64,000 nt of DNA from Bacteroidales bacterium (lineage in GTDB: Bacteria; Bacteroidota; Bacteroidia; Bacteroidales; G3-4614): NCBI GenBank assembly GCA_017559955.1, contig JAFYPQ010000026.1, forward strand, positions 1-64,000, in the 5' to 3' direction. This document shows, piece after piece, positions 1 through 64,000 of the stretch; the first letter of the stretch is position 1, and each line of letters begins with the position of its first letter. Below the pieces are notes generated by a model, which searched no databases, was not told where the DNA came from, and worked only from the letters and a program-made list of their open reading frames with translations. The position numbers were made by a program, and so were the translations under genes.

Positions 1-1
1 C

Positions 2-2659
2 TACGGAGATATTACTATTACTGGTAGCAAAACCACTTACGTGGGAGGTGTAGTTGGTACTACCACCAATAATGTTGTATTCTGCGGAAATTTCGGTGCT
101 ATAAATGCAACAAGTGTTACTCCATCAAACGAATTGTATATAGGAGGTATTGTTGGTCAGACAGGTTATCTTATAAAAAAATGTTATAACCATGGAAATA
201 TAACTGCTACATCAAATAGTATAAAATGCGCAGGTCTTGTGGGCGAATACAAGGCGGAAGTCAATTATGGTAATATCTGTAATTGTTTTAATACTGGTAA
301 TATCTCTGGCGGTTATGCTATTGCAGCAAAAGTAACTACTCATGGAGATATGGAAGATGCTAATGTTTTGTGGTTAGAGGGTTCTGCTCTTCAAGGATTT
401 CCAACTACAGATGCAGAGACAAAACGTAGCGTAGAATATTTTACTGACAATACAATATTAGGTAATGCTTTTACCATAATGGAGGGTGCAACAGGAGAGC
501 TTTGGGGTAGCGATATAACCAACAATGGTTATCCTATTCCTTGCTATTTAGGAGGAGTAAATACATATTTCTATAAACAAGGAGAGTATGGGACAGAGGA
601 TAACCCATTTATAATTGAGACTCTTGATGACGTAAATGAGATTAGAAAACGTATTTTATCGGGAGAAACTTTTGAAGGAAAATTCTTATCACAACTTTCT
701 GATATAGACTTTTCGTCTGAAGAGAACTTTATGCCTATTGGTCTAAAATTTGATGTAAAAGATTTAGCAGGAACTATCATAGATTTATCAACAACATTTT
801 CGTTTGCTGGTGTTTACGATGGTAATGGCAGATGTATAAAAGGAATTTCAGTTAATAGCACTACAAAATGTGGTGCTGCTCTATTTGCTGAAAATAAAGG
901 AGTAATAAAAAATCTTACCTTTGATGGATTCTCAAATGTTGATAATAGTGTAGAGCCTGCTAATATTGCTACAGTTGCAGTTGTGAACAATGGGACAATT
1001 AGCAATATTGATGTAAAAAATATCAACTTGATTGCAGAGAGTGCCACAGTTGCATGTGTTGTGGGTACTAATAATGGTGTTGTGGAAAATACATCGGTAG
1101 CCAATGTGACTCTTAAAGGTAAATACGCAGGAGGTATTGTAGGTGTAAACAATGGAAGTGTAGTAAACGTAATGGTGTATAATTCTACTCTTGAGGGTGT
1201 TTACGTTGGAGGTATTGTCGCAAAAAGTTATGGAACAATTGATAAAACATCGGTATTTAATACAGATATTATAGGTAGTTGTCTTGGCGGTATTGTAGGA
1301 GTGACAGAGGAGGGTGCTATTCTTCACTCAACATCAGCCGCGGTACTTGATTCAAGAAATAGTACTCTTGAGACAGGAAAACAACCATATATGGGAGGTA
1401 TTGTAGGCCTTGCTAATGGTGTAGATATTCAATATAGTAGTGCGATTGCTGATACTGCATATTACCTTTATGATAGTAATAGTCAAACAGCCTTAGGAGG
1501 TCTTATAGGTGCTAATGAGGAGCCTAAAACTCTTAAAGTAGTATCGTCAGTTGCCTCATGGATGGGAACTTTGCCCAACGATATACTTTTTGGACCTATT
1601 GCTGCCGAGGCAAATATTAACTCATTCTACTCAGTATCTGATATGATTGTATATGCTTTGCAGTATAGAGCGAGAGAAAATGAACTTGTTTGGTATGGGT
1701 TAGCCTCTCCGGTAAATTATACTCAAGAGAAGAATATTAGATTTTTATATACAAAAGATTTTAAGAGAACAGATGTTGAATGGGATGTAAACTATTTTAA
1801 TAAAGACAGCATGGTTCAAGGTTATAAAATGGTGTTGCCAAAGTACTCTCCTACAACTTATGCTGTTAATAGTTGTGGCACAACGCCTGTTGCAACATAT
1901 CTTGATATGACTTTTGTGAAACCAATAGACAATACTGTTTTTAAACCAATTGACTCAAATGTTGTTAATGAGTTTTACGATTTGCCAAATGTTTGCAACG
2001 GTGACACGATTAGAAATCTTCATATAGTTGATGGCAAAGATTTTGATTGTGCATATTCTCTTACTGCTGAAAACATTACTTTTGAACGTAAAAATATAGC
2101 AGGTTGGACAACTATGTGCCTTCCATTCAATATCTTACAAGACATGTTGCCTGAGAACTCAATCATTGAAGAAATTGTAAATATTGATACCGGAGAGGGT
2201 AAAGTCTATACCGAGACAGCAACAATGATTGAAGCAGGTATTCCATTCTTGCTATATTGCGAAGATGAAAACTTTGTTATCTCGTTGTATGAATATAATG
2301 ATCAAATAACAACAACTCCTGAAGATGTTTTAAATTCGTTTTATGGGACATTCTCTTCAATCGATATAGCTTCTGAATATTTTGTGTTAGACAAATCGGG
2401 CGAATTCTTTGTCAAATCAACAGAAAATAGTAAAGTTCTTCCATTTAACGCATATCTCTTAGATGAAAAACTTGTTAAGTTTGAGTCAATTAAAATTATA
2501 CGTGAACCCATTACAGGAGTTGAAAATGTTACTATTGAGAACGAAATCTTTGAAGAAAACAGAGAACAAGTGATATACGACATATATGGTCGTCGTGTAT
2601 TTGACATCAATACCCCTGGTGTATATATAATCAATGGGAATAAGGTGTTGAAGAGATAA
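2..2659 (+). CDS. Secreted GLUG-repeat protein with C-terminal sorting tail (5' partial)
   Basis: The reading frame is open from base 2, so the true start and any signal peptide lie outside the window; 885 codons are visible. The middle third carries repeated GLUG-type units (GGIVG, GGIVGVNNG, GGLIGAN) of the kind seen in large bacterial surface adhesins. The last ~70 residues (GRRVFDINTPGVYIINGN and a basic end, VLKR) look like the short beta-sandwich tail used by type 9 secretion cargo in Bacteroidota. It is probably exported and surface-attached; the ligand is unknown. A strong terminator follows. The next gene is another exported protein, but a separate transcription unit is likely. Repeats and tail are seen directly; adhesin function is inference. 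Confidence 0.75.
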   Translation, partial: YGDITITGSKTTYVGGVVGTTTNNVVFCGNFGAINATSVTPSNELYIGGIVGQTGYLIKKCYNHGNITATSNSIKCAGLVGEYKAEVNYGNICNCFNTGNISGGYAIAAKVTTHGDMEDANVLWLEGSALQGFPTTDAETKRSVEYFTDNTILGNAFTIMEGATGELWGSDITNNGYPIPCYLGGVNTYFYKQGEYGTEDNPFIIETLDDVNEIRKRILSGETFEGKFLSQLSDIDFSSEENFMPIGLKFDVKDLAGTIIDLSTTFSFAGVYDGNGRCIKGISVNSTTKCGAALFAENKGVIKNLTFDGFSNVDNSVEPANIATVAVVNNGTISNIDVKNINLIAESATVACVVGTNNGVVENTSVANVTLKGKYAGGIVGVNNGSVVNVMVYNSTLEGVYVGGIVAKSYGTIDKTSVFNTDIIGSCLGGIVGVTEEGAILHSTSAAVLDSRNSTLETGKQPYMGGIVGLANGVDIQYSSAIADTAYYLYDSNSQTALGGLIGANEEPKTLKVVSSVASWMGTLPNDILFGPIAAEANINSFYSVSDMIVYALQYRARENELVWYGLASPVNYTQEKNIRFLYTKDFKRTDVEWDVNYFNKDSMVQGYKMVLPKYSPTTYAVNSCGTTPVATYLDMTFVKPIDNTVFKPIDSNVVNEFYDLPNVCNGDTIRNLHIVDGKDFDCAYSLTAENITFERKNIAGWTTMCLPFNILQDMLPENSIIEEIVNIDTGEGKVYTETATMIEAGIPFLLYCEDENFVISLYEYNDQITTTPEDVLNSFYGTFSSIDIASEYFVLDKSGEFFVKSTENSKVLPFNAYLLDEKLVKFESIKIIREPITGVENVTIENEIFEENREQVIYDIYGRRVFDINTPGVYIINGNKVLKR

Positions 2660-2714
2660 TAACACACAATGTTTGTTCATAAAGAAATTTAAAAATATAC
2701 AAACGATAAAACAA

Positions 2715-2757
2715 AGAGATTGTGTCGAAATTAAAATTTGATACAATCTCTTTTTTT
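2715..2757 (+). terminator. Rho-independent terminator after the GLUG protein
   Basis: AGAGATTGT (2715-2723) pairs with ACAATCTCT (2743-2751) around an A/T-rich inner stem, and is followed by a run of seven T. It lies 55 bases after the stop codon. Confidence 0.85.
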
Positions 2758-2807
2758 GTAGTGAAATATTTTATATCTTTATCCAATAAACTATAAATAA
2801 GAATAGT

Positions 2808-4844
2808 ATGAATAGAATTTACATTTTAGCAATTATGTTTTTATTGTTTGTTTCAGGTGCAAATGCCGATTATTGTACACGAACAACAAATAGTAATTCA
2901 TCGAGATACTTAAAAACTGTATCGTTTCAAGGGGGGATTTATACATTTGATCCATTAACAATTGCCACATCTGGGTATTCGGCAATATATTATAATAAAA
3001 CATCAAAAGTATTTTATGCAAATGCAGGCTCTACAATAACTCCGGTTATAGATTACTCAGGAGCCTGGATGCAAGGTTATGTATATATCGATTACGATAA
3101 TGATGGCTCTTTTAATACTACAAATGAGTTGGTTTCATATAGCGGATATATGCAAAACGGAGTTTGGCTTAACAGTCTTGGACAGCAATTTTCGGATGGC
3201 GATGGATGTCCTCCGAGCACAACTCCTTCTTTTGTTATTCCTGAAACAATTCCATCGGGGGATTATAGAATGCGTATAAAAGTCGATTGGGATTCTCCCG
3301 ATCCCTGTGGAAGAACATCTGCGACAGGAAATTCAATGGAACAAAATGGTGGAGCAATAGTCGATTTGACTTTGCGATTGACAGGAATAACTCATAACTA
3401 CCAAATAACAATTAATAACGAATATACATCTGAATATAAGTTAGATTGGGTAGAAGATTTTAATACAGGAGTACTTGATGAAACAGTATGGAGTAAAATA
3501 GACCCATACGAAAGTGGTAATCCGGATTGGAGAAAAAATATATCTACATACGATGGATGTTTCGATTTTCGAGATGGAAATATAGTTTTGAGGGGAATAC
3601 GTAATCCGGGAGAATCGGTAACAGGGGATACTCGAACATATTTGTGTGGAGGAATAGAATCATTAGGTAAAAAAAGTTTTAGAAACGGAAGAATAGAGAT
3701 ACGTGCAAAAACAACTTCTGCACGAGGAGCGTGGCCTGCATTGTGGATGATGCCCGAAGATCAATCGGCAGGATGGCCGGGATGTGGAGAAATAGATATA
3801 TTTGAACATTTGAATTATGACTCATTTGTATATCAAACACTTCATAGTAACTATACGTATAATGTGAATAAAGAATCTCCATTATCACACATTACAGAAT
3901 CGGTGAATGTTGCGGATTATAATATATATGGAGTGGTATTATCGCCTGATACATTAAAACTAATGGTTAATAATAAAGTAACTATGGCATATCCCAATAC
4001 CGGAGCAACAGATCAATTCCCGTATTCAAAAGAGTTTTATTTAATCCTTGATATGCAGTTAGGAGGGTCGTGGGTAGGTTCTGTAACAGGAGAGGACTTA
4101 CCTGTTGAGATGTATCTCGATTGGGTTAAGTTTTATAAAAATTACGAAACAGGAGGTAAACTATCTGTTAAAACTCTTGAAAATAAAATTATAACATCAG
4201 GAGCTACGGTTCCTGAAAACACCGTACTATTAATATCTGCCCAACCTATTGAGGGGTATGAAGTAGAAGCAATAACTATTAACGGTGAAGATGTAACCGC
4301 AGAACACAATATCTCAGGGACATATGCTTATTCTCCAATATCAGAAACCACAATATCTGCAACATATAAACCCAAGCAATACGTAGTTAATTATACTATA
4401 GAAGGAGGAGTTTTGGTGGCAGTCTGTGATGAAGAAAATAAGAGAATATCATCAGGAGATAAGATAGGATATGGAGAGAGTCTGACTATTAATATGCAGC
4501 CCGTAGAAGGTGAGTCATTGTTGTCGTACAGAGTTAATGGAGAAGATAAATCGTCAGAGATAGAGAATGGATTGCATACGATTAAAGTAACAGCAGATAC
4601 CAATATCGAAATTAAATATACCAATTTTAGCGGATCGGATGATGCCACAGCAACATTGGCAGAGGTATATACATCATCAAATAAGATTGTTGTTGTAACA
4701 CCCAAACAAGAAAATGTAACTATATATAATATGTCTGGAATGATAGAGGAGAGTAGAGTGGTGAATGGAAGAGATGAAATTACGAAAGCTTCAGGATTGT
4801 ATATAGTAAAAGTCGGAAGTTTGGTTTATAAAGTAAAATTGTAA
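2808..4844 (+). CDS. Secreted glycoside hydrolase family 16 (beta-glucanase/laminarinase-like) with GEVED domain
   Basis: A 678-residue exported enzyme predicted to cut beta-1,3/1,4-glucans or related galactans. Residues 1-20 are a signal peptide. Residues ~22-197 form a GEVED-type domain (VYIDYDNDGSFN, then DYRMRIKVDW). The GH16 domain spans ~212-446 and contains the catalytic ExDxxE motif, E328-I-D330-I-F-E333, preceded by WPALWMMP. Two InlB/Big-like repeats follow (~450-605). The last ~70 residues (VTIYNMSG, GLYIVKVG) resemble a type 9 secretion tail. It appears to be monocistronic, with terminators on both sides. No SusC/SusD pair is near, so this is not a classical polysaccharide utilisation locus. 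Substrate specificity cannot be read from sequence alone. Confidence 0.88.
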   Translation: MNRIYILAIMFLLFVSGANADYCTRTTNSNSSRYLKTVSFQGGIYTFDPLTIATSGYSAIYYNKTSKVFYANAGSTITPVIDYSGAWMQGYVYIDYDNDGSFNTTNELVSYSGYMQNGVWLNSLGQQFSDGDGCPPSTTPSFVIPETIPSGDYRMRIKVDWDSPDPCGRTSATGNSMEQNGGAIVDLTLRLTGITHNYQITINNEYTSEYKLDWVEDFNTGVLDETVWSKIDPYESGNPDWRKNISTYDGCFDFRDGNIVLRGIRNPGESVTGDTRTYLCGGIESLGKKSFRNGRIEIRAKTTSARGAWPALWMMPEDQSAGWPGCGEIDIFEHLNYDSFVYQTLHSNYTYNVNKESPLSHITESVNVADYNIYGVVLSPDTLKLMVNNKVTMAYPNTGATDQFPYSKEFYLILDMQLGGSWVGSVTGEDLPVEMYLDWVKFYKNYETGGKLSVKTLENKIITSGATVPENTVLLISAQPIEGYEVEAITINGEDVTAEHNISGTYAYSPISETTISATYKPKQYVVNYTIEGGVLVAVCDEENKRISSGDKIGYGESLTINMQPVEGESLLSYRVNGEDKSSEIENGLHTIKVTADTNIEIKYTNFSGSDDATATLAEVYTSSNKIVVVTPKQENVTIYNMSGMIEESRVVNGRDEITKASGLYIVKVGSLVYKVKL

Positions 4845-4860
4845 TACTACAACATATAAA

Positions 4861-4911
4861 ACAAGAGGCTGAGCCAAAAATTAAAAACTTTGGCTCAGCC
4901 TCTTGTTTTTA
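4861..4911 (+). terminator. Strong Rho-independent terminator after GH16
   Basis: A perfect 16-base inverted repeat, ACAAGAGGCTGAGCCA (4861-4876) against 4891-4906, with a 14-base loop and a following T run. Confidence 0.92.
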
Positions 4912-5171
4912 TGATAATTGTGAAGATATAAGTTATTGCGTTTAGAGAAAAAAGGTATGTATTGTTATTGTGCTTAATGCTAATATTGATGATAATAACA
5001 GGTCTGTTAATTATAATATCCCCTCTTTTTTGATCTATATATCGCATCCCGATAATATTGTAATATCTTATGGAGTGCGTTGTTTCCCTTTTATATTTGT
5101 TAAAAATGGTTTGCCAGCATTTTCGAAATAAAGCAAATCAATTTGTATTTAAAAATTTATAGAAGGACAAT
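4912..5171. other. Gene-free stretch between GH16 terminator and secG terminator
   Basis: About 260 bases of AT-rich sequence between two convergent units. I see no credible open reading frame, RNA structure or repeat in it. Confidence 0.6.
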
Positions 5172-5208
5172 AAAAAACAGGCTTTGTATTTTTACAAAAC
5201 CTGTTTTT
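5172..5208 (-). terminator. Terminator of the secG operon, possibly bidirectional
   Basis: AAAAACAGG and CCTGTTTTT flank inner arms TTTGTA/TACAAA. It has A runs on one side and T runs on the other, so it can act on both strands. It sits just past the secG stop. Confidence 0.8.
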
Positions 5209-5229
5209 AGATATTTAAATAATCAAATA

Positions 5230-5571
5230 TTATTCTTGAGTATTTGCAATATTAATATCTGTAGAGCCTTCCTCTGCGTTGTTTTCTATTATTTCAGTAT
5301 TAGCAGTAGCCTCTATATTGTCTTGTGCTACAGAAGTTTTATCTTCTCCTGTTGAAATAAATGCAACAGAAGCGATGCTTAAAATAACGATGGTTGCAGC
5401 TAAAGTCCAAGTGGCTTTTTCAAGGAAGTCAGTAGTCTTTCTAACACCCATAATTTGATTTGAAGAAGAGAGGCCTGAAGCTAAACCTCCACCTTTAGAA
5501 TTTTGTACTAACACAATCAATATCATTAACACAGCAGCCAGTACAATAAGAATGGTAATAAATGTTGTCAT
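5230..5571 (-). CDS. secG: Preprotein translocase subunit SecG
   Basis: A small inner-membrane subunit of the Sec translocon. The 113 residues contain two hydrophobic segments (~3-22 and ~52-72) joined by the hallmark loop VLVQNSKGGGLASGL. The C-terminal ~40 residues are acidic and poorly conserved, as is common in Bacteroidota SecG. It is the last gene of the operon that starts at 7959; the TPR gene ends four bases upstream of its start. Identification rests on the membrane topology and the QNSKGGGL loop. Confidence 0.93.
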   Translation of the reverse strand: MTTFITILIVLAAVLMILIVLVQNSKGGGLASGLSSSNQIMGVRKTTDFLEKATWTLAATIVILSIASVAFISTGEDKTSVAQDNIEATANTEIIENNAEEGSTDINIANTQE

Positions 5572-5575
5572 TTCT

Positions 5576-6220
5576 TTATTCAGTTTTTACATTAATAATC
5601 AATTTTTCTAAAAATCTAATTTGGTCTGCAAAGTAAATATTTTTTTCTGGATTTTTCAAACTTATGCCCTTAATAATTTCCAAAGCACGTTCATATTTGC
5701 GTTGTTTTATATATATATGAGCCAAACTTTCAGTAAAAAATGTCTCTTCAATAGGTTTGTTGTACTCCTCTTCTTCCAAGTTGTCAATATTTTCATCAAA
5801 ATCTTTCGACTCATCTTCAATTTTTTTGAAGTTGCCATTTTCAACGGCGGTCAAAAATGAATTTATAGAATCAATTTGTTTGTCAGACGAATTTATTGTC
5901 TCTTCCTCCTTCAATGCAAAGTAGTCAGAATTGTATCCTTCGTTTCTTATAATATCGTCAATTGAAGCCTCTTCAACCCCGTTCGACTCCAAAAAAATAT
6001 CAATTGCTGAAAAATTGTCAACAGGTTTTATCTCTGCCTCTTTTGTTTCGCAAGCAATCTCTTGCTTCTTCGCACTTTTGCTATTGTGCATGAAGGCTGC
6101 CAATTTTTTTAATTCTTTTGATAGGGCAACAATGTTCTCTCCCGGCTTATTCATAGCCGAAAGTAGCTCATTGCGTCTGTATCCATCAGATTTCTTCTTA
6201 ATATCGTTATTGGCTGCCAT
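5576..6220 (-). CDS. Tetratricopeptide-repeat-like protein of the lptE-secG operon
   Basis: A 214-residue cytosolic-looking protein without signal peptide or membrane segment. The first ~45 residues are basic; the middle is highly acidic and likely disordered. The last ~50 residues read as a single TPR-like helical hairpin (ETFFTESLAHIYIKQRKY, ERALEIIKGISLKNPEKN). It sits between lptE and secG, ten and four bases away, so it is co-transcribed with envelope genes. A role as an adaptor is only a guess; no enzymatic motif is visible. Confidence 0.72.
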   Translation of the reverse strand: MAANNDIKKKSDGYRRNELLSAMNKPGENIVALSKELKKLAAFMHNSKSAKKQEIACETKEAEIKPVDNFSAIDIFLESNGVEEASIDDIIRNEGYNSDYFALKEEETINSSDKQIDSINSFLTAVENGNFKKIEDESKDFDENIDNLEEEEYNKPIEETFFTESLAHIYIKQRKYERALEIIKGISLKNPEKNIYFADQIRFLEKLIINVKTE

Positions 6221-6229
6221 AATCGTAAA

Positions 6230-6745
6230 TTACCAATTTGCTACTGTTGCGTTAAAAATAAGTTCTGCCAACTCTTGAGTTATTTCATCAATGAGTTCGT
6301 CCTGAACATCGGTCAATAAACGTGAACTATCGAAATCTCTATATGCACTAAAAGTCTCGTCAATACTGAATTGAGGATTTTTAGTATCAGTATATTTAAC
6401 TCTGACTCTAATGGTCAATCTGGTTTGAGAGGCGTATGCGTCGCTTTTAACAGCCTGAGGCGTAATGTCATATCCTGTAATTTCCCCTTCAACTTGTAGG
6501 TCTCCATTTGTTCTGACCATACTTAGGCGGGTTTGTCTTATATATATATCTTGTAATGCCTCATTAAAAGCTTGTGAAAGCGGAGGATATACAAGGGCCG
6601 CCCTAATTGGAAAATCTGCAATCGATATGGTTTTAGTAGTGTTATAATCTATCGATGCTCCATTAAATTTATAAGATATGGTGCATCCGCATAGCATAAT
6701 AATACTTACAGCTGTCGTAAAAAAATATTTAAAACACTTTCTCAT
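6230..6745 (-). CDS. lptE: LptE-like LPS-assembly lipoprotein
   Basis: A 171-residue predicted lipoprotein. The signal peptide ends in the lipobox LCGC (cysteine near residue 20), placing it in the outer membrane. The body matches the Bacteroidota LptE pattern: tandem TKTISIADF and NEALQDIYIRQTRL near the N-terminus, a DLQVEGEITGYDITP strand, and a C-terminal DELIDEITQELAELIFNATV helix. LptE partners LptD in inserting lipopolysaccharide into the outer leaflet. Its start codon overlaps the stop of the sigma-54 activator by one base, so translation is probably coupled. Confidence 0.85.
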   Translation of the reverse strand: MRKCFKYFFTTAVSIIMLCGCTISYKFNGASIDYNTTKTISIADFPIRAALVYPPLSQAFNEALQDIYIRQTRLSMVRTNGDLQVEGEITGYDITPQAVKSDAYASQTRLTIRVRVKYTDTKNPQFSIDETFSAYRDFDSSRLLTDVQDELIDEITQELAELIFNATVANW

Positions 6746-7959
6746 TATTCAAGATTGTACTCTTTTATTTTTCGGTATAATGTTCTTTCCGATATTTTAA
6801 GCTCCTCTGCACACTTTTTGCGTTTGCCATTGTTTCTGTCAAGAGCTTTTCTTATCATCTCTTTTTCTGCCTCTTCAAGAGATATGGCACTATCCTCAAA
6901 ATTTTCGATATTTATAGTCTCTATGTTGTCATACATACGTTCCTTGCTCTCAATGTATGGCGTATGAATAATGTCTTGAGCTATATTCTCTTCAAAATTA
7001 TTTGATTGCAGTTTATGAAGAACATTTCTGTCTGTTGACTCTAATTTCGATTTAATCTCATTTATCTCTTTACGCATATCCAAGATGATTTTATATAACA
7101 TCTCTCTCTCTCCGTCAATAAATGAGTTATTCTCTTTTTTGTTTACGGCAGGCAAATTGGGACCATCATAAACGGGGAGATATGAGCGTAAAACCTCTTC
7201 GCTAACCTCTCTTGAAGTCTCTAATATTGAAATTTGTTCGGTAATATTTCTGAGTTGTCTGATGTTGCCCGGCCAGCGATATGACAATAATAACTCTTTG
7301 GCGTCTCGGGTAAGGGTTATAGCAGGCATTTTATACTCTTCTGCAAAGTCTGAACTGAATTTTCTGAATAATAAGAAAATATCTTCAATCCTGTTGCGTA
7401 GAGGAGGTAGTTCAATGTGTATGGTGTTTAACCTGTAAAAGAGGTCTTCTCTGAATTTACCCTCTTGAATAGCTTTGGTCATATCCATATTGGTAGCGGC
7501 AACAATTCTTACGTCGGTTTTTTGAACTGATGATGAACCAACTTTTAAGAATTCTCCATTTTCCAGAACTCTCAACAAACGGGCTTGTGTTGTAAGTGGC
7601 AGTTCGCCCACTTCGTCCAAGAAAATAGTACCGCCATTGCCCTCTTCAAAATATCCCTTTCTGTCGGTAAGAGCTCCTGTAAAAGCACCTTTTTCGTGTC
7701 CGAAAAGTTCAGAATCGATGGTGCCTTCAGGGATTGCCCCGCAGTTAACGGCTATATATTTTTTATGTTTTCTTGCACTATATTCGTGTATTATTTTGGG
7801 GAAGAACTCTTTACCCGTACCACTCTCTCCGGTAATTAATACCGATATGTCAAACCTTGCAACCTGAGTAGCTCGGCTTATGGCTCTTATCAAAGAGGGA
7901 GTATTACCAATAATGTTAAACCTCTGTTTTATGCTGTTGATATCGGGTTCGTTAATCAT
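6745..7959 (-). CDS. Sigma-54-dependent transcriptional activator (AAA+ and Fis HTH, no receiver domain)
   Basis: An enhancer-binding protein that remodels sigma-54 RNA polymerase. I place the start at 7959 (MINEPDINSIKQRF) because the 23 extra residues of the longer frame are hydrophobic and unlike the family; this gives 404 residues. The AAA+ domain starts almost at the N-terminus: Walker A GESGTGKE, the sigma-54 contact loop GAFTGA, Walker B IFLDEVGELP, and a second-half WPGNIRQL motif. The C-terminal ~45 residues form a Fis-type helix-turn-helix (RKALDRNNGKRKKCAEEL). There is no receiver, GAF or PAS domain, so the signal input is not evident. It heads the operon with lptE, a TPR gene and secG. 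Confidence 0.9.
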   Translation of the reverse strand: MINEPDINSIKQRFNIIGNTPSLIRAISRATQVARFDISVLITGESGTGKEFFPKIIHEYSARKHKKYIAVNCGAIPEGTIDSELFGHEKGAFTGALTDRKGYFEEGNGGTIFLDEVGELPLTTQARLLRVLENGEFLKVGSSSVQKTDVRIVAATNMDMTKAIQEGKFREDLFYRLNTIHIELPPLRNRIEDIFLLFRKFSSDFAEEYKMPAITLTRDAKELLLSYRWPGNIRQLRNITEQISILETSREVSEEVLRSYLPVYDGPNLPAVNKKENNSFIDGEREMLYKIILDMRKEINEIKSKLESTDRNVLHKLQSNNFEENIAQDIIHTPYIESKERMYDNIETINIENFEDSAISLEEAEKEMIRKALDRNNGKRKKCAEELKISERTLYRKIKEYNLE

Positions 7960-7987
7960 ATAAAGTGGACTATATTTAATCAATTTA

Positions 7988-7995
7988 CAAAAATA
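7988..7995 (-). promoter_or_regulatory. Possible -7 element for the sigma-54 activator operon
   Basis: On the - strand TATTTTTG matches the Bacteroidota -7 consensus TAnnTTTG about 30 bases before the chosen start. No TTTG is found at the usual -33 spacing. Confidence 0.4.
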
Positions 7996-8126
7996 GTAAT
8001 AAATACTCAATGCTAAAAATAAAATCATTATAAAAACAAAAATCTTTGTAATTTAATACACTCTAATATAGTGATGATTAAGTAAATATTTATTTAGAAA
8101 TATTATGTTATTAATAAAAAAAATAG

Positions 8127-8134
8127 TATCTTTG
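8127..8134 (+). promoter_or_regulatory. Possible -7 element for the DUF3575/OMP operon
   Basis: TATCTTTG fits TAnnTTTG exactly, 68 bases before the DUF3575 start. The -33 box is not recognisable. Confidence 0.45.
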
Positions 8135-8201
8135 TCGGCGAGTTTTGCTTATTATGCCCGCAAAGGGCTAAATATCTATAAATTAAGACTGTATAAAAAG
8201 T

Positions 8202-8789
8202 ATGAAAATATATTCAAAAGGTTTTTTTCTCTCTTTGGTTAGCTCTCTAAGAAACAAGAGAGGGGCAATCCTTATATTAATAATTTCTTTTATTCCGCTA
8301 TTCGGATATTCGCAAAAAATAGCGGTAAAGACAAATGCATTGGAGTGGGCAACAGTATCACCTAATATCTCGGCAGAGTTTGTAGTTTCACCAACAATGT
8401 CGCTCGATTTGTCTGCCTCATTCAATGAATGGACTCCGTATAAAAATGCAAAGTTCGATCACCTTAGAATACAACCCGAGTTACGTTATTGGTTTCAAAG
8501 ACCTATGGCACAACACTTTTTAGGTTTCACTCTTTTGTATATCGATTATGATATGATGTATAAAGGTGTATGCCACGACGGACAGGCTATCGGAGGAGGA
8601 TTTACCTACGGTTATGATTTTGTTTTGAGTAAACGATGGAATTTAGAATTGACAGCCGGTATAGGAGCAATATATCGATTCGAACGAAAATATAACGAAG
8701 GAGCAACTTACCCTTCAAAAAACAATGCAAACAGTTGGGGAGTTATCCCAATAAAATTAGGAGTAACAGTTTCGTATGTTATATTCTAA
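8202..8789 (+). CDS. DUF3575-type outer-membrane protein
   Basis: 195 residues. A long basic N-region and hydrophobic stretch (~20-37, ending near GYSQ) act as a signal peptide. The mature part (KTNALEWATVSPNISAEF, WTPYKNAKFDHLRIQPELRY, RWNLELTAGIGAIYRFER) matches the DUF3575 pattern, a small beta-barrel-like family that often sits with fimbrial or OmpA-like genes in Bacteroidales. It is the first gene of a three-gene operon; 15 bases separate it from the next gene. I infer an outer-membrane accessory role for the two large downstream proteins; no fimbrillin gene is present here. Confidence 0.78.
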   Translation: MKIYSKGFFLSLVSSLRNKRGAILILIISFIPLFGYSQKIAVKTNALEWATVSPNISAEFVVSPTMSLDLSASFNEWTPYKNAKFDHLRIQPELRYWFQRPMAQHFLGFTLLYIDYDMMYKGVCHDGQAIGGGFTYGYDFVLSKRWNLELTAGIGAIYRFERKYNEGATYPSKNNANSWGVIPIKLGVTVSYVIF

Positions 8790-8804
8790 CAAAAACAAGA
8801 ACAG

Positions 8805-10805
8805 ATGAAGAAAACAATAAAAATATTCCTTTTGGTAGCAACATTAATAATAATGTTGCCAATCGACCTTTATGCACAGAATATTCGTGTAATGGGAGTT
8901 GTCAGAGGTAATAACGGAGAGAGAATTGCCGGAGTAACAATAACCGATTTAGGACGTCAAAGAATTTTGGGTATAACAGATGAAGATGGAAAATTTTCTA
9001 TTGTTTTAGCCCCCAATGCAACAATCTCATTTACCTGTATGGGGTATGCTGAGAAAAAAGAGAAGGTAAAAGGTCGTGTCTCTATTGACGTTGAGTTACA
9101 ATCGACAGCAAAAGAGATAGATGAAATTACGGTAACAGCAAGTCTTTTAGGAAATGTAGTATTTGAGCCATCAGAGATAGAGATAGTCGGAAACTATTTT
9201 CATCTACGAACACGCTTTAAAGTACCCAAAGAGTTAATGGCGTTAGACCACAGATTAGTAGTTCAGCCTACTATATATAATGTAACACGTCGAAAAACAA
9301 TGTATCTTCGTCCTGTTGTCTCTGATGGAAGAGAATATCTTTTAACACAAGAACGTATGTATGGGTTTGATATAACACGAGATACACTATCATCATATAT
9401 ACAAAAAAGTCAAATGTCTCGACAAGGAGAAATTATAGCTTACCATGATTCTGTATATATTGAGAATAATAAAGACGATTATCGTTCAGACGTATTCTTA
9501 TCGGTAGAGGATTACCATAAAATAATAAAAGTGGATACAATGGTAATAGCAAAAGGAACAGTAAATCCACTACGATTCTTTGATTATCAGATTGAAGCAC
9601 GAGATTTAACCGATTCAATATATATACCAAAACCCGAGTTGTCGTTACGCAACGACCGAGGAGAGGTTCATTTAACATATCTTCCGGGTAAGGCAACCAT
9701 CAATGAAAAAGATGAGCACAATGTTCGTGAGCTAAGTAAGTTAGAGCAACGAATTAAGTTTTTGGAGCAAGATCCTGATGCAAAATTAGAGTCAATGTCA
9801 ATCTCTGGAATATCATCACCCGAAGGAGATTATAACAAAAACGTAAAATTAGCAGATGAGCGTATGCGTTCGGCTCGTGAAAAGATATTGTCGTTTGTAA
9901 GTCCGACAACAAAAGAGTTCTTAAAAGTAGAATCTCAATATAAAGTAGAGAATTGGTTGCCCATAGTAGATATGATGAAGAGAGACTCTTTGACAGATAA
10001 AGCAGCCGAACTACAAGCTATAATAGATAAGAATCCAAACAGCTTAAATTCACAATTCAATAAAATAAGAAAATTATCATATTATCGTTCGATAATAGTG
10101 CCATACCTTACCGAATTGCGACGTGTAGAGTATGATTTCGGATATTCGCTATATCGTGTATTAACAGACGATGAGATACAAGAGATGTATGAACAAAATT
10201 ATACGCAACTATCTCGATACGATTTTTATAGAATGTTCCAAACAGCAAAAGATGATGTCGAACGTGAGAAACTATATTCTCAGGCACTATCGGTATATCC
10301 TAAATTTATGTTGGCGGCTAATAATTTGGCAGCATTATATATCCGACAAGGACGTTCCGATTATGATCTATTGAAACCATTTATAAAAGATGGTGCACCT
10401 GAAGAGGTATTGACAAATCAAATAGTTGCGGCATTAGATAAATGGCAATATGAGACAGCCGATTCGATAGCATCGTTGATGCCCGAATCTGAAACAACAG
10501 AATATGTAAAATCAATTACACGTCTGTTGAATGGAAATTACGAGGAGGCATTATCTCAGTTTGAAGGAGAGGGCGGTATTAATGAAGTATTAATATTGCT
10601 TGCAATGAAGCGTAACGATGAAGCTTGGGAGAAAGCTCAAGAATTACCCGATGATTCAGCAAGAGTACTATATGTAAAGGCAATAATTACTAACCGATTA
10701 GATATGGTAGTAGAGGCTATTAATTATATTGAAACTGCATTAGATATGGATCCTTCATTAAGAGAGATAGCCGAGATTGATGCTGACGTAAAAGATTTGT
10801 TGTAG
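8805..10805 (+). CDS. Secreted carboxypeptidase-regulatory-like / OmpA-like / TPR-like envelope protein
   Basis: 666 residues with a signal peptide (~1-25). Residues ~26-108 form a carboxypeptidase-D regulatory-like beta domain (GVVRGNNGERIAGVTITD, GITDEDGKFSI). A middle region has beta-rich segments (HRLVVQPTIYNVTRRKTMY, LRPVVSDGREYLL) similar in layout to DUF3868-type fimbrial accessory proteins. An OmpA-C-like motif, SSPEG at ~337-341 followed by ADERMRSAREKILSF, suggests peptidoglycan contact. The C-terminal ~200 residues are helical and TPR-like (YPKFMLAANNLAALYIRQGR). It ends two bases before the five-barrel gene, so the products probably work together, linking barrel repeats to the cell wall. 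That model is inference. Confidence 0.7.
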   Translation: MKKTIKIFLLVATLIIMLPIDLYAQNIRVMGVVRGNNGERIAGVTITDLGRQRILGITDEDGKFSIVLAPNATISFTCMGYAEKKEKVKGRVSIDVELQSTAKEIDEITVTASLLGNVVFEPSEIEIVGNYFHLRTRFKVPKELMALDHRLVVQPTIYNVTRRKTMYLRPVVSDGREYLLTQERMYGFDITRDTLSSYIQKSQMSRQGEIIAYHDSVYIENNKDDYRSDVFLSVEDYHKIIKVDTMVIAKGTVNPLRFFDYQIEARDLTDSIYIPKPELSLRNDRGEVHLTYLPGKATINEKDEHNVRELSKLEQRIKFLEQDPDAKLESMSISGISSPEGDYNKNVKLADERMRSAREKILSFVSPTTKEFLKVESQYKVENWLPIVDMMKRDSLTDKAAELQAIIDKNPNSLNSQFNKIRKLSYYRSIIVPYLTELRRVEYDFGYSLYRVLTDDEIQEMYEQNYTQLSRYDFYRMFQTAKDDVEREKLYSQALSVYPKFMLAANNLAALYIRQGRSDYDLLKPFIKDGAPEEVLTNQIVAALDKWQYETADSIASLMPESETTEYVKSITRLLNGNYEEALSQFEGEGGINEVLILLAMKRNDEAWEKAQELPDDSARVLYVKAIITNRLDMVVEAINYIETALDMDPSLREIAEIDADVKDLL

Positions 10806-10807
10806 AG

Positions 10808-13696
10808 ATGAAAAAGAGACATACATATATAAAAACAGGTAATATACGTAATCTTTTGATAATGTTAGTGGTGATGGCAATCTCCACTACAGAATCATTT
10901 GCACAGTTAAATGCCTTGGATTATCGTTTGCAAAAACGACCGGCATTAGAGAAATTTGATAATCCGCAATTCAAAGATCATACCTTTATGAGTATTGCGG
11001 CGGGTGCTCAATTTAACTTCTTGAATGGCGAACACGGAACCGAGGTGGGTCCATCAATACGATATTATTTCGGAAAGTGGTTTACACCGGTTATCGGAGC
11101 TCGATTTGGAGTAGATATGTCATATCTCTACGACGGAGGAACTGAAACATATGGCTTGTTCGGATTTAACTTGGATTACTTGGCAAACATCAGTGCATTT
11201 GCCAGAGGTTACAATCCCGACAGACTATTCGAATTCTACGGAATAGCCGGAGTAACATATAAACGTTCATTCCGATATGGTTACGGAAGCAATATGTACG
11301 GAGCGGTATTAGGATTTCAAGGCAATTTCACACTCTCTTCGTTAATCGATTTATATGTCGAACCCAAAGTAACATTAACAAACGATTCATATAACGATAG
11401 TAGAAAAAAACTCGATCGTCGCTTTGATTTGTTGCCCGAAGTAACTGTCGGAGTAACATACAATATGGTTCCTGACGAGAAACGCAAGACTACCGAATTT
11501 ACCAATACACGATTTAGAGACAACATATTCTTTACATCGGCATTTGGCGTACAACGCATAACATCACGCTTAATGGATTTAAAAGGCAGAAACTATGCAG
11601 GATTTAGCGGAATGTTAGGTTTTGGAGGATGGTTTAACCAAGTACAAGGAGTTCGACTCTCGGCTGTGGCAGGATTTTCTCCTTTTACCCCCGATTATGA
11701 AGTCTCATCGACAACAAAACTAATCGACGGAGTAGGACGTATCGACTATTTGGTAAATTATAGCAACCTGTTTGGCGGATACAACGAGAGACGAATATTT
11801 AAATTAATAGGAACATTTGGCGTTGAGTTAGCCGCTACCCGATATGAAGATACTTCTTGGAAACTTGCAGGAGGTTTAGGTATAGGATTACAAGGAGCAT
11901 TCAGAGTCTCTCCAACAGTCGATTTGTTTATGGAACCTCGAATGTCGTTCTATAACAAAACCTACACACACGGAGTCAATAACAGATTTGACGGAGTTGC
12001 ATCTATGTTGTTCGGTGTAACATACCATAGTAGCGATAAAGAGTATCAAAAAGATAACGACCCATTTGAGCACAAATCAAAATCCGACAATATGTTTGTA
12101 ACGGCATCTGCGGGAATCGGAGCAAACTATTCACGATTTGACCAAGAGCTTTCGGCTGCCGATATGTTATCTTATCGCTTTAATATCGGATTTGGAAAAT
12201 GGTTTACAAAAAATTCGGGATTACAAATATCAGGAGGAACAATATTGTTCGGAACCCGAACACCATATTCTCCGACTCATGAGCCATATAGAGCAAGAAC
12301 ACTTACATTAAGTGCCGATTATTTGCTAAATATGACAAATGTGGTAAGCGGCTACCGTGAAGATAGATTATTTGAGTTAATCGGAGGAGCCGGAATTTCG
12401 GCAATATACCATCACACATCATTCTATCCTGCATTGCAAGCCTTCTTCCGAGGTAACTTTAATTTAACAAATAATTGGAGCCTATATATAGAGCCTCATG
12501 CAGTATGGACACCAACAAGAGGAGTCTTTACAAATACAATCTCAACCCGTAAATCGATAATAATGACCGCCAATATCGGAACATCGTATCGATTGAAAGG
12601 CTACGAAGCAGCATCATACGATGAGTTTGCTGCAACCGAAGGAAAACGACTCTTCTTCTCTGTCGGATTGGGAGCATCAGGAAACCTCGACAACAGATTG
12701 TTTAATGATGCAAAATTCCGTGTAGGTCCTTTAGGCCGCTTGTCTGTCGGATGTTGGGAGTCCCCCATTTTGGGTTGGAGAGTAAGTGCTATGGCCGAAA
12801 AGTTAAATGGCGAGGAGAATGCAAAAGACATTTCTCATGCAGGATTTGAAGCAGACGTAATGTTTAGTATCACCAATGCGGCATTAGGATACAAACCATA
12901 TCGTTTATTCGATTTAAATTTAAATGCAGGAGTGCATGCCGGATTATCGATAGTAAATCATAATAAACGATTTATCCCCGGCTTTAAAGGAAGCGTACAA
13001 GGATTGTTTAATATAACACCAAAAATCGGATTATATGTCGAGCCTCAAATTGCAGTATATTTGAATAAGTTTGATGGAACACACAAACAAAAAACAAATC
13101 TTGCACTCTTGGCAGGACTAACATATACAATGAACAAAGCCGATAGAACCTCATCAGTAATAACAGATATGGATAACAAAAACTTTATATCTATGTACGG
13201 AGGTCTTGGCTTCTATGGAAATACCCTGATGTCTAAGTTTACAGGAAAATTTGCCGATAAGATGACCTATTCAGGAGGTTTGGCATACGGACGTTGGATA
13301 ACACCCGTGCACGGATTAAGACTAAATGCAGAGTACAATCATATTCAAAAGCCATACGAAATCATAGGAGAGAAAATGGGAGTGGTTGCTGCACGTGCCG
13401 ATTATATGTTGAATATGACATCGCTCATTGCAGGTTATGATTTGCAATCAAAATTCGATGCAATATTATTTGCAGGAGTAGGAGCGGCAGTACCTGTAAT
13501 AGGGGAGAATATAAACGCCAAAACAACATATACTGCGGCAATAGGTTTAAAAGCAAATATTCGCATAACAGATCACATCAATTTCTATGTTGAGCCACGA
13601 GGAGTATTCTATGGCGATAAAATTGACGGATACAAATCAAATGCAGGTTTCGATGCAACAGGAATGGTGTTGGCAGGATTTGATTTCAAATTCTAA
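10808..13696 (+). CDS. Outer-membrane protein with five tandem beta-barrel-like repeats
   Basis: 962 residues; signal peptide ~12-32. The rest is five divergent copies of one ~180-residue beta-rich unit, beginning near residues 60, 240, 428, 614 and 792. Each copy shows the same landmarks in order: an opening alternating strand (MSIAAGAQFNF, FFTSAFG, MFVTASAGIGANY, LFFSVGLGASGN, FISMYGGLGFYGN), a GRW/GKWFT turn, a DYLLNMT...GY...RLFE segment, a glycine-rich strand, and a late LYVEPR strand (LYVEPK, LFMEPR, LYIEPH, LYVEPQ, FYVEPR). The final residues VLAGFDFKF end in an aromatic, as outer-membrane barrels do. Single units resemble 8-stranded OmpA/OmpW-like barrels. Whether this makes five small barrels or one large one cannot be told from sequence. 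Confidence 0.78.
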   Translation: MKKRHTYIKTGNIRNLLIMLVVMAISTTESFAQLNALDYRLQKRPALEKFDNPQFKDHTFMSIAAGAQFNFLNGEHGTEVGPSIRYYFGKWFTPVIGARFGVDMSYLYDGGTETYGLFGFNLDYLANISAFARGYNPDRLFEFYGIAGVTYKRSFRYGYGSNMYGAVLGFQGNFTLSSLIDLYVEPKVTLTNDSYNDSRKKLDRRFDLLPEVTVGVTYNMVPDEKRKTTEFTNTRFRDNIFFTSAFGVQRITSRLMDLKGRNYAGFSGMLGFGGWFNQVQGVRLSAVAGFSPFTPDYEVSSTTKLIDGVGRIDYLVNYSNLFGGYNERRIFKLIGTFGVELAATRYEDTSWKLAGGLGIGLQGAFRVSPTVDLFMEPRMSFYNKTYTHGVNNRFDGVASMLFGVTYHSSDKEYQKDNDPFEHKSKSDNMFVTASAGIGANYSRFDQELSAADMLSYRFNIGFGKWFTKNSGLQISGGTILFGTRTPYSPTHEPYRARTLTLSADYLLNMTNVVSGYREDRLFELIGGAGISAIYHHTSFYPALQAFFRGNFNLTNNWSLYIEPHAVWTPTRGVFTNTISTRKSIIMTANIGTSYRLKGYEAASYDEFAATEGKRLFFSVGLGASGNLDNRLFNDAKFRVGPLGRLSVGCWESPILGWRVSAMAEKLNGEENAKDISHAGFEADVMFSITNAALGYKPYRLFDLNLNAGVHAGLSIVNHNKRFIPGFKGSVQGLFNITPKIGLYVEPQIAVYLNKFDGTHKQKTNLALLAGLTYTMNKADRTSSVITDMDNKNFISMYGGLGFYGNTLMSKFTGKFADKMTYSGGLAYGRWITPVHGLRLNAEYNHIQKPYEIIGEKMGVVAARADYMLNMTSLIAGYDLQSKFDAILFAGVGAAVPVIGENINAKTTYTAAIGLKANIRITDHINFYVEPRGVFYGDKIDGYKSNAGFDATGMVLAGFDFKF

Positions 13697-13726
13697 AAAC
13701 GATGATAAAACATAGCTATAATAGTC

Positions 13727-13757
13727 AAAAACGCTATCCGATCGGTAGCGTTTTTTT
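13727..13757 (+). terminator. Terminator of the DUF3575/OMP operon
   Basis: AAAACGCTA (13727-13735) pairs with TAGCGTTTT, and seven T follow. Confidence 0.85.
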
Positions 13758-13843
13758 ATTATGTTGCCATAAAGAAAATTTTAAAAACCGATCTCGATAA
13801 ATAATTAGACTCCATATACAGCACTTATTAAAAAAATAATTAC

Positions 13844-13851
13844 TATCTTCG
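13844..13851 (+). promoter_or_regulatory. -7 element variant TATCTTCG before rfbB
   Basis: TATCTTCG, followed by CATAAAC, lies 46 bases before the rfbB start. The same TATCTTCGCAT block occurs before two other genes (26766, 28436), which supports it as a local promoter form. No clear -33 TTTG. Confidence 0.5.
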
Positions 13852-13897
13852 CATAAACTATGCAGTTATAAAAACAGTTTCTATATCCTAAAGAACT

Positions 13898-15097
13898 ATG
13901 AAAAAATATCTTGTAACCGGAGCCGCAGGTTTTATAGGGGCAAACTTTGTAAAATATATGTTGTCGAAATACGATGATATATACATAGTAATACTCGATA
14001 AATTAACATATGCAGGAAATTTAGGAACCATCAAAAACGAGATAGAAGACGCAAGAGTAGAATTTGTCTTGGGAGATATATGCGATAAAGAGATAGTTAC
14101 ATCGATATTTGCAAAGCACGACATCGACTATGTAGTAAACTTTGCAGCAGAGTCGCACGTCGATCGCAGTATAACTCATCCACAACTATTTTTAGAGACA
14201 AACATTCTTGGAACGCAAAATATGTTGGAGTGTGCCAAACAAGCGTGGATGACAGGAAAAGACGAAAAAGGGTATCCAACATACAAACAGGGTAAAAAAT
14301 ACCTCCAAGTATCAACAGACGAAGTTTACGGCTCATTAAATAAAGAGTATGACACACCGCAACCATTGCAGATAACCGACGAAGAGGTAAAACAGGTTGT
14401 AAAGGGACGAACTAACCTAAAAACCTATGGCGATAAATATTTCACCGAAGAAACGCCATTAGACCCACGCAGTCCCTATTCGGCATCAAAGACGGGAGCC
14501 GACTTAATAGTAAGAGCATATAACGAGACATACAAAATGCCCATAAACATAACCCGTTGCTCTAACAATTACGGGCCATATCACTTCCCCGAAAAATTGA
14601 TACCACTAATCATAAAGAACATACTCGAAGGCAAAAAACTTCCCGTATATGGTAAAGGCGAAAATGTTCGTGATTGGCTGTATGTCGAGGACCATGCCAA
14701 AGCTATCGATATGGTATTAAACGGCGGACGAGTAGGAGAGGTATATAATATAGGAGGCTTTAACGAAGAGACAAATATAAATATCGTAAAACTGATAATC
14801 GATACCATAGCCCGATTAATGGACGAAGAGCCGGCATACCGTTCGGCATTAAAGGTACCGGTTGAGGTGATAAATTACGACCTTATAACATACGTAGGCG
14901 ACCGTTTGGGACACGATATGCGATATGCAATCGATCCCTCTAAAACAGCCAAAGAGTTAGGGTGGTATCCCGAAACCCCATTTACCGAAGGAATAGAAAA
15001 AACAATCCGATGGAACTTAGAAAATCAAGCTTGGGTCGAGGAGGTAGTAAGTGGCGACTATCAAAAGTATTACGACGAAATGTATAAAAACCGATAA
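13898..15097 (+). CDS. rfbB: dTDP-glucose 4,6-dehydratase
   Basis: Converts dTDP-glucose to dTDP-4-keto-6-deoxyglucose for O-antigen, capsule or glycoprotein sugars. This is an extended short-chain dehydrogenase: the NAD-binding motif TGAAGFIGANF is at the N-terminus, STDEVYG in the middle, and the catalytic YSASK has Tyr194 and Lys198. At 399 residues it is about 45 longer than the usual enzyme, because of an insertion between the STDEVYG strand and the YxxxK helix, as in other Bacteroidales copies. It is the first gene of a four-gene sugar cluster with rfbA and two FdtA-like cupins. Confidence 0.93.
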   Translation: MKKYLVTGAAGFIGANFVKYMLSKYDDIYIVILDKLTYAGNLGTIKNEIEDARVEFVLGDICDKEIVTSIFAKHDIDYVVNFAAESHVDRSITHPQLFLETNILGTQNMLECAKQAWMTGKDEKGYPTYKQGKKYLQVSTDEVYGSLNKEYDTPQPLQITDEEVKQVVKGRTNLKTYGDKYFTEETPLDPRSPYSASKTGADLIVRAYNETYKMPINITRCSNNYGPYHFPEKLIPLIIKNILEGKKLPVYGKGENVRDWLYVEDHAKAIDMVLNGGRVGEVYNIGGFNEETNINIVKLIIDTIARLMDEEPAYRSALKVPVEVINYDLITYVGDRLGHDMRYAIDPSKTAKELGWYPETPFTEGIEKTIRWNLENQAWVEEVVSGDYQKYYDEMYKNR

Positions 15098-15160
15098 GAG
15101 CAAAACACCATATAAAAAGCAATCTCAAAATTGTTTAAATCCGTTCAAAACAAAAAAGCT

Positions 15161-16042
15161 ATGAAAGGAATTGTATTAGCAGGAGGTTCAGGAACCCGAT
15201 TATATCCCATAACAAAAGGAGTGTCAAAACAGATGCTTCCAATATACGACAAACCGATGATATACTATCCTATATCGGTACTTATGTTGGCAGGTATTCG
15301 TGAGATATTGATAATATCGACCCCAACCGATCTTCCGGGTTTTCAACGCTTATTAGGAGACGGTACTCAATTTGGAGTAAAATTCAGCTATGCCGAGCAA
15401 CCTTCACCCGACGGATTGGCACAAGCCTTTATCATAGGCGAAGAGTTTATTGGCAACGATGCTGTTTGTATGGTTTTGGGCGATAACATCTTCTATGGAC
15501 AAGGATTTTCAACAATGTTGAAAAGAGCCGTAGCCAAAGCCGAAAATGGAGAAGCAACAATATTCGGATATTGGGTAAACGACCCCCAACGCTATGGCGT
15601 AGCCACATTCGACGAAGAATTTAATGTAACATCTATAATAGAGAAACCCGAGCATCCACAATCAAATTATGCAGTAGTAGGATTATATTTCTACCCCAAC
15701 AAGGTGGTAGAAATAGCTAAAAGCATAAAACCTTCGGCACGAGGTGAGTTAGAGATAACAACCGTAAACAATATATTCAAAGAGGAGCAAGGTTTAAAAA
15801 TTTCTCTTTTGGGGCGTGGATTTGCTTGGTTGGATACAGGAACGCACGAATCTCTCTTCGATGCCTCAAATTTCATCGGAACAATAGAGAAACGCCAAGG
15901 CTTAAAAATAGCCTGTCTCGAAGAGATAGCCTTCCGCAATCGGTGGATAACAGCCAAAGACGTATTGGCAATAGCGGAGCCAATGAAAAAAAATCAATAC
16001 GGAGAGTATCTGATAAATTTAGTAGAGGAGTATAGTAAATAA
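15161..16042 (+). CDS. rfbA: Glucose-1-phosphate thymidylyltransferase
   Basis: Makes dTDP-glucose from dTTP and glucose-1-phosphate, the substrate of the rfbB product. I chose the ATG at 15161 ([11 protein letters not shown]), because the upstream TTG extension would precede the conserved nucleotide-binding N-terminus; the protein is then 293 residues, the normal size. The signature [20 protein letters not shown] is intact, with later GDNIFYG and [10 protein letters not shown] motifs. It lies 63 bases after rfbB, in the same direction. Confidence 0.93.
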
Positions 16043-16049
16043 CGGCACA

Positions 16050-16463
16050 ATGGCACTCAACGAAGTAAAATTAATAGAGCTACCCAAGGTAGTCGATTTC
16101 AGAGGAAACCTATCGGTAATAGAGGAGATGACTCAGATACCCTTTGAAATAAAACGAGTATATTGGATTTACGATGTTCCCGGAGGCGAGAAGCGATACG
16201 GACACGCCTTCAGAGAGCAACACGAATTTATAGTTGCCCTATCGGGCAGTTTCGATATAATATTAAACGACGGAAACGAAGAGCGTGTATATACCCTTAA
16301 TCGTTCGTATAATGGAGTATATGTGCCAAACAAAATATGGAGAAGAATAGAAAACTTCTCTACAAATGCCGTAGCATTGGTATTATCATCAACACACTTT
16401 TCGGCAAGCGATTATATTGAAGACTATAACGAATATCTGCAATACATAAAAGATAATGAGTAA
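16050..16463 (+). CDS. FdtA/WxcM-like cupin, copy 1 (second catalytic His replaced)
   Basis: 137 residues of the sugar 3,4-ketoisomerase family (dTDP-4-oxo-6-deoxyglucose isomerases such as FdtA/QdtA). The shared fold is clear: RVYWIYDVPGGEK, FIVALSGSFDIILNDG, YVPNKIWRRIENFS. In FdtA the active site has a His-x-His pair in GHAHK; here the sequence reads GHAFREQHE, so the second histidine is phenylalanine. It may be a weak or non-catalytic partner of the next gene, or act on a different sugar. It starts eight bases after rfbA and its end overlaps copy 2. Confidence 0.8.
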   Translation: MALNEVKLIELPKVVDFRGNLSVIEEMTQIPFEIKRVYWIYDVPGGEKRYGHAFREQHEFIVALSGSFDIILNDGNEERVYTLNRSYNGVYVPNKIWRRIENFSTNAVALVLSSTHFSASDYIEDYNEYLQYIKDNE

Positions 16464-16887
16464 GCGAATATATAACATATCAGATTGCAAGGTAATAGAA
16501 TTGGGGAAATATTACCGACCCAATGGAAACCTCACAGCCGTAGAGGGAGCAAACAATGAGATAGGATTTGATATAAAACGGGTCTATTACATCTACGATG
16601 TACCTGCCGCAAGTGATAGAGGAGGGCATGCACATAAAAACCTTATGCAGCTGATAGTTGCGGTAAGTGGCAGTTTTGATGTATTGGTCGATGACGGAAG
16701 AAGAATAAAAACAATCACGCTCAATCGTCCCAATGTCGGGCTTTTATTGCCACCCGGAATATGGCGAGAGATAAAAAATTTCTCATCGGGAGCAGTAACA
16801 CTCGTATTGGCATCAGCACCATACGACGAAACCGATTATGTTCGTACGTACGCCAAATTTATGGATTACCGAGAGTCTCTAAAATAA
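16456..16887 (+). CDS. fdtA: FdtA-like dTDP-4-oxo-6-deoxyglucose 3,4-ketoisomerase, copy 2
   Basis: 143 residues, same family as the preceding gene, with the active-site pair intact (RGGHAHKN). Other landmarks are RVYYIYDVPAASDR, LIVAVSGSFDVLVDDG and LLPPGIWREIKNFS. The predicted product is a dTDP-3-keto-6-deoxyhexose, usually aminated next to give Fucp3N or Quip3N. The expected aminotransferase and acyltransferase are not in this window, nor are rmlC or rmlD. The 8-base overlap with copy 1 argues for coupled expression and possibly a mixed dimer. FdtA versus QdtA stereochemistry cannot be told. Confidence 0.8.
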   Translation: MSKRIYNISDCKVIELGKYYRPNGNLTAVEGANNEIGFDIKRVYYIYDVPAASDRGGHAHKNLMQLIVAVSGSFDVLVDDGRRIKTITLNRPNVGLLLPPGIWREIKNFSSGAVTLVLASAPYDETDYVRTYAKFMDYRESLK

Positions 16888-16892
16888 TATTT

Positions 16893-16996
16893 AACTCACG
16901 TTTAATTAGGAATTAGTACATTGCTTCGCAACAATTAGGAATTAGAAATTCCTAATGATCTTAATGACCCTAACGACTCTAATAATCATAACACTC
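16893..16996. repeat. Intergenic heptamer and 9-base tandem repeats
   Basis: Between the convergent cupin and GH89 genes. First AATTAGG/AATTAGA heptamers flank a small hairpin TTGCTTCGCAA. Then from 16951 a run of 9-base units follows: cctaatgat, cttaatgac, cctaacgac, tctaataat, cataacact. The same 9-base consensus (YYTAAYGAC) recurs at 62995. No terminator with a clear T run is seen between the two genes. Confidence 0.7.
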
Positions 16997-19108
16997 TTAA
17001 AGGAAGTTAACAACCTCTTTGACAATATCAATAACATTGTTATAAGCCTTGTGCTTGTAACAATGTTTTTTGTTTGCCCAATTTTGGTCAAAATTGAACC
17101 AATCGATATTGTTAGGGTCTTCACCGTTTTTAAGATACTCAAAATAGAGTCTCCATCGATTATAATATAAATCCTTTAAAATGCCATTCCACTCTTTATG
17201 TGCGTAATCTCGCAATCCGCCATTCTCAGATGCATTTCTGTCTCCCCAAGTACTAATTTGCACTTTCGCATTCCACTCATACAAATTTCTCTCTTTGGGA
17301 GTTTTGCCCATTTTGCGGGCAGAATTAATCCACCTGCCAACCATAAACTCGCTACGGCACGAAAGAAGTTTGTCTTGCAATAAAATCAAATTCAAAAACT
17401 CGTTACATTTTATATCAAATAACAACGGCTCTTGCTTTTCGTATGCACTTTTAATCTCCTTTAAAACCAATCTGCCTTTTTCGCATATTGCTTGGCGGAC
17501 AATATCTGTCAAGTCATACTCAAAATTGTTGTTGCCTTGGTATCTCTCGCATACCTTGCATAACATTAAAGCCGCATTAATAATATCATTCTGATTGTAG
17601 TAACTCTCCGAATTTGCCCATTTCGAAACATCCTTTGCATCGAGCGAAGGGCGGGCACAGAATATCGATTCGTGAGTTCCTTGTTGTCTGTTCTCCTTTG
17701 GAGCATTATAAATAGAGTTGGCTAAAATACCCCATGCTTCTAAAATAACAGAGTCGCAAACACCATATCTTGCCGTAATATAATCTTTGAGCCACACCTC
17801 TTTGTCACACCTCTTCTCTCTCCATGCAAGTTCGGTTAAAAGGTCATACATAATGCCGTTGTTCTCAATACCCTCGGGAGTCATACCAATACCGCATAAC
17901 GAGCTGTCATTTCTATCTTTAATGTCATAAAAGCCATTAACAACAGCATCAAATTTTCCGTGCAAACCAACATTTGCCCCAAAATTCAGAAGCATACAAT
18001 AAGCCCAATCGTGTCCCATATAGTTTTCCCATTGGGGAGCACTTTCGCTATGCAAATCCAAAATTAACAAATCTCCCTTTTTTAGCGGAGCAATCATCTC
18101 TCGGTTTGGGTTTCCTTGCCAGCCTTGAGCCACCCAAACAGCATTGGGGTTACAACTTTTCATAGCACCCATAATGGTTTCTCCCGCCTTGCTCATATCG
18201 ATACCATCAGTAACACCGCCCTCGTGAAAGGGGTCTATGGCAAAAAAGTCGCTTTTACCGAAAAGAGTCTCTTGCTCTTTATAATAAATATCAGCTATGC
18301 GATTAAAGTTGGGGTCGTCAGGCATAATAAAGAACGGACGTTTATACCCGCACCATAAACCTGTATTTACTGCATCTATACCCAATTTCTCTTTGGTATT
18401 GCTCGGAATCATACCGCAATATCCGGGTAAAACGGGATTGATGCCAAACTCCCTCATTCTCGAAATAATTTTTTGACCGAGAGCAGTCTGACGTTTGTAC
18501 CATCTGTTGTAATTTGGTCCGCCCCAACCTTCAAGGTTGTTCATTATCCACCAAGCCGTAAAAGCAGGGCCGGAAATAAACTCGTTAATTTCACTATTGC
18601 TGTAACCCAGTTTTTTAAGAGTATTAACCCAAACACCCTCGGTGCCGGTAATTGCCAACGACATATTTATTCCGTGCAGAGCCATCCAATCAATTTCTCT
18701 CTCCCAACGTTCCCAATCCCAGAATGCCATAGAGTAAGAGAATGTGCAGAAATTAAGATTATATCTATATTTTACGTTGCTCTCTATTTTTATAGGTTTC
18801 TCAACCGCAGGTAACGGGTTGGGTAGAGCATGGCTCATTTCGTTCCACGAAAGGTGGATGTTTGCATAATATTTCAAATACCAATTAATACCCGTTGCGA
18901 TAGAAATATAGTTGTTGCCCTTAATAACAACTTTATCCTCTTTCGAACTTAACTCAAAAAAGTCCTTGTCGTTATTTGTAATAACAATCTCAAATTTTTC
19001 CGATGCTCCTTTGTCTATTCTATCCAACATATCCACAATAGGATTTGCATTCACTTCAATAAAAGAGAATGCAAAAACAAAAGATAGAATCAGAAAAAAT
19101 CTATTCAT
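16997..19108 (-). CDS. Alpha-N-acetylglucosaminidase, GH89
   Basis: A 703-residue exported enzyme that releases terminal alpha-linked GlcNAc, such as the GlcNAc-alpha-1,4-Gal caps of gastric mucin or heparan sulphate ends. Residues 1-21 are a signal peptide. An N-terminal beta domain (~22-95) precedes the catalytic barrel (~96-430) with FWDWERWEREIDWMALHGIN, TGTEGVW and DPFHEGG; the glutamates in the last two fit the family's catalytic pair. An all-helical C-terminal domain completes the family layout. Length is normal. It stands alone on the - strand, 31 bases after the helicase gene. With the sialidase and GH92 it suggests mucin or N-glycan foraging. Confidence 0.92.
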   Translation of the reverse strand: MNRFFLILSFVFAFSFIEVNANPIVDMLDRIDKGASEKFEIVITNNDKDFFELSSKEDKVVIKGNNYISIATGINWYLKYYANIHLSWNEMSHALPNPLPAVEKPIKIESNVKYRYNLNFCTFSYSMAFWDWERWEREIDWMALHGINMSLAITGTEGVWVNTLKKLGYSNSEINEFISGPAFTAWWIMNNLEGWGGPNYNRWYKRQTALGQKIISRMREFGINPVLPGYCGMIPSNTKEKLGIDAVNTGLWCGYKRPFFIMPDDPNFNRIADIYYKEQETLFGKSDFFAIDPFHEGGVTDGIDMSKAGETIMGAMKSCNPNAVWVAQGWQGNPNREMIAPLKKGDLLILDLHSESAPQWENYMGHDWAYCMLLNFGANVGLHGKFDAVVNGFYDIKDRNDSSLCGIGMTPEGIENNGIMYDLLTELAWREKRCDKEVWLKDYITARYGVCDSVILEAWGILANSIYNAPKENRQQGTHESIFCARPSLDAKDVSKWANSESYYNQNDIINAALMLCKVCERYQGNNNFEYDLTDIVRQAICEKGRLVLKEIKSAYEKQEPLLFDIKCNEFLNLILLQDKLLSCRSEFMVGRWINSARKMGKTPKERNLYEWNAKVQISTWGDRNASENGGLRDYAHKEWNGILKDLYYNRWRLYFEYLKNGEDPNNIDWFNFDQNWANKKHCYKHKAYNNVIDIVKEVVNFL

Positions 19109-19115
19109 CTAACAA

Positions 19116-19139
19116 ACTAACAACTAAAAACTAACAACT
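19116..19139. repeat. Heptamer repeat AACTAAC between GH89 and helicase
   Basis: AACTAAC, AACTAAA and AACTAAC in direct tandem fill most of the 31-base gap. The same heptamer appears before 27576, at 48920-48935, and in reverse complement at 50790 and 54087. Confidence 0.6.
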
Positions 19140-20984
19140 TTACTTCCTTCTCTTTTTACTTTTCTTCACCCACAAGCTATTGTCGGGTTCCGAAAACTCA
19201 CCCTCAAAGAAACGTTGCCAGTCGTTTTTCTTACCGCTTTTTCTCTTCTTCTTTGGAGCAAAATCTTCGCTGTTATCTTTCACTCTCTTCTTGTTTTTCC
19301 TACCATCCTTTTTGCCACTGTTGTCGCTTTTGCCGGTATTCTCCGAGGCAACCTCCACAACAACCCTTCTGCCATTGGCAAAGCTTTTGTTTAAAGCCTT
19401 AATTACGCTGTCTGCATCCTCTTCGGCAACCTCAAAAAATGAGAATTCACGTAACAAATCAATCTTTCCCACACAAGGTTTCGCACCCTTCATATTACGG
19501 TTAATCAATTCAATAACGTGGTTGGCGTAAAAGCCGTCAGCCTTACCAAAATTTAAAAACAAACGAGTAAATCCCGGTGCCGCACTTCTGCTCTTTTTAG
19601 CAGAGTCGCTCTCGCCTCTCTTAGCTTTTTTACACTCTTTTGCAGCAGTCTTCTCGGTAGGAACATCAATAACATCGGCATCACGGTAGTACTCTAAAAA
19701 GCGATTAAATTCAATCGAAACAACACGCTTTATCAGGTCCTCTTTGCTTAGCCATTCAAGTTTTCTGTAAATAGAAGGCAAGAAAGCCTCAATCTCCTCT
19801 TCGTTTACCAATACACGCTCAACGTCATCGATAACCTTTATAAGCTGTTTTTCGCAAATTTGTCGTCCCGAAGGAAGAGTACCACAGCTAAACTCCTTGG
19901 CAATAACCTTCTCTATTTCACGAAGTTTGCCTCGCTCTCTCATATTTATAATGGCAATCGAAGTACCTGTTTTCCCGGCACGACCTGTACGTCCGCTTCG
20001 GTGAGTATATGACTCTATGTCATCGGGTAATCCATAGTTTATAACGTGGGTTAAATCATCCACATCCAACCCTCTTGCCGCCACGTCGGTAGCAACCAAA
20101 AGTTGAAGGTGGCGGATACGGAATTTTTGCATAACCGCATCTCTTTGAGCCTGCGATAAATCTCCATGCAAAGAGTCTGCATTATATCCGTCTTTAATAA
20201 GCATATCGGCAATCTCTTGCGTCTCTCTTCTTGTGCGGCAAAATATAATGGCATAAATCTTTGGGTAGTAGTCGGCAATACGTTTAAGGGCGAGATATTT
20301 ATCTTTGGCGTGAACCATATAGTATATATGTTTCACATTTTTAGTACCTTCATTTTTTGCACCTATAACAATCTCTTTTGCGTTGTTAAGGTATTTTTTT
20401 GCAATCTCGGCAATCTCTGCCGACATAGTGGCAGAGAACATCATCATATTTCTCTCTGCGGGAACCTCTGCCAAAATATTGTTCAAACTCTCCTCAAACC
20501 CCATATTGAGCATTTCGTCAGCCTCATCCAAAACAACATTATGGATGTTCTCCATCTTAACGGTCTTACGATTCATCAAGTCTAACAGACGTCCGGGAGT
20601 AGCCACAATAATTTGCACTCCGCTTTTTAGGCTCTTCATTTGGCTCTCAATCGACGAACCACCATAAACCGCTAAAACTTTAAGTCTCTGAACATATTTC
20701 GAATAACTCTTTATATCGTCGGCAATTTGCAAACAAAGTTCTCTTGTGGGAGCAAGCACTAAGGCTTGAGGAAAGCGTTTCTTAACATCCACCCTTTGAA
20801 TTAACGGAATACCAAAAGCTGCGGTTTTACCTGTGCCTGTTTGAGCAAGAGCAACAACATCGTTGCCATTGCCGAGCAGATAGGGGATTACAGCCTCTTG
20901 AACGGGCATAGGTTGTTCAAAACCAAGTTCGCTTATGGCAAAAAGTATTTCGTCCGAAACGCCTAACTCTTCAAAACTCATCAT
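19140..20984 (-). CDS. DEAD-box ATP-dependent RNA helicase with DbpA-like C-terminal domain
   Basis: 614 residues. All core motifs are visible: Q motif (FEQPMPVQ), AQTGTGKT, PTRELCLQI, ATPGRLLD, DEAD (LDEADEMLNMGF), SAT, ATDVAARGLDV and HRSGRTGRAG. After the helicase core (~1-370) comes a helical linker, then a small DbpA-type RNA-binding domain (~470-545: FTRLFLNFGKADGFY, GKIDLLREFSFFEV). A lysine-rich tail ends the protein. The layout matches CsdA/DeaD-type enzymes that act in ribosome assembly, mRNA decay and cold adaptation. Two start methionines are adjacent; the first is used here. Confidence 0.92.
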   Translation of the reverse strand: MMSFEELGVSDEILFAISELGFEQPMPVQEAVIPYLLGNGNDVVALAQTGTGKTAAFGIPLIQRVDVKKRFPQALVLAPTRELCLQIADDIKSYSKYVQRLKVLAVYGGSSIESQMKSLKSGVQIIVATPGRLLDLMNRKTVKMENIHNVVLDEADEMLNMGFEESLNNILAEVPAERNMMMFSATMSAEIAEIAKKYLNNAKEIVIGAKNEGTKNVKHIYYMVHAKDKYLALKRIADYYPKIYAIIFCRTRRETQEIADMLIKDGYNADSLHGDLSQAQRDAVMQKFRIRHLQLLVATDVAARGLDVDDLTHVINYGLPDDIESYTHRSGRTGRAGKTGTSIAIINMRERGKLREIEKVIAKEFSCGTLPSGRQICEKQLIKVIDDVERVLVNEEEIEAFLPSIYRKLEWLSKEDLIKRVVSIEFNRFLEYYRDADVIDVPTEKTAAKECKKAKRGESDSAKKSRSAAPGFTRLFLNFGKADGFYANHVIELINRNMKGAKPCVGKIDLLREFSFFEVAEEDADSVIKALNKSFANGRRVVVEVASENTGKSDNSGKKDGRKNKKRVKDNSEDFAPKKKRKSGKKNDWQRFFEGEFSEPDNSLWVKKSKKRRK

Positions 20985-21010
20985 AGTCGTATAAAAAATA
21001 TTAATGGATG

Positions 21011-21018
21011 CAAAGTTA
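21011..21018 (-). promoter_or_regulatory. Possible -7 element for the DEAD-box helicase
   Basis: TAACTTTG on the - strand matches TAnnTTTG, 27 bases before the start. No -33 box at the standard distance. Confidence 0.45.
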
Positions 21019-21121
21019 CAATAAATAACTAATAAAAGGATTGTAACCTCGGCAAAATAAACTTTAAGTTTATATATCTAAATTTTAGTCATAAGAGAGG
21101 TCTGAATTCAAAAAATAGTAT

Positions 21122-21129
21122 TACATTTG
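21122..21129 (+). promoter_or_regulatory. Possible -7 element for the sialidase gene
   Basis: TACATTTG matches TAnnTTTG, 39 bases before the start codon. A TCTG at 21101-21104 is the nearest -33 candidate. Confidence 0.5.
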
Positions 21130-21167
21130 TAAAATTTCTTTATTAATTAACTTATTAACTATTTTTT

Positions 21168-24100
21168 ATGAGAAAAGTACTATCTTTTTTTGTAGTGTTG
21201 TTGGTATCTTTGGTGGCAACAACAGCAATGGCTCAAGATGAGCTTACAAGGTGTCCCGTTTTTACAATGGGTGAGAACGGATCTCAGTATTATCGCATAC
21301 CTGCATTGGTACAAACAGCCAACGGAACATTGGTTGCTATTGCCGATGATCGTGGTTCAGCGTTAGGAGACCTTCCAAACATCATTAGTATTGTAGCAAA
21401 AACAAGTACTGATGGCGGACAAACTTGGAGCAGTATAACAACAATTGCTCAAGGAAATGCAACAGCCGGAACAACTTATGGCGATGCTGTGGCTGTTTAT
21501 GATGAGGAGACAGGCAAGATTATCACAGTTTTCGTAGGAAACGAAAACTATGGAAGTAGCTGTGTAGGTCTATGGGCATCAAACTCATCATATCCTTTGC
21601 GTCTCTACAAATCAGAGAGTTCTGATAACGGAGCAACTTGGACAACTCCTGTTGATATCTCAAACGATATCTACAACTCTATCTATGGCTCTCGTACCTC
21701 TTGGGTAGGAATGTTTGCAGGTTCAGGAAGCGGTGTTCAACTTAAAAAAGGCGACAAAGCAGGTCGTTTGATGTTTGTTGTAGCTGCTCGTGCTAATTCA
21801 ACTTGGGGTGGAGCAATGAGTAACTATGCTGTATATTCTGATGACAACGGAGCAACTTGGCAAGTATCAAGCAATGCAGCATGTACATCAGGAGATGAGG
21901 CTAAAATAGTTGAGTTGGAAAACGGAGACCTTTTGATGAGTATTAAAAACCGTAAAGATGACTCAGCAAACGGATCCGGTTATCGTCTAATGGCTAAATC
22001 AACCGACCAAGGAGCGACTTGGACAACAGCCGATGTAAATACAAAACTTAAAGATCCCGCATGTAACGGAGATGTTGTTTCTATTGAATATGACGGAAAA
22101 TACTATTTGCTACACTCTCTTCCAGCAAGTACATCAGACAGAGAGAATGTAACAGTATATGCAAGTCTTGACGGAGGCGAAACATGGCCTATCAGCCGTC
22201 AAATATATGATGGCTATTCAGCATACTCAGCATTACAAGTGCTTAACGATGGAACAATCGGTATCATCGTTGAGGAGGGTAAATGGGATAGCAACTATCC
22301 CGGAACAGATGGATTCAACCTTGCATACTACAACTTCACAATGGAGTGGTTGATGGCAGAAGCTAATTTCGATGCTATCGAAATGGTAGAAGAGGCTAAT
22401 TCAGTATTATCATTAGGAGGTATCGGTTATCCCAATGCAATAGCAAAAGCAGCTTTGCGTTCAGCAGTAGAGGCAGTAGAGGCAGATGCATCAGCAGCAA
22501 ATGTAACAGCTTTGGCATCGGCTCTTGAAACATACTACACAACAAACGAGATTGAGCGTCCTCAAGCAGGCAAAACATATACATTCATCTCTCGTGGTAT
22601 GAGCAATGATTACTATATATACAACGATGGAGGAACATTGGCTTTGGAATCATATACTGAAGGCGATGAGTTGCCCGATGCAGCAAAATTCACTTGCGAG
22701 ATAGATTCTGAGACTGGCAAATATATGTTCAAAACTTTCGATGAGGTATATTACTTGGCTTATCCTACAATAGGAGGAAAATCATGGTTGGATAACGAAA
22801 GTGAAACAGGACTTGAATCAACTGTTGGACAAGTAACAAAATTTGATATTGAGAAAATAATTCTTAATGCAAATGTATCGGCTACAGCAGAAGATTTGTT
22901 CGGATATGTTCATCTATGGGGCTATCGTGGATACGATAATGGTAAATTAGTTGATATGGAAGGTCCGGTAATTGTAAAATCATCAGCAGGAACATTTGAT
23001 GGAGCAGGAGATGATTATTATAATGTAAACTTCTCTTCAGCATTTACAATCAAACCTGTACAAAAAGCTGCTCCTATAATCCTTGATCGTTCAGCTTGGA
23101 CAGTAACTGCATCTTCAGATGAACCAGCAGAGGCTCAATGGGGTGGCGGTGGAGAAGCAAAACACACTATTGATGATGATACAAATACATTCTGGCACAC
23201 TCAATGGGATGCAGCAACTCCAACAGTTCCTCACTGGATTCAGTTCAATATGGGAGAATCAGTTGAGGTAACAGCATTCAACTATGTATCACGTTCTGCT
23301 TCAACTAACCAAAACAACGGACAAATCAAAACTTACAAATTGTATATCAGTGATAGCGATATTTCAGCTAACCTTGATCCTACAACAAGTGAGCCTATTG
23401 GTTTAGAGCCTGCAAGTGAAGGAGAATTCACATATGATGGAATTTCAGCAGATCACAATGTTGAGTTGGCTGAGTCAGTGGTTGGACAATATGTATTCCT
23501 ATTGGCATTAGATTCTTATAACGTTGACTTAAGTGGTGTTAAATTTGCAAACTGTTCAGAGTTCTTTGTAACAGCTATTCCTGCAGGACCAGCTCCTACA
23601 ACTTATACTGTAACAGTAACTGCAAATCCTTCTGCAGGAGGAACTGCAACAGTTAACGGAGCTGCAACAGCAGAGGTTGTTGAGAATGCAAAAGTTACAT
23701 TCACAGCTACTGAGGCAACAGGTTATGAGTTCGTAAATTGGACATATACAAACGGACAAGAGGTAACAACCGAGAAATCATTCAGAATGCAAATTACAGG
23801 TGCAGTAGAGTTGGTTGCAAACTTCAACAAATTGTTGGTTGAAACAAACTATTGTACAGTAAGCGGTAACATAAATTCAGGTCGTCACTTGGCAGGTTTC
23901 TCTATCTCAAACGGTAAAGAGACAATCGATGTTCAAGGAGTAGCAGACGGTGGTGCAGTATATGTAAACCGTTCTACAACATCAATACTTGAGGCTAAAC
24001 CTGGAACAGTAATCACATTCCCATCTTATAACTGGACAGGACAGTGGATGCACTCATATGTTTACATCGACTATGATGGCGACTACTCATTCAATACCGA

Positions 24101-25664
24101 TTCTAACAACGACGGAACAACAGGTGGTGAGTTGGTAACTTTCAACTATTTTAATGGTTCTGATATTAACGGTAAAACTTCAAGCCAACAATTTGCACAA
24201 ACTCCTGGTAACTCAAAATCAACATATACTAATGATTTTGGAACAAGCTATGGTTTGCCAGCATTTAAACTTCCTGCTGATCTTGCTAAAGGTGATTATC
24301 GTTTACGTGTTTCTGTTGCTTGGAATACAAAATCTCCATGTGGATATTCAGATATCAAACCAAATAATGGTATCCTTCTTGATATGACTTTGCGTATCGT
24401 TGGCGACCAATATGTAGTAACAGTAGCTTCTTCTGATGAAGAAATGGGTTCTGCATATATTGGAACTGAAGGAACTACAACTCAAAAAGTAGATGCTGAC
24501 AACACTCAAACACTTGAGCTTACTGCTGTGGCAAACGAGGCATACGAGTTTGTAAACTGGACATTAGGCGAAGAGGTTGTTTCAACAGAAGCTGTTTTCA
24601 CAACAACTGCAATCACCGAAAACCGTGATTATTTAGCAACATTCAAAGCTAAAGCAATCGATCCACGTACTGTAACTGTAGTTTCAAACAACGACCAAAA
24701 AGGTACTGTTGCGTTTGTATCTCCCGAAGCTGAAGAAGGAGCAACAGAGATAACAACAGGAGAGTGGGTAACAGTTAAAGCTCTACCTCAAACTGAGGAC
24801 GATTTCTTCGTAAACTGGACAATCGACGATGTTGAGGTTGGAACAGATATTGAATATATCTACAAAGGTGCTGAGGCTGTAACAATAAAAGCAAACTTCA
24901 TAAGCAAATATCTATTTACATTCTCAACAGTAGGAAATGGTGATGTAACATTCTCAACTGAAGAGGGTGGTGTAGCATCTGGAACACGTATAGAAGAGGG
25001 TACTGTTGTTAAATATGTAGCAACTCCTGCTTATGGTTACGAGTTAACATCTATTACTCTTAACTCAACTGAAATTCTTGACCAAAAATATCAAGAGGCA
25101 TTCAGCGGAGAGTTTACAATGAACTCATCTAACGAAATGGCTATTACATTTGCTGAGTTGACTGCAACATTAACTTATGCATATTCTGGTTCAGGATACA
25201 TCGAAGTTTGGTCTGACGATGTACAAGAGGGTGAATTATTCTCTAATGAAGCAACTATTCCTTTCAACTCTGAATTGTATGTCTTCTCTTATCCACAAGG
25301 AGAATATGAATTGCAATCATTAACTATTAATGGTGAAACTACAGGTGAAGTTGGTTCATATTTGGATGAGATGGTAGAGTATGGTAGTGTATATCACTCT
25401 GTTGTTGGTGATGTAGCAATTGAAGCTGTATTTACAGGACCAAATTTGGTTGGTGTTGAAGGAACAGAGGCTGAAACTGTATCTGTATATGCTAACGACG
25501 GAACAATCTTCGTAAGCGGATTTAACGGAGCAATACAAGTAGTAAATATCAGTGGTCAAGTAGTTAAAGAGGTTGTTGCTAATGGCAAAACTCAAATTAC
25601 AATGGCTCAAGGAATCTACTTCGTAGTAACAGATAACCAAGTAACAAAAGTTGTGGTTAAATAA
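21168..25664 (+). CDS. Multidomain secreted sialidase, GH33
   Basis: A 1498-residue exported sialidase releasing sialic acid from host glycans. Signal peptide 1-22. The beta-propeller (~25-395) has the RIP motif (Y42-R-I-P45) and five Asp boxes (STDGGQTW, SSDNGATW, SDDNGATW, STDQGATW, SLDGGETW). A short helical FIVAR-like linker and a beta domain of unknown type follow (~420-640). Then come an F5/8 type C (discoidin-like) carbohydrate-binding domain (~642-800), an InlB/Big-like repeat (~808-890), a GEVED domain (~894-1085: VYIDYDGDYSFN), further InlB/Big-like repeats, and a type 9 secretion-like tail (IQVVNISGQVVKEV, QGIYFVV). Most Bacteroidales sialidases are about 540 residues, so the binding and repeat arms are large. 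Monocistronic. Confidence 0.92.
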   Translation: MRKVLSFFVVLLVSLVATTAMAQDELTRCPVFTMGENGSQYYRIPALVQTANGTLVAIADDRGSALGDLPNIISIVAKTSTDGGQTWSSITTIAQGNATAGTTYGDAVAVYDEETGKIITVFVGNENYGSSCVGLWASNSSYPLRLYKSESSDNGATWTTPVDISNDIYNSIYGSRTSWVGMFAGSGSGVQLKKGDKAGRLMFVVAARANSTWGGAMSNYAVYSDDNGATWQVSSNAACTSGDEAKIVELENGDLLMSIKNRKDDSANGSGYRLMAKSTDQGATWTTADVNTKLKDPACNGDVVSIEYDGKYYLLHSLPASTSDRENVTVYASLDGGETWPISRQIYDGYSAYSALQVLNDGTIGIIVEEGKWDSNYPGTDGFNLAYYNFTMEWLMAEANFDAIEMVEEANSVLSLGGIGYPNAIAKAALRSAVEAVEADASAANVTALASALETYYTTNEIERPQAGKTYTFISRGMSNDYYIYNDGGTLALESYTEGDELPDAAKFTCEIDSETGKYMFKTFDEVYYLAYPTIGGKSWLDNESETGLESTVGQVTKFDIEKIILNANVSATAEDLFGYVHLWGYRGYDNGKLVDMEGPVIVKSSAGTFDGAGDDYYNVNFSSAFTIKPVQKAAPIILDRSAWTVTASSDEPAEAQWGGGGEAKHTIDDDTNTFWHTQWDAATPTVPHWIQFNMGESVEVTAFNYVSRSASTNQNNGQIKTYKLYISDSDISANLDPTTSEPIGLEPASEGEFTYDGISADHNVELAESVVGQYVFLLALDSYNVDLSGVKFANCSEFFVTAIPAGPAPTTYTVTVTANPSAGGTATVNGAATAEVVENAKVTFTATEATGYEFVNWTYTNGQEVTTEKSFRMQITGAVELVANFNKLLVETNYCTVSGNINSGRHLAGFSISNGKETIDVQGVADGGAVYVNRSTTSILEAKPGTVITFPSYNWTGQWMHSYVYIDYDGDYSFNTDSNNDGTTGGELVTFNYFNGSDINGKTSSQQFAQTPGNSKSTYTNDFGTSYGLPAFKLPADLAKGDYRLRVSVAWNTKSPCGYSDIKPNNGILLDMTLRIVGDQYVVTVASSDEEMGSAYIGTEGTTTQKVDADNTQTLELTAVANEAYEFVNWTLGEEVVSTEAVFTTTAITENRDYLATFKAKAIDPRTVTVVSNNDQKGTVAFVSPEAEEGATEITTGEWVTVKALPQTEDDFFVNWTIDDVEVGTDIEYIYKGAEAVTIKANFISKYLFTFSTVGNGDVTFSTEEGGVASGTRIEEGTVVKYVATPAYGYELTSITLNSTEILDQKYQEAFSGEFTMNSSNEMAITFAELTATLTYAYSGSGYIEVWSDDVQEGELFSNEATIPFNSELYVFSYPQGEYELQSLTINGETTGEVGSYLDEMVEYGSVYHSVVGDVAIEAVFTGPNLVGVEGTEAETVSVYANDGTIFVSGFNGAIQVVNISGQVVKEVVANGKTQITMAQGIYFVVTDNQVTKVVVK

Positions 25665-25670
25665 GTTTTG

Positions 25671-25745
25671 AATTAGGAATTAGGGATTAGAAATTAAAAC
25701 ATTCCTAATTACTCATTCCTTATTTCTAATTGGCACAAAGTGCCG
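25671..25745. repeat. Heptamer repeats and GGCAC hairpin after the sialidase
   Basis: GAATTAG-type heptamers (period 7) face an inverted copy (CCTAATT, CTAATT). They are followed by the small hairpin GGCACAAAGTGCC (25732-25744). A related hairpin, GGCACAAGTGCC, occurs near 54110. Confidence 0.6.
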
Positions 25746-25764
25746 AAATAACAAACATATTTTG

Positions 25765-25794
25765 AGAGGAGCAGGAGACTGCTCCTCTTTTTTT
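25765..25794 (+). terminator. Rho-independent terminator of the sialidase gene
   Basis: AGAGGAGCA (25765-25773) pairs with TGCTCCTCT (25780-25788) around a 6-base loop, followed by a T run. Confidence 0.9.
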
Positions 25795-25807
25795 GTGCAG
25801 TTTATTA

Positions 25808-25870
25808 GACCAATTGGACCAATTAGTCTAATAAGACTAATTAGCCTAATGGTACTAATTGGTGTTAGGG
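25808..25870. repeat. Seven-unit 9-base tandem repeat (GNCTAATTR type)
   Basis: Consecutive 9-base units: gaccaattg, gaccaatta, gtctaataa, gactaatta, gcctaatgg, tactaattg, gtgttaggg. The block lies between the sialidase terminator and the stop of the kinase-like gene. Confidence 0.7.
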
Positions 25871-25877
25871 TGTGGAA

Positions 25878-26711
25878 TTATTTATGATACTCTACCAATC
25901 CATTAATAGGAGAGATCTCAATTTTGGATATTGTGATGCCAAACTCTTTGGCAGCTTCTGTTAGAATATCTTTGTAATGGAAAGCTATCGAGCCAATGAA
26001 TGCAACTTTATTATTTATATAATCATATTGCATAACATTGCGTTTGAAAAAATCTTTGAAACAGTTTACAACAAGAGAGTGTATCTCTTGATTGTTTAAA
26101 TGCTTAGCGATGATAGGAGAGAGCGAAGCCAAAAACCTATTTGGAAAAGGTTTGCGATATACCCTGTCGATAATCTCCTCGGTGGTAAGATTACATTCCG
26201 ATAAGAATTTTAATTTTAAATTCTCGCCAAAACGGTTTTTTAGTAAAGCTCCTATAAACAACTTGCCAATAACAGCACCGCTTCCCTCATCGCCCAAAAT
26301 AAATCCCAAAGGAGATATGTTCTTTTCTATAAATTTCCCATTATAGTAGCACGAATTAGAGCCTGTGCCAAGAACAGAGGCAATACCTTTCTCTCTGCCA
26401 AATAGAGCACGAGCAGCACCCAAGAGGTCAGAGTTAACCTCAATCAAAACATTATCTCCGACAACTTTCGTAATTGCGTATTTTACAACCTCACTCTTCT
26501 CTGCTGTGCAACCTGCACCATAAAAATATATGGCGGATATTTTATTAATGAAATCAACCTTTTCGAAAACCAACTTTATCTCATTTATAATCTCCTCTCT
26601 TGTTTCAAAAAAAGGATTAATTCCTTTTGATATAATCCTTTCAGAGATATTGCCGTTTTCGACAAATACCCAGTCGGTTTTGGTAGAGCCGCTATCTGCT
26701 ATAACAATCAT
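25878..26711 (-). CDS. BadF/BadG-type sugar kinase, probably N-acetylglucosamine kinase
   Basis: 277 residues of the ASKHA kinase superfamily. Phosphate-1 loop DSGSTKTDWV is at residues ~5-14; GAGCTAEKS, GTGSNSCYYNG and GDEGSGAVIGK follow in the expected order. The family includes eukaryotic-type GlcNAc kinases, and Bacteroidales copies are usually annotated as BadF/BadG ATPase or GlcNAc kinase. The neighbouring sialidase and GH89 make phosphorylation of GlcNAc (or another amino sugar) a sensible role, but sugar specificity is inferred. Single-gene unit on the - strand. Confidence 0.82.
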   Translation of the reverse strand: MIVIADSGSTKTDWVFVENGNISERIISKGINPFFETREEIINEIKLVFEKVDFINKISAIYFYGAGCTAEKSEVVKYAITKVVGDNVLIEVNSDLLGAARALFGREKGIASVLGTGSNSCYYNGKFIEKNISPLGFILGDEGSGAVIGKLFIGALLKNRFGENLKLKFLSECNLTTEEIIDRVYRKPFPNRFLASLSPIIAKHLNNQEIHSLVVNCFKDFFKRNVMQYDYINNKVAFIGSIAFHYKDILTEAAKEFGITISKIEISPINGLVEYHK

Positions 26712-26742
26712 TTTATAAATGAATTTAACTTTGTTGTGCAGG

Positions 26743-26750
26743 CAAATTTA
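26743..26750 (-). promoter_or_regulatory. Possible -7 element for the sugar kinase gene
   Basis: TAAATTTG on the - strand, 32 bases before the start, matches TAnnTTTG. Confidence 0.4.
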
Positions 26751-26765
26751 TAAACAAAAAAGTAT

Positions 26766-26773
26766 TATCTTCG
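26766..26773 (+). promoter_or_regulatory. -7 element variant TATCTTCG before the rRNA methyltransferase
   Basis: TATCTTCG followed by CATAAAC, 21 bases before the start; the same block occurs at 13844 and 28436. Confidence 0.5.
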
Positions 26774-26794
26774 CATAAACAAACGTAAAAAACA

Positions 26795-27550
26795 ATGTTG
26801 AGTAAAGCAAAAATAAAATTTATACGTTCTCTGTCGCAAAAAAAAGAGCGATATGAGCAACGTCTGTTTATAGCAGAAGGGAATAAACTTGTAAATGATA
26901 CGTTGCCATTCTTTAAATGTCGATTACTGATTGCAACCGATAAGTGGCTTTCTCAGCACGATACATCAACCTGTAATGAGGTAATTGAAGCAACGCCCGA
27001 TGAGATAATAAAAGCATCATTGATGCAATCGCCACAAGATGTAATTGCATTATATGAGATGCCTCAATACTCTATTACGCCTGAAACTCTAAAAGATAAA
27101 CTTGTTTTGGCATTGGATTGTGTACAAGATCCCGGTAATCTTGGTACCATTGTTCGTATAGCCGATTGGTATGGGATAGATACCATTCTATGCTCCGAAG
27201 GGTGTGCCGATATTTATAACCCCAAAACAATACAAGCTACAATGGGAGCCTTGGCAAGGGTAAAGATTGCGTATGTAAATCTTGCCGAAACACTAAAAAA
27301 CATAAACAAACCCATTTACGGAACATTCTTGGATGGCGAGAATATATACAAAACCTCTCTTTCGAACGACGCTGTTATAGTAATGGGTAACGAAGGAAAT
27401 GGTATCTCAAAAGAGATAGAGGCTATAGTAACCCATAAAATTTTGCTGCCTCCATACCCTGCAAATAGCGAAACTGTTGAATCTCTTAACGTAGCAGTTG
27501 CTACAGCTATAACTTGTGCAGAATTCAGAAGAGCTTTGGTTGTTGGTTAA
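26795..27550 (+). CDS. SpoU/TrmH-family RNA 2'-O-methyltransferase
   Basis: 251 residues. An N-terminal substrate-binding domain (~1-95, RFIAEG-type motif LFIAEGNKLVND) is followed by a SPOUT domain with the three SpoU motifs: DPGNLGTIVRIADWYG, VMGNEGNGISKEI and SETVESLNVAVATAI. The last two build the S-adenosylmethionine-binding trefoil knot. Members with this layout methylate 23S rRNA or tRNA ribose; the exact target nucleotide is not predictable here. Single gene, convergent with mazG. Confidence 0.9.
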   Translation: MLSKAKIKFIRSLSQKKERYEQRLFIAEGNKLVNDTLPFFKCRLLIATDKWLSQHDTSTCNEVIEATPDEIIKASLMQSPQDVIALYEMPQYSITPETLKDKLVLALDCVQDPGNLGTIVRIADWYGIDTILCSEGCADIYNPKTIQATMGALARVKIAYVNLAETLKNINKPIYGTFLDGENIYKTSLSNDAVIVMGNEGNGISKEIEAIVTHKILLPPYPANSETVESLNVAVATAITCAEFRRALVVG

Positions 27551-27575
27551 CGATTATACTCTCGTTAGCTAACAA

Positions 27576-28361
27576 CTAAAAACTCTCTTTCGCTTCATTC
27601 CAAAGCGAGTCCATCTCTTCAAGGGAGCTCTCTTTAAAGCTCTTGCCCATTTCGGTTAATCGTTTTTCGATGTAGTTAAATCGATGTGTGAATTTTTGGT
27701 TTGTACGTTCAAGAGCGTTTTCCGGGTTAATTTTGTATAGGCGTCCTGCATTTATAAGAGAAAATATAAGGTCTCCGAATTCAGCCTCAATTTTGTCGGC
27801 ATCGCCATATTTAACCTCTGTCTCAAATTCGCATAACTCCTCTTTTACCTTGTCCCATACATCCTCTCGGTTTTCCCAATCGAAACCAACATTACGGGCT
27901 TTATCCTGTATTCGGTACGCTTTAACCAAAGCGGGAAGGGCATTAGGAACACCTCCCAATACGGTTTTGTTTCCGCCTTTCTCTTTTAGTTTAATCTCCT
28001 CCCAGCTCTTTTCAACCTGACCTGCACTATTGGCTATCGCATCGCCAAAGACGTGTGGGTGGCGAAAAATAAGTTTGTCGCACAGAGCATTGCAAACATC
28101 TCCTATGTCAAACACCCCTTTTTCGTTACCTATTTTTGCATAAAAGACAATATGCAACAATAGGTCGCCAAGCTCTTTTTTTATGTTTACATCATCGTTA
28201 TTGGTTATGGCTTCGCAAAGTTCGTAAGTCTCCTCAATAGTGTTTGCTCTTAAACTCTCGTTTGTCTGCTTTTTGTCCCATGGGCACTTTTCACGGAGCT
28301 CATCCATAACATCGAGCAATCGTTCAAAAGCCTTTAATTGCTCTTCTCTTCTCGTTTTCAT
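27576..28361 (-). CDS. mazG: Nucleoside triphosphate pyrophosphohydrolase MazG
   Basis: Hydrolyses NTPs/dNTPs to monophosphates, acting in house-cleaning. I use the ATG at 28361 (MKTRREEQLKAF), since the 14 extra upstream residues are hydrophobic and atypical; this gives 261 residues. Two MazG domains are visible. The first has CPWDKKQT, EETYEL and KELGDLLLHIVFYAK, i.e. the ExxE...ExxD metal site. The second repeats the pattern (KEELCEFETEV, AEFGDLIFSL). Length and tandem domains match the E. coli-type enzyme. Confidence 0.93.
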   Translation of the reverse strand: MKTRREEQLKAFERLLDVMDELREKCPWDKKQTNESLRANTIEETYELCEAITNNDDVNIKKELGDLLLHIVFYAKIGNEKGVFDIGDVCNALCDKLIFRHPHVFGDAIANSAGQVEKSWEEIKLKEKGGNKTVLGGVPNALPALVKAYRIQDKARNVGFDWENREDVWDKVKEELCEFETEVKYGDADKIEAEFGDLIFSLINAGRLYKINPENALERTNQKFTHRFNYIEKRLTEMGKSFKESSLEEMDSLWNEAKESF

Positions 28362-28391
28362 AGAAATATTTATAAAAAAAACGCAATAATG

Positions 28392-28399
28392 CAAAAATA
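28392..28399 (-). promoter_or_regulatory. Possible -7 element for mazG
   Basis: TATTTTTG on the - strand, 31 bases before the chosen mazG start. Confidence 0.4.
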
Positions 28400-28435
28400 G
28401 CAATTAAATTTAAAACTCTTGTGCTAAAAATGTAG

Positions 28436-28443
28436 TATCTTCG
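28436..28443 (+). promoter_or_regulatory. -7 element variant TATCTTCG before the DHH phosphoesterase operon
   Basis: TATCTTCG followed by CATTAAC, 27 bases before the ATG at 28470; third copy of this block in the window. Confidence 0.5.
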
Positions 28444-28469
28444 CATTAACTATGAATTGAAACTTGCAA

Positions 28470-29480
28470 ATGTTTAAGAACATAATATCGAAACAAGAAC
28501 AACAACTATTATCTACTGCAATAGAGAATAGTAAGAATGTTGTTATAGTGGCACATGTCGCTCCTGACGGCGATGCTGTCGGCTCGTCGTTGGCATTGAG
28601 AGGGGTGTTAAAGAATATTGGTAAAAATGTAGAGGTTGTTATGCCTGACACATTGCCAAATTCAATAATGTTTTTGCAAGGAGCATCAGAAATTAAAATA
28701 TATAAAAACTCTCAGGAGGAGTGTAAATCTATTATATCAAATGCTGACACACTCTTCTGTCTCGATTTTAACGAACCTAAACGAACCGATTTGATGCAGG
28801 ATACAATAATGGAGGCAAAGGCATATAAGGTTATGATCGACCACCATATGTATCCTTTCGATTTCTGTAACCTTGTGATATCATACCCTCAAATATCGTC
28901 AACATCGCTTTTGGTATATAAGATTATAGTACAGTTGGGCTTCGACAGCTATGTTGGAAAAGCCGAAGCTGAGGCAATATATACGGGAATGATGACCGAT
29001 ACAGGAAACTTCTCTTATAACTCAAACGATTCGGATATATATATTGCTATATCTCAGTTGTTGAATAGAGGTATAAATAAAGATGAAATATATAAAATAG
29101 TATGTAATACCTCAACAATCGATAAGCTAAAACTTAATTCGTATGCGATTTCCGAAAAGATGGAAATTCTTGATGGTGGAGTTGCAATAATAACCTTGTC
29201 AAGAGCTGAGTTGAACAGATACTCATATCAAAAAGGAGATACAGAAGGTTTGGTAAATCAACCATTGGGAATAGATGGTGTAAACATATCTATCTTCTAT
29301 CGAGAGGAGAGTAACTATGTAAAAGTATCGTTACGCTCTGTCGGAGAGTATGCCGTAAACCAAATTGCTTCTGAATTGTATAATGGAGGAGGACATAAAA
29401 ATGCGTCGGGAGGAGAGTTCTTCGGTTCAATGGAGGATGCAATAAAACTTTTAAAAGCACATATACAAAAATATATATAA
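28470..29480 (+). CDS. DHH-family phosphoesterase (NrnA-like oligoribonuclease/pAp phosphatase)
   Basis: 336 residues from the ATG at 28470 (a TTG six bases upstream is less likely). The DHH domain carries HVAPDGDAVGSSLALRG, then a FCLDFNEPKR segment and the hallmark MIDHHMYP, and MTDTGNFSYN. The C-terminal DHHA1 domain has NGGGHKNASGGEF for substrate binding. NrnA enzymes degrade short RNAs and 3'-phosphoadenosine 5'-phosphate with Mn. It starts a three-gene operon with a DUF4827 lipoprotein and glmM. A cyclic dinucleotide phosphodiesterase activity is possible in this family. Confidence 0.88.
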   Translation: MFKNIISKQEQQLLSTAIENSKNVVIVAHVAPDGDAVGSSLALRGVLKNIGKNVEVVMPDTLPNSIMFLQGASEIKIYKNSQEECKSIISNADTLFCLDFNEPKRTDLMQDTIMEAKAYKVMIDHHMYPFDFCNLVISYPQISSTSLLVYKIIVQLGFDSYVGKAEAEAIYTGMMTDTGNFSYNSNDSDIYIAISQLLNRGINKDEIYKIVCNTSTIDKLKLNSYAISEKMEILDGGVAIITLSRAELNRYSYQKGDTEGLVNQPLGIDGVNISIFYREESNYVKVSLRSVGEYAVNQIASELYNGGGHKNASGGEFFGSMEDAIKLLKAHIQKYI

Positions 29481-29490
29481 AAGCAGAGTA

Positions 29491-30120
29491 ATGAAAAAAA
29501 ATATTTTCAGAGGAGTAATACTCATATTTATTTCGCTAATAACTATATCGTTGACATCTTGTAAAGATACGGTAACCTATGCCGAGTTGTTGGATCAGGA
29601 GCGAGAGTCTATCAGCAAATTTTTGAAATATGGTGGGGTATATACAGCCGAATTACCTAATGATGTATCACAAATAGCCGTATCTTCAACTCGTAACGCA
29701 ATATCGAATAAAGTGCCATTCTATGAGTTGCAAAACGATGTTTGTATGCAGGTTGTCGATAAGGGTAATGGTCGTAAAATTAAAGAGGGCGACAGAGTAT
29801 ATTTCCGCTTTTTGAGAGTGAATTTAAACACTTGGGCAGCAGAACCATATGAAATAAAAATGTTCGATATGCAAAATGGTGGTGTTGGAAACTATTACTA
29901 TCCCGATATTAACGACTACTATTTCGATTATGTTGAGGATTATAATGTTCCTATGTCGCAATATTACACATATGGTTTAGGTATAGAGTATCCTTTGGCT
30001 CACCTTTTTGATGGTGCAAAAGTATATTTGGTGGTACCGTCTAAAGTGGGATTTTCGGAGAGTGTCTCATCTGTTGTACCATATCTCTATTTTATAGAGT
30101 ATAATATCGCAAAAAATTAA
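29491..30120 (+). CDS. DUF4827-type lipoprotein
   Basis: 209 residues with a lipoprotein signal peptide (lipobox LTSC, Cys ~24). The mature part (TYAELLDQERESISKFLKYG, GNGRKIKEGDRVYFRF, YGLGIEYPLAHLFDGAKVYLVVPSKVGF) fits DUF4827. Its layout recalls FKBP-type prolyl isomerases without an obvious active site. It sits ten bases after the DHH gene and 22 before glmM, an arrangement I recall from other Bacteroidales. Function unknown; an envelope folding or stability role is conceivable. Confidence 0.75.
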   Translation: MKKNIFRGVILIFISLITISLTSCKDTVTYAELLDQERESISKFLKYGGVYTAELPNDVSQIAVSSTRNAISNKVPFYELQNDVCMQVVDKGNGRKIKEGDRVYFRFLRVNLNTWAAEPYEIKMFDMQNGGVGNYYYPDINDYYFDYVEDYNVPMSQYYTYGLGIEYPLAHLFDGAKVYLVVPSKVGFSESVSSVVPYLYFIEYNIAKN

Positions 30121-30142
30121 TTTTTTTTAAATATAAAGAGTT

Positions 30143-31528
30143 ATGTCATTAATTAAATCTATTTCAGGAATTAGAGGAACAATCGGGGGAGAACCCGGCG
30201 ATTGTCTAACTCCGTTGGATGTAATAAAATTTACATCGGCATATGCAACATTTATAAGAAAAACCACAACTGTAACAACAAATAAGATAGTTGTAGGTCG
30301 TGATGCCCGCATTTCGGGAGATATGGTATATTCTTGTGTGGCAGGTGCCTTAACAGGAATGGGATTTGATGTTATAAACATTGGTTTGGCTACAACTCCT
30401 ACAACAGAAATGGCTGTTGTTATGGAGGGGGCTTGTGGAGGAATAATTCTAACAGCAAGTCATAATCCTAAACAATGGAATGCTCTAAAACTGCTAAACG
30501 AAAAAGGAGAGTTCTTGAATGCCGCTGAGGGTAAAGAGGTTCTCGATATTGCGGCAGCTGAGAGTTTTATATATGCCGATGTAGATTCTCTTGGAAAAGA
30601 GATAACTAATGACACATATACAGCACGCCACATTGAGGCAGTGTTAAACTTGCCTCTTGTCGATGTTGATGCTATCAAAAAGGCAAATTTCAGCGTTGCA
30701 ATCGATTGTGTAAACTCTGTTGGAGGTGTTGCTATCCCAGAGCTATTGGAGGCTCTTGGCGTACAAAAAGTAGAGAAATTATTCTGCACTCCAAACGGAC
30801 AATTCCCACACAACCCCGAGCCTCTACCTCAACATTTAACAGAGATATCTTCTGTAATGAAAAAAGGAGGAATTGATGTTGGTTTTGTTGTCGATCCTGA
30901 TGTTGACCGTTTGGCTATTATTTGTGAAGACGGAGAGATGTTTGGTGAGGAATATACCCTTGTTGCTTGTGCCGATTATGTTTTACAAAACACATTAGGT
31001 AACACAGTTTCTAATATGAGTTCGTCTCGTGCTTTACGTGATGTAACACAAGCTATGGGAGCATCATATTCGCCTGCGGCAGTAGGAGAGGTTAATGTTG
31101 TAACCAAAATGAAAGAGACAAATGCTATAATCGGTGGTGAAGGAAACGGAGGAGTTATTTATCCCGAATTGCATTATGGACGTGATGCTCTTGTAGGAGT
31201 GGCTCTATTCCTTTCATATCTTGCAAAATGCGGTAAGAAAGTGAGCGAATTGCGTGCAGGTTATCCTCAATACGCAATTGCAAAAAAACGACTTGATTTA
31301 ACACCGACAATGGATATCGACAAAATTTTTGAGGCAGTAAAAGTTAAATATGCCGAATATGATGTTAACGATATTGATGGTATAAAAATCGATTTCCCCG
31401 ACCGTTGGGTACAACTTCGTAAGTCAAATACCGAACCTATAGTTCGTGTATATGCCGAAGCTAAAACTATGGATGAAGCAGAGAAAACCGCTGATGATAT
31501 TATTTCGGTAATAAAATCGTTCGATTAA
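30143..31528 (+). CDS. glmM: Phosphoglucosamine mutase
   Basis: Interconverts glucosamine-6-P and glucosamine-1-P for UDP-GlcNAc, peptidoglycan and LPS. 461 residues of the alpha-D-phosphohexomutase family. The phosphoserine loop TASHNPKQWN has Ser106; the metal loop is DPDVDRLA; GEGNGGVIYPELHYGRD is the sugar-binding loop; RKSNTEPIVRVYAEA is the phosphate-binding loop. Last gene of the operon, followed by a terminator. Phosphoglucomutase/phosphomannomutase activity cannot be excluded, but the sequence fits Bacteroidales GlmM. Confidence 0.88.
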   Translation: MSLIKSISGIRGTIGGEPGDCLTPLDVIKFTSAYATFIRKTTTVTTNKIVVGRDARISGDMVYSCVAGALTGMGFDVINIGLATTPTTEMAVVMEGACGGIILTASHNPKQWNALKLLNEKGEFLNAAEGKEVLDIAAAESFIYADVDSLGKEITNDTYTARHIEAVLNLPLVDVDAIKKANFSVAIDCVNSVGGVAIPELLEALGVQKVEKLFCTPNGQFPHNPEPLPQHLTEISSVMKKGGIDVGFVVDPDVDRLAIICEDGEMFGEEYTLVACADYVLQNTLGNTVSNMSSSRALRDVTQAMGASYSPAAVGEVNVVTKMKETNAIIGGEGNGGVIYPELHYGRDALVGVALFLSYLAKCGKKVSELRAGYPQYAIAKKRLDLTPTMDIDKIFEAVKVKYAEYDVNDIDGIKIDFPDRWVQLRKSNTEPIVRVYAEAKTMDEAEKTADDIISVIKSFD

Positions 31529-31551
31529 CATCTTCTATAAATCCAACAATT

Positions 31552-31586
31552 AATAGGCTGAACCATTTTGATTCAGCCTATTTTGT
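31552..31586 (+). terminator. Terminator after glmM
   Basis: AATAGGCTGAA (31552-31562) pairs with TTCAGCCTATT (31572-31582), followed by TTGTTTTA. Confidence 0.85.
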
Positions 31587-31675
31587 TTTATTGCAAAAAT
31601 TTTGAAGAGTGAGGAGGTTGAGATATAGTATTAAAGTTTGCTATAATCTCAGAGAATGAGATTGTGTATTAAAGG

Positions 31676-31981
31676 TTAAATTTCAAGAAATTGAGCCCCC
31701 TCAATATATGTGGCTCTATATTTATTATATGGCTCGGAGTTATAAAAATCAGAGAGAGTCTTGCAATTTTTAAAGCACGCTCTAATCTCTTCCCCTATCA
31801 TTGTGTTGATGGATATATCTTTGTTGATTAGAAAGATATATCCATCACAAAGAATAATTCCTTCACACTCTTTTTGAAAAGGCGAAATTTTTTCAACTCT
31901 TCCTTCGGCGTTGGTATATATTATATGATTTTTATGGAGTTTGCCATTATAACAAATATCTCCCAAGTAACCCTTCGTCAT
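31676..31981 (-). CDS. Small hypothetical protein downstream of the DUF4296 lipoprotein
   Basis: 101 residues, no signal peptide or membrane segment. It begins two bases after the DUF4296 gene ends, so it belongs to the lspA transcript. The N-terminal half (ICYNGKLHKNHIIYTNAEGR, VEKISPF) has the strand pattern of the small beta domain that opens amidohydrolase-type metalloenzymes, but no metal-binding HxH or catalytic barrel follows. It could be an unrelated short protein or a remnant. I do not assign a function. Confidence 0.55.
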   Translation of the reverse strand: MTKGYLGDICYNGKLHKNHIIYTNAEGRVEKISPFQKECEGIILCDGYIFLINKDISINTMIGEEIRACFKNCKTLSDFYNSEPYNKYRATYIEGAQFLEI

Positions 31982-31983
31982 AC

Positions 31984-32736
31984 CTATTTAGTATGTATTC
32001 TTTCAAGAGAAATACTGTCAATGTGAGTAACTTTCCATTCGGGTTCGGCAGGGACGTAGAAGCTTCCCATAACTCTTCTTATCGAACCGTTACTCTTTAT
32101 TTCAAGCGAGTCCCAACCGTTTTGAGGTATGCTCTTTTTAACAAATTTAGTTATGTTCTTATTTTGTTTTAAAGCCAATATAACTTGCGTTGCATAAGGG
32201 CTTTTGTCTTTTGATATTATTTTAAATTTCAATTTAAAAATATCGTCTTCTTTAAAATTGTCGTCGTATGGTATGGTAAAGGTGAGCAGGTTGTTGTTTA
32301 GTTTGCCTTCAAATATGTAGTGAGGATTTATGTTCCAGATATTAACCGTGTCTCCCGAACGGCTCATACCTATATACATATCCTTTTGTCCGTTCATTAG
32401 AGCCAATAGAGCATTGTCTTCTTCTTGTAATCGTAATATAACATTATCGTAAATATCGATGTACTCTTCAAGATTTTCGCCATACCATACAACAGATGTG
32501 TCGAATTCTGTTTTACTTACATTGTGTTTTTTGTATATGATATTCTTTATCGAATCTTGTGCTTTTTTATCAACCGATAAATATTTACTACTCTCCATAT
32601 ATGCTTCTGCTTTATGAATATCAATAAGCAGATTTTCCATTGTGTCTGGGTCTATAATATCGCCAGGAACTTTGCTACAAGCAAATATCGAGGTTAATAC
32701 TATTATAATAGAACAAATAATTAAGCCTTTACGCAT
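31984..32736 (-). CDS. DUF4296-type lipoprotein
   Basis: 250 residues; lipoprotein signal with lipobox FACS (Cys ~20). The DUF4296 segment is residues ~22-115 (KVPGDIIDPDTMENLLIDIH, KAEAYMESSKYLSVDKKAQD, YKKHNVSKTEFDTSVVWYG). The C-terminal half is beta-rich and less conserved. Its start codon shares a base with the lspA stop. Position directly after the lipoprotein signal peptidase fits an envelope role; molecular function unknown. Confidence 0.8.
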   Translation of the reverse strand: MRKGLIICSIIIVLTSIFACSKVPGDIIDPDTMENLLIDIHKAEAYMESSKYLSVDKKAQDSIKNIIYKKHNVSKTEFDTSVVWYGENLEEYIDIYDNVILRLQEEDNALLALMNGQKDMYIGMSRSGDTVNIWNINPHYIFEGKLNNNLLTFTIPYDDNFKEDDIFKLKFKIISKDKSPYATQVILALKQNKNITKFVKKSIPQNGWDSLEIKSNGSIRRVMGSFYVPAEPEWKVTHIDSISLERIHTK

Positions 32737-33374
32737 TATTCCTCTTTTTTTGTTACTCCGAATGATAAAGATTTTCTGTAGAAAATCAATATTAAAATGA
32801 TGCCTATGGTAATAGCTGAGTCGGCAATATTAAATACAGGTTCAAAAAACTCGAAAGTTTCACCTCCGACAAACGGAACCCAACTTGGCCACTCAAAGCT
32901 AAAGAGAGGGAAGTATAACATATCAACTACCCGACCATACATAAAATCGGCATATCCGCCTTCGGCGGGGAATAGTGTGGCTATTTGGGGAAATGAAGGA
33001 GCATTGAATATTAAACCATAAAAAAGACAATCTATAATATTGCCCAAAGCTCCGGCGAATATAAGAGATACCGATGCGATATAACCTCTCTTTAAATTGT
33101 CGTTGTCTTTTATGAGTTTAAATATGTAGTAACCGATAAGGATAATGGCTACAACCCTGAATAGGGTTAAGAATAATTTGCTTCCTAATTCCATTCCGAA
33201 AGCCATTCCGTTATTTTCGACGAAAAGAATTTTAAACCAAGAGAATATCTCAATCTCTTCGCCCAAATACATATTGGTCTTTACTAAGAATTTTGATACT
33301 TGGTCAATTATCAGTACGCCTGCAATAATGGACAGGCTCAGCCAAGTATATTTCCGTTGTGCTTTATCAATCAT
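32736..33374 (-). CDS. lspA: Lipoprotein signal peptidase II
   Basis: Cleaves prolipoprotein signal peptides at the inner membrane. 212 residues, four membrane segments (~12-30, ~70-88, ~100-118, ~180-200). The two catalytic aspartates are in GALGNIIDCL and FNIADSAITIG. An insertion between them (~125-165, rich in aromatic and proline residues) makes it longer than the ~165-residue E. coli enzyme, which is usual for Bacteroidota. Its start lies about 11 bases after a strong - strand terminator hairpin, so expression may depend on read-through. Confidence 0.93.
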   Translation of the reverse strand: MIDKAQRKYTWLSLSIIAGVLIIDQVSKFLVKTNMYLGEEIEIFSWFKILFVENNGMAFGMELGSKLFLTLFRVVAIILIGYYIFKLIKDNDNLKRGYIASVSLIFAGALGNIIDCLFYGLIFNAPSFPQIATLFPAEGGYADFMYGRVVDMLYFPLFSFEWPSWVPFVGGETFEFFEPVFNIADSAITIGIILILIFYRKSLSFGVTKKEE

Positions 33375-33385
33375 AGTATATTCTT

Positions 33386-33449
33386 AAAAAAGAGAAGAGT
33401 ATAACAATCAAGTCAATCATTTTTAGAAAGCCTTGTTATACACTTCTCT
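33386..33449 (-). terminator. Terminator or attenuator between the DksA-like gene and lspA
   Basis: A 17-base stem with one mismatch (33391-33407 against 33433-33449), with a T run on the - strand side at 33386-33391. It is a textbook Rho-independent structure for the DksA-like gene, yet ends next to the lspA start. Confidence 0.82.
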
Positions 33450-33520
33450 TATTGGATTTTTATATTACAAAAGTTTCTCTCCCAATATTGGATAATTGAG
33501 AGAGAACGCATTTGATATTG

Positions 33521-33898
33521 TTATCTTCTGTTGTTTTTTGCATCTACCGATAAGGTTGCATGAGGAACAGCACGTAATCTCTCTTTTGGTATAAGTTTAC
33601 CTGTTTCACGACAAACTCCGTATGTTTTGTTCTCTATTCTTATCAATGCAGCCTCAAGGTGTTGAATAAACTTCATTTGACGTTGAGCCAATTGTCCAGC
33701 CTCCTCTTTGTTAAGAGTAGAAGCACCTTCTTCTAAAACCTTAAATGTAGGAGAAGTATCAGATGTATCATTGCCATCTGAATTTACAATAGCCTCTTTA
33801 AGACTGTTGTAATATTTATAAGCATCTTCAAGTTTCTCTTTTATCAGTGCTTTAAACTCTTCAAGTTCTTCATCTGAATATCTTGTTCTTTCACTCAT
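33521..33898 (-). CDS. TraR/DksA-family regulator
   Basis: 125 residues: a long coiled-coil N-terminus (~8-90) as in DksA, which enters the RNA polymerase secondary channel, then a zinc-finger-like C-terminus YGVCRETGKLIPKERLRAVP. Only one cysteine of the classical four is present; the CxxC partner is threonine and the distal pair is missing (HATLSVDAKN). The one-cysteine form recurs in Bacteroidota as I recall it. The coiled-coil tip sequence (SDGNDTSDTSPT) decides ppGpp-type function but cannot be judged here. It has its own full promoter at 33980-34011. Confidence 0.85.
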   Translation of the reverse strand: MSERTRYSDEELEEFKALIKEKLEDAYKYYNSLKEAIVNSDGNDTSDTSPTFKVLEEGASTLNKEEAGQLAQRQMKFIQHLEAALIRIENKTYGVCRETGKLIPKERLRAVPHATLSVDAKNNRR

Positions 33899-33979
33899 AG
33901 TTTTAGTTTTTAAAGATTAATACTTACTCAATAACGCAATAACTTAAATAAGGTTTATTCATTACCTGTGTTGTTGCAA

Positions 33980-34011
33980 CAAATATATAAAATCAAACTT
34001 ATATATGCAAA
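33980..34011 (-). promoter_or_regulatory. Promoter of the DksA-like gene
   Basis: On the - strand TTTG (34008-34011), 20 bases, then TATATTTG (33980-33987): a full Bacteroidota-type promoter, 81 bases before the start. Confidence 0.7.
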
Positions 34012-34049
34012 TTCAAAGAGGCTATATTATTTAAACAGACCTATATAAA

Positions 34050-37000
34050 TTAGCATTTTGTAATTGCAATTTTAAGCATAAAACCATCGAAGTCGATGTC
34101 TGATGCATTTTCGGGCATTACCTCTTCGACAGAGATACTGTTTGCCAAAACCTGTTTTGCTATATAGTCTCCATATATCTCTACGGCTTTGTCTGTCTCT
34201 GGGTTTTTCTCAATTGCAACACAAATTTTGTCAGTAATTTCAAGACCTCCCGATTTACGCATATTTTGAATACGGTTTACAAGTTCACGGGCAATTCCCT
34301 CTTGTTTTAATTCGTCGGTAACGGTTATATCAAGAGCAACTGTTATGTTGCCTTCGTTGGCAACCAACCAACCGGGAATATCTTCCGAAATAATCTCGAC
34401 ATCATTTAACTCAATGGTAGCCTCTGCTCCTTCAATGTTAAATGTGAACGAGCCTGATTTCTCGAATGTTGAAATATCGTGTTGCTCCATATTAGCAATG
34501 GTTGCAGCAAGTTGTTTCATAATTTTACCATAACGAGGACCAAGTTTTTTGAAGTCGGGTTTTACTCTCTTAACCAAGATGCCTTCGGTGTCGTCAACGA
34601 ACTTAATCTCTTTAACATTAACCTCGTTTAGAACAAGCTCTTTTACTGCTTCGATTTGTTCTTTTTGAGTTTCGCTTACAACCGGAACCATAATAGCAGT
34701 AAGTGGTTGTCTTACTTTGATATTCACCTTGCGACGAAGAGCCAAAATCATAGAGGTCATATCTTGTGCAATCTTCATTCTCTCTTCAAGATCTTTGTTT
34801 ATTAATGTCTCGTTGCAAGCAGGGAATAGGCTCAAATGAACCGATTTATCATTGCGTCCTGTCGCTGCAGTTAAATCGCAATAAAGTTTGTCTGCGAAGA
34901 ATGGAGAAATAGGAGCCATTAACGAAGCAATGGTTTCAAGACAGGTATATAGAGTTTGGTATGCCGAAAGTTTATCGGTGTTCATACTTCCTCCCCAGAA
35001 ACGTTTGCGATTTAGACGCACATACCAGTTGCTCAAATTGTCGTTTACGAAGTCTGATATGGCACGTCCTGCACGAGTAGGCTCGTAGTTGTTATAATGT
35101 TCGTCAACCTCTTTAATCAAAGAGTTTAACAAAGATATAATCCATTGGTCGATTTCGGGACGTTCGCTGACAGGTATTTCGGCCTCTGCAAAGTTGAAGT
35201 TGTCAACATTTGCGTAAAGAGCAAAGAATGAGTATGTGTTATATAGTGTTCCGAAGAATTTGCGGCGAACCTCTTCCACTCCGTCAATATCAAATTTAAG
35301 GTTGTCCCAAGGAGAAGAGTTGGTAATCATATACCAACGCAATGGGTCAGAACCATATTTCTCGATAGCTCCGAATGGATCGACTGCATTGCCCAAACGT
35401 TTTGACATTTTGTTTCCATTTTTGTCAAGAACAAGACCGTTAGATACAACAGTTTTGTAGGCAATATTATCGAATACCATAGTGCCGATTGCGTGTAGAG
35501 TAAAGAACCAACCTCGAGTTTGATCGACACCCTCGGCAATAAAGTCAGCAGGGAAAATCTTGCGGTCGTCAAATAGCTCTTTGTTTTCAAACGGATAGTG
35601 AACTTGAGCGTATGGCATCGCACCAGAGTCGAACCATACATCAATCAAGTCTGTTTCACGTTTCATTGGTTTGCCTGTTGGCGAAACAAGTGTAATATCA
35701 TCAACGTATGGACGGTGTAGGTCAATCTTGTCGTAGTTAGCAGGAGAGTAGTCTCCGGGAACAAAACCAACGGCTTTATATGGGTTTTCGCTCATAACTC
35801 CTGCATCAACAGATTTTTCAATTTCGTTATAAAGCTCTTCAACCGAACCTATACAAATCTCTTCACCCTCTTCGCTACGCCAAATAGGTAGGGGAGTACC
35901 CCAGAAACGGCTACGAGATAAGTTCCAATCGTTAAGGTTTTCAAGCCATTTACCAAAACGTCCGGTACCTGTCGATTCAGGTTTCCAGTTAATGGTTTTG
36001 TTTAGTTCGCTCATACGCTCTTTACAAGCTGTCGAGCGTATAAACCAGCTATCCAAAGGATAGTATAATACGGGTTTGTCGGTACGCCAGCAGTGTGGAT
36101 AATTATGGACATGCTTTTCGATTTTGAAAGCTTTGTCAGAGGCTTTCATCATCATACAGATAGCAACATCCAAAGTCTCATCTTTTTCGGTTAGGTTGGC
36201 ATCATAAGCATTTTTTACAAATCTGCCCTCAAACTCTTTATATAGTTCTACGTTTACCGAGTTTTTGACAAACTCCTCGTCAAGTTCCTCAATCAAATAG
36301 AATTTACCGGCAAGGTCAACCATTGGGCGGGTTTCGCCTTTTTTGTTAATCATATGCAATGGAGCTATGCCTGCGGCTTTTGCAACAAAAGCATCGTCGG
36401 CACCAAAAGTGGGAGCAATGTGAACAATACCTGTTCCATCTTCTGTTGTTACATAATCACCGGGAATAACTTTGAATGCATTCTCTCCTGGGTTTACCCA
36501 AGGAATAAGTTGCTCATATTTCATACCAACAAGGTCGCTACCTTTATATTCGGCAACAATTCTGTATGGAACAACTTTGTCTCCTTGTTTGTACTCTTCC
36601 ATCGAAATTTCTGCACCTTTGGGGTTGAAGTGAGCTCCAACAAGAGCTTTGGCAAGAATAACGGTAATTGGTTTGCCTGAGTATGAGTTGTATGTTTCAA
36701 TTGCAACGTAATCGATTTTGTTGCCAACGCATAATGCGGTGTTTGAAGGCAATGTCCATGGAGTAGTTGTCCATGCCAAGAAGTATGGAGTACCCCATTT
36801 TGTCATCTCCTCTTTGGGCTCTAAAATTCTGAATTGTGCAACTGCGGTAGTGTCTTTAACATCTCGATAACATCCCGGTTGGTTTAATTCGTGCGAGCTC
36901 AAACCTGTTCCTGCTGCAGGAGAGTATGGCTGAATAGTATATCCTTTGTATAGTAAATCTTTGTTGTAAAGTTGTTTCAATAGCCACCAAAGAGTTTCGA

Positions 37001-37472
37001 TATATCTGTTGTCATATGTGATATATGGATCGGTCATATCAACCCAATAACCCATTTTATGAGTAAGGTCTTCCCACTCACGAGTGTATTTCATAACCTC
37101 TTTTCTGCAAGCGGAATTGTATTCTCCAACACTTATTGTTTTACCAATATCCTCTTTTGTGATACCAAGAAGTTTCTCAACACCAAGTTCAACGGGCAAA
37201 CCGTGAGTATCCCATCCCGCTTTGCGTTTTACCTGAAAACCTTTCATTGTTTTGTAACGGCAGAAAATATCTTTGATAGAGCGTGCCATTACGTGGTGAA
37301 TACCGGGCATACCATTAGCCGAAGGAGGTCCTTCAAAAAATACAAACGAAGGAGCTCCCTCTCTTAGTTCGTAGCTTTTGGCAAATACGCCCTCTTTATC
37401 CCATTTTTCAAGGATTTCTTTATTTATTTCCGAAAGATCGAATTTGTTATATTCGGTAAATTTCTTTTGCAT
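34050..37472 (-). CDS. ileS: Isoleucyl-tRNA synthetase
   Basis: Charges tRNA-Ile. 1140 residues, class I. The HIGH-region motif reads PSANGMPGIHHVMAR (~50-64) and the KMSKS motif NGNKMSKRLGN. The editing CP1 domain lies between (TTTPWTLPSNTALCVG), and an anticodon-binding domain plus long C-terminal region follow. The SANGMPGIHH form and length are of the eukaryote-like type, common in Bacteroidota and often less sensitive to mupirocin; that sensitivity is inference from family knowledge. Own promoter at 37510-37541. Confidence 0.97.
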   Translation of the reverse strand: MQKKFTEYNKFDLSEINKEILEKWDKEGVFAKSYELREGAPSFVFFEGPPSANGMPGIHHVMARSIKDIFCRYKTMKGFQVKRKAGWDTHGLPVELGVEKLLGITKEDIGKTISVGEYNSACRKEVMKYTREWEDLTHKMGYWVDMTDPYITYDNRYIETLWWLLKQLYNKDLLYKGYTIQPYSPAAGTGLSSHELNQPGCYRDVKDTTAVAQFRILEPKEEMTKWGTPYFLAWTTTPWTLPSNTALCVGNKIDYVAIETYNSYSGKPITVILAKALVGAHFNPKGAEISMEEYKQGDKVVPYRIVAEYKGSDLVGMKYEQLIPWVNPGENAFKVIPGDYVTTEDGTGIVHIAPTFGADDAFVAKAAGIAPLHMINKKGETRPMVDLAGKFYLIEELDEEFVKNSVNVELYKEFEGRFVKNAYDANLTEKDETLDVAICMMMKASDKAFKIEKHVHNYPHCWRTDKPVLYYPLDSWFIRSTACKERMSELNKTINWKPESTGTGRFGKWLENLNDWNLSRSRFWGTPLPIWRSEEGEEICIGSVEELYNEIEKSVDAGVMSENPYKAVGFVPGDYSPANYDKIDLHRPYVDDITLVSPTGKPMKRETDLIDVWFDSGAMPYAQVHYPFENKELFDDRKIFPADFIAEGVDQTRGWFFTLHAIGTMVFDNIAYKTVVSNGLVLDKNGNKMSKRLGNAVDPFGAIEKYGSDPLRWYMITNSSPWDNLKFDIDGVEEVRRKFFGTLYNTYSFFALYANVDNFNFAEAEIPVSERPEIDQWIISLLNSLIKEVDEHYNNYEPTRAGRAISDFVNDNLSNWYVRLNRKRFWGGSMNTDKLSAYQTLYTCLETIASLMAPISPFFADKLYCDLTAATGRNDKSVHLSLFPACNETLINKDLEERMKIAQDMTSMILALRRKVNIKVRQPLTAIMVPVVSETQKEQIEAVKELVLNEVNVKEIKFVDDTEGILVKRVKPDFKKLGPRYGKIMKQLAATIANMEQHDISTFEKSGSFTFNIEGAEATIELNDVEIISEDIPGWLVANEGNITVALDITVTDELKQEGIARELVNRIQNMRKSGGLEITDKICVAIEKNPETDKAVEIYGDYIAKQVLANSISVEEVMPENASDIDFDGFMLKIAITKC

Positions 37473-37509
37473 AATATTATGTTTCTATTGTTTTTCTGTA
37501 ATTGAGGTG

Positions 37510-37541
37510 CGAAGTTACTTAAATTCAGCTGAAAATGCAAA
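37510..37541 (-). promoter_or_regulatory. Promoter of ileS
   Basis: On the - strand TTTG (37538-37541), 20 bases, then TAACTTCG (37510-37517). The -33 box abuts the cstA stop codon. The -7 box has C in place of T, as in the TATCTTCG boxes elsewhere in the window. Confidence 0.65.
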
Positions 37542-39032
37542 TTAAGGCGTTAGTTTTTGACCTTGGTTTTTGCTTTTTTGCAATTCTTCTTTTTTACCAC
37601 TTTTTGCGATAAACCAAATTCCGCATAAAGTGGCAATGGCAATGCTTATTATAACTGATATATTATAGCTGAGGCCTGCTCCGACGGGAGAAAACAGAAT
37701 GAAGGTTAATGTCATTGCGGTCATAAATAATGCAGGGATATATGATATTATCCACCACATCCCTTTTCTCTCTCTTCTTAGAAATATGGCAATTGCCCAA
37801 AGAGTTATAACAGCCAATACCTGATTGCTCCATGCAAAATATCTCCATATGATTTCAAAACCATTTTTATCTAAGAGACTAAAAAGAAGAATTGTAATAG
37901 TTGCCACAAACAGAGGTATTGATATTGTTAACCTTCTCTTTAAACTCTTTTGCTCAAATTTAAAGAAATCGGCAATGATGAGGCGTGCCGAACGCAGAGC
38001 TGTGTCGCCTGTCGAAATAGGAGCGGCAATAACTCCGAGTATTGTAAGGAGACCTCCTGCTATACCAAGCCAATTGTTGGCTATGAGGTTTGTAATTGTT
38101 GCCGCATTTGAATTTGTGCTTTCGTCGGTAATCCCGAAAACTTGTTGCCCTTCGGGTGAAAAGAAATATGTTGCCGCCGCAGCCCATATAAGGGCTACAA
38201 TACCCTCTGTAATCATAGCTCCGAAAAATATGGGTCGTCCTTGCTTTTCGTTTTTCATACAGCGAGCCATAAGTGGCGATTGTGTTGCGTGAAATCCCGA
38301 AATTGCACCACAGGCAATACTTACAAACATCATTGGGAATATAGGATTTGAATCGCTGTCGGGGTGAGAATTTTTCAAAGCCTCATGAAATTCGGGAATA
38401 TTAGGGTTTTCGATAATCATATAACCTAAAATTCCTACTGCCATAAATAGTAAGGCAAATCCGAATATCGGATAAATTCTACCTATGATTTTATTTATAG
38501 GGAATAGGGTTGCGATTATGTAGTAGCCAAATATTACGAAAATCCAAAATGTATAGTCTAAATATTCAGGAGTAATACCGGCTAATAGGTTTGCGGGTCC
38601 CGATGTAAAAACAGCACTAACAATAATAAGCAGGAATATGGTGAATATTTGCATAATAAATTGGGTGTGTTTGCCCAAATATCTGCCAATTGTCGTAGGT
38701 AGTCCTTCGCCGTTGTTTCTGAGCGAAATCATACCGGCAAAGTAGTCGTGCATTGCACCTGCAAATATGCATCCAAATACAATCCATAAAAAGGATGCCG
38801 ATCCAAATTTGGCACCCATAATTGCTCCAAATACCGGACCTAATCCTGCAATGTTTAAAAACTGTATTAGAAATATTTTCCAATTTGGCAGAACAATATA
38901 ATCGACGCCGTCGGGATTGGCGATGGCGGGAGTCATTCTATTCTTGTCGGCACCAAAAATATGCTCGCAAAGTTTACCGTAAAAAAAGTAACCGGCAATT
39001 AAAATAGTAAGTGATATATAAAAAGTTATCAT
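37542..39032 (-). CDS. cstA: Carbon starvation protein CstA-family transporter
   Basis: A 496-residue polytopic membrane protein with about 14-16 hydrophobic segments. CstA landmarks: FFYGKLCEHIFGADKNRMTP, NIAGLGPVFGAIMGAKFG, HDYFAGMISLRNNGEGLPT, GFHATQSPLMARCM and STGDTALRSARLI. The E. coli relatives CstA and BtsT import peptides and pyruvate. At under 500 residues it is the short Bacteroidota form without the large C-terminal part. Substrate here unknown. Single gene, convergent with nothing; the next - strand gene ends 143 bases upstream. Confidence 0.92.
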   Translation of the reverse strand: MITFYISLTILIAGYFFYGKLCEHIFGADKNRMTPAIANPDGVDYIVLPNWKIFLIQFLNIAGLGPVFGAIMGAKFGSASFLWIVFGCIFAGAMHDYFAGMISLRNNGEGLPTTIGRYLGKHTQFIMQIFTIFLLIIVSAVFTSGPANLLAGITPEYLDYTFWIFVIFGYYIIATLFPINKIIGRIYPIFGFALLFMAVGILGYMIIENPNIPEFHEALKNSHPDSDSNPIFPMMFVSIACGAISGFHATQSPLMARCMKNEKQGRPIFFGAMITEGIVALIWAAAATYFFSPEGQQVFGITDESTNSNAATITNLIANNWLGIAGGLLTILGVIAAPISTGDTALRSARLIIADFFKFEQKSLKRRLTISIPLFVATITILLFSLLDKNGFEIIWRYFAWSNQVLAVITLWAIAIFLRRERKGMWWIISYIPALFMTAMTLTFILFSPVGAGLSYNISVIISIAIATLCGIWFIAKSGKKEELQKSKNQGQKLTP

Positions 39033-39102
39033 CCTATTTTCATTTAAACAAAAACTTTAATAAAACCAGAATGTAATACTAATTGTTGTTTTATGTAATA
39101 AT

Positions 39103-39110
39103 CAAATATA
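39103..39110 (-). promoter_or_regulatory. Possible -7 element for cstA
   Basis: TATATTTG on the - strand, 71 bases before the cstA start; no -33 TTTG at normal spacing. Confidence 0.4.
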
Positions 39111-39175
39111 CAATATATTAATTATATTTACCTCTCCCTCTGCTTTAATATGTAAATATACAAAACGCTTCTATA

Positions 39176-40732
39176 TTATAAGTTTAAATGTAAGGCTAAG
39201 TTCTCAGCACAACGCTCTCCGTCAATAGCAGCCGAAACAATACCTCCGGCATAACCTGCACCTTCTCCACAAGGGAATAATCCCTCTAATTTTATATGTT
39301 GCAAGTTGTCAATATTTCGGGGTATTCTCACAGGTGATGATGTACGAGTTTCGACGCCAATCATCAGTGCATCATTTGTTAAAAAGCCGTGAGCCTTTCT
39401 TCCAAATTGCTCAAAGCCGCCTTTCAATCTTTCGCTAATAAACTTAGGCATCCAAAAGTGTAATGGGGATGATATTACCCCGGGGGTGTATGATGTTGAC
39501 GGAAGGGTAGAAGAGAGCCTTCCTTTTACAAAATCCTCCATTCTTTGAGCAGGAGCAGTTTGCCCTTTTCCATTGGCAAAACACATCGCCTCCAATCTCT
39601 CCTGAAACTCCAATCCTGCTAATATCCCATTATATCCCTCTTTGCTTAAATCTTCGGGGCGAATTTCAACCACCATACCTGAATTACCCCATTTCGAACC
39701 TCGATTTGAAGGCGACATTCCGTTAACAACAATTTGATTGTCTCCGCTTGCAGCCGGAACAACAAATCCACCGGGACACATACAAAACGAATACACTCCA
39801 CGCTCTTTAACCTGGGTAACAAAAGCGTATTCGGCGGCAGGCAGATAATCACCTCTTCCTTTTTTACTATGATATTGAATACAATCCAACAGATGTTGAG
39901 GATGTTCTAACCTTACACCTACGGCAAATCCTTTTGCTTCAAGTTCAAAATTATTGTTGTGTAAATATCTGTAAACATCTCTTGCCGAGTGTCCTGTTGC
40001 AAGAATAACATCCCCTGTAAATTCACTTCCATCTTCGCAAATAATACCTTTTACACGGTTGTTATTCACTATAAGTTCAGTCATTTTTTTCTCGAAATGA
40101 ACCTCGCCACCCGAAGCTATTATTTGATTTCTTATAGCCTCAATAACTTTGGGAAGCTTATCGGTACCGATATGCGGGTGAGCATCCGATAGAATAGTCT
40201 CTGAAGCTCCAAACTGGCAAAGAATATTTAAAATTCTATCAACTGAACCTCTCTTTTTGCTACGGGTATAAAGTTTGCCATCGGAATAAGCACCTGCACC
40301 ACCTTCTCCAAACGAGTAGTTCGATTCTCCATTAACCTTATGCTCTCTGCTAATCAGTGCAATATCTTTACGTCGTGCGTGAACATCCTTCCCTCGTTCA
40401 ATAAGAATAGGTTTTATTCCCAGTTCGATAAGACGTAAGGAGGCAAACAACCCCGCAGGTCCTGCTCCAACCACAATAGCACTTTTGCACTTCGAAACAT
40501 CTTTGTATTCTCTGCGTTCAAAAGCATCGTTTTGAGGCTCTTCTCCACAATAAACTCTTACTCTTAGGTTTATGAAGATTGTCGATTTCCTTGCGTCAAT
40601 CGAACGTTTTATAATTCTTACAGCATTTATGCTTTTCGCATTAATACCACACTCTCTTTCAATATAAAGTTTGAGTTCGTTCTCTGTTGATGCAATCTTT
40701 GGGAAAACCCTTATATCAATATCTTTAACCAT
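39176..40732 (-). CDS. FAD-dependent oxidoreductase (COG2509-like)
   Basis: 518 residues. A ~90-residue N-terminal domain (FINLRVRVYCGEEPQNDAF) precedes a Rossmann FAD-binding motif, VVGAGPAGLFASLRLIELG, with GGAGAYSDGKLYTR further on and a C-terminal FAD motif (LFPCGEGAGYAGGIVSAAID). This layout matches the uncharacterised FAD-dependent dehydrogenase group COG2509. The substrate is unknown. It starts 12 bases after radA ends and is probably co-transcribed with it. Confidence 0.85.
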   Translation of the reverse strand: MVKDIDIRVFPKIASTENELKLYIERECGINAKSINAVRIIKRSIDARKSTIFINLRVRVYCGEEPQNDAFERREYKDVSKCKSAIVVGAGPAGLFASLRLIELGIKPILIERGKDVHARRKDIALISREHKVNGESNYSFGEGGAGAYSDGKLYTRSKKRGSVDRILNILCQFGASETILSDAHPHIGTDKLPKVIEAIRNQIIASGGEVHFEKKMTELIVNNNRVKGIICEDGSEFTGDVILATGHSARDVYRYLHNNNFELEAKGFAVGVRLEHPQHLLDCIQYHSKKGRGDYLPAAEYAFVTQVKERGVYSFCMCPGGFVVPAASGDNQIVVNGMSPSNRGSKWGNSGMVVEIRPEDLSKEGYNGILAGLEFQERLEAMCFANGKGQTAPAQRMEDFVKGRLSSTLPSTSYTPGVISSPLHFWMPKFISERLKGGFEQFGRKAHGFLTNDALMIGVETRTSSPVRIPRNIDNLQHIKLEGLFPCGEGAGYAGGIVSAAIDGERCAENLALHLNL

Positions 40733-40744
40733 ATAGTATAAATC

Positions 40745-42115
40745 TTATCCGAAAAGTTGGCGGAAAGCCTCTTCTACTTTACGCACTTCAATAACCTTTA
40801 TCGATAATTTACTTTTGTCAAAACCTTTAAGATTATCTGCCGGAATAATAATCTTTTTAAATCCGAGTTTGTCTGCTTCCGAAATGCGTTGTTCTATTCT
40901 GTTTACAGCCCTTATCTCTCCCGACAGACCAACTTCTCCTGTCATACATACGCCTCCGTCAATTGCAATATCCATATTTGAAGAGAGAATAGCACTTATA
41001 ACCGCCAAATCCATTGCAGGGTCATTAACTTTCAAGCCACCGGCAATATTAAGGAAAACATCTTTTTGAGCAAGTTTAAACCCTACACGTTTCTCTAAAA
41101 CGGCAAGAAGCATATTCATACGTTTTGCATCAAAACCTGTAGCCGAGCGTTGCGGAGTACCATAAACAGCACTGCTTACAAGCGATTGCGTCTCAATCAA
41201 AAAAGGTCTGGCACCTTCTATGGCAACTGCGGTAGCGACACCGCTCATACCTGCGTGAGATTGAGACAGAAGCAGTTCTGAGGGATTTTCTACGGGACGC
41301 AATCCGTCTTGACGCATTTCATAAATTCCCAGCTCTGAAGTATTGCCAAAGCGGTTTTTAATAGAACGCAGTATTCTGTACATATAGTGGCGGTCTCCCT
41401 CAAACTGAAGAACGGTATCAACAATATGTTCCAAAACCTTCGGACCCGCAATGCTTCCCTCTTTATTTATATGACCAATTACAATCACAGGAGTATTGTT
41501 CTCTTTTGCATATTTTAAAATAGCTGCGGCACACTCTCTTACTTGAGCCACGCTGCCTGCCGACGACTCCAATACATCTGTCGATATTGTCTGAATAGAG
41601 TCGATTATTAATAGTTGGGGTTCGACGTTTTTAATATGAGTAAAAATTCCTTCGAGCGAAGTGTCGCAAACAATATAACATTCACTATCCGAACAGCCTA
41701 TTCTTTCGGCACGCATCTTCAATTGACGGGCACTCTCTTCTCCCGAGACATAAAGAGTTCTTATACCTTTTAAACGCAGCATTGTTTGAAGAATAAGAGT
41801 CGATTTTCCAATGCCGGGTTCACCACCTATCAGCACCATCGATCCCGAAACAATTCCGCCACCTAAAACACGGTTAAACTCACAGTCGCCCATATCCATT
41901 CTAACCTCTTTGGTAGTCTTAATATCTTGAATAAGTGTGGGTTTAACTTTTTTAGATGTATCTCCAAATACCTCAGTTTTACCATTTGAAGATTTGGTGC
42001 TTACAATCTCCTCTACATACGAATTCCACTCACCGCAAGCGGGGCACTTTCCCAACCACTTGGGAGAGTCGGCACCGCACGCCGAACAAACATATATAGT
42101 CTTATTTTTTGCCAT
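40745..42115 (-). CDS. radA: DNA repair protein RadA (Sms)
   Basis: Branch-migration helicase helping RecA recombination. Start placed at 42115 (MAKNKTIYVC), giving 456 residues. The zinc finger is C10-x2-C13...C24-x2-C27 (CSACGADS, GKCPACGEWNSY). The RecA-like core has Walker A GGEPGIGKST, an LLIIDSIQT Walker B, and the RadA-specific KNRFGNTSELG. A Lon-protease-like C-terminal domain (~285-456: GLKVNDPAMDLAVISAILSS, GEVGLSGEIRAV) is complete. Full promoter at 42140-42170. Confidence 0.96.
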   Translation of the reverse strand: MAKNKTIYVCSACGADSPKWLGKCPACGEWNSYVEEIVSTKSSNGKTEVFGDTSKKVKPTLIQDIKTTKEVRMDMGDCEFNRVLGGGIVSGSMVLIGGEPGIGKSTLILQTMLRLKGIRTLYVSGEESARQLKMRAERIGCSDSECYIVCDTSLEGIFTHIKNVEPQLLIIDSIQTISTDVLESSAGSVAQVRECAAAILKYAKENNTPVIVIGHINKEGSIAGPKVLEHIVDTVLQFEGDRHYMYRILRSIKNRFGNTSELGIYEMRQDGLRPVENPSELLLSQSHAGMSGVATAVAIEGARPFLIETQSLVSSAVYGTPQRSATGFDAKRMNMLLAVLEKRVGFKLAQKDVFLNIAGGLKVNDPAMDLAVISAILSSNMDIAIDGGVCMTGEVGLSGEIRAVNRIEQRISEADKLGFKKIIIPADNLKGFDKSKLSIKVIEVRKVEEAFRQLFG

Positions 42116-42139
42116 AATCAATATCTCGCTTTAACCGTA

Positions 42140-42170
42140 CAAAAATAGTGTATAATTTATCATTTGCAAA
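42140..42170 (-). promoter_or_regulatory. Promoter of radA
   Basis: On the - strand TTTG (42167-42170), 19 bases, then TATTTTTG (42140-42147): an exact match to the Bacteroidota consensus, 25 bases before the start. Confidence 0.75.
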
Positions 42171-42191
42171 GAGCCATTGCACCTAATTGCA

Positions 42192-43130
42192 TTAAGGTTT
42201 GTTTTGATAAGCCAAAGGCGAACAACCTACAGCTTTTTTAAAATATACACCGAAGAACGATTGGTTTGCAAAGTTCAACATATCGCTGACTTGTTGAACA
42301 GAGTATTGTCCGCTTTTAAGAAGAGCTTTAGCTTCTAAAATAACATAATCCTTAATCCAATCTCCGGCGTGTCTTCCACTCACCTCAAAAATAACCTGCG
42401 ACAAATATTTTGGGGTAAGGCATAATTTATCGGCGTAAAAACCAATCTTGCGTTCTTTTATATGAAACTCTTCGAGTTCTTGCATAAATTGGTCGAATAC
42501 TCTGCTTTTACGATTTTTCTTTTCGCTATTTTCAAAATCGCTCGATTTAATTATAAGTCTGTAATAAGAGTAGAGCAGTATGTGAATATATTTTATAATA
42601 ATCTCGTTTTTGTAAACATCATTATTGTTTTCAATTATCTTTTTAATATTTGAGTATATGTTTTTAAACTCTTCAATTTCATCATTGTTAAGAGATAATA
42701 TGGGGGATTTTGATAAATATCGTTGGTTAACGATGGCTATTTGAGGATTTATGTCGTTATTCAGATAGTTTTTTGAAAAAGCAATAATCATAAGCCTGCA
42801 ATCATCCGAAATGTAGTTGCATTGACCAATCGTTCCTTCGGGAATAATTAATGCTTCATTTTCCGAGATTTTATATTCTGTCATATTCATTCTAATATTC
42901 ATATACCCATCGATACATAGAATAAATAGCGAAAATTTAATTTTAAACGGATGAGACGAAGATATTAATTCAGAGACATTGGCAAGTTTTGATAAATTAA
43001 AATCCCTATCAAACAGCTCTATATTGTCCGAAATAAAAATCTCGTCGTTATAAAAAAGACTCCACTCATTTCGTGGAATCATCATCATATTTAGTAATGC
43101 AAATTGTTTCGAGTTTTCCATATCTGTCAT
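42192..43130 (-). CDS. AraC-family transcriptional regulator
   Basis: 312 residues. The N-terminal ~180 residues include a cupin-like ligand-binding part (IDGYMNIRMNMTEYKISENE, LIIPEGTIGQC). The C-terminal ~100 residues are the double helix-turn-helix: IGFYADKLCLTPKYLSQVIF, GDWIKDYVILEAKALLKSGQ, YSVQQVSDMLNFANQSFFGV, ending FKKAVGCSPLAYQ. It is divergent from the RND efflux operon, so regulation of that operon and of itself is likely but inferred. Ligand unknown. Confidence 0.92.
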   Translation of the reverse strand: MTDMENSKQFALLNMMMIPRNEWSLFYNDEIFISDNIELFDRDFNLSKLANVSELISSSHPFKIKFSLFILCIDGYMNIRMNMTEYKISENEALIIPEGTIGQCNYISDDCRLMIIAFSKNYLNNDINPQIAIVNQRYLSKSPILSLNNDEIEEFKNIYSNIKKIIENNNDVYKNEIIIKYIHILLYSYYRLIIKSSDFENSEKKNRKSRVFDQFMQELEEFHIKERKIGFYADKLCLTPKYLSQVIFEVSGRHAGDWIKDYVILEAKALLKSGQYSVQQVSDMLNFANQSFFGVYFKKAVGCSPLAYQNKP

Positions 43131-43143
43131 TGCTTTTACACTA

Positions 43144-43151
43144 CAAATATA
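43144..43151 (-). promoter_or_regulatory. Possible -7 element for the AraC-family gene
   Basis: TATATTTG on the - strand, 14 bases before the start codon. Confidence 0.4.
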
Positions 43152-43300
43152 TCAATTAGAATAATAAAAAGCCTAATATTTAATCAAAAACATAAAAAAA
43201 ACACAAAATAGAACAATAGTAAAGAAAATCACGACAAAATATTTCTCTAAAAAAATGAGAAATTTGTAGTCTCGAAAATTAATTAAAAACATATATATCC

Positions 43301-44359
43301 ATGAAAAGAAATTTTAAATTTATTTTGCCTGCAATGGCAATATTCATTGGTGCGTGTTCGCAACCTACAATTACCCAATTCACGCCAAGTGTATATCTTA
43401 CAGAGCCCGAATCGATATCAGATGATGCAGAAAAAAAATATTCGGGAATAACCGAAGGAGCCGACGATATAAGTTTAGGTTTTAAAACTCCGGGAGAGAT
43501 AGACAAGATATATGTAAAAGAGGGAGACTATGTAAAAAAAGGAGATTTGTTGGCAGAGTTGGATAATAGCGATTACAAATTAGGAGTAGAAGCACTCGAA
43601 ATACAATATACGCAAGTAAAAGAGGAGGTTTCTCGAATTGAAAAGCTATACGAACAAAAGAGCGTATCTGTAAACGATTATGAGAAAGCCCAAGCCGGAT
43701 TAAAGCAACTTGGCATACAGTTGCAATTAAATAAAAACAAACTCGAATACACAAAACTATATGCACCAACCGATGGCTATATAGTTTCGGTCAACTTCTC
43801 AAAGGCCGAAATGGTTGATGCGGGAACAACACTATTCAAACTGTTGGATATTTCAAAAATGGAGATAATCGTCGATTTTCCTGTAAGTGAATACCAACAA
43901 CAATCAAAAATAAAAGAGGCATATTGTAAAGTAGCAGGAGTAGAAGAATTGCTACCTCTTAACTTATTAAGTATAACCCCTAAGGCTGACGGAAATCAGT
44001 TGTATCGAGCAAAATTTGCCATCCTAAAACCCGAAGTAAAATACTTAACTGCAGGAATGAATGTAGAGGTTGTAATAGTAACAGCTCAAGAGAATTGTGA
44101 AGGAGCCTACAAACTACCAATGAGTGCAATATTTAAAGATGGCGACAATTCGTGTGTATGGGTATTCAATACCGATTCAACCATAACAAAACAAGTTGTG
44201 GCAATAGATGAGAAAATAAAAGACGGAGAGATTGTTGTAACAACAGGTCTAAGCGGAGAAGAAAAAGTTGTACGCACAGGAGTCAATCATTTGCAAGAAG
44301 GCATAAAAGTACAACCAATCGAAAATAATTCAAAAACCAATGTAGGAGGGTTATTATAA
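43301..44359 (+). CDS. RND efflux periplasmic adaptor lipoprotein
   Basis: Bridges the inner-membrane pump and TolC. 352 residues; lipobox IGAC (Cys ~19). A biotinyl-lipoyl-like half-motif (GEIDKIYVKEGDYVKKGDLL), an alpha-hairpin (~95-145) and the matching second half (KLYAPTDGYIVSV) precede beta-barrel and membrane-proximal domains. Its stop overlaps the pump start (TAATG at 44357-44361), so the two are translationally coupled. Divergent from an AraC-type regulator. Confidence 0.92.
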   Translation: MKRNFKFILPAMAIFIGACSQPTITQFTPSVYLTEPESISDDAEKKYSGITEGADDISLGFKTPGEIDKIYVKEGDYVKKGDLLAELDNSDYKLGVEALEIQYTQVKEEVSRIEKLYEQKSVSVNDYEKAQAGLKQLGIQLQLNKNKLEYTKLYAPTDGYIVSVNFSKAEMVDAGTTLFKLLDISKMEIIVDFPVSEYQQQSKIKEAYCKVAGVEELLPLNLLSITPKADGNQLYRAKFAILKPEVKYLTAGMNVEVVIVTAQENCEGAYKLPMSAIFKDGDNSCVWVFNTDSTITKQVVAIDEKIKDGEIVVTTGLSGEEKVVRTGVNHLQEGIKVQPIENNSKTNVGGLL

Positions 44360-47300
44360 TGAAGATAACAAAATATTTTATTCAGAAGCCCATTCTGTTT
44401 TGGTCGTTGGTTGTAGCTGTATTGATAGCCGGAACACTATCATTTATACAGATGCCCAAATTAGAAGACCCTGCCGTGTCGGCAAAACAGGCGAGGGTAG
44501 TAGTGCCATATCCCGGAGCAAGTGCTCACGATGTAGAGTTAAAGGTGGCACAATATATGGAAGATGAGTTACGAGCACTTCCTAATGTCGATAAGATAAA
44601 AACCGAGTGCCAAAACGGAATGGCAATCTTTACCGTCGAGTTTAAGATGACGGTATTAAATAAAGATTTAGAGCAACATTTCGATCTTTTGCGTCGTAAA
44701 GTAAATGATGCATCAATGCGTCTTCCGCAAGAGTGTTATTCGCCAATAGTTGTAGATGATATGATGGATGTTTACGGAATATTCTATTCCTTGACAGCAC
44801 CCGGATATGATTACAACGATATGTACAAGTATGCCAAATACCTACGACGAGAACTGTTGGATGTAGAAGGTGTAAAACGAATAAACATAGCCGGAAATCG
44901 TGATGAAGTAATAAATATAACACTCTCAAAAGAGCAGATAACTCGAAACGGAATAGTTCCGACACAAATAATGACGGCATTACAGTCGGCAGGAAAAACC
45001 GTAAACTCGGGACGTTACGAAACAGGTAGTGAGAGAATAGCAGTATATGTCGATTCTGATGTTGAAAACGAAGAGGATATACGCAATCTCTTAATCCAGA
45101 CAATGGACGGACGCAAATTGCGTTTAGGAGATATAGCAGAAGTAGAGCGAGCATATTCCGAGCCACAACGTAACGGATTTTTTGTAGGCGGAGAACCTGC
45201 ATTGGCAATATGTATTGCCATGGAGTCAAATGCAATAGTTCCCGATGTAGGAAAAGCCGTCGATGCTCGTTTGGCAGAAGCAATGAAACAACTACCTGTA
45301 GGCTTTGAAACCGATAAAATATTTTTTCAACCCGACAAAGTCGATACCGCAATATCATCATTTATGTTAAACCTATTAGAATCGGTAGGTATAGTAATAT
45401 TGGTGTTGATATTCACAATGGGATATCGAAGCGGATTGATAATAGGATTTGGATTGGTTCTTACGGTAGCAATATCATTCCCTATATTGTTGGTATGTGG
45501 AACAACCCTTCAACGAATTTCATTAGGAGCATTTATTGTAGCGATGGGAATGTTGGTCGATAATGCCGTCGTTATAATGGACGGAATACTTATCGATAAA
45601 AAGAGGGGATTACCACAAAGTGATTACCTATATCGTATAGGACGTAATACAGCAATGCCACTATTGGGAGCAACCGTGATAGCAGTATCAACATTTTTAG
45701 CAGTATTCCTTTCGCCCGATACAGCGGGAGAGTATGCAGGAGACCTCTTCCTTGTATTGTGTGTAAGCCTTATGGCGAGTTGGGTATTGGCACTTGTACA
45801 AGTTCCTATGTGTGCCAAAAGTTGGTTGCCAAAAAAAGAGAAAACAAGCGATGGTGTAATGAACTCGCCTGTTCATAAAGCAATACGCAAAACAATAGGC
45901 AAGTTGGTGGAATACAAGAAGACCACAATAGCTGTGTCGGCAGCGATACTATTGCTGTCTGTATTCGGAATGACAAAAGTAAAAAATCTCTTTTTCCCCG
46001 ATTTCGATTACAAACAATTTGTAGTAGAGTGTTATTTCCCTGCGACAACCAATCCCAATATAGTACGTGATAAATTATTGCAGATGAGCGACGACCTCTC
46101 AAAAAATCCCAATATCGAAAGAGTTGTGGCAAGTCAGGGGAGTGCCCCGGCATTCTATTGTTTGGTACGTCCTATGACGGTGGGAGGAGACTGCTATGGT
46201 GAGTTGTTAATTGATTGTAAAGACTATGATGCAGTAGTTGAAAACATCTCAAAAGTAAGAAACGAATTACGAGAAAAATACCCCGACGCATATATTCGTA
46301 CACGTAAGTATAACTTCTCTATATCGACATCACATACCGTAGAGGTAGAGTTTGCAGGTCCCGATCCTGCGGTATTACGCCAATTGAGTGCAAAAGCCGA
46401 AGATATAATGCGTAGCTGTAAATATGTCGATGCCTATTCGGTACAAAACAATTGGAAACCGGTAGGCAAATCGTTGGTGGCAGAATATATTCAACCCGAT
46501 GCACTAAGAGCCGGAGTAAATCGTGGAGATGTAGCCAATGCCCTAATGGCATCAGGCGACGGAATGCCTGTCGGAGTAATAAACGACCAAGACCGAATGG
46601 TAATGATAAATCTGCAAGTACGCAATGCCGACGGAAGTAAAATAACCAATGTCGAGGAGATACCTGTATGGAGTATGATGAATGTACATCTCACAAACGA
46701 CGATTTACAAAATGCACTATCGGGAGGTAATGCAATGACCGAATTGCAAGACAAAATGTTCCGTGCCACACCATTGAACAATGTAGTAAAAGATGTAAAT
46801 CTTACATGGGACGAAGATTTGATATATCGTTTAAACGGACGCAGAGTAATAGAGGCAGAGTGCGACCCGGATTTCAATAACGACAAAGCAACACCTGCAA
46901 AAGTAGTACAAGAGATAAAAGACGAAATAGAAGCAATTCAACTGCCCGCAGGATACACTATGCGTTGGGTAGGAGAGGGAGAGTTGCAAGGCGAAGCAAT
47001 CGGAAACCTTATGAAGTATGTACCTCTTACCGTATTTATAATATTGGCAATACTATTATTCTTGTTTAACAGTTGGCGAAAAGTAATACTTATAATTCTC
47101 TGTTTCCCGTTTGTCTTCTGCGGAATAGTAGCATTCCTGTTGATGTTTAATATGCCGTTGACCTTTATGGCAATAATCGGAATGTTGGGACTTATAGGAA
47201 TGATGGTAAAAAATGCCATAGTATTGGTCGATGAGATAAACCGCTTACAAGTAGAAGAGGGAGTAGAACCCTACAAAGCAGTAGTCGAAGCAACCGTATC

Positions 47301-47493
47301 ACGTGTACGTCCCGTGCTAATGGCATCACTCACAACAATAGTAGGAATGGTTCCGCTTGTCGGAGATCCAATGTATAGTTCAATGGCAGTAACAATAATG
47401 GGAGGATTAACCTTTGGAACAATCATTACATTAATATTGTTGCCAATACTATATACCGTATTATTCCGAATTAGAAAACCAAAAAATGCATAA
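44359..47493 (+). CDS. RND-family efflux pump permease
   Basis: A 1044-residue inner-membrane proton antiporter of the AcrB/HAE-1 superfamily with 12 membrane segments and two large periplasmic loops. Landmarks: N-terminal FIQKPILFWSLVVAVLIAG; TM4 GMLVDNAVVIMDG; the second-half NAIVLVDEINRL; TM11 VRPVLMASLTTIVGMVPL. TM4 keeps one of the two aspartates of AcrB (VDN rather than VDD), typical of many non-enterobacterial pumps. Substrates are unknown; the single-component DNA context with adaptor and TolC gives a complete tripartite system. Confidence 0.93.
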   Translation: MKITKYFIQKPILFWSLVVAVLIAGTLSFIQMPKLEDPAVSAKQARVVVPYPGASAHDVELKVAQYMEDELRALPNVDKIKTECQNGMAIFTVEFKMTVLNKDLEQHFDLLRRKVNDASMRLPQECYSPIVVDDMMDVYGIFYSLTAPGYDYNDMYKYAKYLRRELLDVEGVKRINIAGNRDEVINITLSKEQITRNGIVPTQIMTALQSAGKTVNSGRYETGSERIAVYVDSDVENEEDIRNLLIQTMDGRKLRLGDIAEVERAYSEPQRNGFFVGGEPALAICIAMESNAIVPDVGKAVDARLAEAMKQLPVGFETDKIFFQPDKVDTAISSFMLNLLESVGIVILVLIFTMGYRSGLIIGFGLVLTVAISFPILLVCGTTLQRISLGAFIVAMGMLVDNAVVIMDGILIDKKRGLPQSDYLYRIGRNTAMPLLGATVIAVSTFLAVFLSPDTAGEYAGDLFLVLCVSLMASWVLALVQVPMCAKSWLPKKEKTSDGVMNSPVHKAIRKTIGKLVEYKKTTIAVSAAILLLSVFGMTKVKNLFFPDFDYKQFVVECYFPATTNPNIVRDKLLQMSDDLSKNPNIERVVASQGSAPAFYCLVRPMTVGGDCYGELLIDCKDYDAVVENISKVRNELREKYPDAYIRTRKYNFSISTSHTVEVEFAGPDPAVLRQLSAKAEDIMRSCKYVDAYSVQNNWKPVGKSLVAEYIQPDALRAGVNRGDVANALMASGDGMPVGVINDQDRMVMINLQVRNADGSKITNVEEIPVWSMMNVHLTNDDLQNALSGGNAMTELQDKMFRATPLNNVVKDVNLTWDEDLIYRLNGRRVIEAECDPDFNNDKATPAKVVQEIKDEIEAIQLPAGYTMRWVGEGELQGEAIGNLMKYVPLTVFIILAILLFLFNSWRKVILIILCFPFVFCGIVAFLLMFNMPLTFMAIIGMLGLIGMMVKNAIVLVDEINRLQVEEGVEPYKAVVEATVSRVRPVLMASLTTIVGMVPLVGDPMYSSMAVTIMGGLTFGTIITLILLPILYTVLFRIRKPKNA

Positions 47494-47499
47494 ACCGAT

Positions 47500-48819
47500 A
47501 TGACAAGAATAAATAAAATAACAATAACAGCAGTTATCGCACTCTTCTCGCTGACAAACCTAAGAGCACAGCAAACACTATCATTATCACAAGAAGAATG
47601 CCGACAAAGAGCATTGGCATATAGTGAGGATGTAAAAAGGAGCGAGAATAAGATAGAGCAGGCACAAATCGACAAATATTCGACAGCAACAGCCTTTCTT
47701 CCCAAAATCGATGCTACCGGAATGGGAATATATATGACGCCGTTCGAAATGACCGATATGGGAGCAAAAATGCGAATGGACGGAGCATATATGGCAGGAG
47801 TATCTTTATTGCAACCAATCTATACCGGAGGAAAAATATTGACGGGAAGAAAAATGGCAAAGATGGGCGAAGAGGTGGCTCACGAACAACAACGAATGAC
47901 AAAGATGGATGTAATCGTTGATGCTGATAATGCCTACTGGACCTATCTCGCAGTAAGTCGCAAGGTAAAAATGATGGAGAGCTATTCACGACAAATGGAT
48001 ACCATCTACAATCAAACACAAGCGGCATTATCGGTAGGACTTGCAACAGAAAACGATATGCTCAGAGTCGAGGCAAAACGAAGCGAAATAAAGTATCAAA
48101 CACAAAAAGTACAAAACGGAGCAGACCTATGTCGAATGTCATTATGTCGGGTAATAGGTGTCGATTTCGAAACTAAGATAGAGTTGACCGATACCCTATT
48201 TATATCAAATCAACCAACCGTGTCGTTTAGTGATGATTTAACAACACGTCCCGAACTCAAACTGTTGCAAAAGAATGTTGACATAAACGAACAACAGATA
48301 AAAATGGTGCGTTCCGATATGTTGCCAACTATAGCCCTAACAGCTGGATACACCTACTTCGGAAATATAAAAATGGAGACAATGGTGCAAACCCCCACAG
48401 GATATATGCCATACACCAGCGAATTTAAAGGCGGAATAGGAACAGCAATGTTAGCCGTACAGATACCCATATTACATTGGGGCGAAGGATTTAAAAAAGT
48501 AAAAAAAGCACGTTTCGAATTAGAAAATGCCCAACTCGATCTTGAGAAAAACACAAAACTCTTAAACCTTCAAGTACAACAAGCAATACGCAATGTACAA
48601 GATGCATATCAAATGATCGAAACCGCAACATTGGCATTACGTCAAGCAGAAGAAAATCTGCGAGTTGTACAAAATCGATATCGAGAGTCAATGGCAACCC
48701 TCACCGATTTATTGGATGCACAATCGCAGTGGCAACAATCCGAAAGCAACTATATCGAAGCACAATCGCAATATAAAATTTACGAAACAGAATATCTGCG
48801 AGCAACAGGCAATCTATAG
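47500..48819 (+). CDS. TolC-family outer-membrane efflux protein
   Basis: 439 residues; signal peptide ~1-23 (LTNLRAQ). Two repeats of the TolC helical-barrel pattern are visible: LSLSQEECRQRALAYSEDVK with FLPKIDATGMGIYMTPF, and RPELKLLQKNVDINEQQIKM with MLPTIALTAGYTYFGN. The C-terminus QNRYRESMATLTDLLDAQSQ is characteristic. It is six bases downstream of the pump gene and ends the efflux operon. It gives the outer-membrane exit duct. Confidence 0.92.
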   Translation: MTRINKITITAVIALFSLTNLRAQQTLSLSQEECRQRALAYSEDVKRSENKIEQAQIDKYSTATAFLPKIDATGMGIYMTPFEMTDMGAKMRMDGAYMAGVSLLQPIYTGGKILTGRKMAKMGEEVAHEQQRMTKMDVIVDADNAYWTYLAVSRKVKMMESYSRQMDTIYNQTQAALSVGLATENDMLRVEAKRSEIKYQTQKVQNGADLCRMSLCRVIGVDFETKIELTDTLFISNQPTVSFSDDLTTRPELKLLQKNVDINEQQIKMVRSDMLPTIALTAGYTYFGNIKMETMVQTPTGYMPYTSEFKGGIGTAMLAVQIPILHWGEGFKKVKKARFELENAQLDLEKNTKLLNLQVQQAIRNVQDAYQMIETATLALRQAEENLRVVQNRYRESMATLTDLLDAQSQWQQSESNYIEAQSQYKIYETEYLRATGNL

Positions 48820-48839
48820 TTTTCAGTTGTGCCAACTAT

Positions 48840-48935
48840 GGTAACTAAGACAGCTAAGGTGGCTGTGGTAACTAAGCATTATTCCCTTAGTTATCTTAGC
48901 CACCTTAGTTACCTTAGCCAACTAACAACTAACAA
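48840..48935. repeat. Inverted array of 9-base repeats plus heptamers between convergent genes
   Basis: Units of exactly nine bases run without a break from 48841: gtaactaag, acagctaag, gtggctgtg, gtaactaag, cattattcc, cttagttat, cttagccac, cttagttac, cttagccaa. The second half is the reverse complement of the first, so a ~27-base imperfect hairpin forms around cattattcc. AACTAAC heptamers follow up to the next gene's stop. It may serve as a terminator for the convergent genes. Confidence 0.75.
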
Positions 48936-49484
48936 CTATTTGTTATGCACCACCATTTTTTTGCCGTGGCCCTTCATCTTACAACAGCTAACCGATAAAG
49001 GTTGAGAACATACCCTCTCTTTATATCCCTCGTAAGCAATCTTTTGAACAGGGTTAAGAGTCTCAACAAAACGCTCTTCAGCTTTCGCCTGTTTTCTAAT
49101 GTGTCGGCTCTTCATTGCCAGTTTCTCTTCGGGGTAGCTTGCCCTCTCTTTGCTCTCTATTAAATTCAGTTTATAGAGCTTCTCTGTCTGTTTGTTATTA
49201 AGGTGCAGCCTATGACGCATATTCTCGGTTTTATATTCAGCCCAATCTCTCGGAGTCATAGCATTACCTCTCTTTTCGGTAAGAACCCTGAAAACAGGAA
49301 TCTTCTCTTCTGTCATACTCACAATCGAGTCGTGTCCGTTATAGTTAATAATCTCCAAACTGTTCAGCGTTAAAGTATCCCTCACAACAACGCTTCGGTT
49401 TGTCTCTCGGTGTCGATTATTCTTAGCCTCTCCGTTAAAAGCAAAAACGGCAGAAAGGGCAACAATAAGATAAAGTTTTTCCAT
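48936..49484 (-). CDS. Small secreted hypothetical protein, Spy/CpxP-like helical layout
   Basis: 182 residues with a signal peptide (~1-20, FAFNGEAK). The mature part is strongly basic and mostly helical: RDWAEYKTENMRHRLHLNNK, QTEKLYKLNLIESKER and EERFVETLNPVQKIAYEGYK. The LNxxQ...LTPxQ-like spacing recalls Spy/CpxP periplasmic proteins and DUF4890, but the match is weak. Three cysteines cluster near the end (CSQPLSVSCC). Function unknown. Single gene on the - strand. Confidence 0.65.
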   Translation of the reverse strand: MEKLYLIVALSAVFAFNGEAKNNRHRETNRSVVVRDTLTLNSLEIINYNGHDSIVSMTEEKIPVFRVLTEKRGNAMTPRDWAEYKTENMRHRLHLNNKQTEKLYKLNLIESKERASYPEEKLAMKSRHIRKQAKAEERFVETLNPVQKIAYEGYKERVCSQPLSVSCCKMKGHGKKMVVHNK

Positions 49485-49545
49485 AAAAAAGTAATTGAAG
49501 TTTACTATAATACGTCAGGAAGAGAGAATTGTTCAAGAAAAAGAT

Positions 49546-49553
49546 TATTTTTG
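49546..49553 (+). promoter_or_regulatory. Possible -7 element for the DUF5009 gene
   Basis: TATTTTTG matches TAnnTTTG, 62 bases before the start codon. Confidence 0.4.
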
Positions 49554-49615
49554 CATAACTTTATAATTATAAACATATAAAATTACCTTCTACAGGGGAG
49601 GGTTATGGAGATGAT

Positions 49616-50743
49616 ATGCGTTTAGAATCACTTGATGTATTACGAGGTTTCGACCTTTTCTGTTTAGTGGTATTGGAGACAACACTGCACCCGTTGGCTC
49701 ACGCATTGGATAGCGAAACATTCAATCGTTTTATGTGGTGTTTCACTCATGTCGATTGGGAAGGCTTTTCGTCGTGGGATTTAGTAATGCCGCTATTCCT
49801 GTTTATGACCGGAATAACCATACCATTCTCTCTGTCGGCGGTAAAACGAGATAAAACCTATCCACGTTTGCCCATCTATAAAAGAATACTCAAACGCTTT
49901 ATAATATTGTGGATATTCGGAATGATATGTCAAGGCAATTTGCTTGGCTTAGACCCCACCCGAATATATCTCTATTCAAACACACTTCAAAGCATAGCAT
50001 TAGGATATTTAGTCTCATCGATACTTTTTATAAACCTAAAAACATCGGTACAAATAGTTATCTCAATAATGTTACTTATAATCTATTGGGCAATAATGCA
50101 ATTTGCATCGATAGAAGGATATGGCTCGGGAGATTACACCCCAACAGCCAATTTTGCCGAGTGGGTAGATAGAGTAGTGTTGGGGCGTTTCCGAGATATG
50201 GCAACCTTCTCTGCCGACGGCACAGTGCAATTCGCACCCTGGTACAACTACACGTGGATAGTAAGCTCTCTGAACTTTGTGGTAACAGTAATGTCGGGAA
50301 TGTTTGCAGGAATAATACTTAAATCGGCTAACTTTACAGCAAACAAGAAATTCAAACTCTTATTATTTATAGGAGTAGCATTAGTAGTTGTAGGATATAT
50401 TTTAGGTTTTGTACATCCCATAATCAAAAAACTATGGACAAGCTCGATGACCCTTTACAGCAGTGGTTGGTGTTATATACTAATGGCACTCTTCTATTGG
50501 ATAATCGACGTAAAAGGCTGTAAAAAACACACCCAACTATTAAAGATATACGGAATGAATTCCATTACCGCCTATATGCTTACCATAGTAGTAAATTTCA
50601 GCAGCATATCACAATCACTGTTGTATGGATTAGAACAATACACCGGAGCATATTACCCCTTTATAATAGCCCTCAGTAACTGCACAATCATATATCTCAT
50701 TCTCCGATATATGTATAAACACCAAATATATTTAAAGGTGTAA
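49616..50743 (+). CDS. DUF5009 / HGSNAT-like membrane acyltransferase
   Basis: A 375-residue membrane protein with about ten hydrophobic segments. The opening RLESLDVLRGFDLFCLVVLE and the following loop WEGFSSWDLVMPLFLFMTGI match DUF5009, related to human heparan-alpha-glucosaminide N-acetyltransferase and bacterial NagX. A conserved Asp/His pair early in the protein (ETTLHPLAH, FTHVDWEGFS) would be the acetyl-transfer site. It may move acetyl groups across the membrane onto amino sugars, which suits a glycan-degrading bacterium; this role is inferred. Single gene. Confidence 0.82.
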   Translation: MRLESLDVLRGFDLFCLVVLETTLHPLAHALDSETFNRFMWCFTHVDWEGFSSWDLVMPLFLFMTGITIPFSLSAVKRDKTYPRLPIYKRILKRFIILWIFGMICQGNLLGLDPTRIYLYSNTLQSIALGYLVSSILFINLKTSVQIVISIMLLIIYWAIMQFASIEGYGSGDYTPTANFAEWVDRVVLGRFRDMATFSADGTVQFAPWYNYTWIVSSLNFVVTVMSGMFAGIILKSANFTANKKFKLLLFIGVALVVVGYILGFVHPIIKKLWTSSMTLYSSGWCYILMALFYWIIDVKGCKKHTQLLKIYGMNSITAYMLTIVVNFSSISQSLLYGLEQYTGAYYPFIIALSNCTIIYLILRYMYKHQIYLKV

Positions 50744-50831
50744 ACTTAGTTTTCAACTTCGTTGCCCCTTTGGGGTAGTTTTTAGTTGTTAGTTTAAACG
50801 GAGTTGCACCTCAAGATGCGATTCAGTTATT
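50744..50831. repeat. Heptamer repeat with CCCC-TTTG-GGG hairpin after DUF5009
   Basis: GCCCCTTTGGGGTAG followed by TTTTTAGTTGTTAGTTT. An almost identical block (GCCCCTTCGGGGTAG, with TTTTTAGTTGTTAGTT) occurs at 54087-54140, so this is a dispersed intergenic element. Confidence 0.6.
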
Positions 50832-50903
50832 CTTATTAACTTAGTTGTCCTAATTATCCTACACATCTTAGTTACCCTAGTTATCTTCGTTCACTTATAC
50901 CCT
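50832..50903. repeat. Eight-unit 9-base tandem repeat (YTAGTTAYC type)
   Basis: Units: cttattaac, ttagttgtc, ctaattatc, ctacacatc, ttagttacc, ctagttatc, ttcgttcac, ttataccct. Shares its core with the inverted array at 48840. Confidence 0.65.
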
Positions 50904-50964
50904 AATAAAAACTAATAATAAAATAAAAAATAGTAAATAATAGCATAAGTTCTTTAATTTTTAT

Positions 50965-50972
50965 TAACTTTG
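50965..50972 (+). promoter_or_regulatory. -7 element of the structured RNA
   Basis: TAACTTTG matches TAnnTTTG exactly; transcription would begin near 50979. No -33 TTTG at the normal spacing. Confidence 0.5.
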
Positions 50973-50978
50973 TCGAGC

Positions 50979-51271
50979 ATATCGTTAGCAGAAACCCGAT
51001 ATGGGTTATGTGGGCGGGTGTGTTTTTTTGTTATTAAAGCGTTTACTTACGCACATTCTTGGTTTTTCGAAACTTCGCAACTTTCAACCAATATCAAGAA
51101 TGAAGCAATGGTAGATGCCTAAGTGGATATGTTTTTGCAGTTGTGTATTCTTATACACAACAAATTTTACATATCAGCGTGAGGTTTCTGCGTTGCTCGT
51201 TCTATGATTGGTGGGCAGCGAAGGCCTCGAAAAGCGGGATGAGCAACAGTACAGGCTCTCACGCTTTTTTT
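50979..51271 (+). ncRNA. Putative ~290-nt structured RNA, unknown family
   Basis: No ORF of useful size spans this stretch, but nested inverted repeats do. Early: CATATCG (50978-50984) can pair with CGATATG (50997-51003), competing with AACCC/GGGTT (50993-51007). Hairpin A: ATTCTTG (51055-51061) with CAAGAAT (51095-51101), inner TTGGTT/AACCAA. Hairpin B: GATATG/CATATC (51126-51175) enclosing a perfect GTTGTGTAT/ATACACAAC. Hairpin C: AGCGTGAG (51176-51183) with CTCACGCT (51258-51265), enclosing GTTGCTC/GAGCAAC, followed by a T run. The last helix is a Rho-independent terminator. It could be a stand-alone sRNA or a long leader controlling the CsgG-like genes. I could not match it to 6S RNA, SRP RNA, tmRNA, RNase P or a known riboswitch. 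Confidence 0.6.
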
Positions 51272-51279
51272 ATGTATGC

Positions 51280-51301
51280 CGCCATTAGTGGGCCGATGGC
51301 G
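51280..51301 (+). promoter_or_regulatory. Small 5'-UTR hairpin before the first CsgG-like gene
   Basis: CGCCAT (51280-51285) pairs with ATGGCG (51296-51301), 25 bases before the start codon; it could modulate translation after the RNA terminator. Confidence 0.4.
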
Positions 51302-51325
51302 AGGAAATAATAAAACATATCAAAG

Positions 51326-51805
51326 ATGAAAACAAAAATTTTTCTATTAGTTGCATTAATCGCATTACTTCCTGTATGTGCATCGGCTCAGTTTTATAAA
51401 ATTAAAAAAGTAGCCATAACAGAAGTTGTTGACAGAAGCAGTGATGGCGAATTAAGTGAAGGAACAAAAACCTTTATCCGCAGTGCTTTAACCGATGCCA
51501 TAACCAATTCTGAAGGTTACGAAGGTTATGCCACAATCAGTTTTACAGCACTTGACGTAAACTTTTCTAAAACAGGAAATATCTCATCGATAACACTAAC
51601 ACATGTACGAAAACAGATGATGGAGTATATCCTTGTCTCAGAGGTTACACCATTAAGTAAAACTACAGCATTGTTGAGTGCTCGTATAATACGTACATCT
51701 GACGGAAAAATAGTAGCATCATCATCACAAGAAACATCTGCCGATATCGACTACTTGCGTAGTGCATGTAACAGCCTTGCATATAAATTGGTGGGAGCAA
51801 TTTAA
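51326..51805 (+). CDS. Secreted CsgG/LpoB-like protein, paralogue 1
   Basis: 159 residues; signal peptide ~1-21 (PVCASAQ). The mature sequence VAITEVVDRSSDGELSEGTK, FIRSALTDAITNSEGYEGY and MMEYILVSEVTPLSKTTALL, with SARIIRTSDGKIVAS, has the alpha/beta pattern of CsgG/LpoB/FlgO-type periplasmic domains. It is the first of four paralogues in a row. Nucleotide similarity to paralogue 3 is high near both ends, so duplication is fairly recent. It has no lipobox, unlike paralogue 2. Likely periplasmic; function unknown. Confidence 0.7.
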   Translation: MKTKIFLLVALIALLPVCASAQFYKIKKVAITEVVDRSSDGELSEGTKTFIRSALTDAITNSEGYEGYATISFTALDVNFSKTGNISSITLTHVRKQMMEYILVSEVTPLSKTTALLSARIIRTSDGKIVASSSQETSADIDYLRSACNSLAYKLVGAI

Positions 51806-51811
51806 ACAAAT

Positions 51812-51858
51812 AAAGAGGCCGACTATTGCCCTAAAAGCACTTTTTAGTCGGCCTCTTT
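51812..51858 (+). terminator. Hairpin terminator after paralogue 1
   Basis: AAAGAGGCCGACTA (51812-51825) pairs perfectly with TAGTCGGCCTCTTT (51845-51858). The T run is short (TTTC), so termination may be partial. A second hairpin (AGTGTGTG/CGCACACT, 51891-51931) precedes the next gene. Confidence 0.7.
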
Positions 51859-51952
51859 CAAGATAATATCGGCTATTTTCAAATAATGTCAGTGTGTGGT
51901 TATATCTCTGAGAAAAGAATAAACGCACACTCATAATAAAATTATATCAAAA

Positions 51953-52396
51953 ATGAGAGCAAAACTCTTTCTATTGGTTATAATGGTTGCATTATTATCA
52001 TCGTGTGCAACAATACAAAATAGCGAACCAAAAAAAGTAGTTATAACCGAGGTGGTAGATGCAAGTGGAGAAGTAAGTGAAGGAACAAAAGATTTTATAC
52101 TTAATGCCTTAACCGATGCATTAAAAAGAACTGAAACTGAGGGTTACGATGTATATACAACATCTCCAATTATCGACCAAACACTGCAACCACAAATAGA
52201 TTATATACTTACAACCAAAATAACCTTATTATCTAAAGAAACCGTTTTATTGAGAGCCGAAATAGTAGAAGCATCAACAGCAAGAATCGTATCATCATCA
52301 TCAGTATCGGCACGAGCCGATATAAAATATATGCGTGAGGCAAGCAAAGAATTAACAAATAAGTTGATTTCATCTCTCAAAAAGCAAGTAAAGTAA
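51953..52396 (+). CDS. CsgG/LpoB-like lipoprotein, paralogue 2
   Basis: 147 residues. Unlike its neighbours it has a lipobox (LSSC, Cys ~18), so it is membrane-anchored. Shares KKVVITEVVDASGEVSEGTK, ILNALTDALKRTETEGYDVY and DYILTTKITLLSKETVLLRA with paralogues 1 and 3, but lacks about 10 residues of the central loop. 21 bases separate it from paralogue 3, so these two and the FISUMP gene probably share a transcript. Confidence 0.7.
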   Translation: MRAKLFLLVIMVALLSSCATIQNSEPKKVVITEVVDASGEVSEGTKDFILNALTDALKRTETEGYDVYTTSPIIDQTLQPQIDYILTTKITLLSKETVLLRAEIVEASTARIVSSSSVSARADIKYMREASKELTNKLISSLKKQVK

Positions 52397-52417
52397 TTTA
52401 TCATACCAAATTCAAAG

Positions 52418-52891
52418 ATGAAGATTAAATTTATTCTATTGGTTGCATTATTTGCATTATTGCCATTAAGTGTAACTGCACAATTTTATAAAGCAAAAAA
52501 AGTAGCCATAACCGAAGTTGTAGATGCAAGTGGAAAAGTATCCGAAGCGACAAAGAAACTTTTTCGTACTACATTAATCGATGCAATAACAAACTCAGAA
52601 AGTTATGAGGCATATACTCAAATCAGTTTTGTGTCGTTAGAATTAAACTTCGATAAAACAGGCAACATCGCATCCTCAACATTCGAGTATGTAAAACAGC
52701 AAGAGATGTCGTACATTCTTGTCTCAAAAATATCTCCTATTGGTAAAAATTTACTTTTACTGAGTGCCCAAATAATAGAAACCTCAACAGGCAAAATAGT
52801 AGCATCATCATCAGTAAACACAAATACAAAATCAAGTAGTTTGCGAAAAGCATCAAAACAACTATCAAATAAATTGCTAAACTCAATCTAA
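52418..52891 (+). CDS. Secreted CsgG/LpoB-like protein, paralogue 3
   Basis: 157 residues; signal peptide ~1-21 (LSVTAQ). Closest to paralogue 1 (QFYKAKKVAITEVVDASGKV, LIDAITNSESYEAYTQISFV, SYILVSKISPIGKNLLLLSA). Followed after 23 bases by the fourth, longer member. Function unknown; the family's known members (CsgG, LpoB, FlgO) form or regulate envelope assemblies. Confidence 0.7.
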   Translation: MKIKFILLVALFALLPLSVTAQFYKAKKVAITEVVDASGKVSEATKKLFRTTLIDAITNSESYEAYTQISFVSLELNFDKTGNIASSTFEYVKQQEMSYILVSKISPIGKNLLLLSAQIIETSTGKIVASSSVNTNTKSSSLRKASKQLSNKLLNSI

Positions 52892-52914
52892 AACAAGAAT
52901 TAAAAAAAAAGAAT

Positions 52915-54069
52915 ATGTTACGTAAAAACTATTTTTCATTACTACTAATTACATTATTTATCATCTTACCTTGTGGCTCTCAAGCACAAGGATTAAGAAT
53001 ATTTGCCAAGCAAAAAGTTGTAATAGCCGACATAATGGATCGTAACGATAGGCAATTGGATCCCGGAACAAAATCATTTATATTGCAATCGTTTAAAGAT
53101 GCATTTGTAAACTCCGATAATTATGAGGTTTTTGAAGTAAATTTAGATGATATAAAGCGACAATTAACCTCTTCAGGTAAACAATTTAGTTTCCCTAATA
53201 TCTGTAAAAATATAGGTCAGAGTGCCGATTATATAGTTTTTACGGAAGTTGAGCTTACAACAACAGACCTTAGAGCTAACGGACAAAATGTAGAACTAAT
53301 TTTTACCTCTTCGCTTTATAGAATATCAACAGCATCAAAAGTAATGTCAGATGTTGTTAAGACAGAAGCAACAGAAGAATCGGTCAGATCTGCAGTTTCT
53401 GAACTTATATCAAAATTATTAGGCGAAAATTTATCATCTAAAAAGCAATCAAATCAACAATCATCAGGATATAGTTCAAACAACTATAATAATGGTTATT
53501 CCAACACCCAGTCGTATGTCGAGAATGTAAGCAATAAAATCAACGGTCACGAATACGTTGATTTAGGCTTATCTGTAAAGTGGGCAACTTGTAACATTGG
53601 GGCCAATTTCCCCGATAACCCAGGAAAATATTATGCGTGGGGCGAAACATCAACAAAAGTAATGTACATAGAAATGAATTCGATAACTTATCAAGTGATG
53701 AATATGGGAGACATAGCTGGAGATTCAAGATATGATGTGGCTCGAGCAAGTTGGGGCGGAACTTGGAGGTTGCCTACAAAAGAAGAGTTTGAAGAATTAA
53801 TAAATTGTTGTACGTGGGAGTGGACAAAGCAAAACGGAGTAGATGGTTATAAAGTAACCAGCCGTTATAATGGCAAAAGCATATTCTTGCCTGCTGCCGG
53901 CATCCGCTACGACTCTTCGTTGAACAATGCAGGATCGTTCGGCTACTATTGGAGTTCTTCGCCTAACGGGAGCAGTTCTGCTTTCAACCTCTACTTCTTT
54001 AGTTCAGCGTACAAGGTGGATTGGGACCTTCGCTACTACGGTCGTAGTGTGCGTGCCGTTTGCGAATGA
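52915..54069 (+). CDS. CsgG/LpoB-like domain fused to FISUMP domain, paralogue 4
   Basis: 384 residues; signal peptide ~1-24. Residues ~30-170 are a divergent copy of the CsgG-like domain (KVVIADIMDRNDRQLDPGTK, FKDAFVNSDNYEVFEVNLDD, SADYIVFTEVEL). A Ser/Asn/Tyr-rich linker (~175-205) joins a FISUMP/DUF1566-type C-lectin-like domain (~209-384: YVDLGLSVKWATCNIGANFP, ASWGGTWRLPTKEEFEEL, GYYWSSSPNG, GRSVRAVCE). FISUMP domains occur in many surface proteins of Bacteroidota and Fibrobacter. The last ~190 bases are about half G+C, clearly richer than the rest of the gene, suggesting recombination into the C-terminus. A terminator follows at 54172. Confidence 0.78.
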   Translation: MLRKNYFSLLLITLFIILPCGSQAQGLRIFAKQKVVIADIMDRNDRQLDPGTKSFILQSFKDAFVNSDNYEVFEVNLDDIKRQLTSSGKQFSFPNICKNIGQSADYIVFTEVELTTTDLRANGQNVELIFTSSLYRISTASKVMSDVVKTEATEESVRSAVSELISKLLGENLSSKKQSNQQSSGYSSNNYNNGYSNTQSYVENVSNKINGHEYVDLGLSVKWATCNIGANFPDNPGKYYAWGETSTKVMYIEMNSITYQVMNMGDIAGDSRYDVARASWGGTWRLPTKEEFEELINCCTWEWTKQNGVDGYKVTSRYNGKSIFLPAAGIRYDSSLNNAGSFGYYWSSSPNGSSSAFNLYFFSSAYKVDWDLRYYGRSVRAVCE

Positions 54070-54086
54070 TTTTAAACGAGTTTAAA

Positions 54087-54150
54087 ATCAGTTTTTAGTT
54101 GTTAGTTGTCGGCACAAGTGCCGCCCCTTCGGGGTAGTTGTTAGAATAAC
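54087..54150. repeat. Second copy of the dispersed heptamer/hairpin element
   Basis: TTTTTAGTTGTTAGTT, the hairpin GGCACAAGTGCC and GCCCCTTCGGGGTAG. Matches the block at 50760-50800 and, in part, the hairpin at 25732. Confidence 0.6.
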
Positions 54151-54171
54151 ATAAATCACTTATAATTTGCC

Positions 54172-54218
54172 AAAGGTTGTAACGTAATAGTACGCGTTAC
54201 AACCTTTGATGTTTTTTA
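54172..54218 (+). terminator. Terminator after the CsgG-FISUMP gene
   Basis: AAAGGTTGTAACG (54172-54184) pairs with CGTTACAACCTTT (54195-54207), followed by GATGTTTTTT. Confidence 0.85.
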
Positions 54219-54254
54219 TTAGTCTAATTTACTCTTCATTGTCTGAAAGACTGT

Positions 54255-54302
54255 TGCCAAATATGTTTGGCACTCAATAGCCGTAGGTTTTCAAACCTAC
54301 GG
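54255..54302. repeat. Two adjacent small palindromes, REP-like
   Basis: TGCCAAA/TTTGGCA (54255-54272) and a near-loopless CCGTAGGTTT/AAACCTACGG (54281-54302). The second has the look of a REP-type palindrome; only one copy is visible in this window. Confidence 0.5.
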
Positions 54303-54364
54303 GAAATAAAGCGTACCAACATTGTTAGTCTGGAGGACGGGGGCTTATTATCTACAAAACAACA

Positions 54365-54390
54365 GCGAGTTGCTCACGTGAGCAACTCGC
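54365..54390 (-). terminator. Perfect 26-base palindrome, probable mutB terminator
   Basis: GCGAGTTGCTCAC and its exact reverse complement meet without a loop. On the - strand it is followed by TGTTGTTTTG, so it can terminate the mutA-mutB transcript. Confidence 0.6.
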
Positions 54391-54429
54391 TTATCTAATA
54401 ACTGAAAGCTACCAACTGATAGCTGACAG

Positions 54430-56568
54430 CTATTCTTCTCCCAAAAGAATTTCAAGAATTTGGCAAGCTGCTTTCGATACCGAGCTACCTGGTCCGAATA
54501 TCGCAGCTACACCTGCTTTGTACAAGAAATCGTAATCTTGAGCAGGGATAACACCACCGGCAATAACGATGATGTCTTCACGACCTAACTTCTTAAGCTC
54601 CTCAATAACTTGGGGAACAAGGGTTTTGTGTCCTGCGGCAAGTGATGATACTCCCATTACGTGAACGTCGTTCTCAACAGCCTGGCGAGCAGCCTCTGCA
54701 GGAGTTTGGAACAATGGTCCCATATCCACGTCAAAGCCACAATCGGCATAACCTGTTGCTACAACTTTTGCACCACGGTCGTGTCCATCTTGACCCATTT
54801 TGGCAATCATAATACGTGGTTGACGACCCTCTCTCTTAGCAAACTCTTCGGTCAACTCTGTTGCACGAATAAAGTCTGGATCTTGTTTTGTTTCTGAAGA
54901 ATACACGCCTGAAATAGTTCTAATTACTGCTTTATATCTACCAACAACAACCTCGCAAGCATCAGATATCTCTCCTAATGTTGCACGAACTTTAGCTGCT
55001 TTAACAGCCAAATCCAATAGGTTGCCCTCTTTGGTTTTAACACACTCTGTAATTGCATCCAATGCCGCTTTAACTGCCGCCTCGTCACGGTTGGCTTTAA
55101 GCTCGTTCAAACGCTCAATTTGTTGTTTGCGAACTTGAGTATTGTCAACCTCAAGAATATCGATAGGAGCCTCTTTCTCTAAACGATATTTGTTTACGCC
55201 CACAATAACCTGTTTGCCCGAGTCGATACGAGCCTGAGTTCTTGCAGCAGCCTCTTCGATACGAAGTTTTGGCAAACCTGTCTCGATAGCTTTTGCCATA
55301 CCACCCAATTTCTCAATCTCTTGAATGTGCTCCCAAGCTTTGTGAGCCAATTCGTTGGTAAGAGTTTCAACGTAGTATGAACCGGCCCATGGGTCAACCT
55401 CTTTAGTAACGTAAGTCTCCTCTTGAATGTAAATTTGAGTGTTACGAGCAATACGAGCCGAGAAGTCTGTAGGCAATGCAATAGCCTCGTCCAAAGCATT
55501 AGTGTGTAGCGATTGAGTGTGTCCCAATGCTGCACCCATAGCCTCGATACAAGTTCTTCCAACGTTGTTGAATGGGTCTTGCTCTGTAAGCGACCAACCT
55601 GATGTTTGACAGTGTGTACGCAATGCCAAAGATTTTGGATTTTTGGGGTTGAATTGTTTAACGATTTTTGCCCACAACATACGAGCTGCACGCATTTTGG
55701 CAATCTCCATAAAGTAGTTCATACCAATTGCCCAGAAGAACGATAGGCGAGGAGCAAATGCGTCGATATCCATACCTGCATTAACTCCAGCACGAAGGTA
55801 TTCTAAACCATCGGCAAGAGTGTAAGCCAACTCAATATCTGCAGTAGCACCTGCCTCTTGCATATGGTATCCCGAGATAGAGATAGAGTTGAACTTAGGC
55901 ATGTTCTTTGAAGTATATTCAAAAATATCAGCAATAATTCTCATTGAGAATTCAGGTGGGTAAATATATGTATTACGCACCATAAACTCTTTAAGAATAT
56001 CGTTTTGGATAGTACCTGCCATCTCTTCCAATTTAGCACCTTGCTCCAAACCTGCATTGATGTAGAATGCAAGAATTGGCAATACGGCACCATTCATTGT
56101 CATTGAAACAGACATTTTGTTCAAAGGAATACCGTCGAACAAAACTTTCATATCCTCAAGGCTGCAAATTGATACACCGGCTTTACCAACGTCACCAACA
56201 ACACGTTCGTGGTCGGCATCATAACCTCGGTGAGTAGCAAGGTCGAAAGCTACAGACAAACCTTTTTGACCTGCAGCAAGGTTACGACGGTAGAAGGCAT
56301 TAGATTCTTCAGCAGTAGAGAAACCTGCGTATTGACGAATAGTCCAAGGACGCATAACGTACATTGTGCTGTAAGGACCTCTTAGGTAAGGCTCCATACC
56401 TGCAACGTAATTAAGGTGTTCCATACCCTCCAAATCCTCTTTGGTATAAATAGGCTTAACGGGTATAAGTTCGGGAGTAATCCAGTTAGCTTCCGAATTG
56501 CAAGCGACACAAGTTGCACTGTTTGCAAAAGCGTCATTTATATTTATGTTACTGAAATCTGGTCTCAT
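54430..56568 (-). CDS. mutB: Methylmalonyl-CoA mutase large subunit
   Basis: Adenosylcobalamin-dependent interconversion of succinyl-CoA and methylmalonyl-CoA, the key step to propionate. 712 residues. The substrate TIM barrel (~60-560) has [33 protein letters not shown] and the TIWAxx-equivalent [16 protein letters not shown]. The C-terminal B12-binding domain holds [10 protein letters not shown] with the cobalt ligand His596, plus GVSSLAAGH and IAGGVIP. It starts five bases after mutA ends. The epimerase is not in the window. Confidence 0.96.
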
Positions 56569-56573
56569 AGTAC

Positions 56574-58433
56574 TTATTTGATTGAAAGTTTGCTATTAAA
56601 CGCTTGCAAAGTTTCAAGAACATTGCTGCGAATATTTATGAACATATCTATACCTTGTGCTTTAAGTTCCTCTGCACATTCAGGAGCACCTGCAACAACA
56701 AACATTGCACGTCCGTCTAAAGCCTTGAATGCTGCGGGAGCAAGAGTAGCGTACTCTTCGTCGCTCGAACAAAGAACAACAATATCAGCACCTGCTTTAA
56801 CAGCAGCTTCAACACCCTCTTCAACTGTGTCGAAACCAAGATTGTCAATAATTTTATAACCTGCACAACCAAAGAAGTTGCCTGAGAATTGCGAACGAGC
56901 AAGACGCATAGCAAGATTACCGATAGTCAACATAAATACTGTAGGTTGTTTATCGTTACCCTCTGTAGCCAAACGTAACTCCTCAAATTGAGTAGCACCA
57001 CGGCTAAAGTCGAGAGTTGCAAAATCGGGAGTGCATTTACCACCGCCACAGCATCTGCATTTTGCTTTATCTTCAATCTTCTCGGCAGCTTTTTCATTAA
57101 TATTGGGGTATTGGTTTGTTCCCAACAAAATTTCTCTACGACGAGCAATTGCACTTCTGCGAGCATTACCCGAAGCATTAACACCGTTTTGAACACTTCC
57201 GCTCTTAACTGCTGCATAGAAACCGCCCTCTGCTTCAACCTCGTTAAACAACTTCCACGCTTGTTCGGCAATAGATGTTGTTAGGTTCTCAACATAGTAC
57301 GAACCAGCCGATGGGTCAGTAATTTTATCGAAATGCGACTCCTCTTTCAACAATAATTGTTGGTTGCGAGCAATACGCTCAGAGAACTCGTCGCTCTCTT
57401 TGTAGGGGGCATCAAACGGAGTAACACAAATAGAATCGACGCCTGCCAATGCAGCAGACATAGTCTCTGTTTGAGTACGCAATAGGTTTACGTGAGCATC
57501 AAAAACGGTAAGGTTGAACTTCGAAGTCTCTGCGTGAGAAGCAATTTTAGCGGCACACAAACAAGCAGGTTTATATGCGGCAACAATCTCAGCCCATAAC
57601 ATACGAGCTGCACGGAATTTTGCAATCTCCATAAAGAAGTTCGAAGAAATTCCAAAGTTGAATTTGATATTTTTTGCAGCCTCATCAACGCTGATGCCTT
57701 TGTCTGTTAAAACGCTCATATATTCGTTACCCCAAGCAAGAGCGTATCCAAGTTCTTGCGAGATATACGAACCGGCATCGCAAAGCATAACTGAGTCAAC
57801 AGCCAATACTCTGAACTTAGGCAACTCAGCCGAAGCTTTTACAAGATTTGCACAAATGTCGGCAAAGTCCTCAACGTCTTTACCTTTTTTGAGCATCTTT
57901 TTAAATGGGTTATAGTTTAACGAACCTTTAACTTTTTCTTTATCTGCTCCAATTTTATCGACGTATGCTTTAAAAGCATCCATTAAATTTTCAGCTTGAC
58001 GAATACAGCAACGGAAGTTAATTTCAGTCTCTTCTATATTTATACCATCAAGAAGAGTTGCCATACCGTTATTATTAATGTTCTCTGCCTCAACTTTGAA
58101 ACATAACGATGTAACACCTTTAGTTAAAACATCTTTTGCTTTTGCGTTTGCAGCAACTGCATCATCTGCTTTAATGTCTTGACGTATCAGCCAAACATTG
58201 TCGCACTTTGTACCACGTATAAAAGGAAATTCACCGGGAACAGAGTTTGTAGAACTCATACCTTCGGTATCTTCGGCTCTGTACATGGGTTTAACATTGA
58301 AACCCTCGTTTGTTTTCCAAACAAGTTTTTTCTCAAAGTCGGCACCTTTAAGGTCTGCCGTAACTTTCTCAATCCACGCTTCGGTCGAAACGGGCGGGAA
58401 TTGTTCGAATAATTTTTCTTTACTGTTTGCCAT
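56574..58433 (-). CDS. mutA: Methylmalonyl-CoA mutase small subunit
   Basis: 619 residues from the ATG at 58433 ([12 protein letters not shown]); the longer frame adds an unlikely 17-residue hydrophobic lead. It is a degenerate paralogue of MutB: the TIM barrel fold is kept ([40 protein letters not shown]), but the B12-domain lacks the DxHxxG cobalt ligand, as expected of the non-catalytic partner. A short cysteine-rich insert, [10 protein letters not shown], lies between the two domains (about 57031-57066). Encoded just upstream of mutB, as in other Bacteroidales. Confidence 0.94.
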
Positions 58434-58532
58434 AGTCTTTTCCAGACTTAATATGTTAAAATAATAGTTCTCGTTGAACAACAATACTTTAAGTTTTAAT
58501 TAAACATTGAAAATATTGTATGTTGTATCTGG

Positions 58533-58540
58533 CAAATATA
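58533..58540 (-). promoter_or_regulatory. Possible -7 element for mutA-mutB
   Basis: TATATTTG on the - strand, 100 bases before the mutA start; CTTTG lies closer than the usual -33 spacing. Confidence 0.4.
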
Positions 58541-58676
58541 AACAAAGATTTATTCAAAACGAAATTTAAAGACAATAAAATAGAGGTTAAAACTATTTTT
58601 ATTTTCTGTAGTTCTCTTAATAAGGAATAATGAAATTTAACCACGCCGAAACGGAGTGGTTAATAAGAGGTTATGT

Positions 58677-60758
58677 TTAGCAATTCAGCACTCTTTCTCC
58701 CAACTCTTTTGCAAGTTGAACTTTTATGGCATTAAAGTTGTTGAGCTCTTTAAGAAGCGACATAACCTTTTCGTTATCTTTATTCTTGAAAGCCTCTTTA
58801 AGTGCAGTGTTAAGCGATTTTATATGCTCTCCAACAATAGCATCTTTAAGCTCGGTAATCATACGACGAGCAAGAGAAACAACACGTTCCTCATCGCTTT
58901 TAATAGTCTGTTTTTTGCTTAATCTGTATTTCTCGCTTATTAAATCAACGGCAATTTTACTAATAGTCTCCTCTCGGTGATTTAAAAAGTATTTTGTAAT
59001 AGATTGGTTTATATCGTTAATATACTCAATCCAATATTTAATTTTTTCAGTTTCGGTACGGGCATCAATACATTCAAAAGTTATAATGCCTCTCTTTTTG
59101 CCGTTTTCGCTCATTTCGCCATTTACAAAATTCTCAACCCAATTTCCTTTGAGTTCAAGAGCCTCGTTAACCATTTGAGCATAAATGTCGGTTGTGAATT
59201 CAATACCGTCCGAACTAAGTTCGTTTACAATAAAAGATAATATATCGGTAACATTACCTTCCGAATCGAACATAGGAGTAAGACCATATTTTATTATAAA
59301 GCGAATAAGTTTTTTTTCGTATGCACCGATAATCGATTTTTTCGAACTCTCTATACCAATCGGAGTGGGAGAGGATGATATATGTTCGTCTTTGGCACTT
59401 ATGGGAGCACTCTCCTGAGGCATATTTGCTGGCGATGCCCCTGTCTCAGCCTTTTTTAAACGTTCGGTGGCAACGGCTTTAAGCAGAACATCTTCCCTTA
59501 CCTCCATAATTCTACTGCACTCCTTTATATATACCGAACGAGTAATTTCATCGGGAATAACCGAAATAGATTGAACAATATCGCTTATAAGATTTGCTCT
59601 TTTTTGAGGGTCGTCTCCTGTATCCTTTATAAGAAGATTTGTTTTAAATGTGATAAAGTCTTTTTCGTTACTCTTTATATATTCGGCAAACTCCGAAGCG
59701 CTATGCTTTTTAGCAAAAGAGTCGGGGTCGTCTCCGTCGGGCAGAAGCACAACTTTAACTTTCATACCCTCTTCCAATAGCATATCGATACCTCTTAGCG
59801 AAGCTTTAATACCTGCCGCATCGCCATCGTATAAAACAGTAATATTTTCGGTAAAGCGATGTATCTGTCTTATCTGTCCGTTAGTGAGAGAGGTCCCAGA
59901 CGAGGCAACAACATTTTCGATGCCTGCCTGATGCATCGACAAAACATCGGTATAACCCTCGACCAAAAAGCAGTTGTTCTGTTTTACCATTGCCGCTTTG
60001 GCATGGTAAATACCATATAAAACATTACTTTTATGATAAACCTCCGATTCCGGTGAGTTTTGATATTTGGCAATCTTTTCGCTTGTTTTAAGAATTCTAC
60101 CGCCAAATGCAATAACCTTTCCTGCCAAAGAATAGACGGGGAAAATAACTCTGCCCCTAAATCTGTCGGCAAGATATTTGCCATCTTGGCTCTCGATACA
60201 CAAACCAGTCTTTAAAAGATACTCCTTTTTATACCCCCCCCTTTCGGCGGCAACGGCTAAGGCATCACGCTTCTCGGGAGAGTATCCCAATCCAAATTTG
60301 GCTATAATATCCTCTCTGAAACCTCGCTCCTTAAAATATGCCAGACCAATAGCACGACCCTCTTCTGTTTCATTTAAATTCTTACAAAAAAACTCTTTGG
60401 CAAACTCGTTTACAATAAGCATACTTTCACGAGTGGTTTTAGCCTCTTTCTCTTTTTGAGTAAGTTCTCGTTCGGCAATCTCGATATGATATTTCTTTGC
60501 AAGATATTTCAAAGCCTCGTAGTACGACATCTGCTCGTGCTCCATAATAAAGTGGGCGGCATTTCCCCCTTTACCGCAACTGAAACATTTGCAAATACCC
60601 TTTGATGGCGATACGCTGAACGAAGGAGTCTTTTCGTCGTGGAACGGGCATAAACCTGTATAATTGACACCTCGTTTACGAAGCGAAACAAAGTCCGATA
60701 CCACCTCTACAATATCGGCGGCATCCATAATTTTGTCTATCGTAATTTGGTCAATCAT
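58677..60758 (-). CDS. dnaG: DNA primase
   Basis: Makes RNA primers at the replication fork. 693 residues. The CHC2 zinc finger is C37-x2-H40-x17-C58-x2-C61. The RNA polymerase/TOPRIM core shows FGLGYSPEK, FGGRIL, FLVEGYTDVLSMHQAG and VLYDGDAAGIKAS. The C-terminal ~250 residues are helical and should bind the replicative helicase. The gene begins 13 bases after the GH92 gene ends, on the same strand, so it may be read from the GH92 transcript. Confidence 0.96.
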   Translation of the reverse strand: MIDQITIDKIMDAADIVEVVSDFVSLRKRGVNYTGLCPFHDEKTPSFSVSPSKGICKCFSCGKGGNAAHFIMEHEQMSYYEALKYLAKKYHIEIAERELTQKEKEAKTTRESMLIVNEFAKEFFCKNLNETEEGRAIGLAYFKERGFREDIIAKFGLGYSPEKRDALAVAAERGGYKKEYLLKTGLCIESQDGKYLADRFRGRVIFPVYSLAGKVIAFGGRILKTSEKIAKYQNSPESEVYHKSNVLYGIYHAKAAMVKQNNCFLVEGYTDVLSMHQAGIENVVASSGTSLTNGQIRQIHRFTENITVLYDGDAAGIKASLRGIDMLLEEGMKVKVVLLPDGDDPDSFAKKHSASEFAEYIKSNEKDFITFKTNLLIKDTGDDPQKRANLISDIVQSISVIPDEITRSVYIKECSRIMEVREDVLLKAVATERLKKAETGASPANMPQESAPISAKDEHISSSPTPIGIESSKKSIIGAYEKKLIRFIIKYGLTPMFDSEGNVTDILSFIVNELSSDGIEFTTDIYAQMVNEALELKGNWVENFVNGEMSENGKKRGIITFECIDARTETEKIKYWIEYINDINQSITKYFLNHREETISKIAVDLISEKYRLSKKQTIKSDEERVVSLARRMITELKDAIVGEHIKSLNTALKEAFKNKDNEKVMSLLKELNNFNAIKVQLAKELGERVLNC

Positions 60759-60771
60759 AAAAGGTTAAATA

Positions 60772-62931
60772 TTAATCGATTTTAGGAGTATTACCCATTT
60801 CAAAAGTAATGGTTGCACCATCCATAATCTGTTCGTGAGTTATATAATTAAGGTTATAGGGCTTGCCATTAAGCAGAATATTTTGAATGTATATATTCTC
60901 TTTCGAAACTTCAGGTGCAAAAATAGTAAAACATTTGCCATTACTCAAATTAATTTTTGCACTTTTAACAATAGGCGAACCTATTTCGTAAGTTTGCGAA
61001 GCAGGGTTCATTGGGTAAAATCCCATGGCACTGAAAACATACCAAGCCGACATCTGTCCGCAATCCTCATTACCGCACAATCCTGCAGGCGAGTCGTTGT
61101 AAAGCGAGTGCATAACCATTGTAACATATTTTTGAGTAAGCCAAGGTTTGCCTGCGTGGTTAAATACGTAAGCAACGTGGTGGCAAGGCTCGTTTCCGTG
61201 AGCATACTCGCCAATCATACCGGTCGAGAAAATAGGCAAATCATCCGAAGTGGAAATGGTAAACAAATCGTTTAAACGCTCCATAAAAAGCTCTTTGCCC
61301 ATAACATCTTGCAACCATAAAATATCGTGATGAGCACCCCAGTTGTAGTGCCACGAGTTGCTCTCTGTAATATGCTCGGTATATTCACCGGCTTTAAAAT
61401 CTTTAATAAAGTTACCTTTACTATCTTTTGCTTGTAAAAATCCCGACTCAGGGTTATAAATATTTCTGTAATTATTTGCCCTGTCAAAGAATATTTTTGC
61501 AGTATCGGCTTTACCCAATTTTTTCGCCATTTTTGCAATGCACCAATCGTCAAACGAGTATTCGATGGTTTTCGATACCGACTCTTTCTCTTTATCAAAC
61601 GGAACAAATCCAAGTCGTTTGTATTCACCCAAAGCCCTGTAACTGTCAATGTTTGCAGTGGCAACACAAGCATCAAGGGCATCTTCTGCATTAAAATCGC
61701 CAATGCCTTTAAGGTAGGCATCCACAATAACAGGCACAGAATGGTAGCCAATCATCATATCTGTTTCATTGCCATAAAAACTCCAAACCGGAAGACGCCC
61801 AAACTCTTTGTAATGGTTTAAAAACGATTTAACCATATCGTTTACTCTATCGGGGCAGATGTATGTATATAAAGGATGAGCCGCTCTGTAAGTATCCCAC
61901 AAAGAGAATGTGCCGTATGTAACCATCGTAGAGTCTTTATGCACCTCTTTATCCAACCCTCTGTAACATCCGTCGACATCACTCGCAATAGTGGGTGCGG
62001 TCATTGTATGATAAAGGGCGGTGTAAAAAGTTCGCAATATGGTAGTGTCTTGGCTCTCAATCTTAATCTTCGAAAGTTCTCTGTTCCAGTAGTCGTACGC
62101 AGCTTTTCTGTAAGCATTAAAACCATCATTAAGTTGTTCTGCCTGTAAATTTAATTCAGCACCCTCAATGCCTGTTTGCGAAAGAGCAGTTCTAATAACT
62201 AAAGTATCCCCCTCTTCGGTATCAAAATCCATTCTTGCAACAACACTCGTTTTATTGTTGTCAAGAGTTATGGTATCTATATGAACCGATTTATATGGTC
62301 TCGAAAGTTTCGAAACAAAAAATAGCTTTTGGTCAACAGCCCAACCCGAAGAAAATCTATATCCTTTAATTGTTACCGAGTCGGTAAACTCAATATGACT
62401 CTCTTTTGTAGCATCCCAATTCATAGCCTTTGTAAGGTTTAAGAAAACCGAAGCCTCTGCTTTGGGAAAAGTATAACGCTGAACACCGCAACGCTCGGTA
62501 GCAGTAAGCTCAACCAAAATATTATAATCATCCAGCATTACCTTGTAATAACCTGCCTCGGCAACTTCGCTGTTGTGCGAAAATTTTGAGTGAATACCCA
62601 AAGGAGCCTCAGCCTCGTTGTAGGGAAGAGTAACCGGCATAAACGAAACATCGTAAAGGTCGCCCGCACCGGTACCCGTTAAGTGAGTATGGCTAAACCC
62701 AGCAATCGTGCTGTCGGGGTAAAAATAACCTGCAATTCTATCCCAACCAGGTAACCCATTATCAGGACTTAATTGCACCATACCAAACGGAACCGTAGCA
62801 CCGGGGTATGTATTACCTGTAAAATCGGTGCCAACAAACGGATTAACAAATTGAGCGTAATCCACACTCTTATTATATCTGTTGCAACTCGCAAAGACTA
62901 AAATTGCAAGAATAAAAACAATCCTCTTCAT
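60772..62931 (-). CDS. Alpha-mannosidase-type glycoside hydrolase, GH92
   Basis: A calcium-dependent exo-alpha-mannosidase family acting on host and yeast mannans and N-glycans. 719 residues with a lipoprotein signal (lipobox FASC, Cys ~16). The N-terminal beta-sandwich opens with VNPFVGTDFTGNTYPGATVP and GFSHTHLTGTGAGD. The (alpha/alpha)6 part has TFSLWDTYRAAHPLYTY, YTEHITESNSWHYNW, HVAYVFNHAGKPW and GNEDCGQMSAWYVFSAMGFY, the last carrying family-conserved catalytic-region residues. Linkage specificity (1,2, 1,3, 1,6) is not predictable. Surface-exposed or periplasmic. Confidence 0.94.
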   Translation of the reverse strand: MKRIVFILAILVFASCNRYNKSVDYAQFVNPFVGTDFTGNTYPGATVPFGMVQLSPDNGLPGWDRIAGYFYPDSTIAGFSHTHLTGTGAGDLYDVSFMPVTLPYNEAEAPLGIHSKFSHNSEVAEAGYYKVMLDDYNILVELTATERCGVQRYTFPKAEASVFLNLTKAMNWDATKESHIEFTDSVTIKGYRFSSGWAVDQKLFFVSKLSRPYKSVHIDTITLDNNKTSVVARMDFDTEEGDTLVIRTALSQTGIEGAELNLQAEQLNDGFNAYRKAAYDYWNRELSKIKIESQDTTILRTFYTALYHTMTAPTIASDVDGCYRGLDKEVHKDSTMVTYGTFSLWDTYRAAHPLYTYICPDRVNDMVKSFLNHYKEFGRLPVWSFYGNETDMMIGYHSVPVIVDAYLKGIGDFNAEDALDACVATANIDSYRALGEYKRLGFVPFDKEKESVSKTIEYSFDDWCIAKMAKKLGKADTAKIFFDRANNYRNIYNPESGFLQAKDSKGNFIKDFKAGEYTEHITESNSWHYNWGAHHDILWLQDVMGKELFMERLNDLFTISTSDDLPIFSTGMIGEYAHGNEPCHHVAYVFNHAGKPWLTQKYVTMVMHSLYNDSPAGLCGNEDCGQMSAWYVFSAMGFYPMNPASQTYEIGSPIVKSAKINLSNGKCFTIFAPEVSKENIYIQNILLNGKPYNLNYITHEQIMDGATITFEMGNTPKID

Positions 62932-62946
62932 AATATTGATTTTTTA

Positions 62947-62954
62947 CAAAGATA
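62947..62954 (-). promoter_or_regulatory. Possible -7 element for GH92-dnaG
   Basis: TATCTTTG on the - strand matches TAnnTTTG, 15 bases before the GH92 start; the leader would be very short. Confidence 0.4.
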
Positions 62955-62994
62955 CGAATAAGCGAGCGATAAATATGAAGTTTACATCAATAAT

Positions 62995-63048
62995 CCTAAT
63001 GACTTTAACGACTCTAACGACCTTAAAGACCCCAATAACCCTAAACCC
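62995..63048. repeat. Six-unit 9-base tandem repeat (YYTAAYGAC type)
   Basis: Units: cctaatgac, tttaacgac, tctaacgac, cttaaagac, cccaataac, cctaaaccc. Same consensus and orientation as the block at 16951, 46 kb away. Confidence 0.75.
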
Positions 63049-63066
63049 TCCTTATATTTTACTACA

Positions 63067-63102
63067 AAGGTGCGTAAAAAGGAAATTTTCTTTACGCACC
63101 TT
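63067..63102 (-). terminator. Hairpin terminator after the RRM gene
   Basis: AAGGTGCGTAAA (63067-63078) pairs perfectly with TTTACGCACCTT (63091-63102). The T-rich tail on the - strand is broken (TTTGTAGTAAAAT), so strength is uncertain. Confidence 0.7.
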
Positions 63103-63128
63103 CGTATTTATAAAATTCAAATTAATTT

Positions 63129-63380
63129 CTATTTTTCAGGTTTAGGTCTTGCTTGTGAAACAATCATACGTCTGCCCTCAAATTCGCTGTTGTTTAGCGA
63201 TTCAATAGCAAGTGTAGCGTGTTCGTTATTTGACATTTCCACAAATCCGAATCCTTTCGAACGCCCCGTCTCTTTATTTCTTACAATCTTTACCAATGTA
63301 ACTTCTCCAAATGCTTCAAATGCCTCTTGTAGTTGAGGTTCTTTAACCCTAAAATTAAGATTTCCAACGTAAATATTCAT
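63129..63380 (-). CDS. RRM-type RNA-binding protein
   Basis: 83 residues, essentially one RNA recognition motif: RNP2 is IYVGNL at the N-terminus and RNP1 is KGFGFVEM, separated by the usual two-helix spacing (EAFEAFGEVTLVKI, HATLAIESLNNSEFEGRR). A short basic tail (PKPEK) ends it. Such single-RRM proteins are widespread in Bacteroidota and cyanobacteria and act as post-transcriptional regulators. RNA targets unknown. Confidence 0.93.
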   Translation of the reverse strand: MNIYVGNLNFRVKEPQLQEAFEAFGEVTLVKIVRNKETGRSKGFGFVEMSNNEHATLAIESLNNSEFEGRRMIVSQARPKPEK

Positions 63381-63565
63381 GATTATAAGAAATATAGGTT
63401 TATAATTAATCAGTATTACATCTCTCCCTGTAAATGTAACTCCACAAACTTAAAAGAAAAAAAAGACAAAAACAATATTTTATTAAAATATTTTGCCAAA
63501 AAGAGCTTTTATGCCGCAAAAAATGAAAAATAGATTAAAAAAACATATTAATTTACCCTCAACTG

Positions 63566-63597
63566 TTTGATAGATTGAAATATTAAGAGTAATTTTG
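63566..63597 (+). promoter_or_regulatory. Promoter of tig
   Basis: TTTG (63566-63569), 20 bases, then TAATTTTG (63590-63597), 39 bases before the start codon. Confidence 0.75.
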
Positions 63598-63636
63598 CAC
63601 CCCGAAAAGAATTTTATAACATAAAAATATATATAA

Positions 63637-64000
63637 ATGAACGTAACAGAAAAAAGCACAGGTAATGTTTCGGCAGAAATTACCGTGAAAATAGAGAAAG
63701 CCGATTATCAAGAGAAAGTTGAGAAAGCATTGCGTTCTTACCGTCAAAAAGCAGTTGTACCCGGATTTAGAAAAGGTATGGCTCCTAAATCGATGATTCA
63801 AAAAATGGTAGGAAAATCTGTTTTGATAGATGAGATCAACACCCTTATTTCAGAACAACTATATAACTACATAACAGATAAAAAACTTGCAGTACTTGGC
63901 GAGCCTCTTCCAAAAGAGGGACAACCCGAAGTTGATTTCGATACTCAAGAAGATTTTGAGTTTACATTCGATGTGGCTTTGGCTCCCGAGGTAAAAGTTG
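63637..64000 (+). CDS. tig: Trigger factor, N-terminal part (3' partial)
   Basis: The first 121 codons run off the window end. The ribosome-binding domain is clear: ITVKIEKADYQEKVEKALRS, YRQKAVVPGFRKGMAPKSMI, i.e. the GFRxGxxP ribosome-docking loop, then LPKEGQPEVDF and FEFTFDVALAPEVKV at the start of the next domain. Trigger factor is the ribosome-associated chaperone/prolyl isomerase. In this phylum the PPIase domain can be degenerate, which cannot be checked here. Confidence 0.92.
   Translation, partial: MNVTEKSTGNVSAEITVKIEKADYQEKVEKALRSYRQKAVVPGFRKGMAPKSMIQKMVGKSVLIDEINTLISEQLYNYITDKKLAVLGEPLPKEGQPEVDFDTQEDFEFTFDVALAPEVKV

Follow-up and report, generated by a model that had tools for sequence, protein, structure and literature searches.

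On the forward strand of the window, the whole 64,000-nucleotide stretch of a Bacteroidales contig that was analysed, a -7 promoter box of the Bacteroidota type is followed by a large structured RNA and then by the gene for a 159-aa exported protein (Table 1). This protein is weakly FlgO/CsgG-like (Pfam FlgO E = 0.0011, under the gathering score) and belongs to a tandem row of four exported proteins, of which it is the first; three of the four are weakly FlgO-like. Its paralogues are encoded at 51953-52396, 52418-52891 and 52915-54069.

A preliminary description of the region had reported the -7 box, two clean hairpins (51054-51102 and 51126-51175) and a long final helix that encloses an inner helix and ends in a T run, and had taken the whole for a structured RNA. 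All of these parts are present in the sequence. The structure was corroborated by folding (z = -5.96; none of 200 dinucleotide shuffles was as stable) and by covariation among 58 homologues. The preliminary description had also found no reading frame that explains the region, and we agree: the only ORFs have 50 and 55 aa and start with TTG or GTG. A coding origin was rejected on this ground and because the pattern of changes is that of base-pair compensation. A DNA-level element is disfavoured, since the frequent G-U pairs in T2 in one orientation favour RNA. The limits first given to the element (50965-51271) proved too narrow: the features inside them are confirmed, and the hairpin at 51280-51301 belongs to it as well.

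The 5' domain P1 holds a GAAACCC/GGGTT stem and an outer GCAUAUCG/CGGGUGUG stem, and its conservation across the family is poor. Two early stems had been proposed to compete here. AACCC/GGGTT is kept in the three nearest relatives through changes from A-U to G-U, while CATATCG/CGATATG is broken in one of them; because of this break and of the variability of the domain, the competing stems are weakly supported.

In the full-length minimum-energy fold, the U-rich stretch 51018-51035 pairs with AUAAUAAAACAUAUC (51307-51321) just before the start codon. In this model the pairing is possibly the version that the window copy has of the closing helix P0 discussed below. Degenerate 18-nt repeats of the AGTTATCTTAG/CCTTAGTTACC type were found at 50825-50891 and 48885-48920; they are intergenic, upstream of the leader promoter and after an efflux operon.

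Table 1. Parts of the RNA in the window and the gene behind it
Feature	Position	Strand	Partner, basis or remark
Bacteroidota -7 promoter box TAACTTTG	50965..50972	+	Sequence
P1, variable 5' hairpin domain	50977..51022	+	Folding, alignment with three nearest relatives
P2, 5' strand AAGCGUUUAC	51037..51046	+	51111-51120
P2, 3' strand GUAGAUGCCU	51111..51120	+	51037-51046
P3, 5' strand (segment 1) CAUUCUUGGU	51054..51063	+	10 of 10 pairs in window
P3, 3' strand (start of segment 2) AUCAAGAAUG	51093..51102	+	51054-51063
Loop segment a (UUUUCG)	51064..51069	+	a' CGAAAA, 51228-51233
Mini-hairpin h (GAAA/UUUC)	51069..51085	+	b within its loop
Loop segment b (CUUCGC)	51073..51078	+	b' GCGAAG, 51218-51223
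Loop segment c (ACCAAU)	51087..51092	+	c' AUUGGU, 51207-51212; six window pairs
Segment 2, GCAAUG	51105..51110	+	Alternative partner: segment 3 CGUUGC, 51191-51196
P4, variable hairpin (GAUAUGU/ACAUAUC, GUUGUGUA/UACACAAC)	51126..51175	+	Window pairing
T, final hairpin	51176..51265	+	T1 AGCGUGAG 51176-51183 / CUCACGCU 51258-51265; inside it T2 GUUGCUCGUUC 51192-51202 / GGAUGAGCAAC 51237-51247
Loop of T	51207..51233	+	c' 51207-51212, b' 51218-51223, a' 51228-51233
Mini-hairpin g (GGC/GCC) in loop of T	51214-51216/51224-51226	+	
Segment d (GGCUC), 3' arm of T1	51254..51258	+	d' GGGCC, 51290-51294
U run directly abutting T1	51265..51271	+	Intrinsic-terminator anatomy
D, hairpin past the U run (CGCCAU/AUGGCG)	51280..51301	+	d' in its loop
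First downstream gene, 159 aa, exported, weakly FlgO/CsgG-like	51326..51805	+	ORF listing

Covariation in the core fold

The 67 named pairs gave, in the alignment of 58 homologues, a covariation score of 0.375, versus 0.216 in shuffled alignments and at most 0.116 with slid pairs, and none of 500 shuffles matched the real alignment. There are at least eight conserved helices in the RNA. In the 58 sequences, P2 (helix 1) is paired in 85.8% of the cells, with changes on both sides in six of its nine pairs, and P3 (helix 2) in 76.8%. Helix h (helix 4) is 90.9% paired and all four of its pairs change on both sides. The two helices of P4 (6 and 7) are 62-69% paired in the long forms and 86-100% paired in the short ones. 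The final hairpin T (helices 8 and 9) has 95.8% pairing in T1 and 96.2% in T2, with covariation. The comparison of own with swapped partners gave p = 1.2e-10 for P3 (1:2) and p = 3.5e-11 for T2 (3:4).

Comparison of the sequences demonstrates that the loops of P3 and T are complementary in three segments, a, b and c. Segment a:a' (helix 3) is paired in 91.7% of cells, and all of its pairs change on both sides, with up to six pair types. Segment b:b' (helix 5) reaches 99.5%, with compensatory changes in four of seven pairs; b reads CUUCGCA in most members and CCUCGAA, CUGGUA or GUGGCA elsewhere. The per-column percentages for c:c' are low in the MAFFT alignment, where c aligns poorly. An unbiased scan of column pairs independently recovered pairs of c:c', a:a', h, P3 and T2, and c:c' was its best helix (columns 66-70/249-253). 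In 22 divergent, mostly short members the combined pairing of a, b and c had a mean energy of -39.5 kcal/mol, versus -18.8 kcal/mol with swapped partners, and the own partners were better in all 22.

Topologically, there are two four-way junctions. In one, P3, a:a', T2 and c:c' meet through the strands 1-a, a'-4, 3-c' and c-2; the other is built from the mini-hairpins h and g, joined by the kissing pairs of b:b'. Together, P3 and T would thus resemble a double crossover.

Distribution of the family and its downstream genes

Homologues were detected by blastn in 20 of 198 related genomes, several of them with more than one copy. A degenerate pattern of the core matched at least 118 contigs of named genomes, which among the matches listed belong to Bacteroidales and to further Bacteroidota, apart from one MAG that carries the label Firmicutes; it was also present in three virus-like contigs. 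A covariance model (R1), built from 58 diverse members and 246 positions long, found five copies in the genome of the window. It matched 58 of 295 Bacteroidales genomes, 51 of the 243 good-quality ones among them; the genomes sampled were representatives. Four genomes that were searched in depth have 9, 9, 12 and 12 copies (E <= 0.001), weak ones included. In a sample of 395 genomes from the whole phylum, two further genomes, outside Bacteroidales, have copies that are weak yet structurally intact (E ~1e-5). The size of the leader varies from about 160 to 330 nt across the family, and the weakest matches of the model are a short form of about 160 nt in which all core pairings are kept.

Weak matches were seen on the opposite strand of true copies (G000:C25:51177-51366 and G000:C45:12665-12839, both on the minus strand). 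They probably stem from the near self-complementarity of the two hairpins and were left out of the counts. Unannotated copies are found on two plasmids from Phocaeicola species of the human gut, one in P. dorei (L242 4001-4248 in NZ_CP072250) and one in P. vulgatus (L243 3001-3248 in NZ_CP096966). Strains with a copy include P. dorei CL06T03C03, where the match in NZ_CP072250 lies at 53937-54184, and P. vulgatus CL10T00C06. Behind the match in each plasmid, on the same strand, a RefSeq CDS for a hypothetical exported protein starts after 64 nt.

The preliminary description could not fit the element to a known RNA, and its stems are indeed conserved in relatives, and Rfam holds no counterpart of it. 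The covariance models of Rfam 15, among them 6S-flavo, Bacteroidales-1, Bacteroides-1 and Flavo-1, gave no match in the whole window at the gathering score. With E up to 10, the leader region matched only two miRNA models far under threshold. The loci of the other copies in the same genome matched only a tRNA and a sub-threshold miRNA. No tRNA or tmRNA was detected, and no description of such an RNA was found in the papers searched. Apparently, this is a large and undescribed family in Bacteroidales.

The association with CsgG-like genes that had been suggested is not specific. When 107 downstream proteins were scanned, no Pfam family occurred more than eight times, BspA-type leucine-rich repeats being the most frequent. 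Seven of the 107 match TIGR04117, the Cys-Xaa-Xaa-Xaa radical-SAM target family. Other products are outer-membrane barrels, CsgG/FlgO-like proteins, methyltransferases, anti-phage-type helicases, FHA, LytTR and small HTH proteins, and no obvious common signal, pathway or metabolite was found among the genes scanned. An envelope-specific regulator was rejected because of this diversity. Signal-peptide-like N-termini are slightly enriched (45% versus 34%, p = 0.04, by a crude heuristic). An association with defence systems was rejected as well, since there were only a few matches to models of methyltransferases and anti-phage helicases.

Two kinds of small gene recur behind the leader. One encodes a Cro/C1-like HTH protein of ~70-90 aa and follows both short and long forms (L157 1501-1666 on the minus strand, L226 911-1064 on the plus strand, L057, L066 and L091); it could be an ancestral or autoregulated partner. 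The other is found in Prevotella-type genomes and encodes twin-arginine, Cys-rich peptides that resemble the radical SAM target protein TIGR04117 (L056, L064, L073, L130, L133, L136 and L137).

Several features tie the RNA to the gene behind it. In 121 of 134 members the motif TAnnTTTG occurs in the 220 nt upstream of P2, and its positions peak sharply at -80 to -61; of the downstream control regions, only 11 of 113 contain it. Of 122 loci, 114 have the longest downstream open stretch on the strand of the RNA and eight have it on the opposite strand. Hairpin D is located between the U run and the start codon, and a stem better than shuffled surrounds d' in 85 of 100 members. The distance from d' to the start codon has a median of 25 nt (IQR 20-33.5). 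Comparison of the sequences also demonstrates complementarity between the loop of D and that arm of T which adjoins the U run. Own d:d' partners beat swapped ones in 103 of 121 loci (p = 1e-13). Support in the short forms is moderate (15 of 22, p = 0.028), and the pairing is weak in the window copy (-8.8 versus -8.1 kcal/mol swapped). The d arm overlaps T1, so d:d' and the full T1 are mutually exclusive.

At the level of sequence it is therefore well supported that the RNA is a structured 5' leader acting in cis on the gene directly behind it. The same-strand gene, the near-fixed distance to the start codon and the pairing past the U run all favour this reading. The strongest argument for a single device of leader and mRNA is the covariation past the terminator.

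Alternative pairings and possible modes of action

In one of its two options, the preliminary description had placed a switch in the early 5' stems. This is probably not the case, as those stems vary greatly; the conserved alternatives are P3 and T versus 2:3 and, in the short forms, P4 versus T1. Strand 2 is demonstrably complementary to strand 3 and could pair with it instead of strand 1. Outside c:c', own and swapped partners of 2:3 differ with p = 1.4e-5, and the column pair 85:236 is CG in 39 members, UA in nine and UG in seven. In the short forms, P4 shares its 3' strand with T1; both helices compete for the GGCGUG strand, and both are conserved. The pairing 1:4, which full branch migration needs, was unsupported (p = 0.53). 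When the growing RNA of the window copy was folded prefix by prefix, P3 formed first, followed by a shift to 2:3 and a long nested helix as c', b' and a' emerged. Since pseudoknots lie outside that model, these folds show only that the alternatives are close. Minimum-energy folding alone gives a nested a-b-c-2:3 helix and not T; for the same reason it was not used to choose between the states.

Anatomy of the attenuator type was found: a GC-rich hairpin, with T1 and T2 about 96% paired, lies directly before a U run upstream of a gene, and the alternatives 2:3 (versus 3:4) and P4 (versus T1) would exclude this terminator. We consider the chances about even that the RNA represents a new family of large structured 5' leaders in Bacteroidales whose action resembles that of a transcription attenuator, supplemented by pairing between loops and by a capture hairpin. 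RNA polymerase would halt at the U run whenever P3 and T have formed and are held together by a, b and c. If strand 2 paired with strand 3, T would be unable to close and the polymerase would read into the gene. In the short forms, P4 would take the strand of T1, leaving T open, with the same outcome. After read-through, D would capture the freed arm of T, the leader would stay open, and the start codon would be presented or access to it controlled. Attenuation itself, with its signal and its direction, is what we infer. A switch is not proved by covariation alone, since either conformation is compatible with the pairs of a, b and c, and D could have no influence on the polymerase at the terminator because it lies after the U run.

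The U run also shows a tendency to pair upstream of P2, with an A-rich stretch (p = 1.5e-4), and may thus be kept for a closing helix, P0, and not as a terminator; the copies in which it is shorter than four (about 8%) also speak against attenuation. In a post-transcriptional reading, which we hold to be somewhat unlikely, read-through would be constant, and the folded leader with its d:d' pseudoknot would gate translation or the stability of the mRNA, perhaps through a protein or small molecule that it binds. The U run would then serve P0, in which it and the UAUGUC after T pair with the A-rich strand that precedes P2. Support for P0 was obtained at the level of individual loci, also in copies that lack a proper U run, such as L052, and the position of D with d' shortly before the start codon and the mutual exclusion of d:d' and the full T1 fit this reading too. 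However, a U run of at least four abuts the GC-rich T1 in 111 of 121 members, more than P0 needs, and P0 is unrecognisable beside the U run of the window copy. Interruptions of the U run by C were not significantly matched by G in the A run (p = 0.15).

The preliminary description had weighed a terminating leader with switch stems against an independent sRNA; our data support the former, while the same-strand gene in nearly all loci disfavours the latter. An sRNA with its 3' end at the U run, acting in trans by means of its 3' arm or loops while the downstream gene is co-oriented by chance, is quite improbable. It would explain the promoter and terminator anatomy and also the many copies found in one genome, a trait of paralogous sRNA families like FopS (PMC11697453), but a trans-acting sRNA should have no fixed relation to the gene behind it, and the near-fixed distance to the start codon and the covariation with a local 5' UTR hairpin contradict this. 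A large riboswitch for a metabolite or ion, with the P2/P3/T core as aptamer, is very improbable: size, pseudoknots, terminator and several loci per genome may fit a riboswitch with a broad regulon, yet the paired segments change freely and the downstream genes indicate no common metabolite. That the RNA belongs to a mobile element or serves as a guide, for example as an omega RNA or a group II intron end, is scarcely credible. Many copies with differing neighbours, some on plasmids and virus-like contigs, could suggest it, but no transposase, reverse transcriptase or nuclease is common downstream, the order and spacing of the genes follow the constraints of a leader, and the copies are old and diverged and have no Rfam match to such RNAs.

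Among known systems, trp-type attenuators are similar in their four segments, where 2 pairs with 1 or 3 and 3 with 2 or 4, and in a 3:4 hairpin that abuts a U run before the first gene. Unlike in these, the loops of 1:2 and 3:4 are mutually complementary, a hairpin past the U run would capture the terminator arm, and no leader peptide was recognised, nor any leader ORF noticed, in the aligned members. Terminator-type riboswitches and T-box leaders are likewise large structured leaders with a terminator and several uses per genome; the RNA described here differs from them in having no Rfam match, no obviously conserved ligand pocket and functionally unrelated downstream genes. OLE, ROOL, GOLLD and raiA/ModT share its large size, elaborate fold and open function; it differs from them as a leader with many copies per genome that matches no Rfam family. 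FopS and GibS of Bacteroides (PMC11697453) are also multi-copy Bacteroidales RNAs with sigma-ABfr-type promoters and a Rho-independent terminator. FopS has ~65-70 nt, a single-stranded 5' seed and one terminator hairpin, and acts in trans, whereas the leader has 160-330 nt (~290 nt in the window), is pseudoknotted and lies in cis.

Surveys from 2010 and 2021 list other Bacteroidetes motifs. One candidate, HMP2_1881 (PMC8040213), is given there as a 108-bp Bacteroidetes element near radical SAM genes, expressed in 13 of 13 occurrences. It could be a fragment of the leader family, since seven of the 107 downstream proteins match the radical-SAM target peptide family. In the accessible part of PMC8040213, no kissing architecture or such leader system is described for the candidates.

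More tentatively than for attenuation as such, we suggest that the leaders form a distinct class of RNA switch. In this class, two hairpins would interlock through their fully complementary loops into a fold like a natural double crossover: a:a' and c:c' would connect two four-way junctions, and b:b' would form a kissing contact. Many unrelated Bacteroidales genes would be preceded by this cis module, which could be freely re-coded, and a post-terminator hairpin would capture the terminator arm.

Bacteroidota dominate animal guts, and to our knowledge very little is known about RNA-based control in this phylum. The leader is present in about one fifth of the sampled Bacteroidales genomes, in up to about a dozen copies each, and has no Rfam entry. 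Its complementary hairpin loops and post-terminator capture hairpin constitute a testable RNA mechanism that is easy to re-code, and experiments on it are within reach because human gut strains of Phocaeicola carry plasmid copies. The family would place surface proteins, lipoproteins, radical-SAM target peptides and some defence-like genes under an additional layer of regulation.
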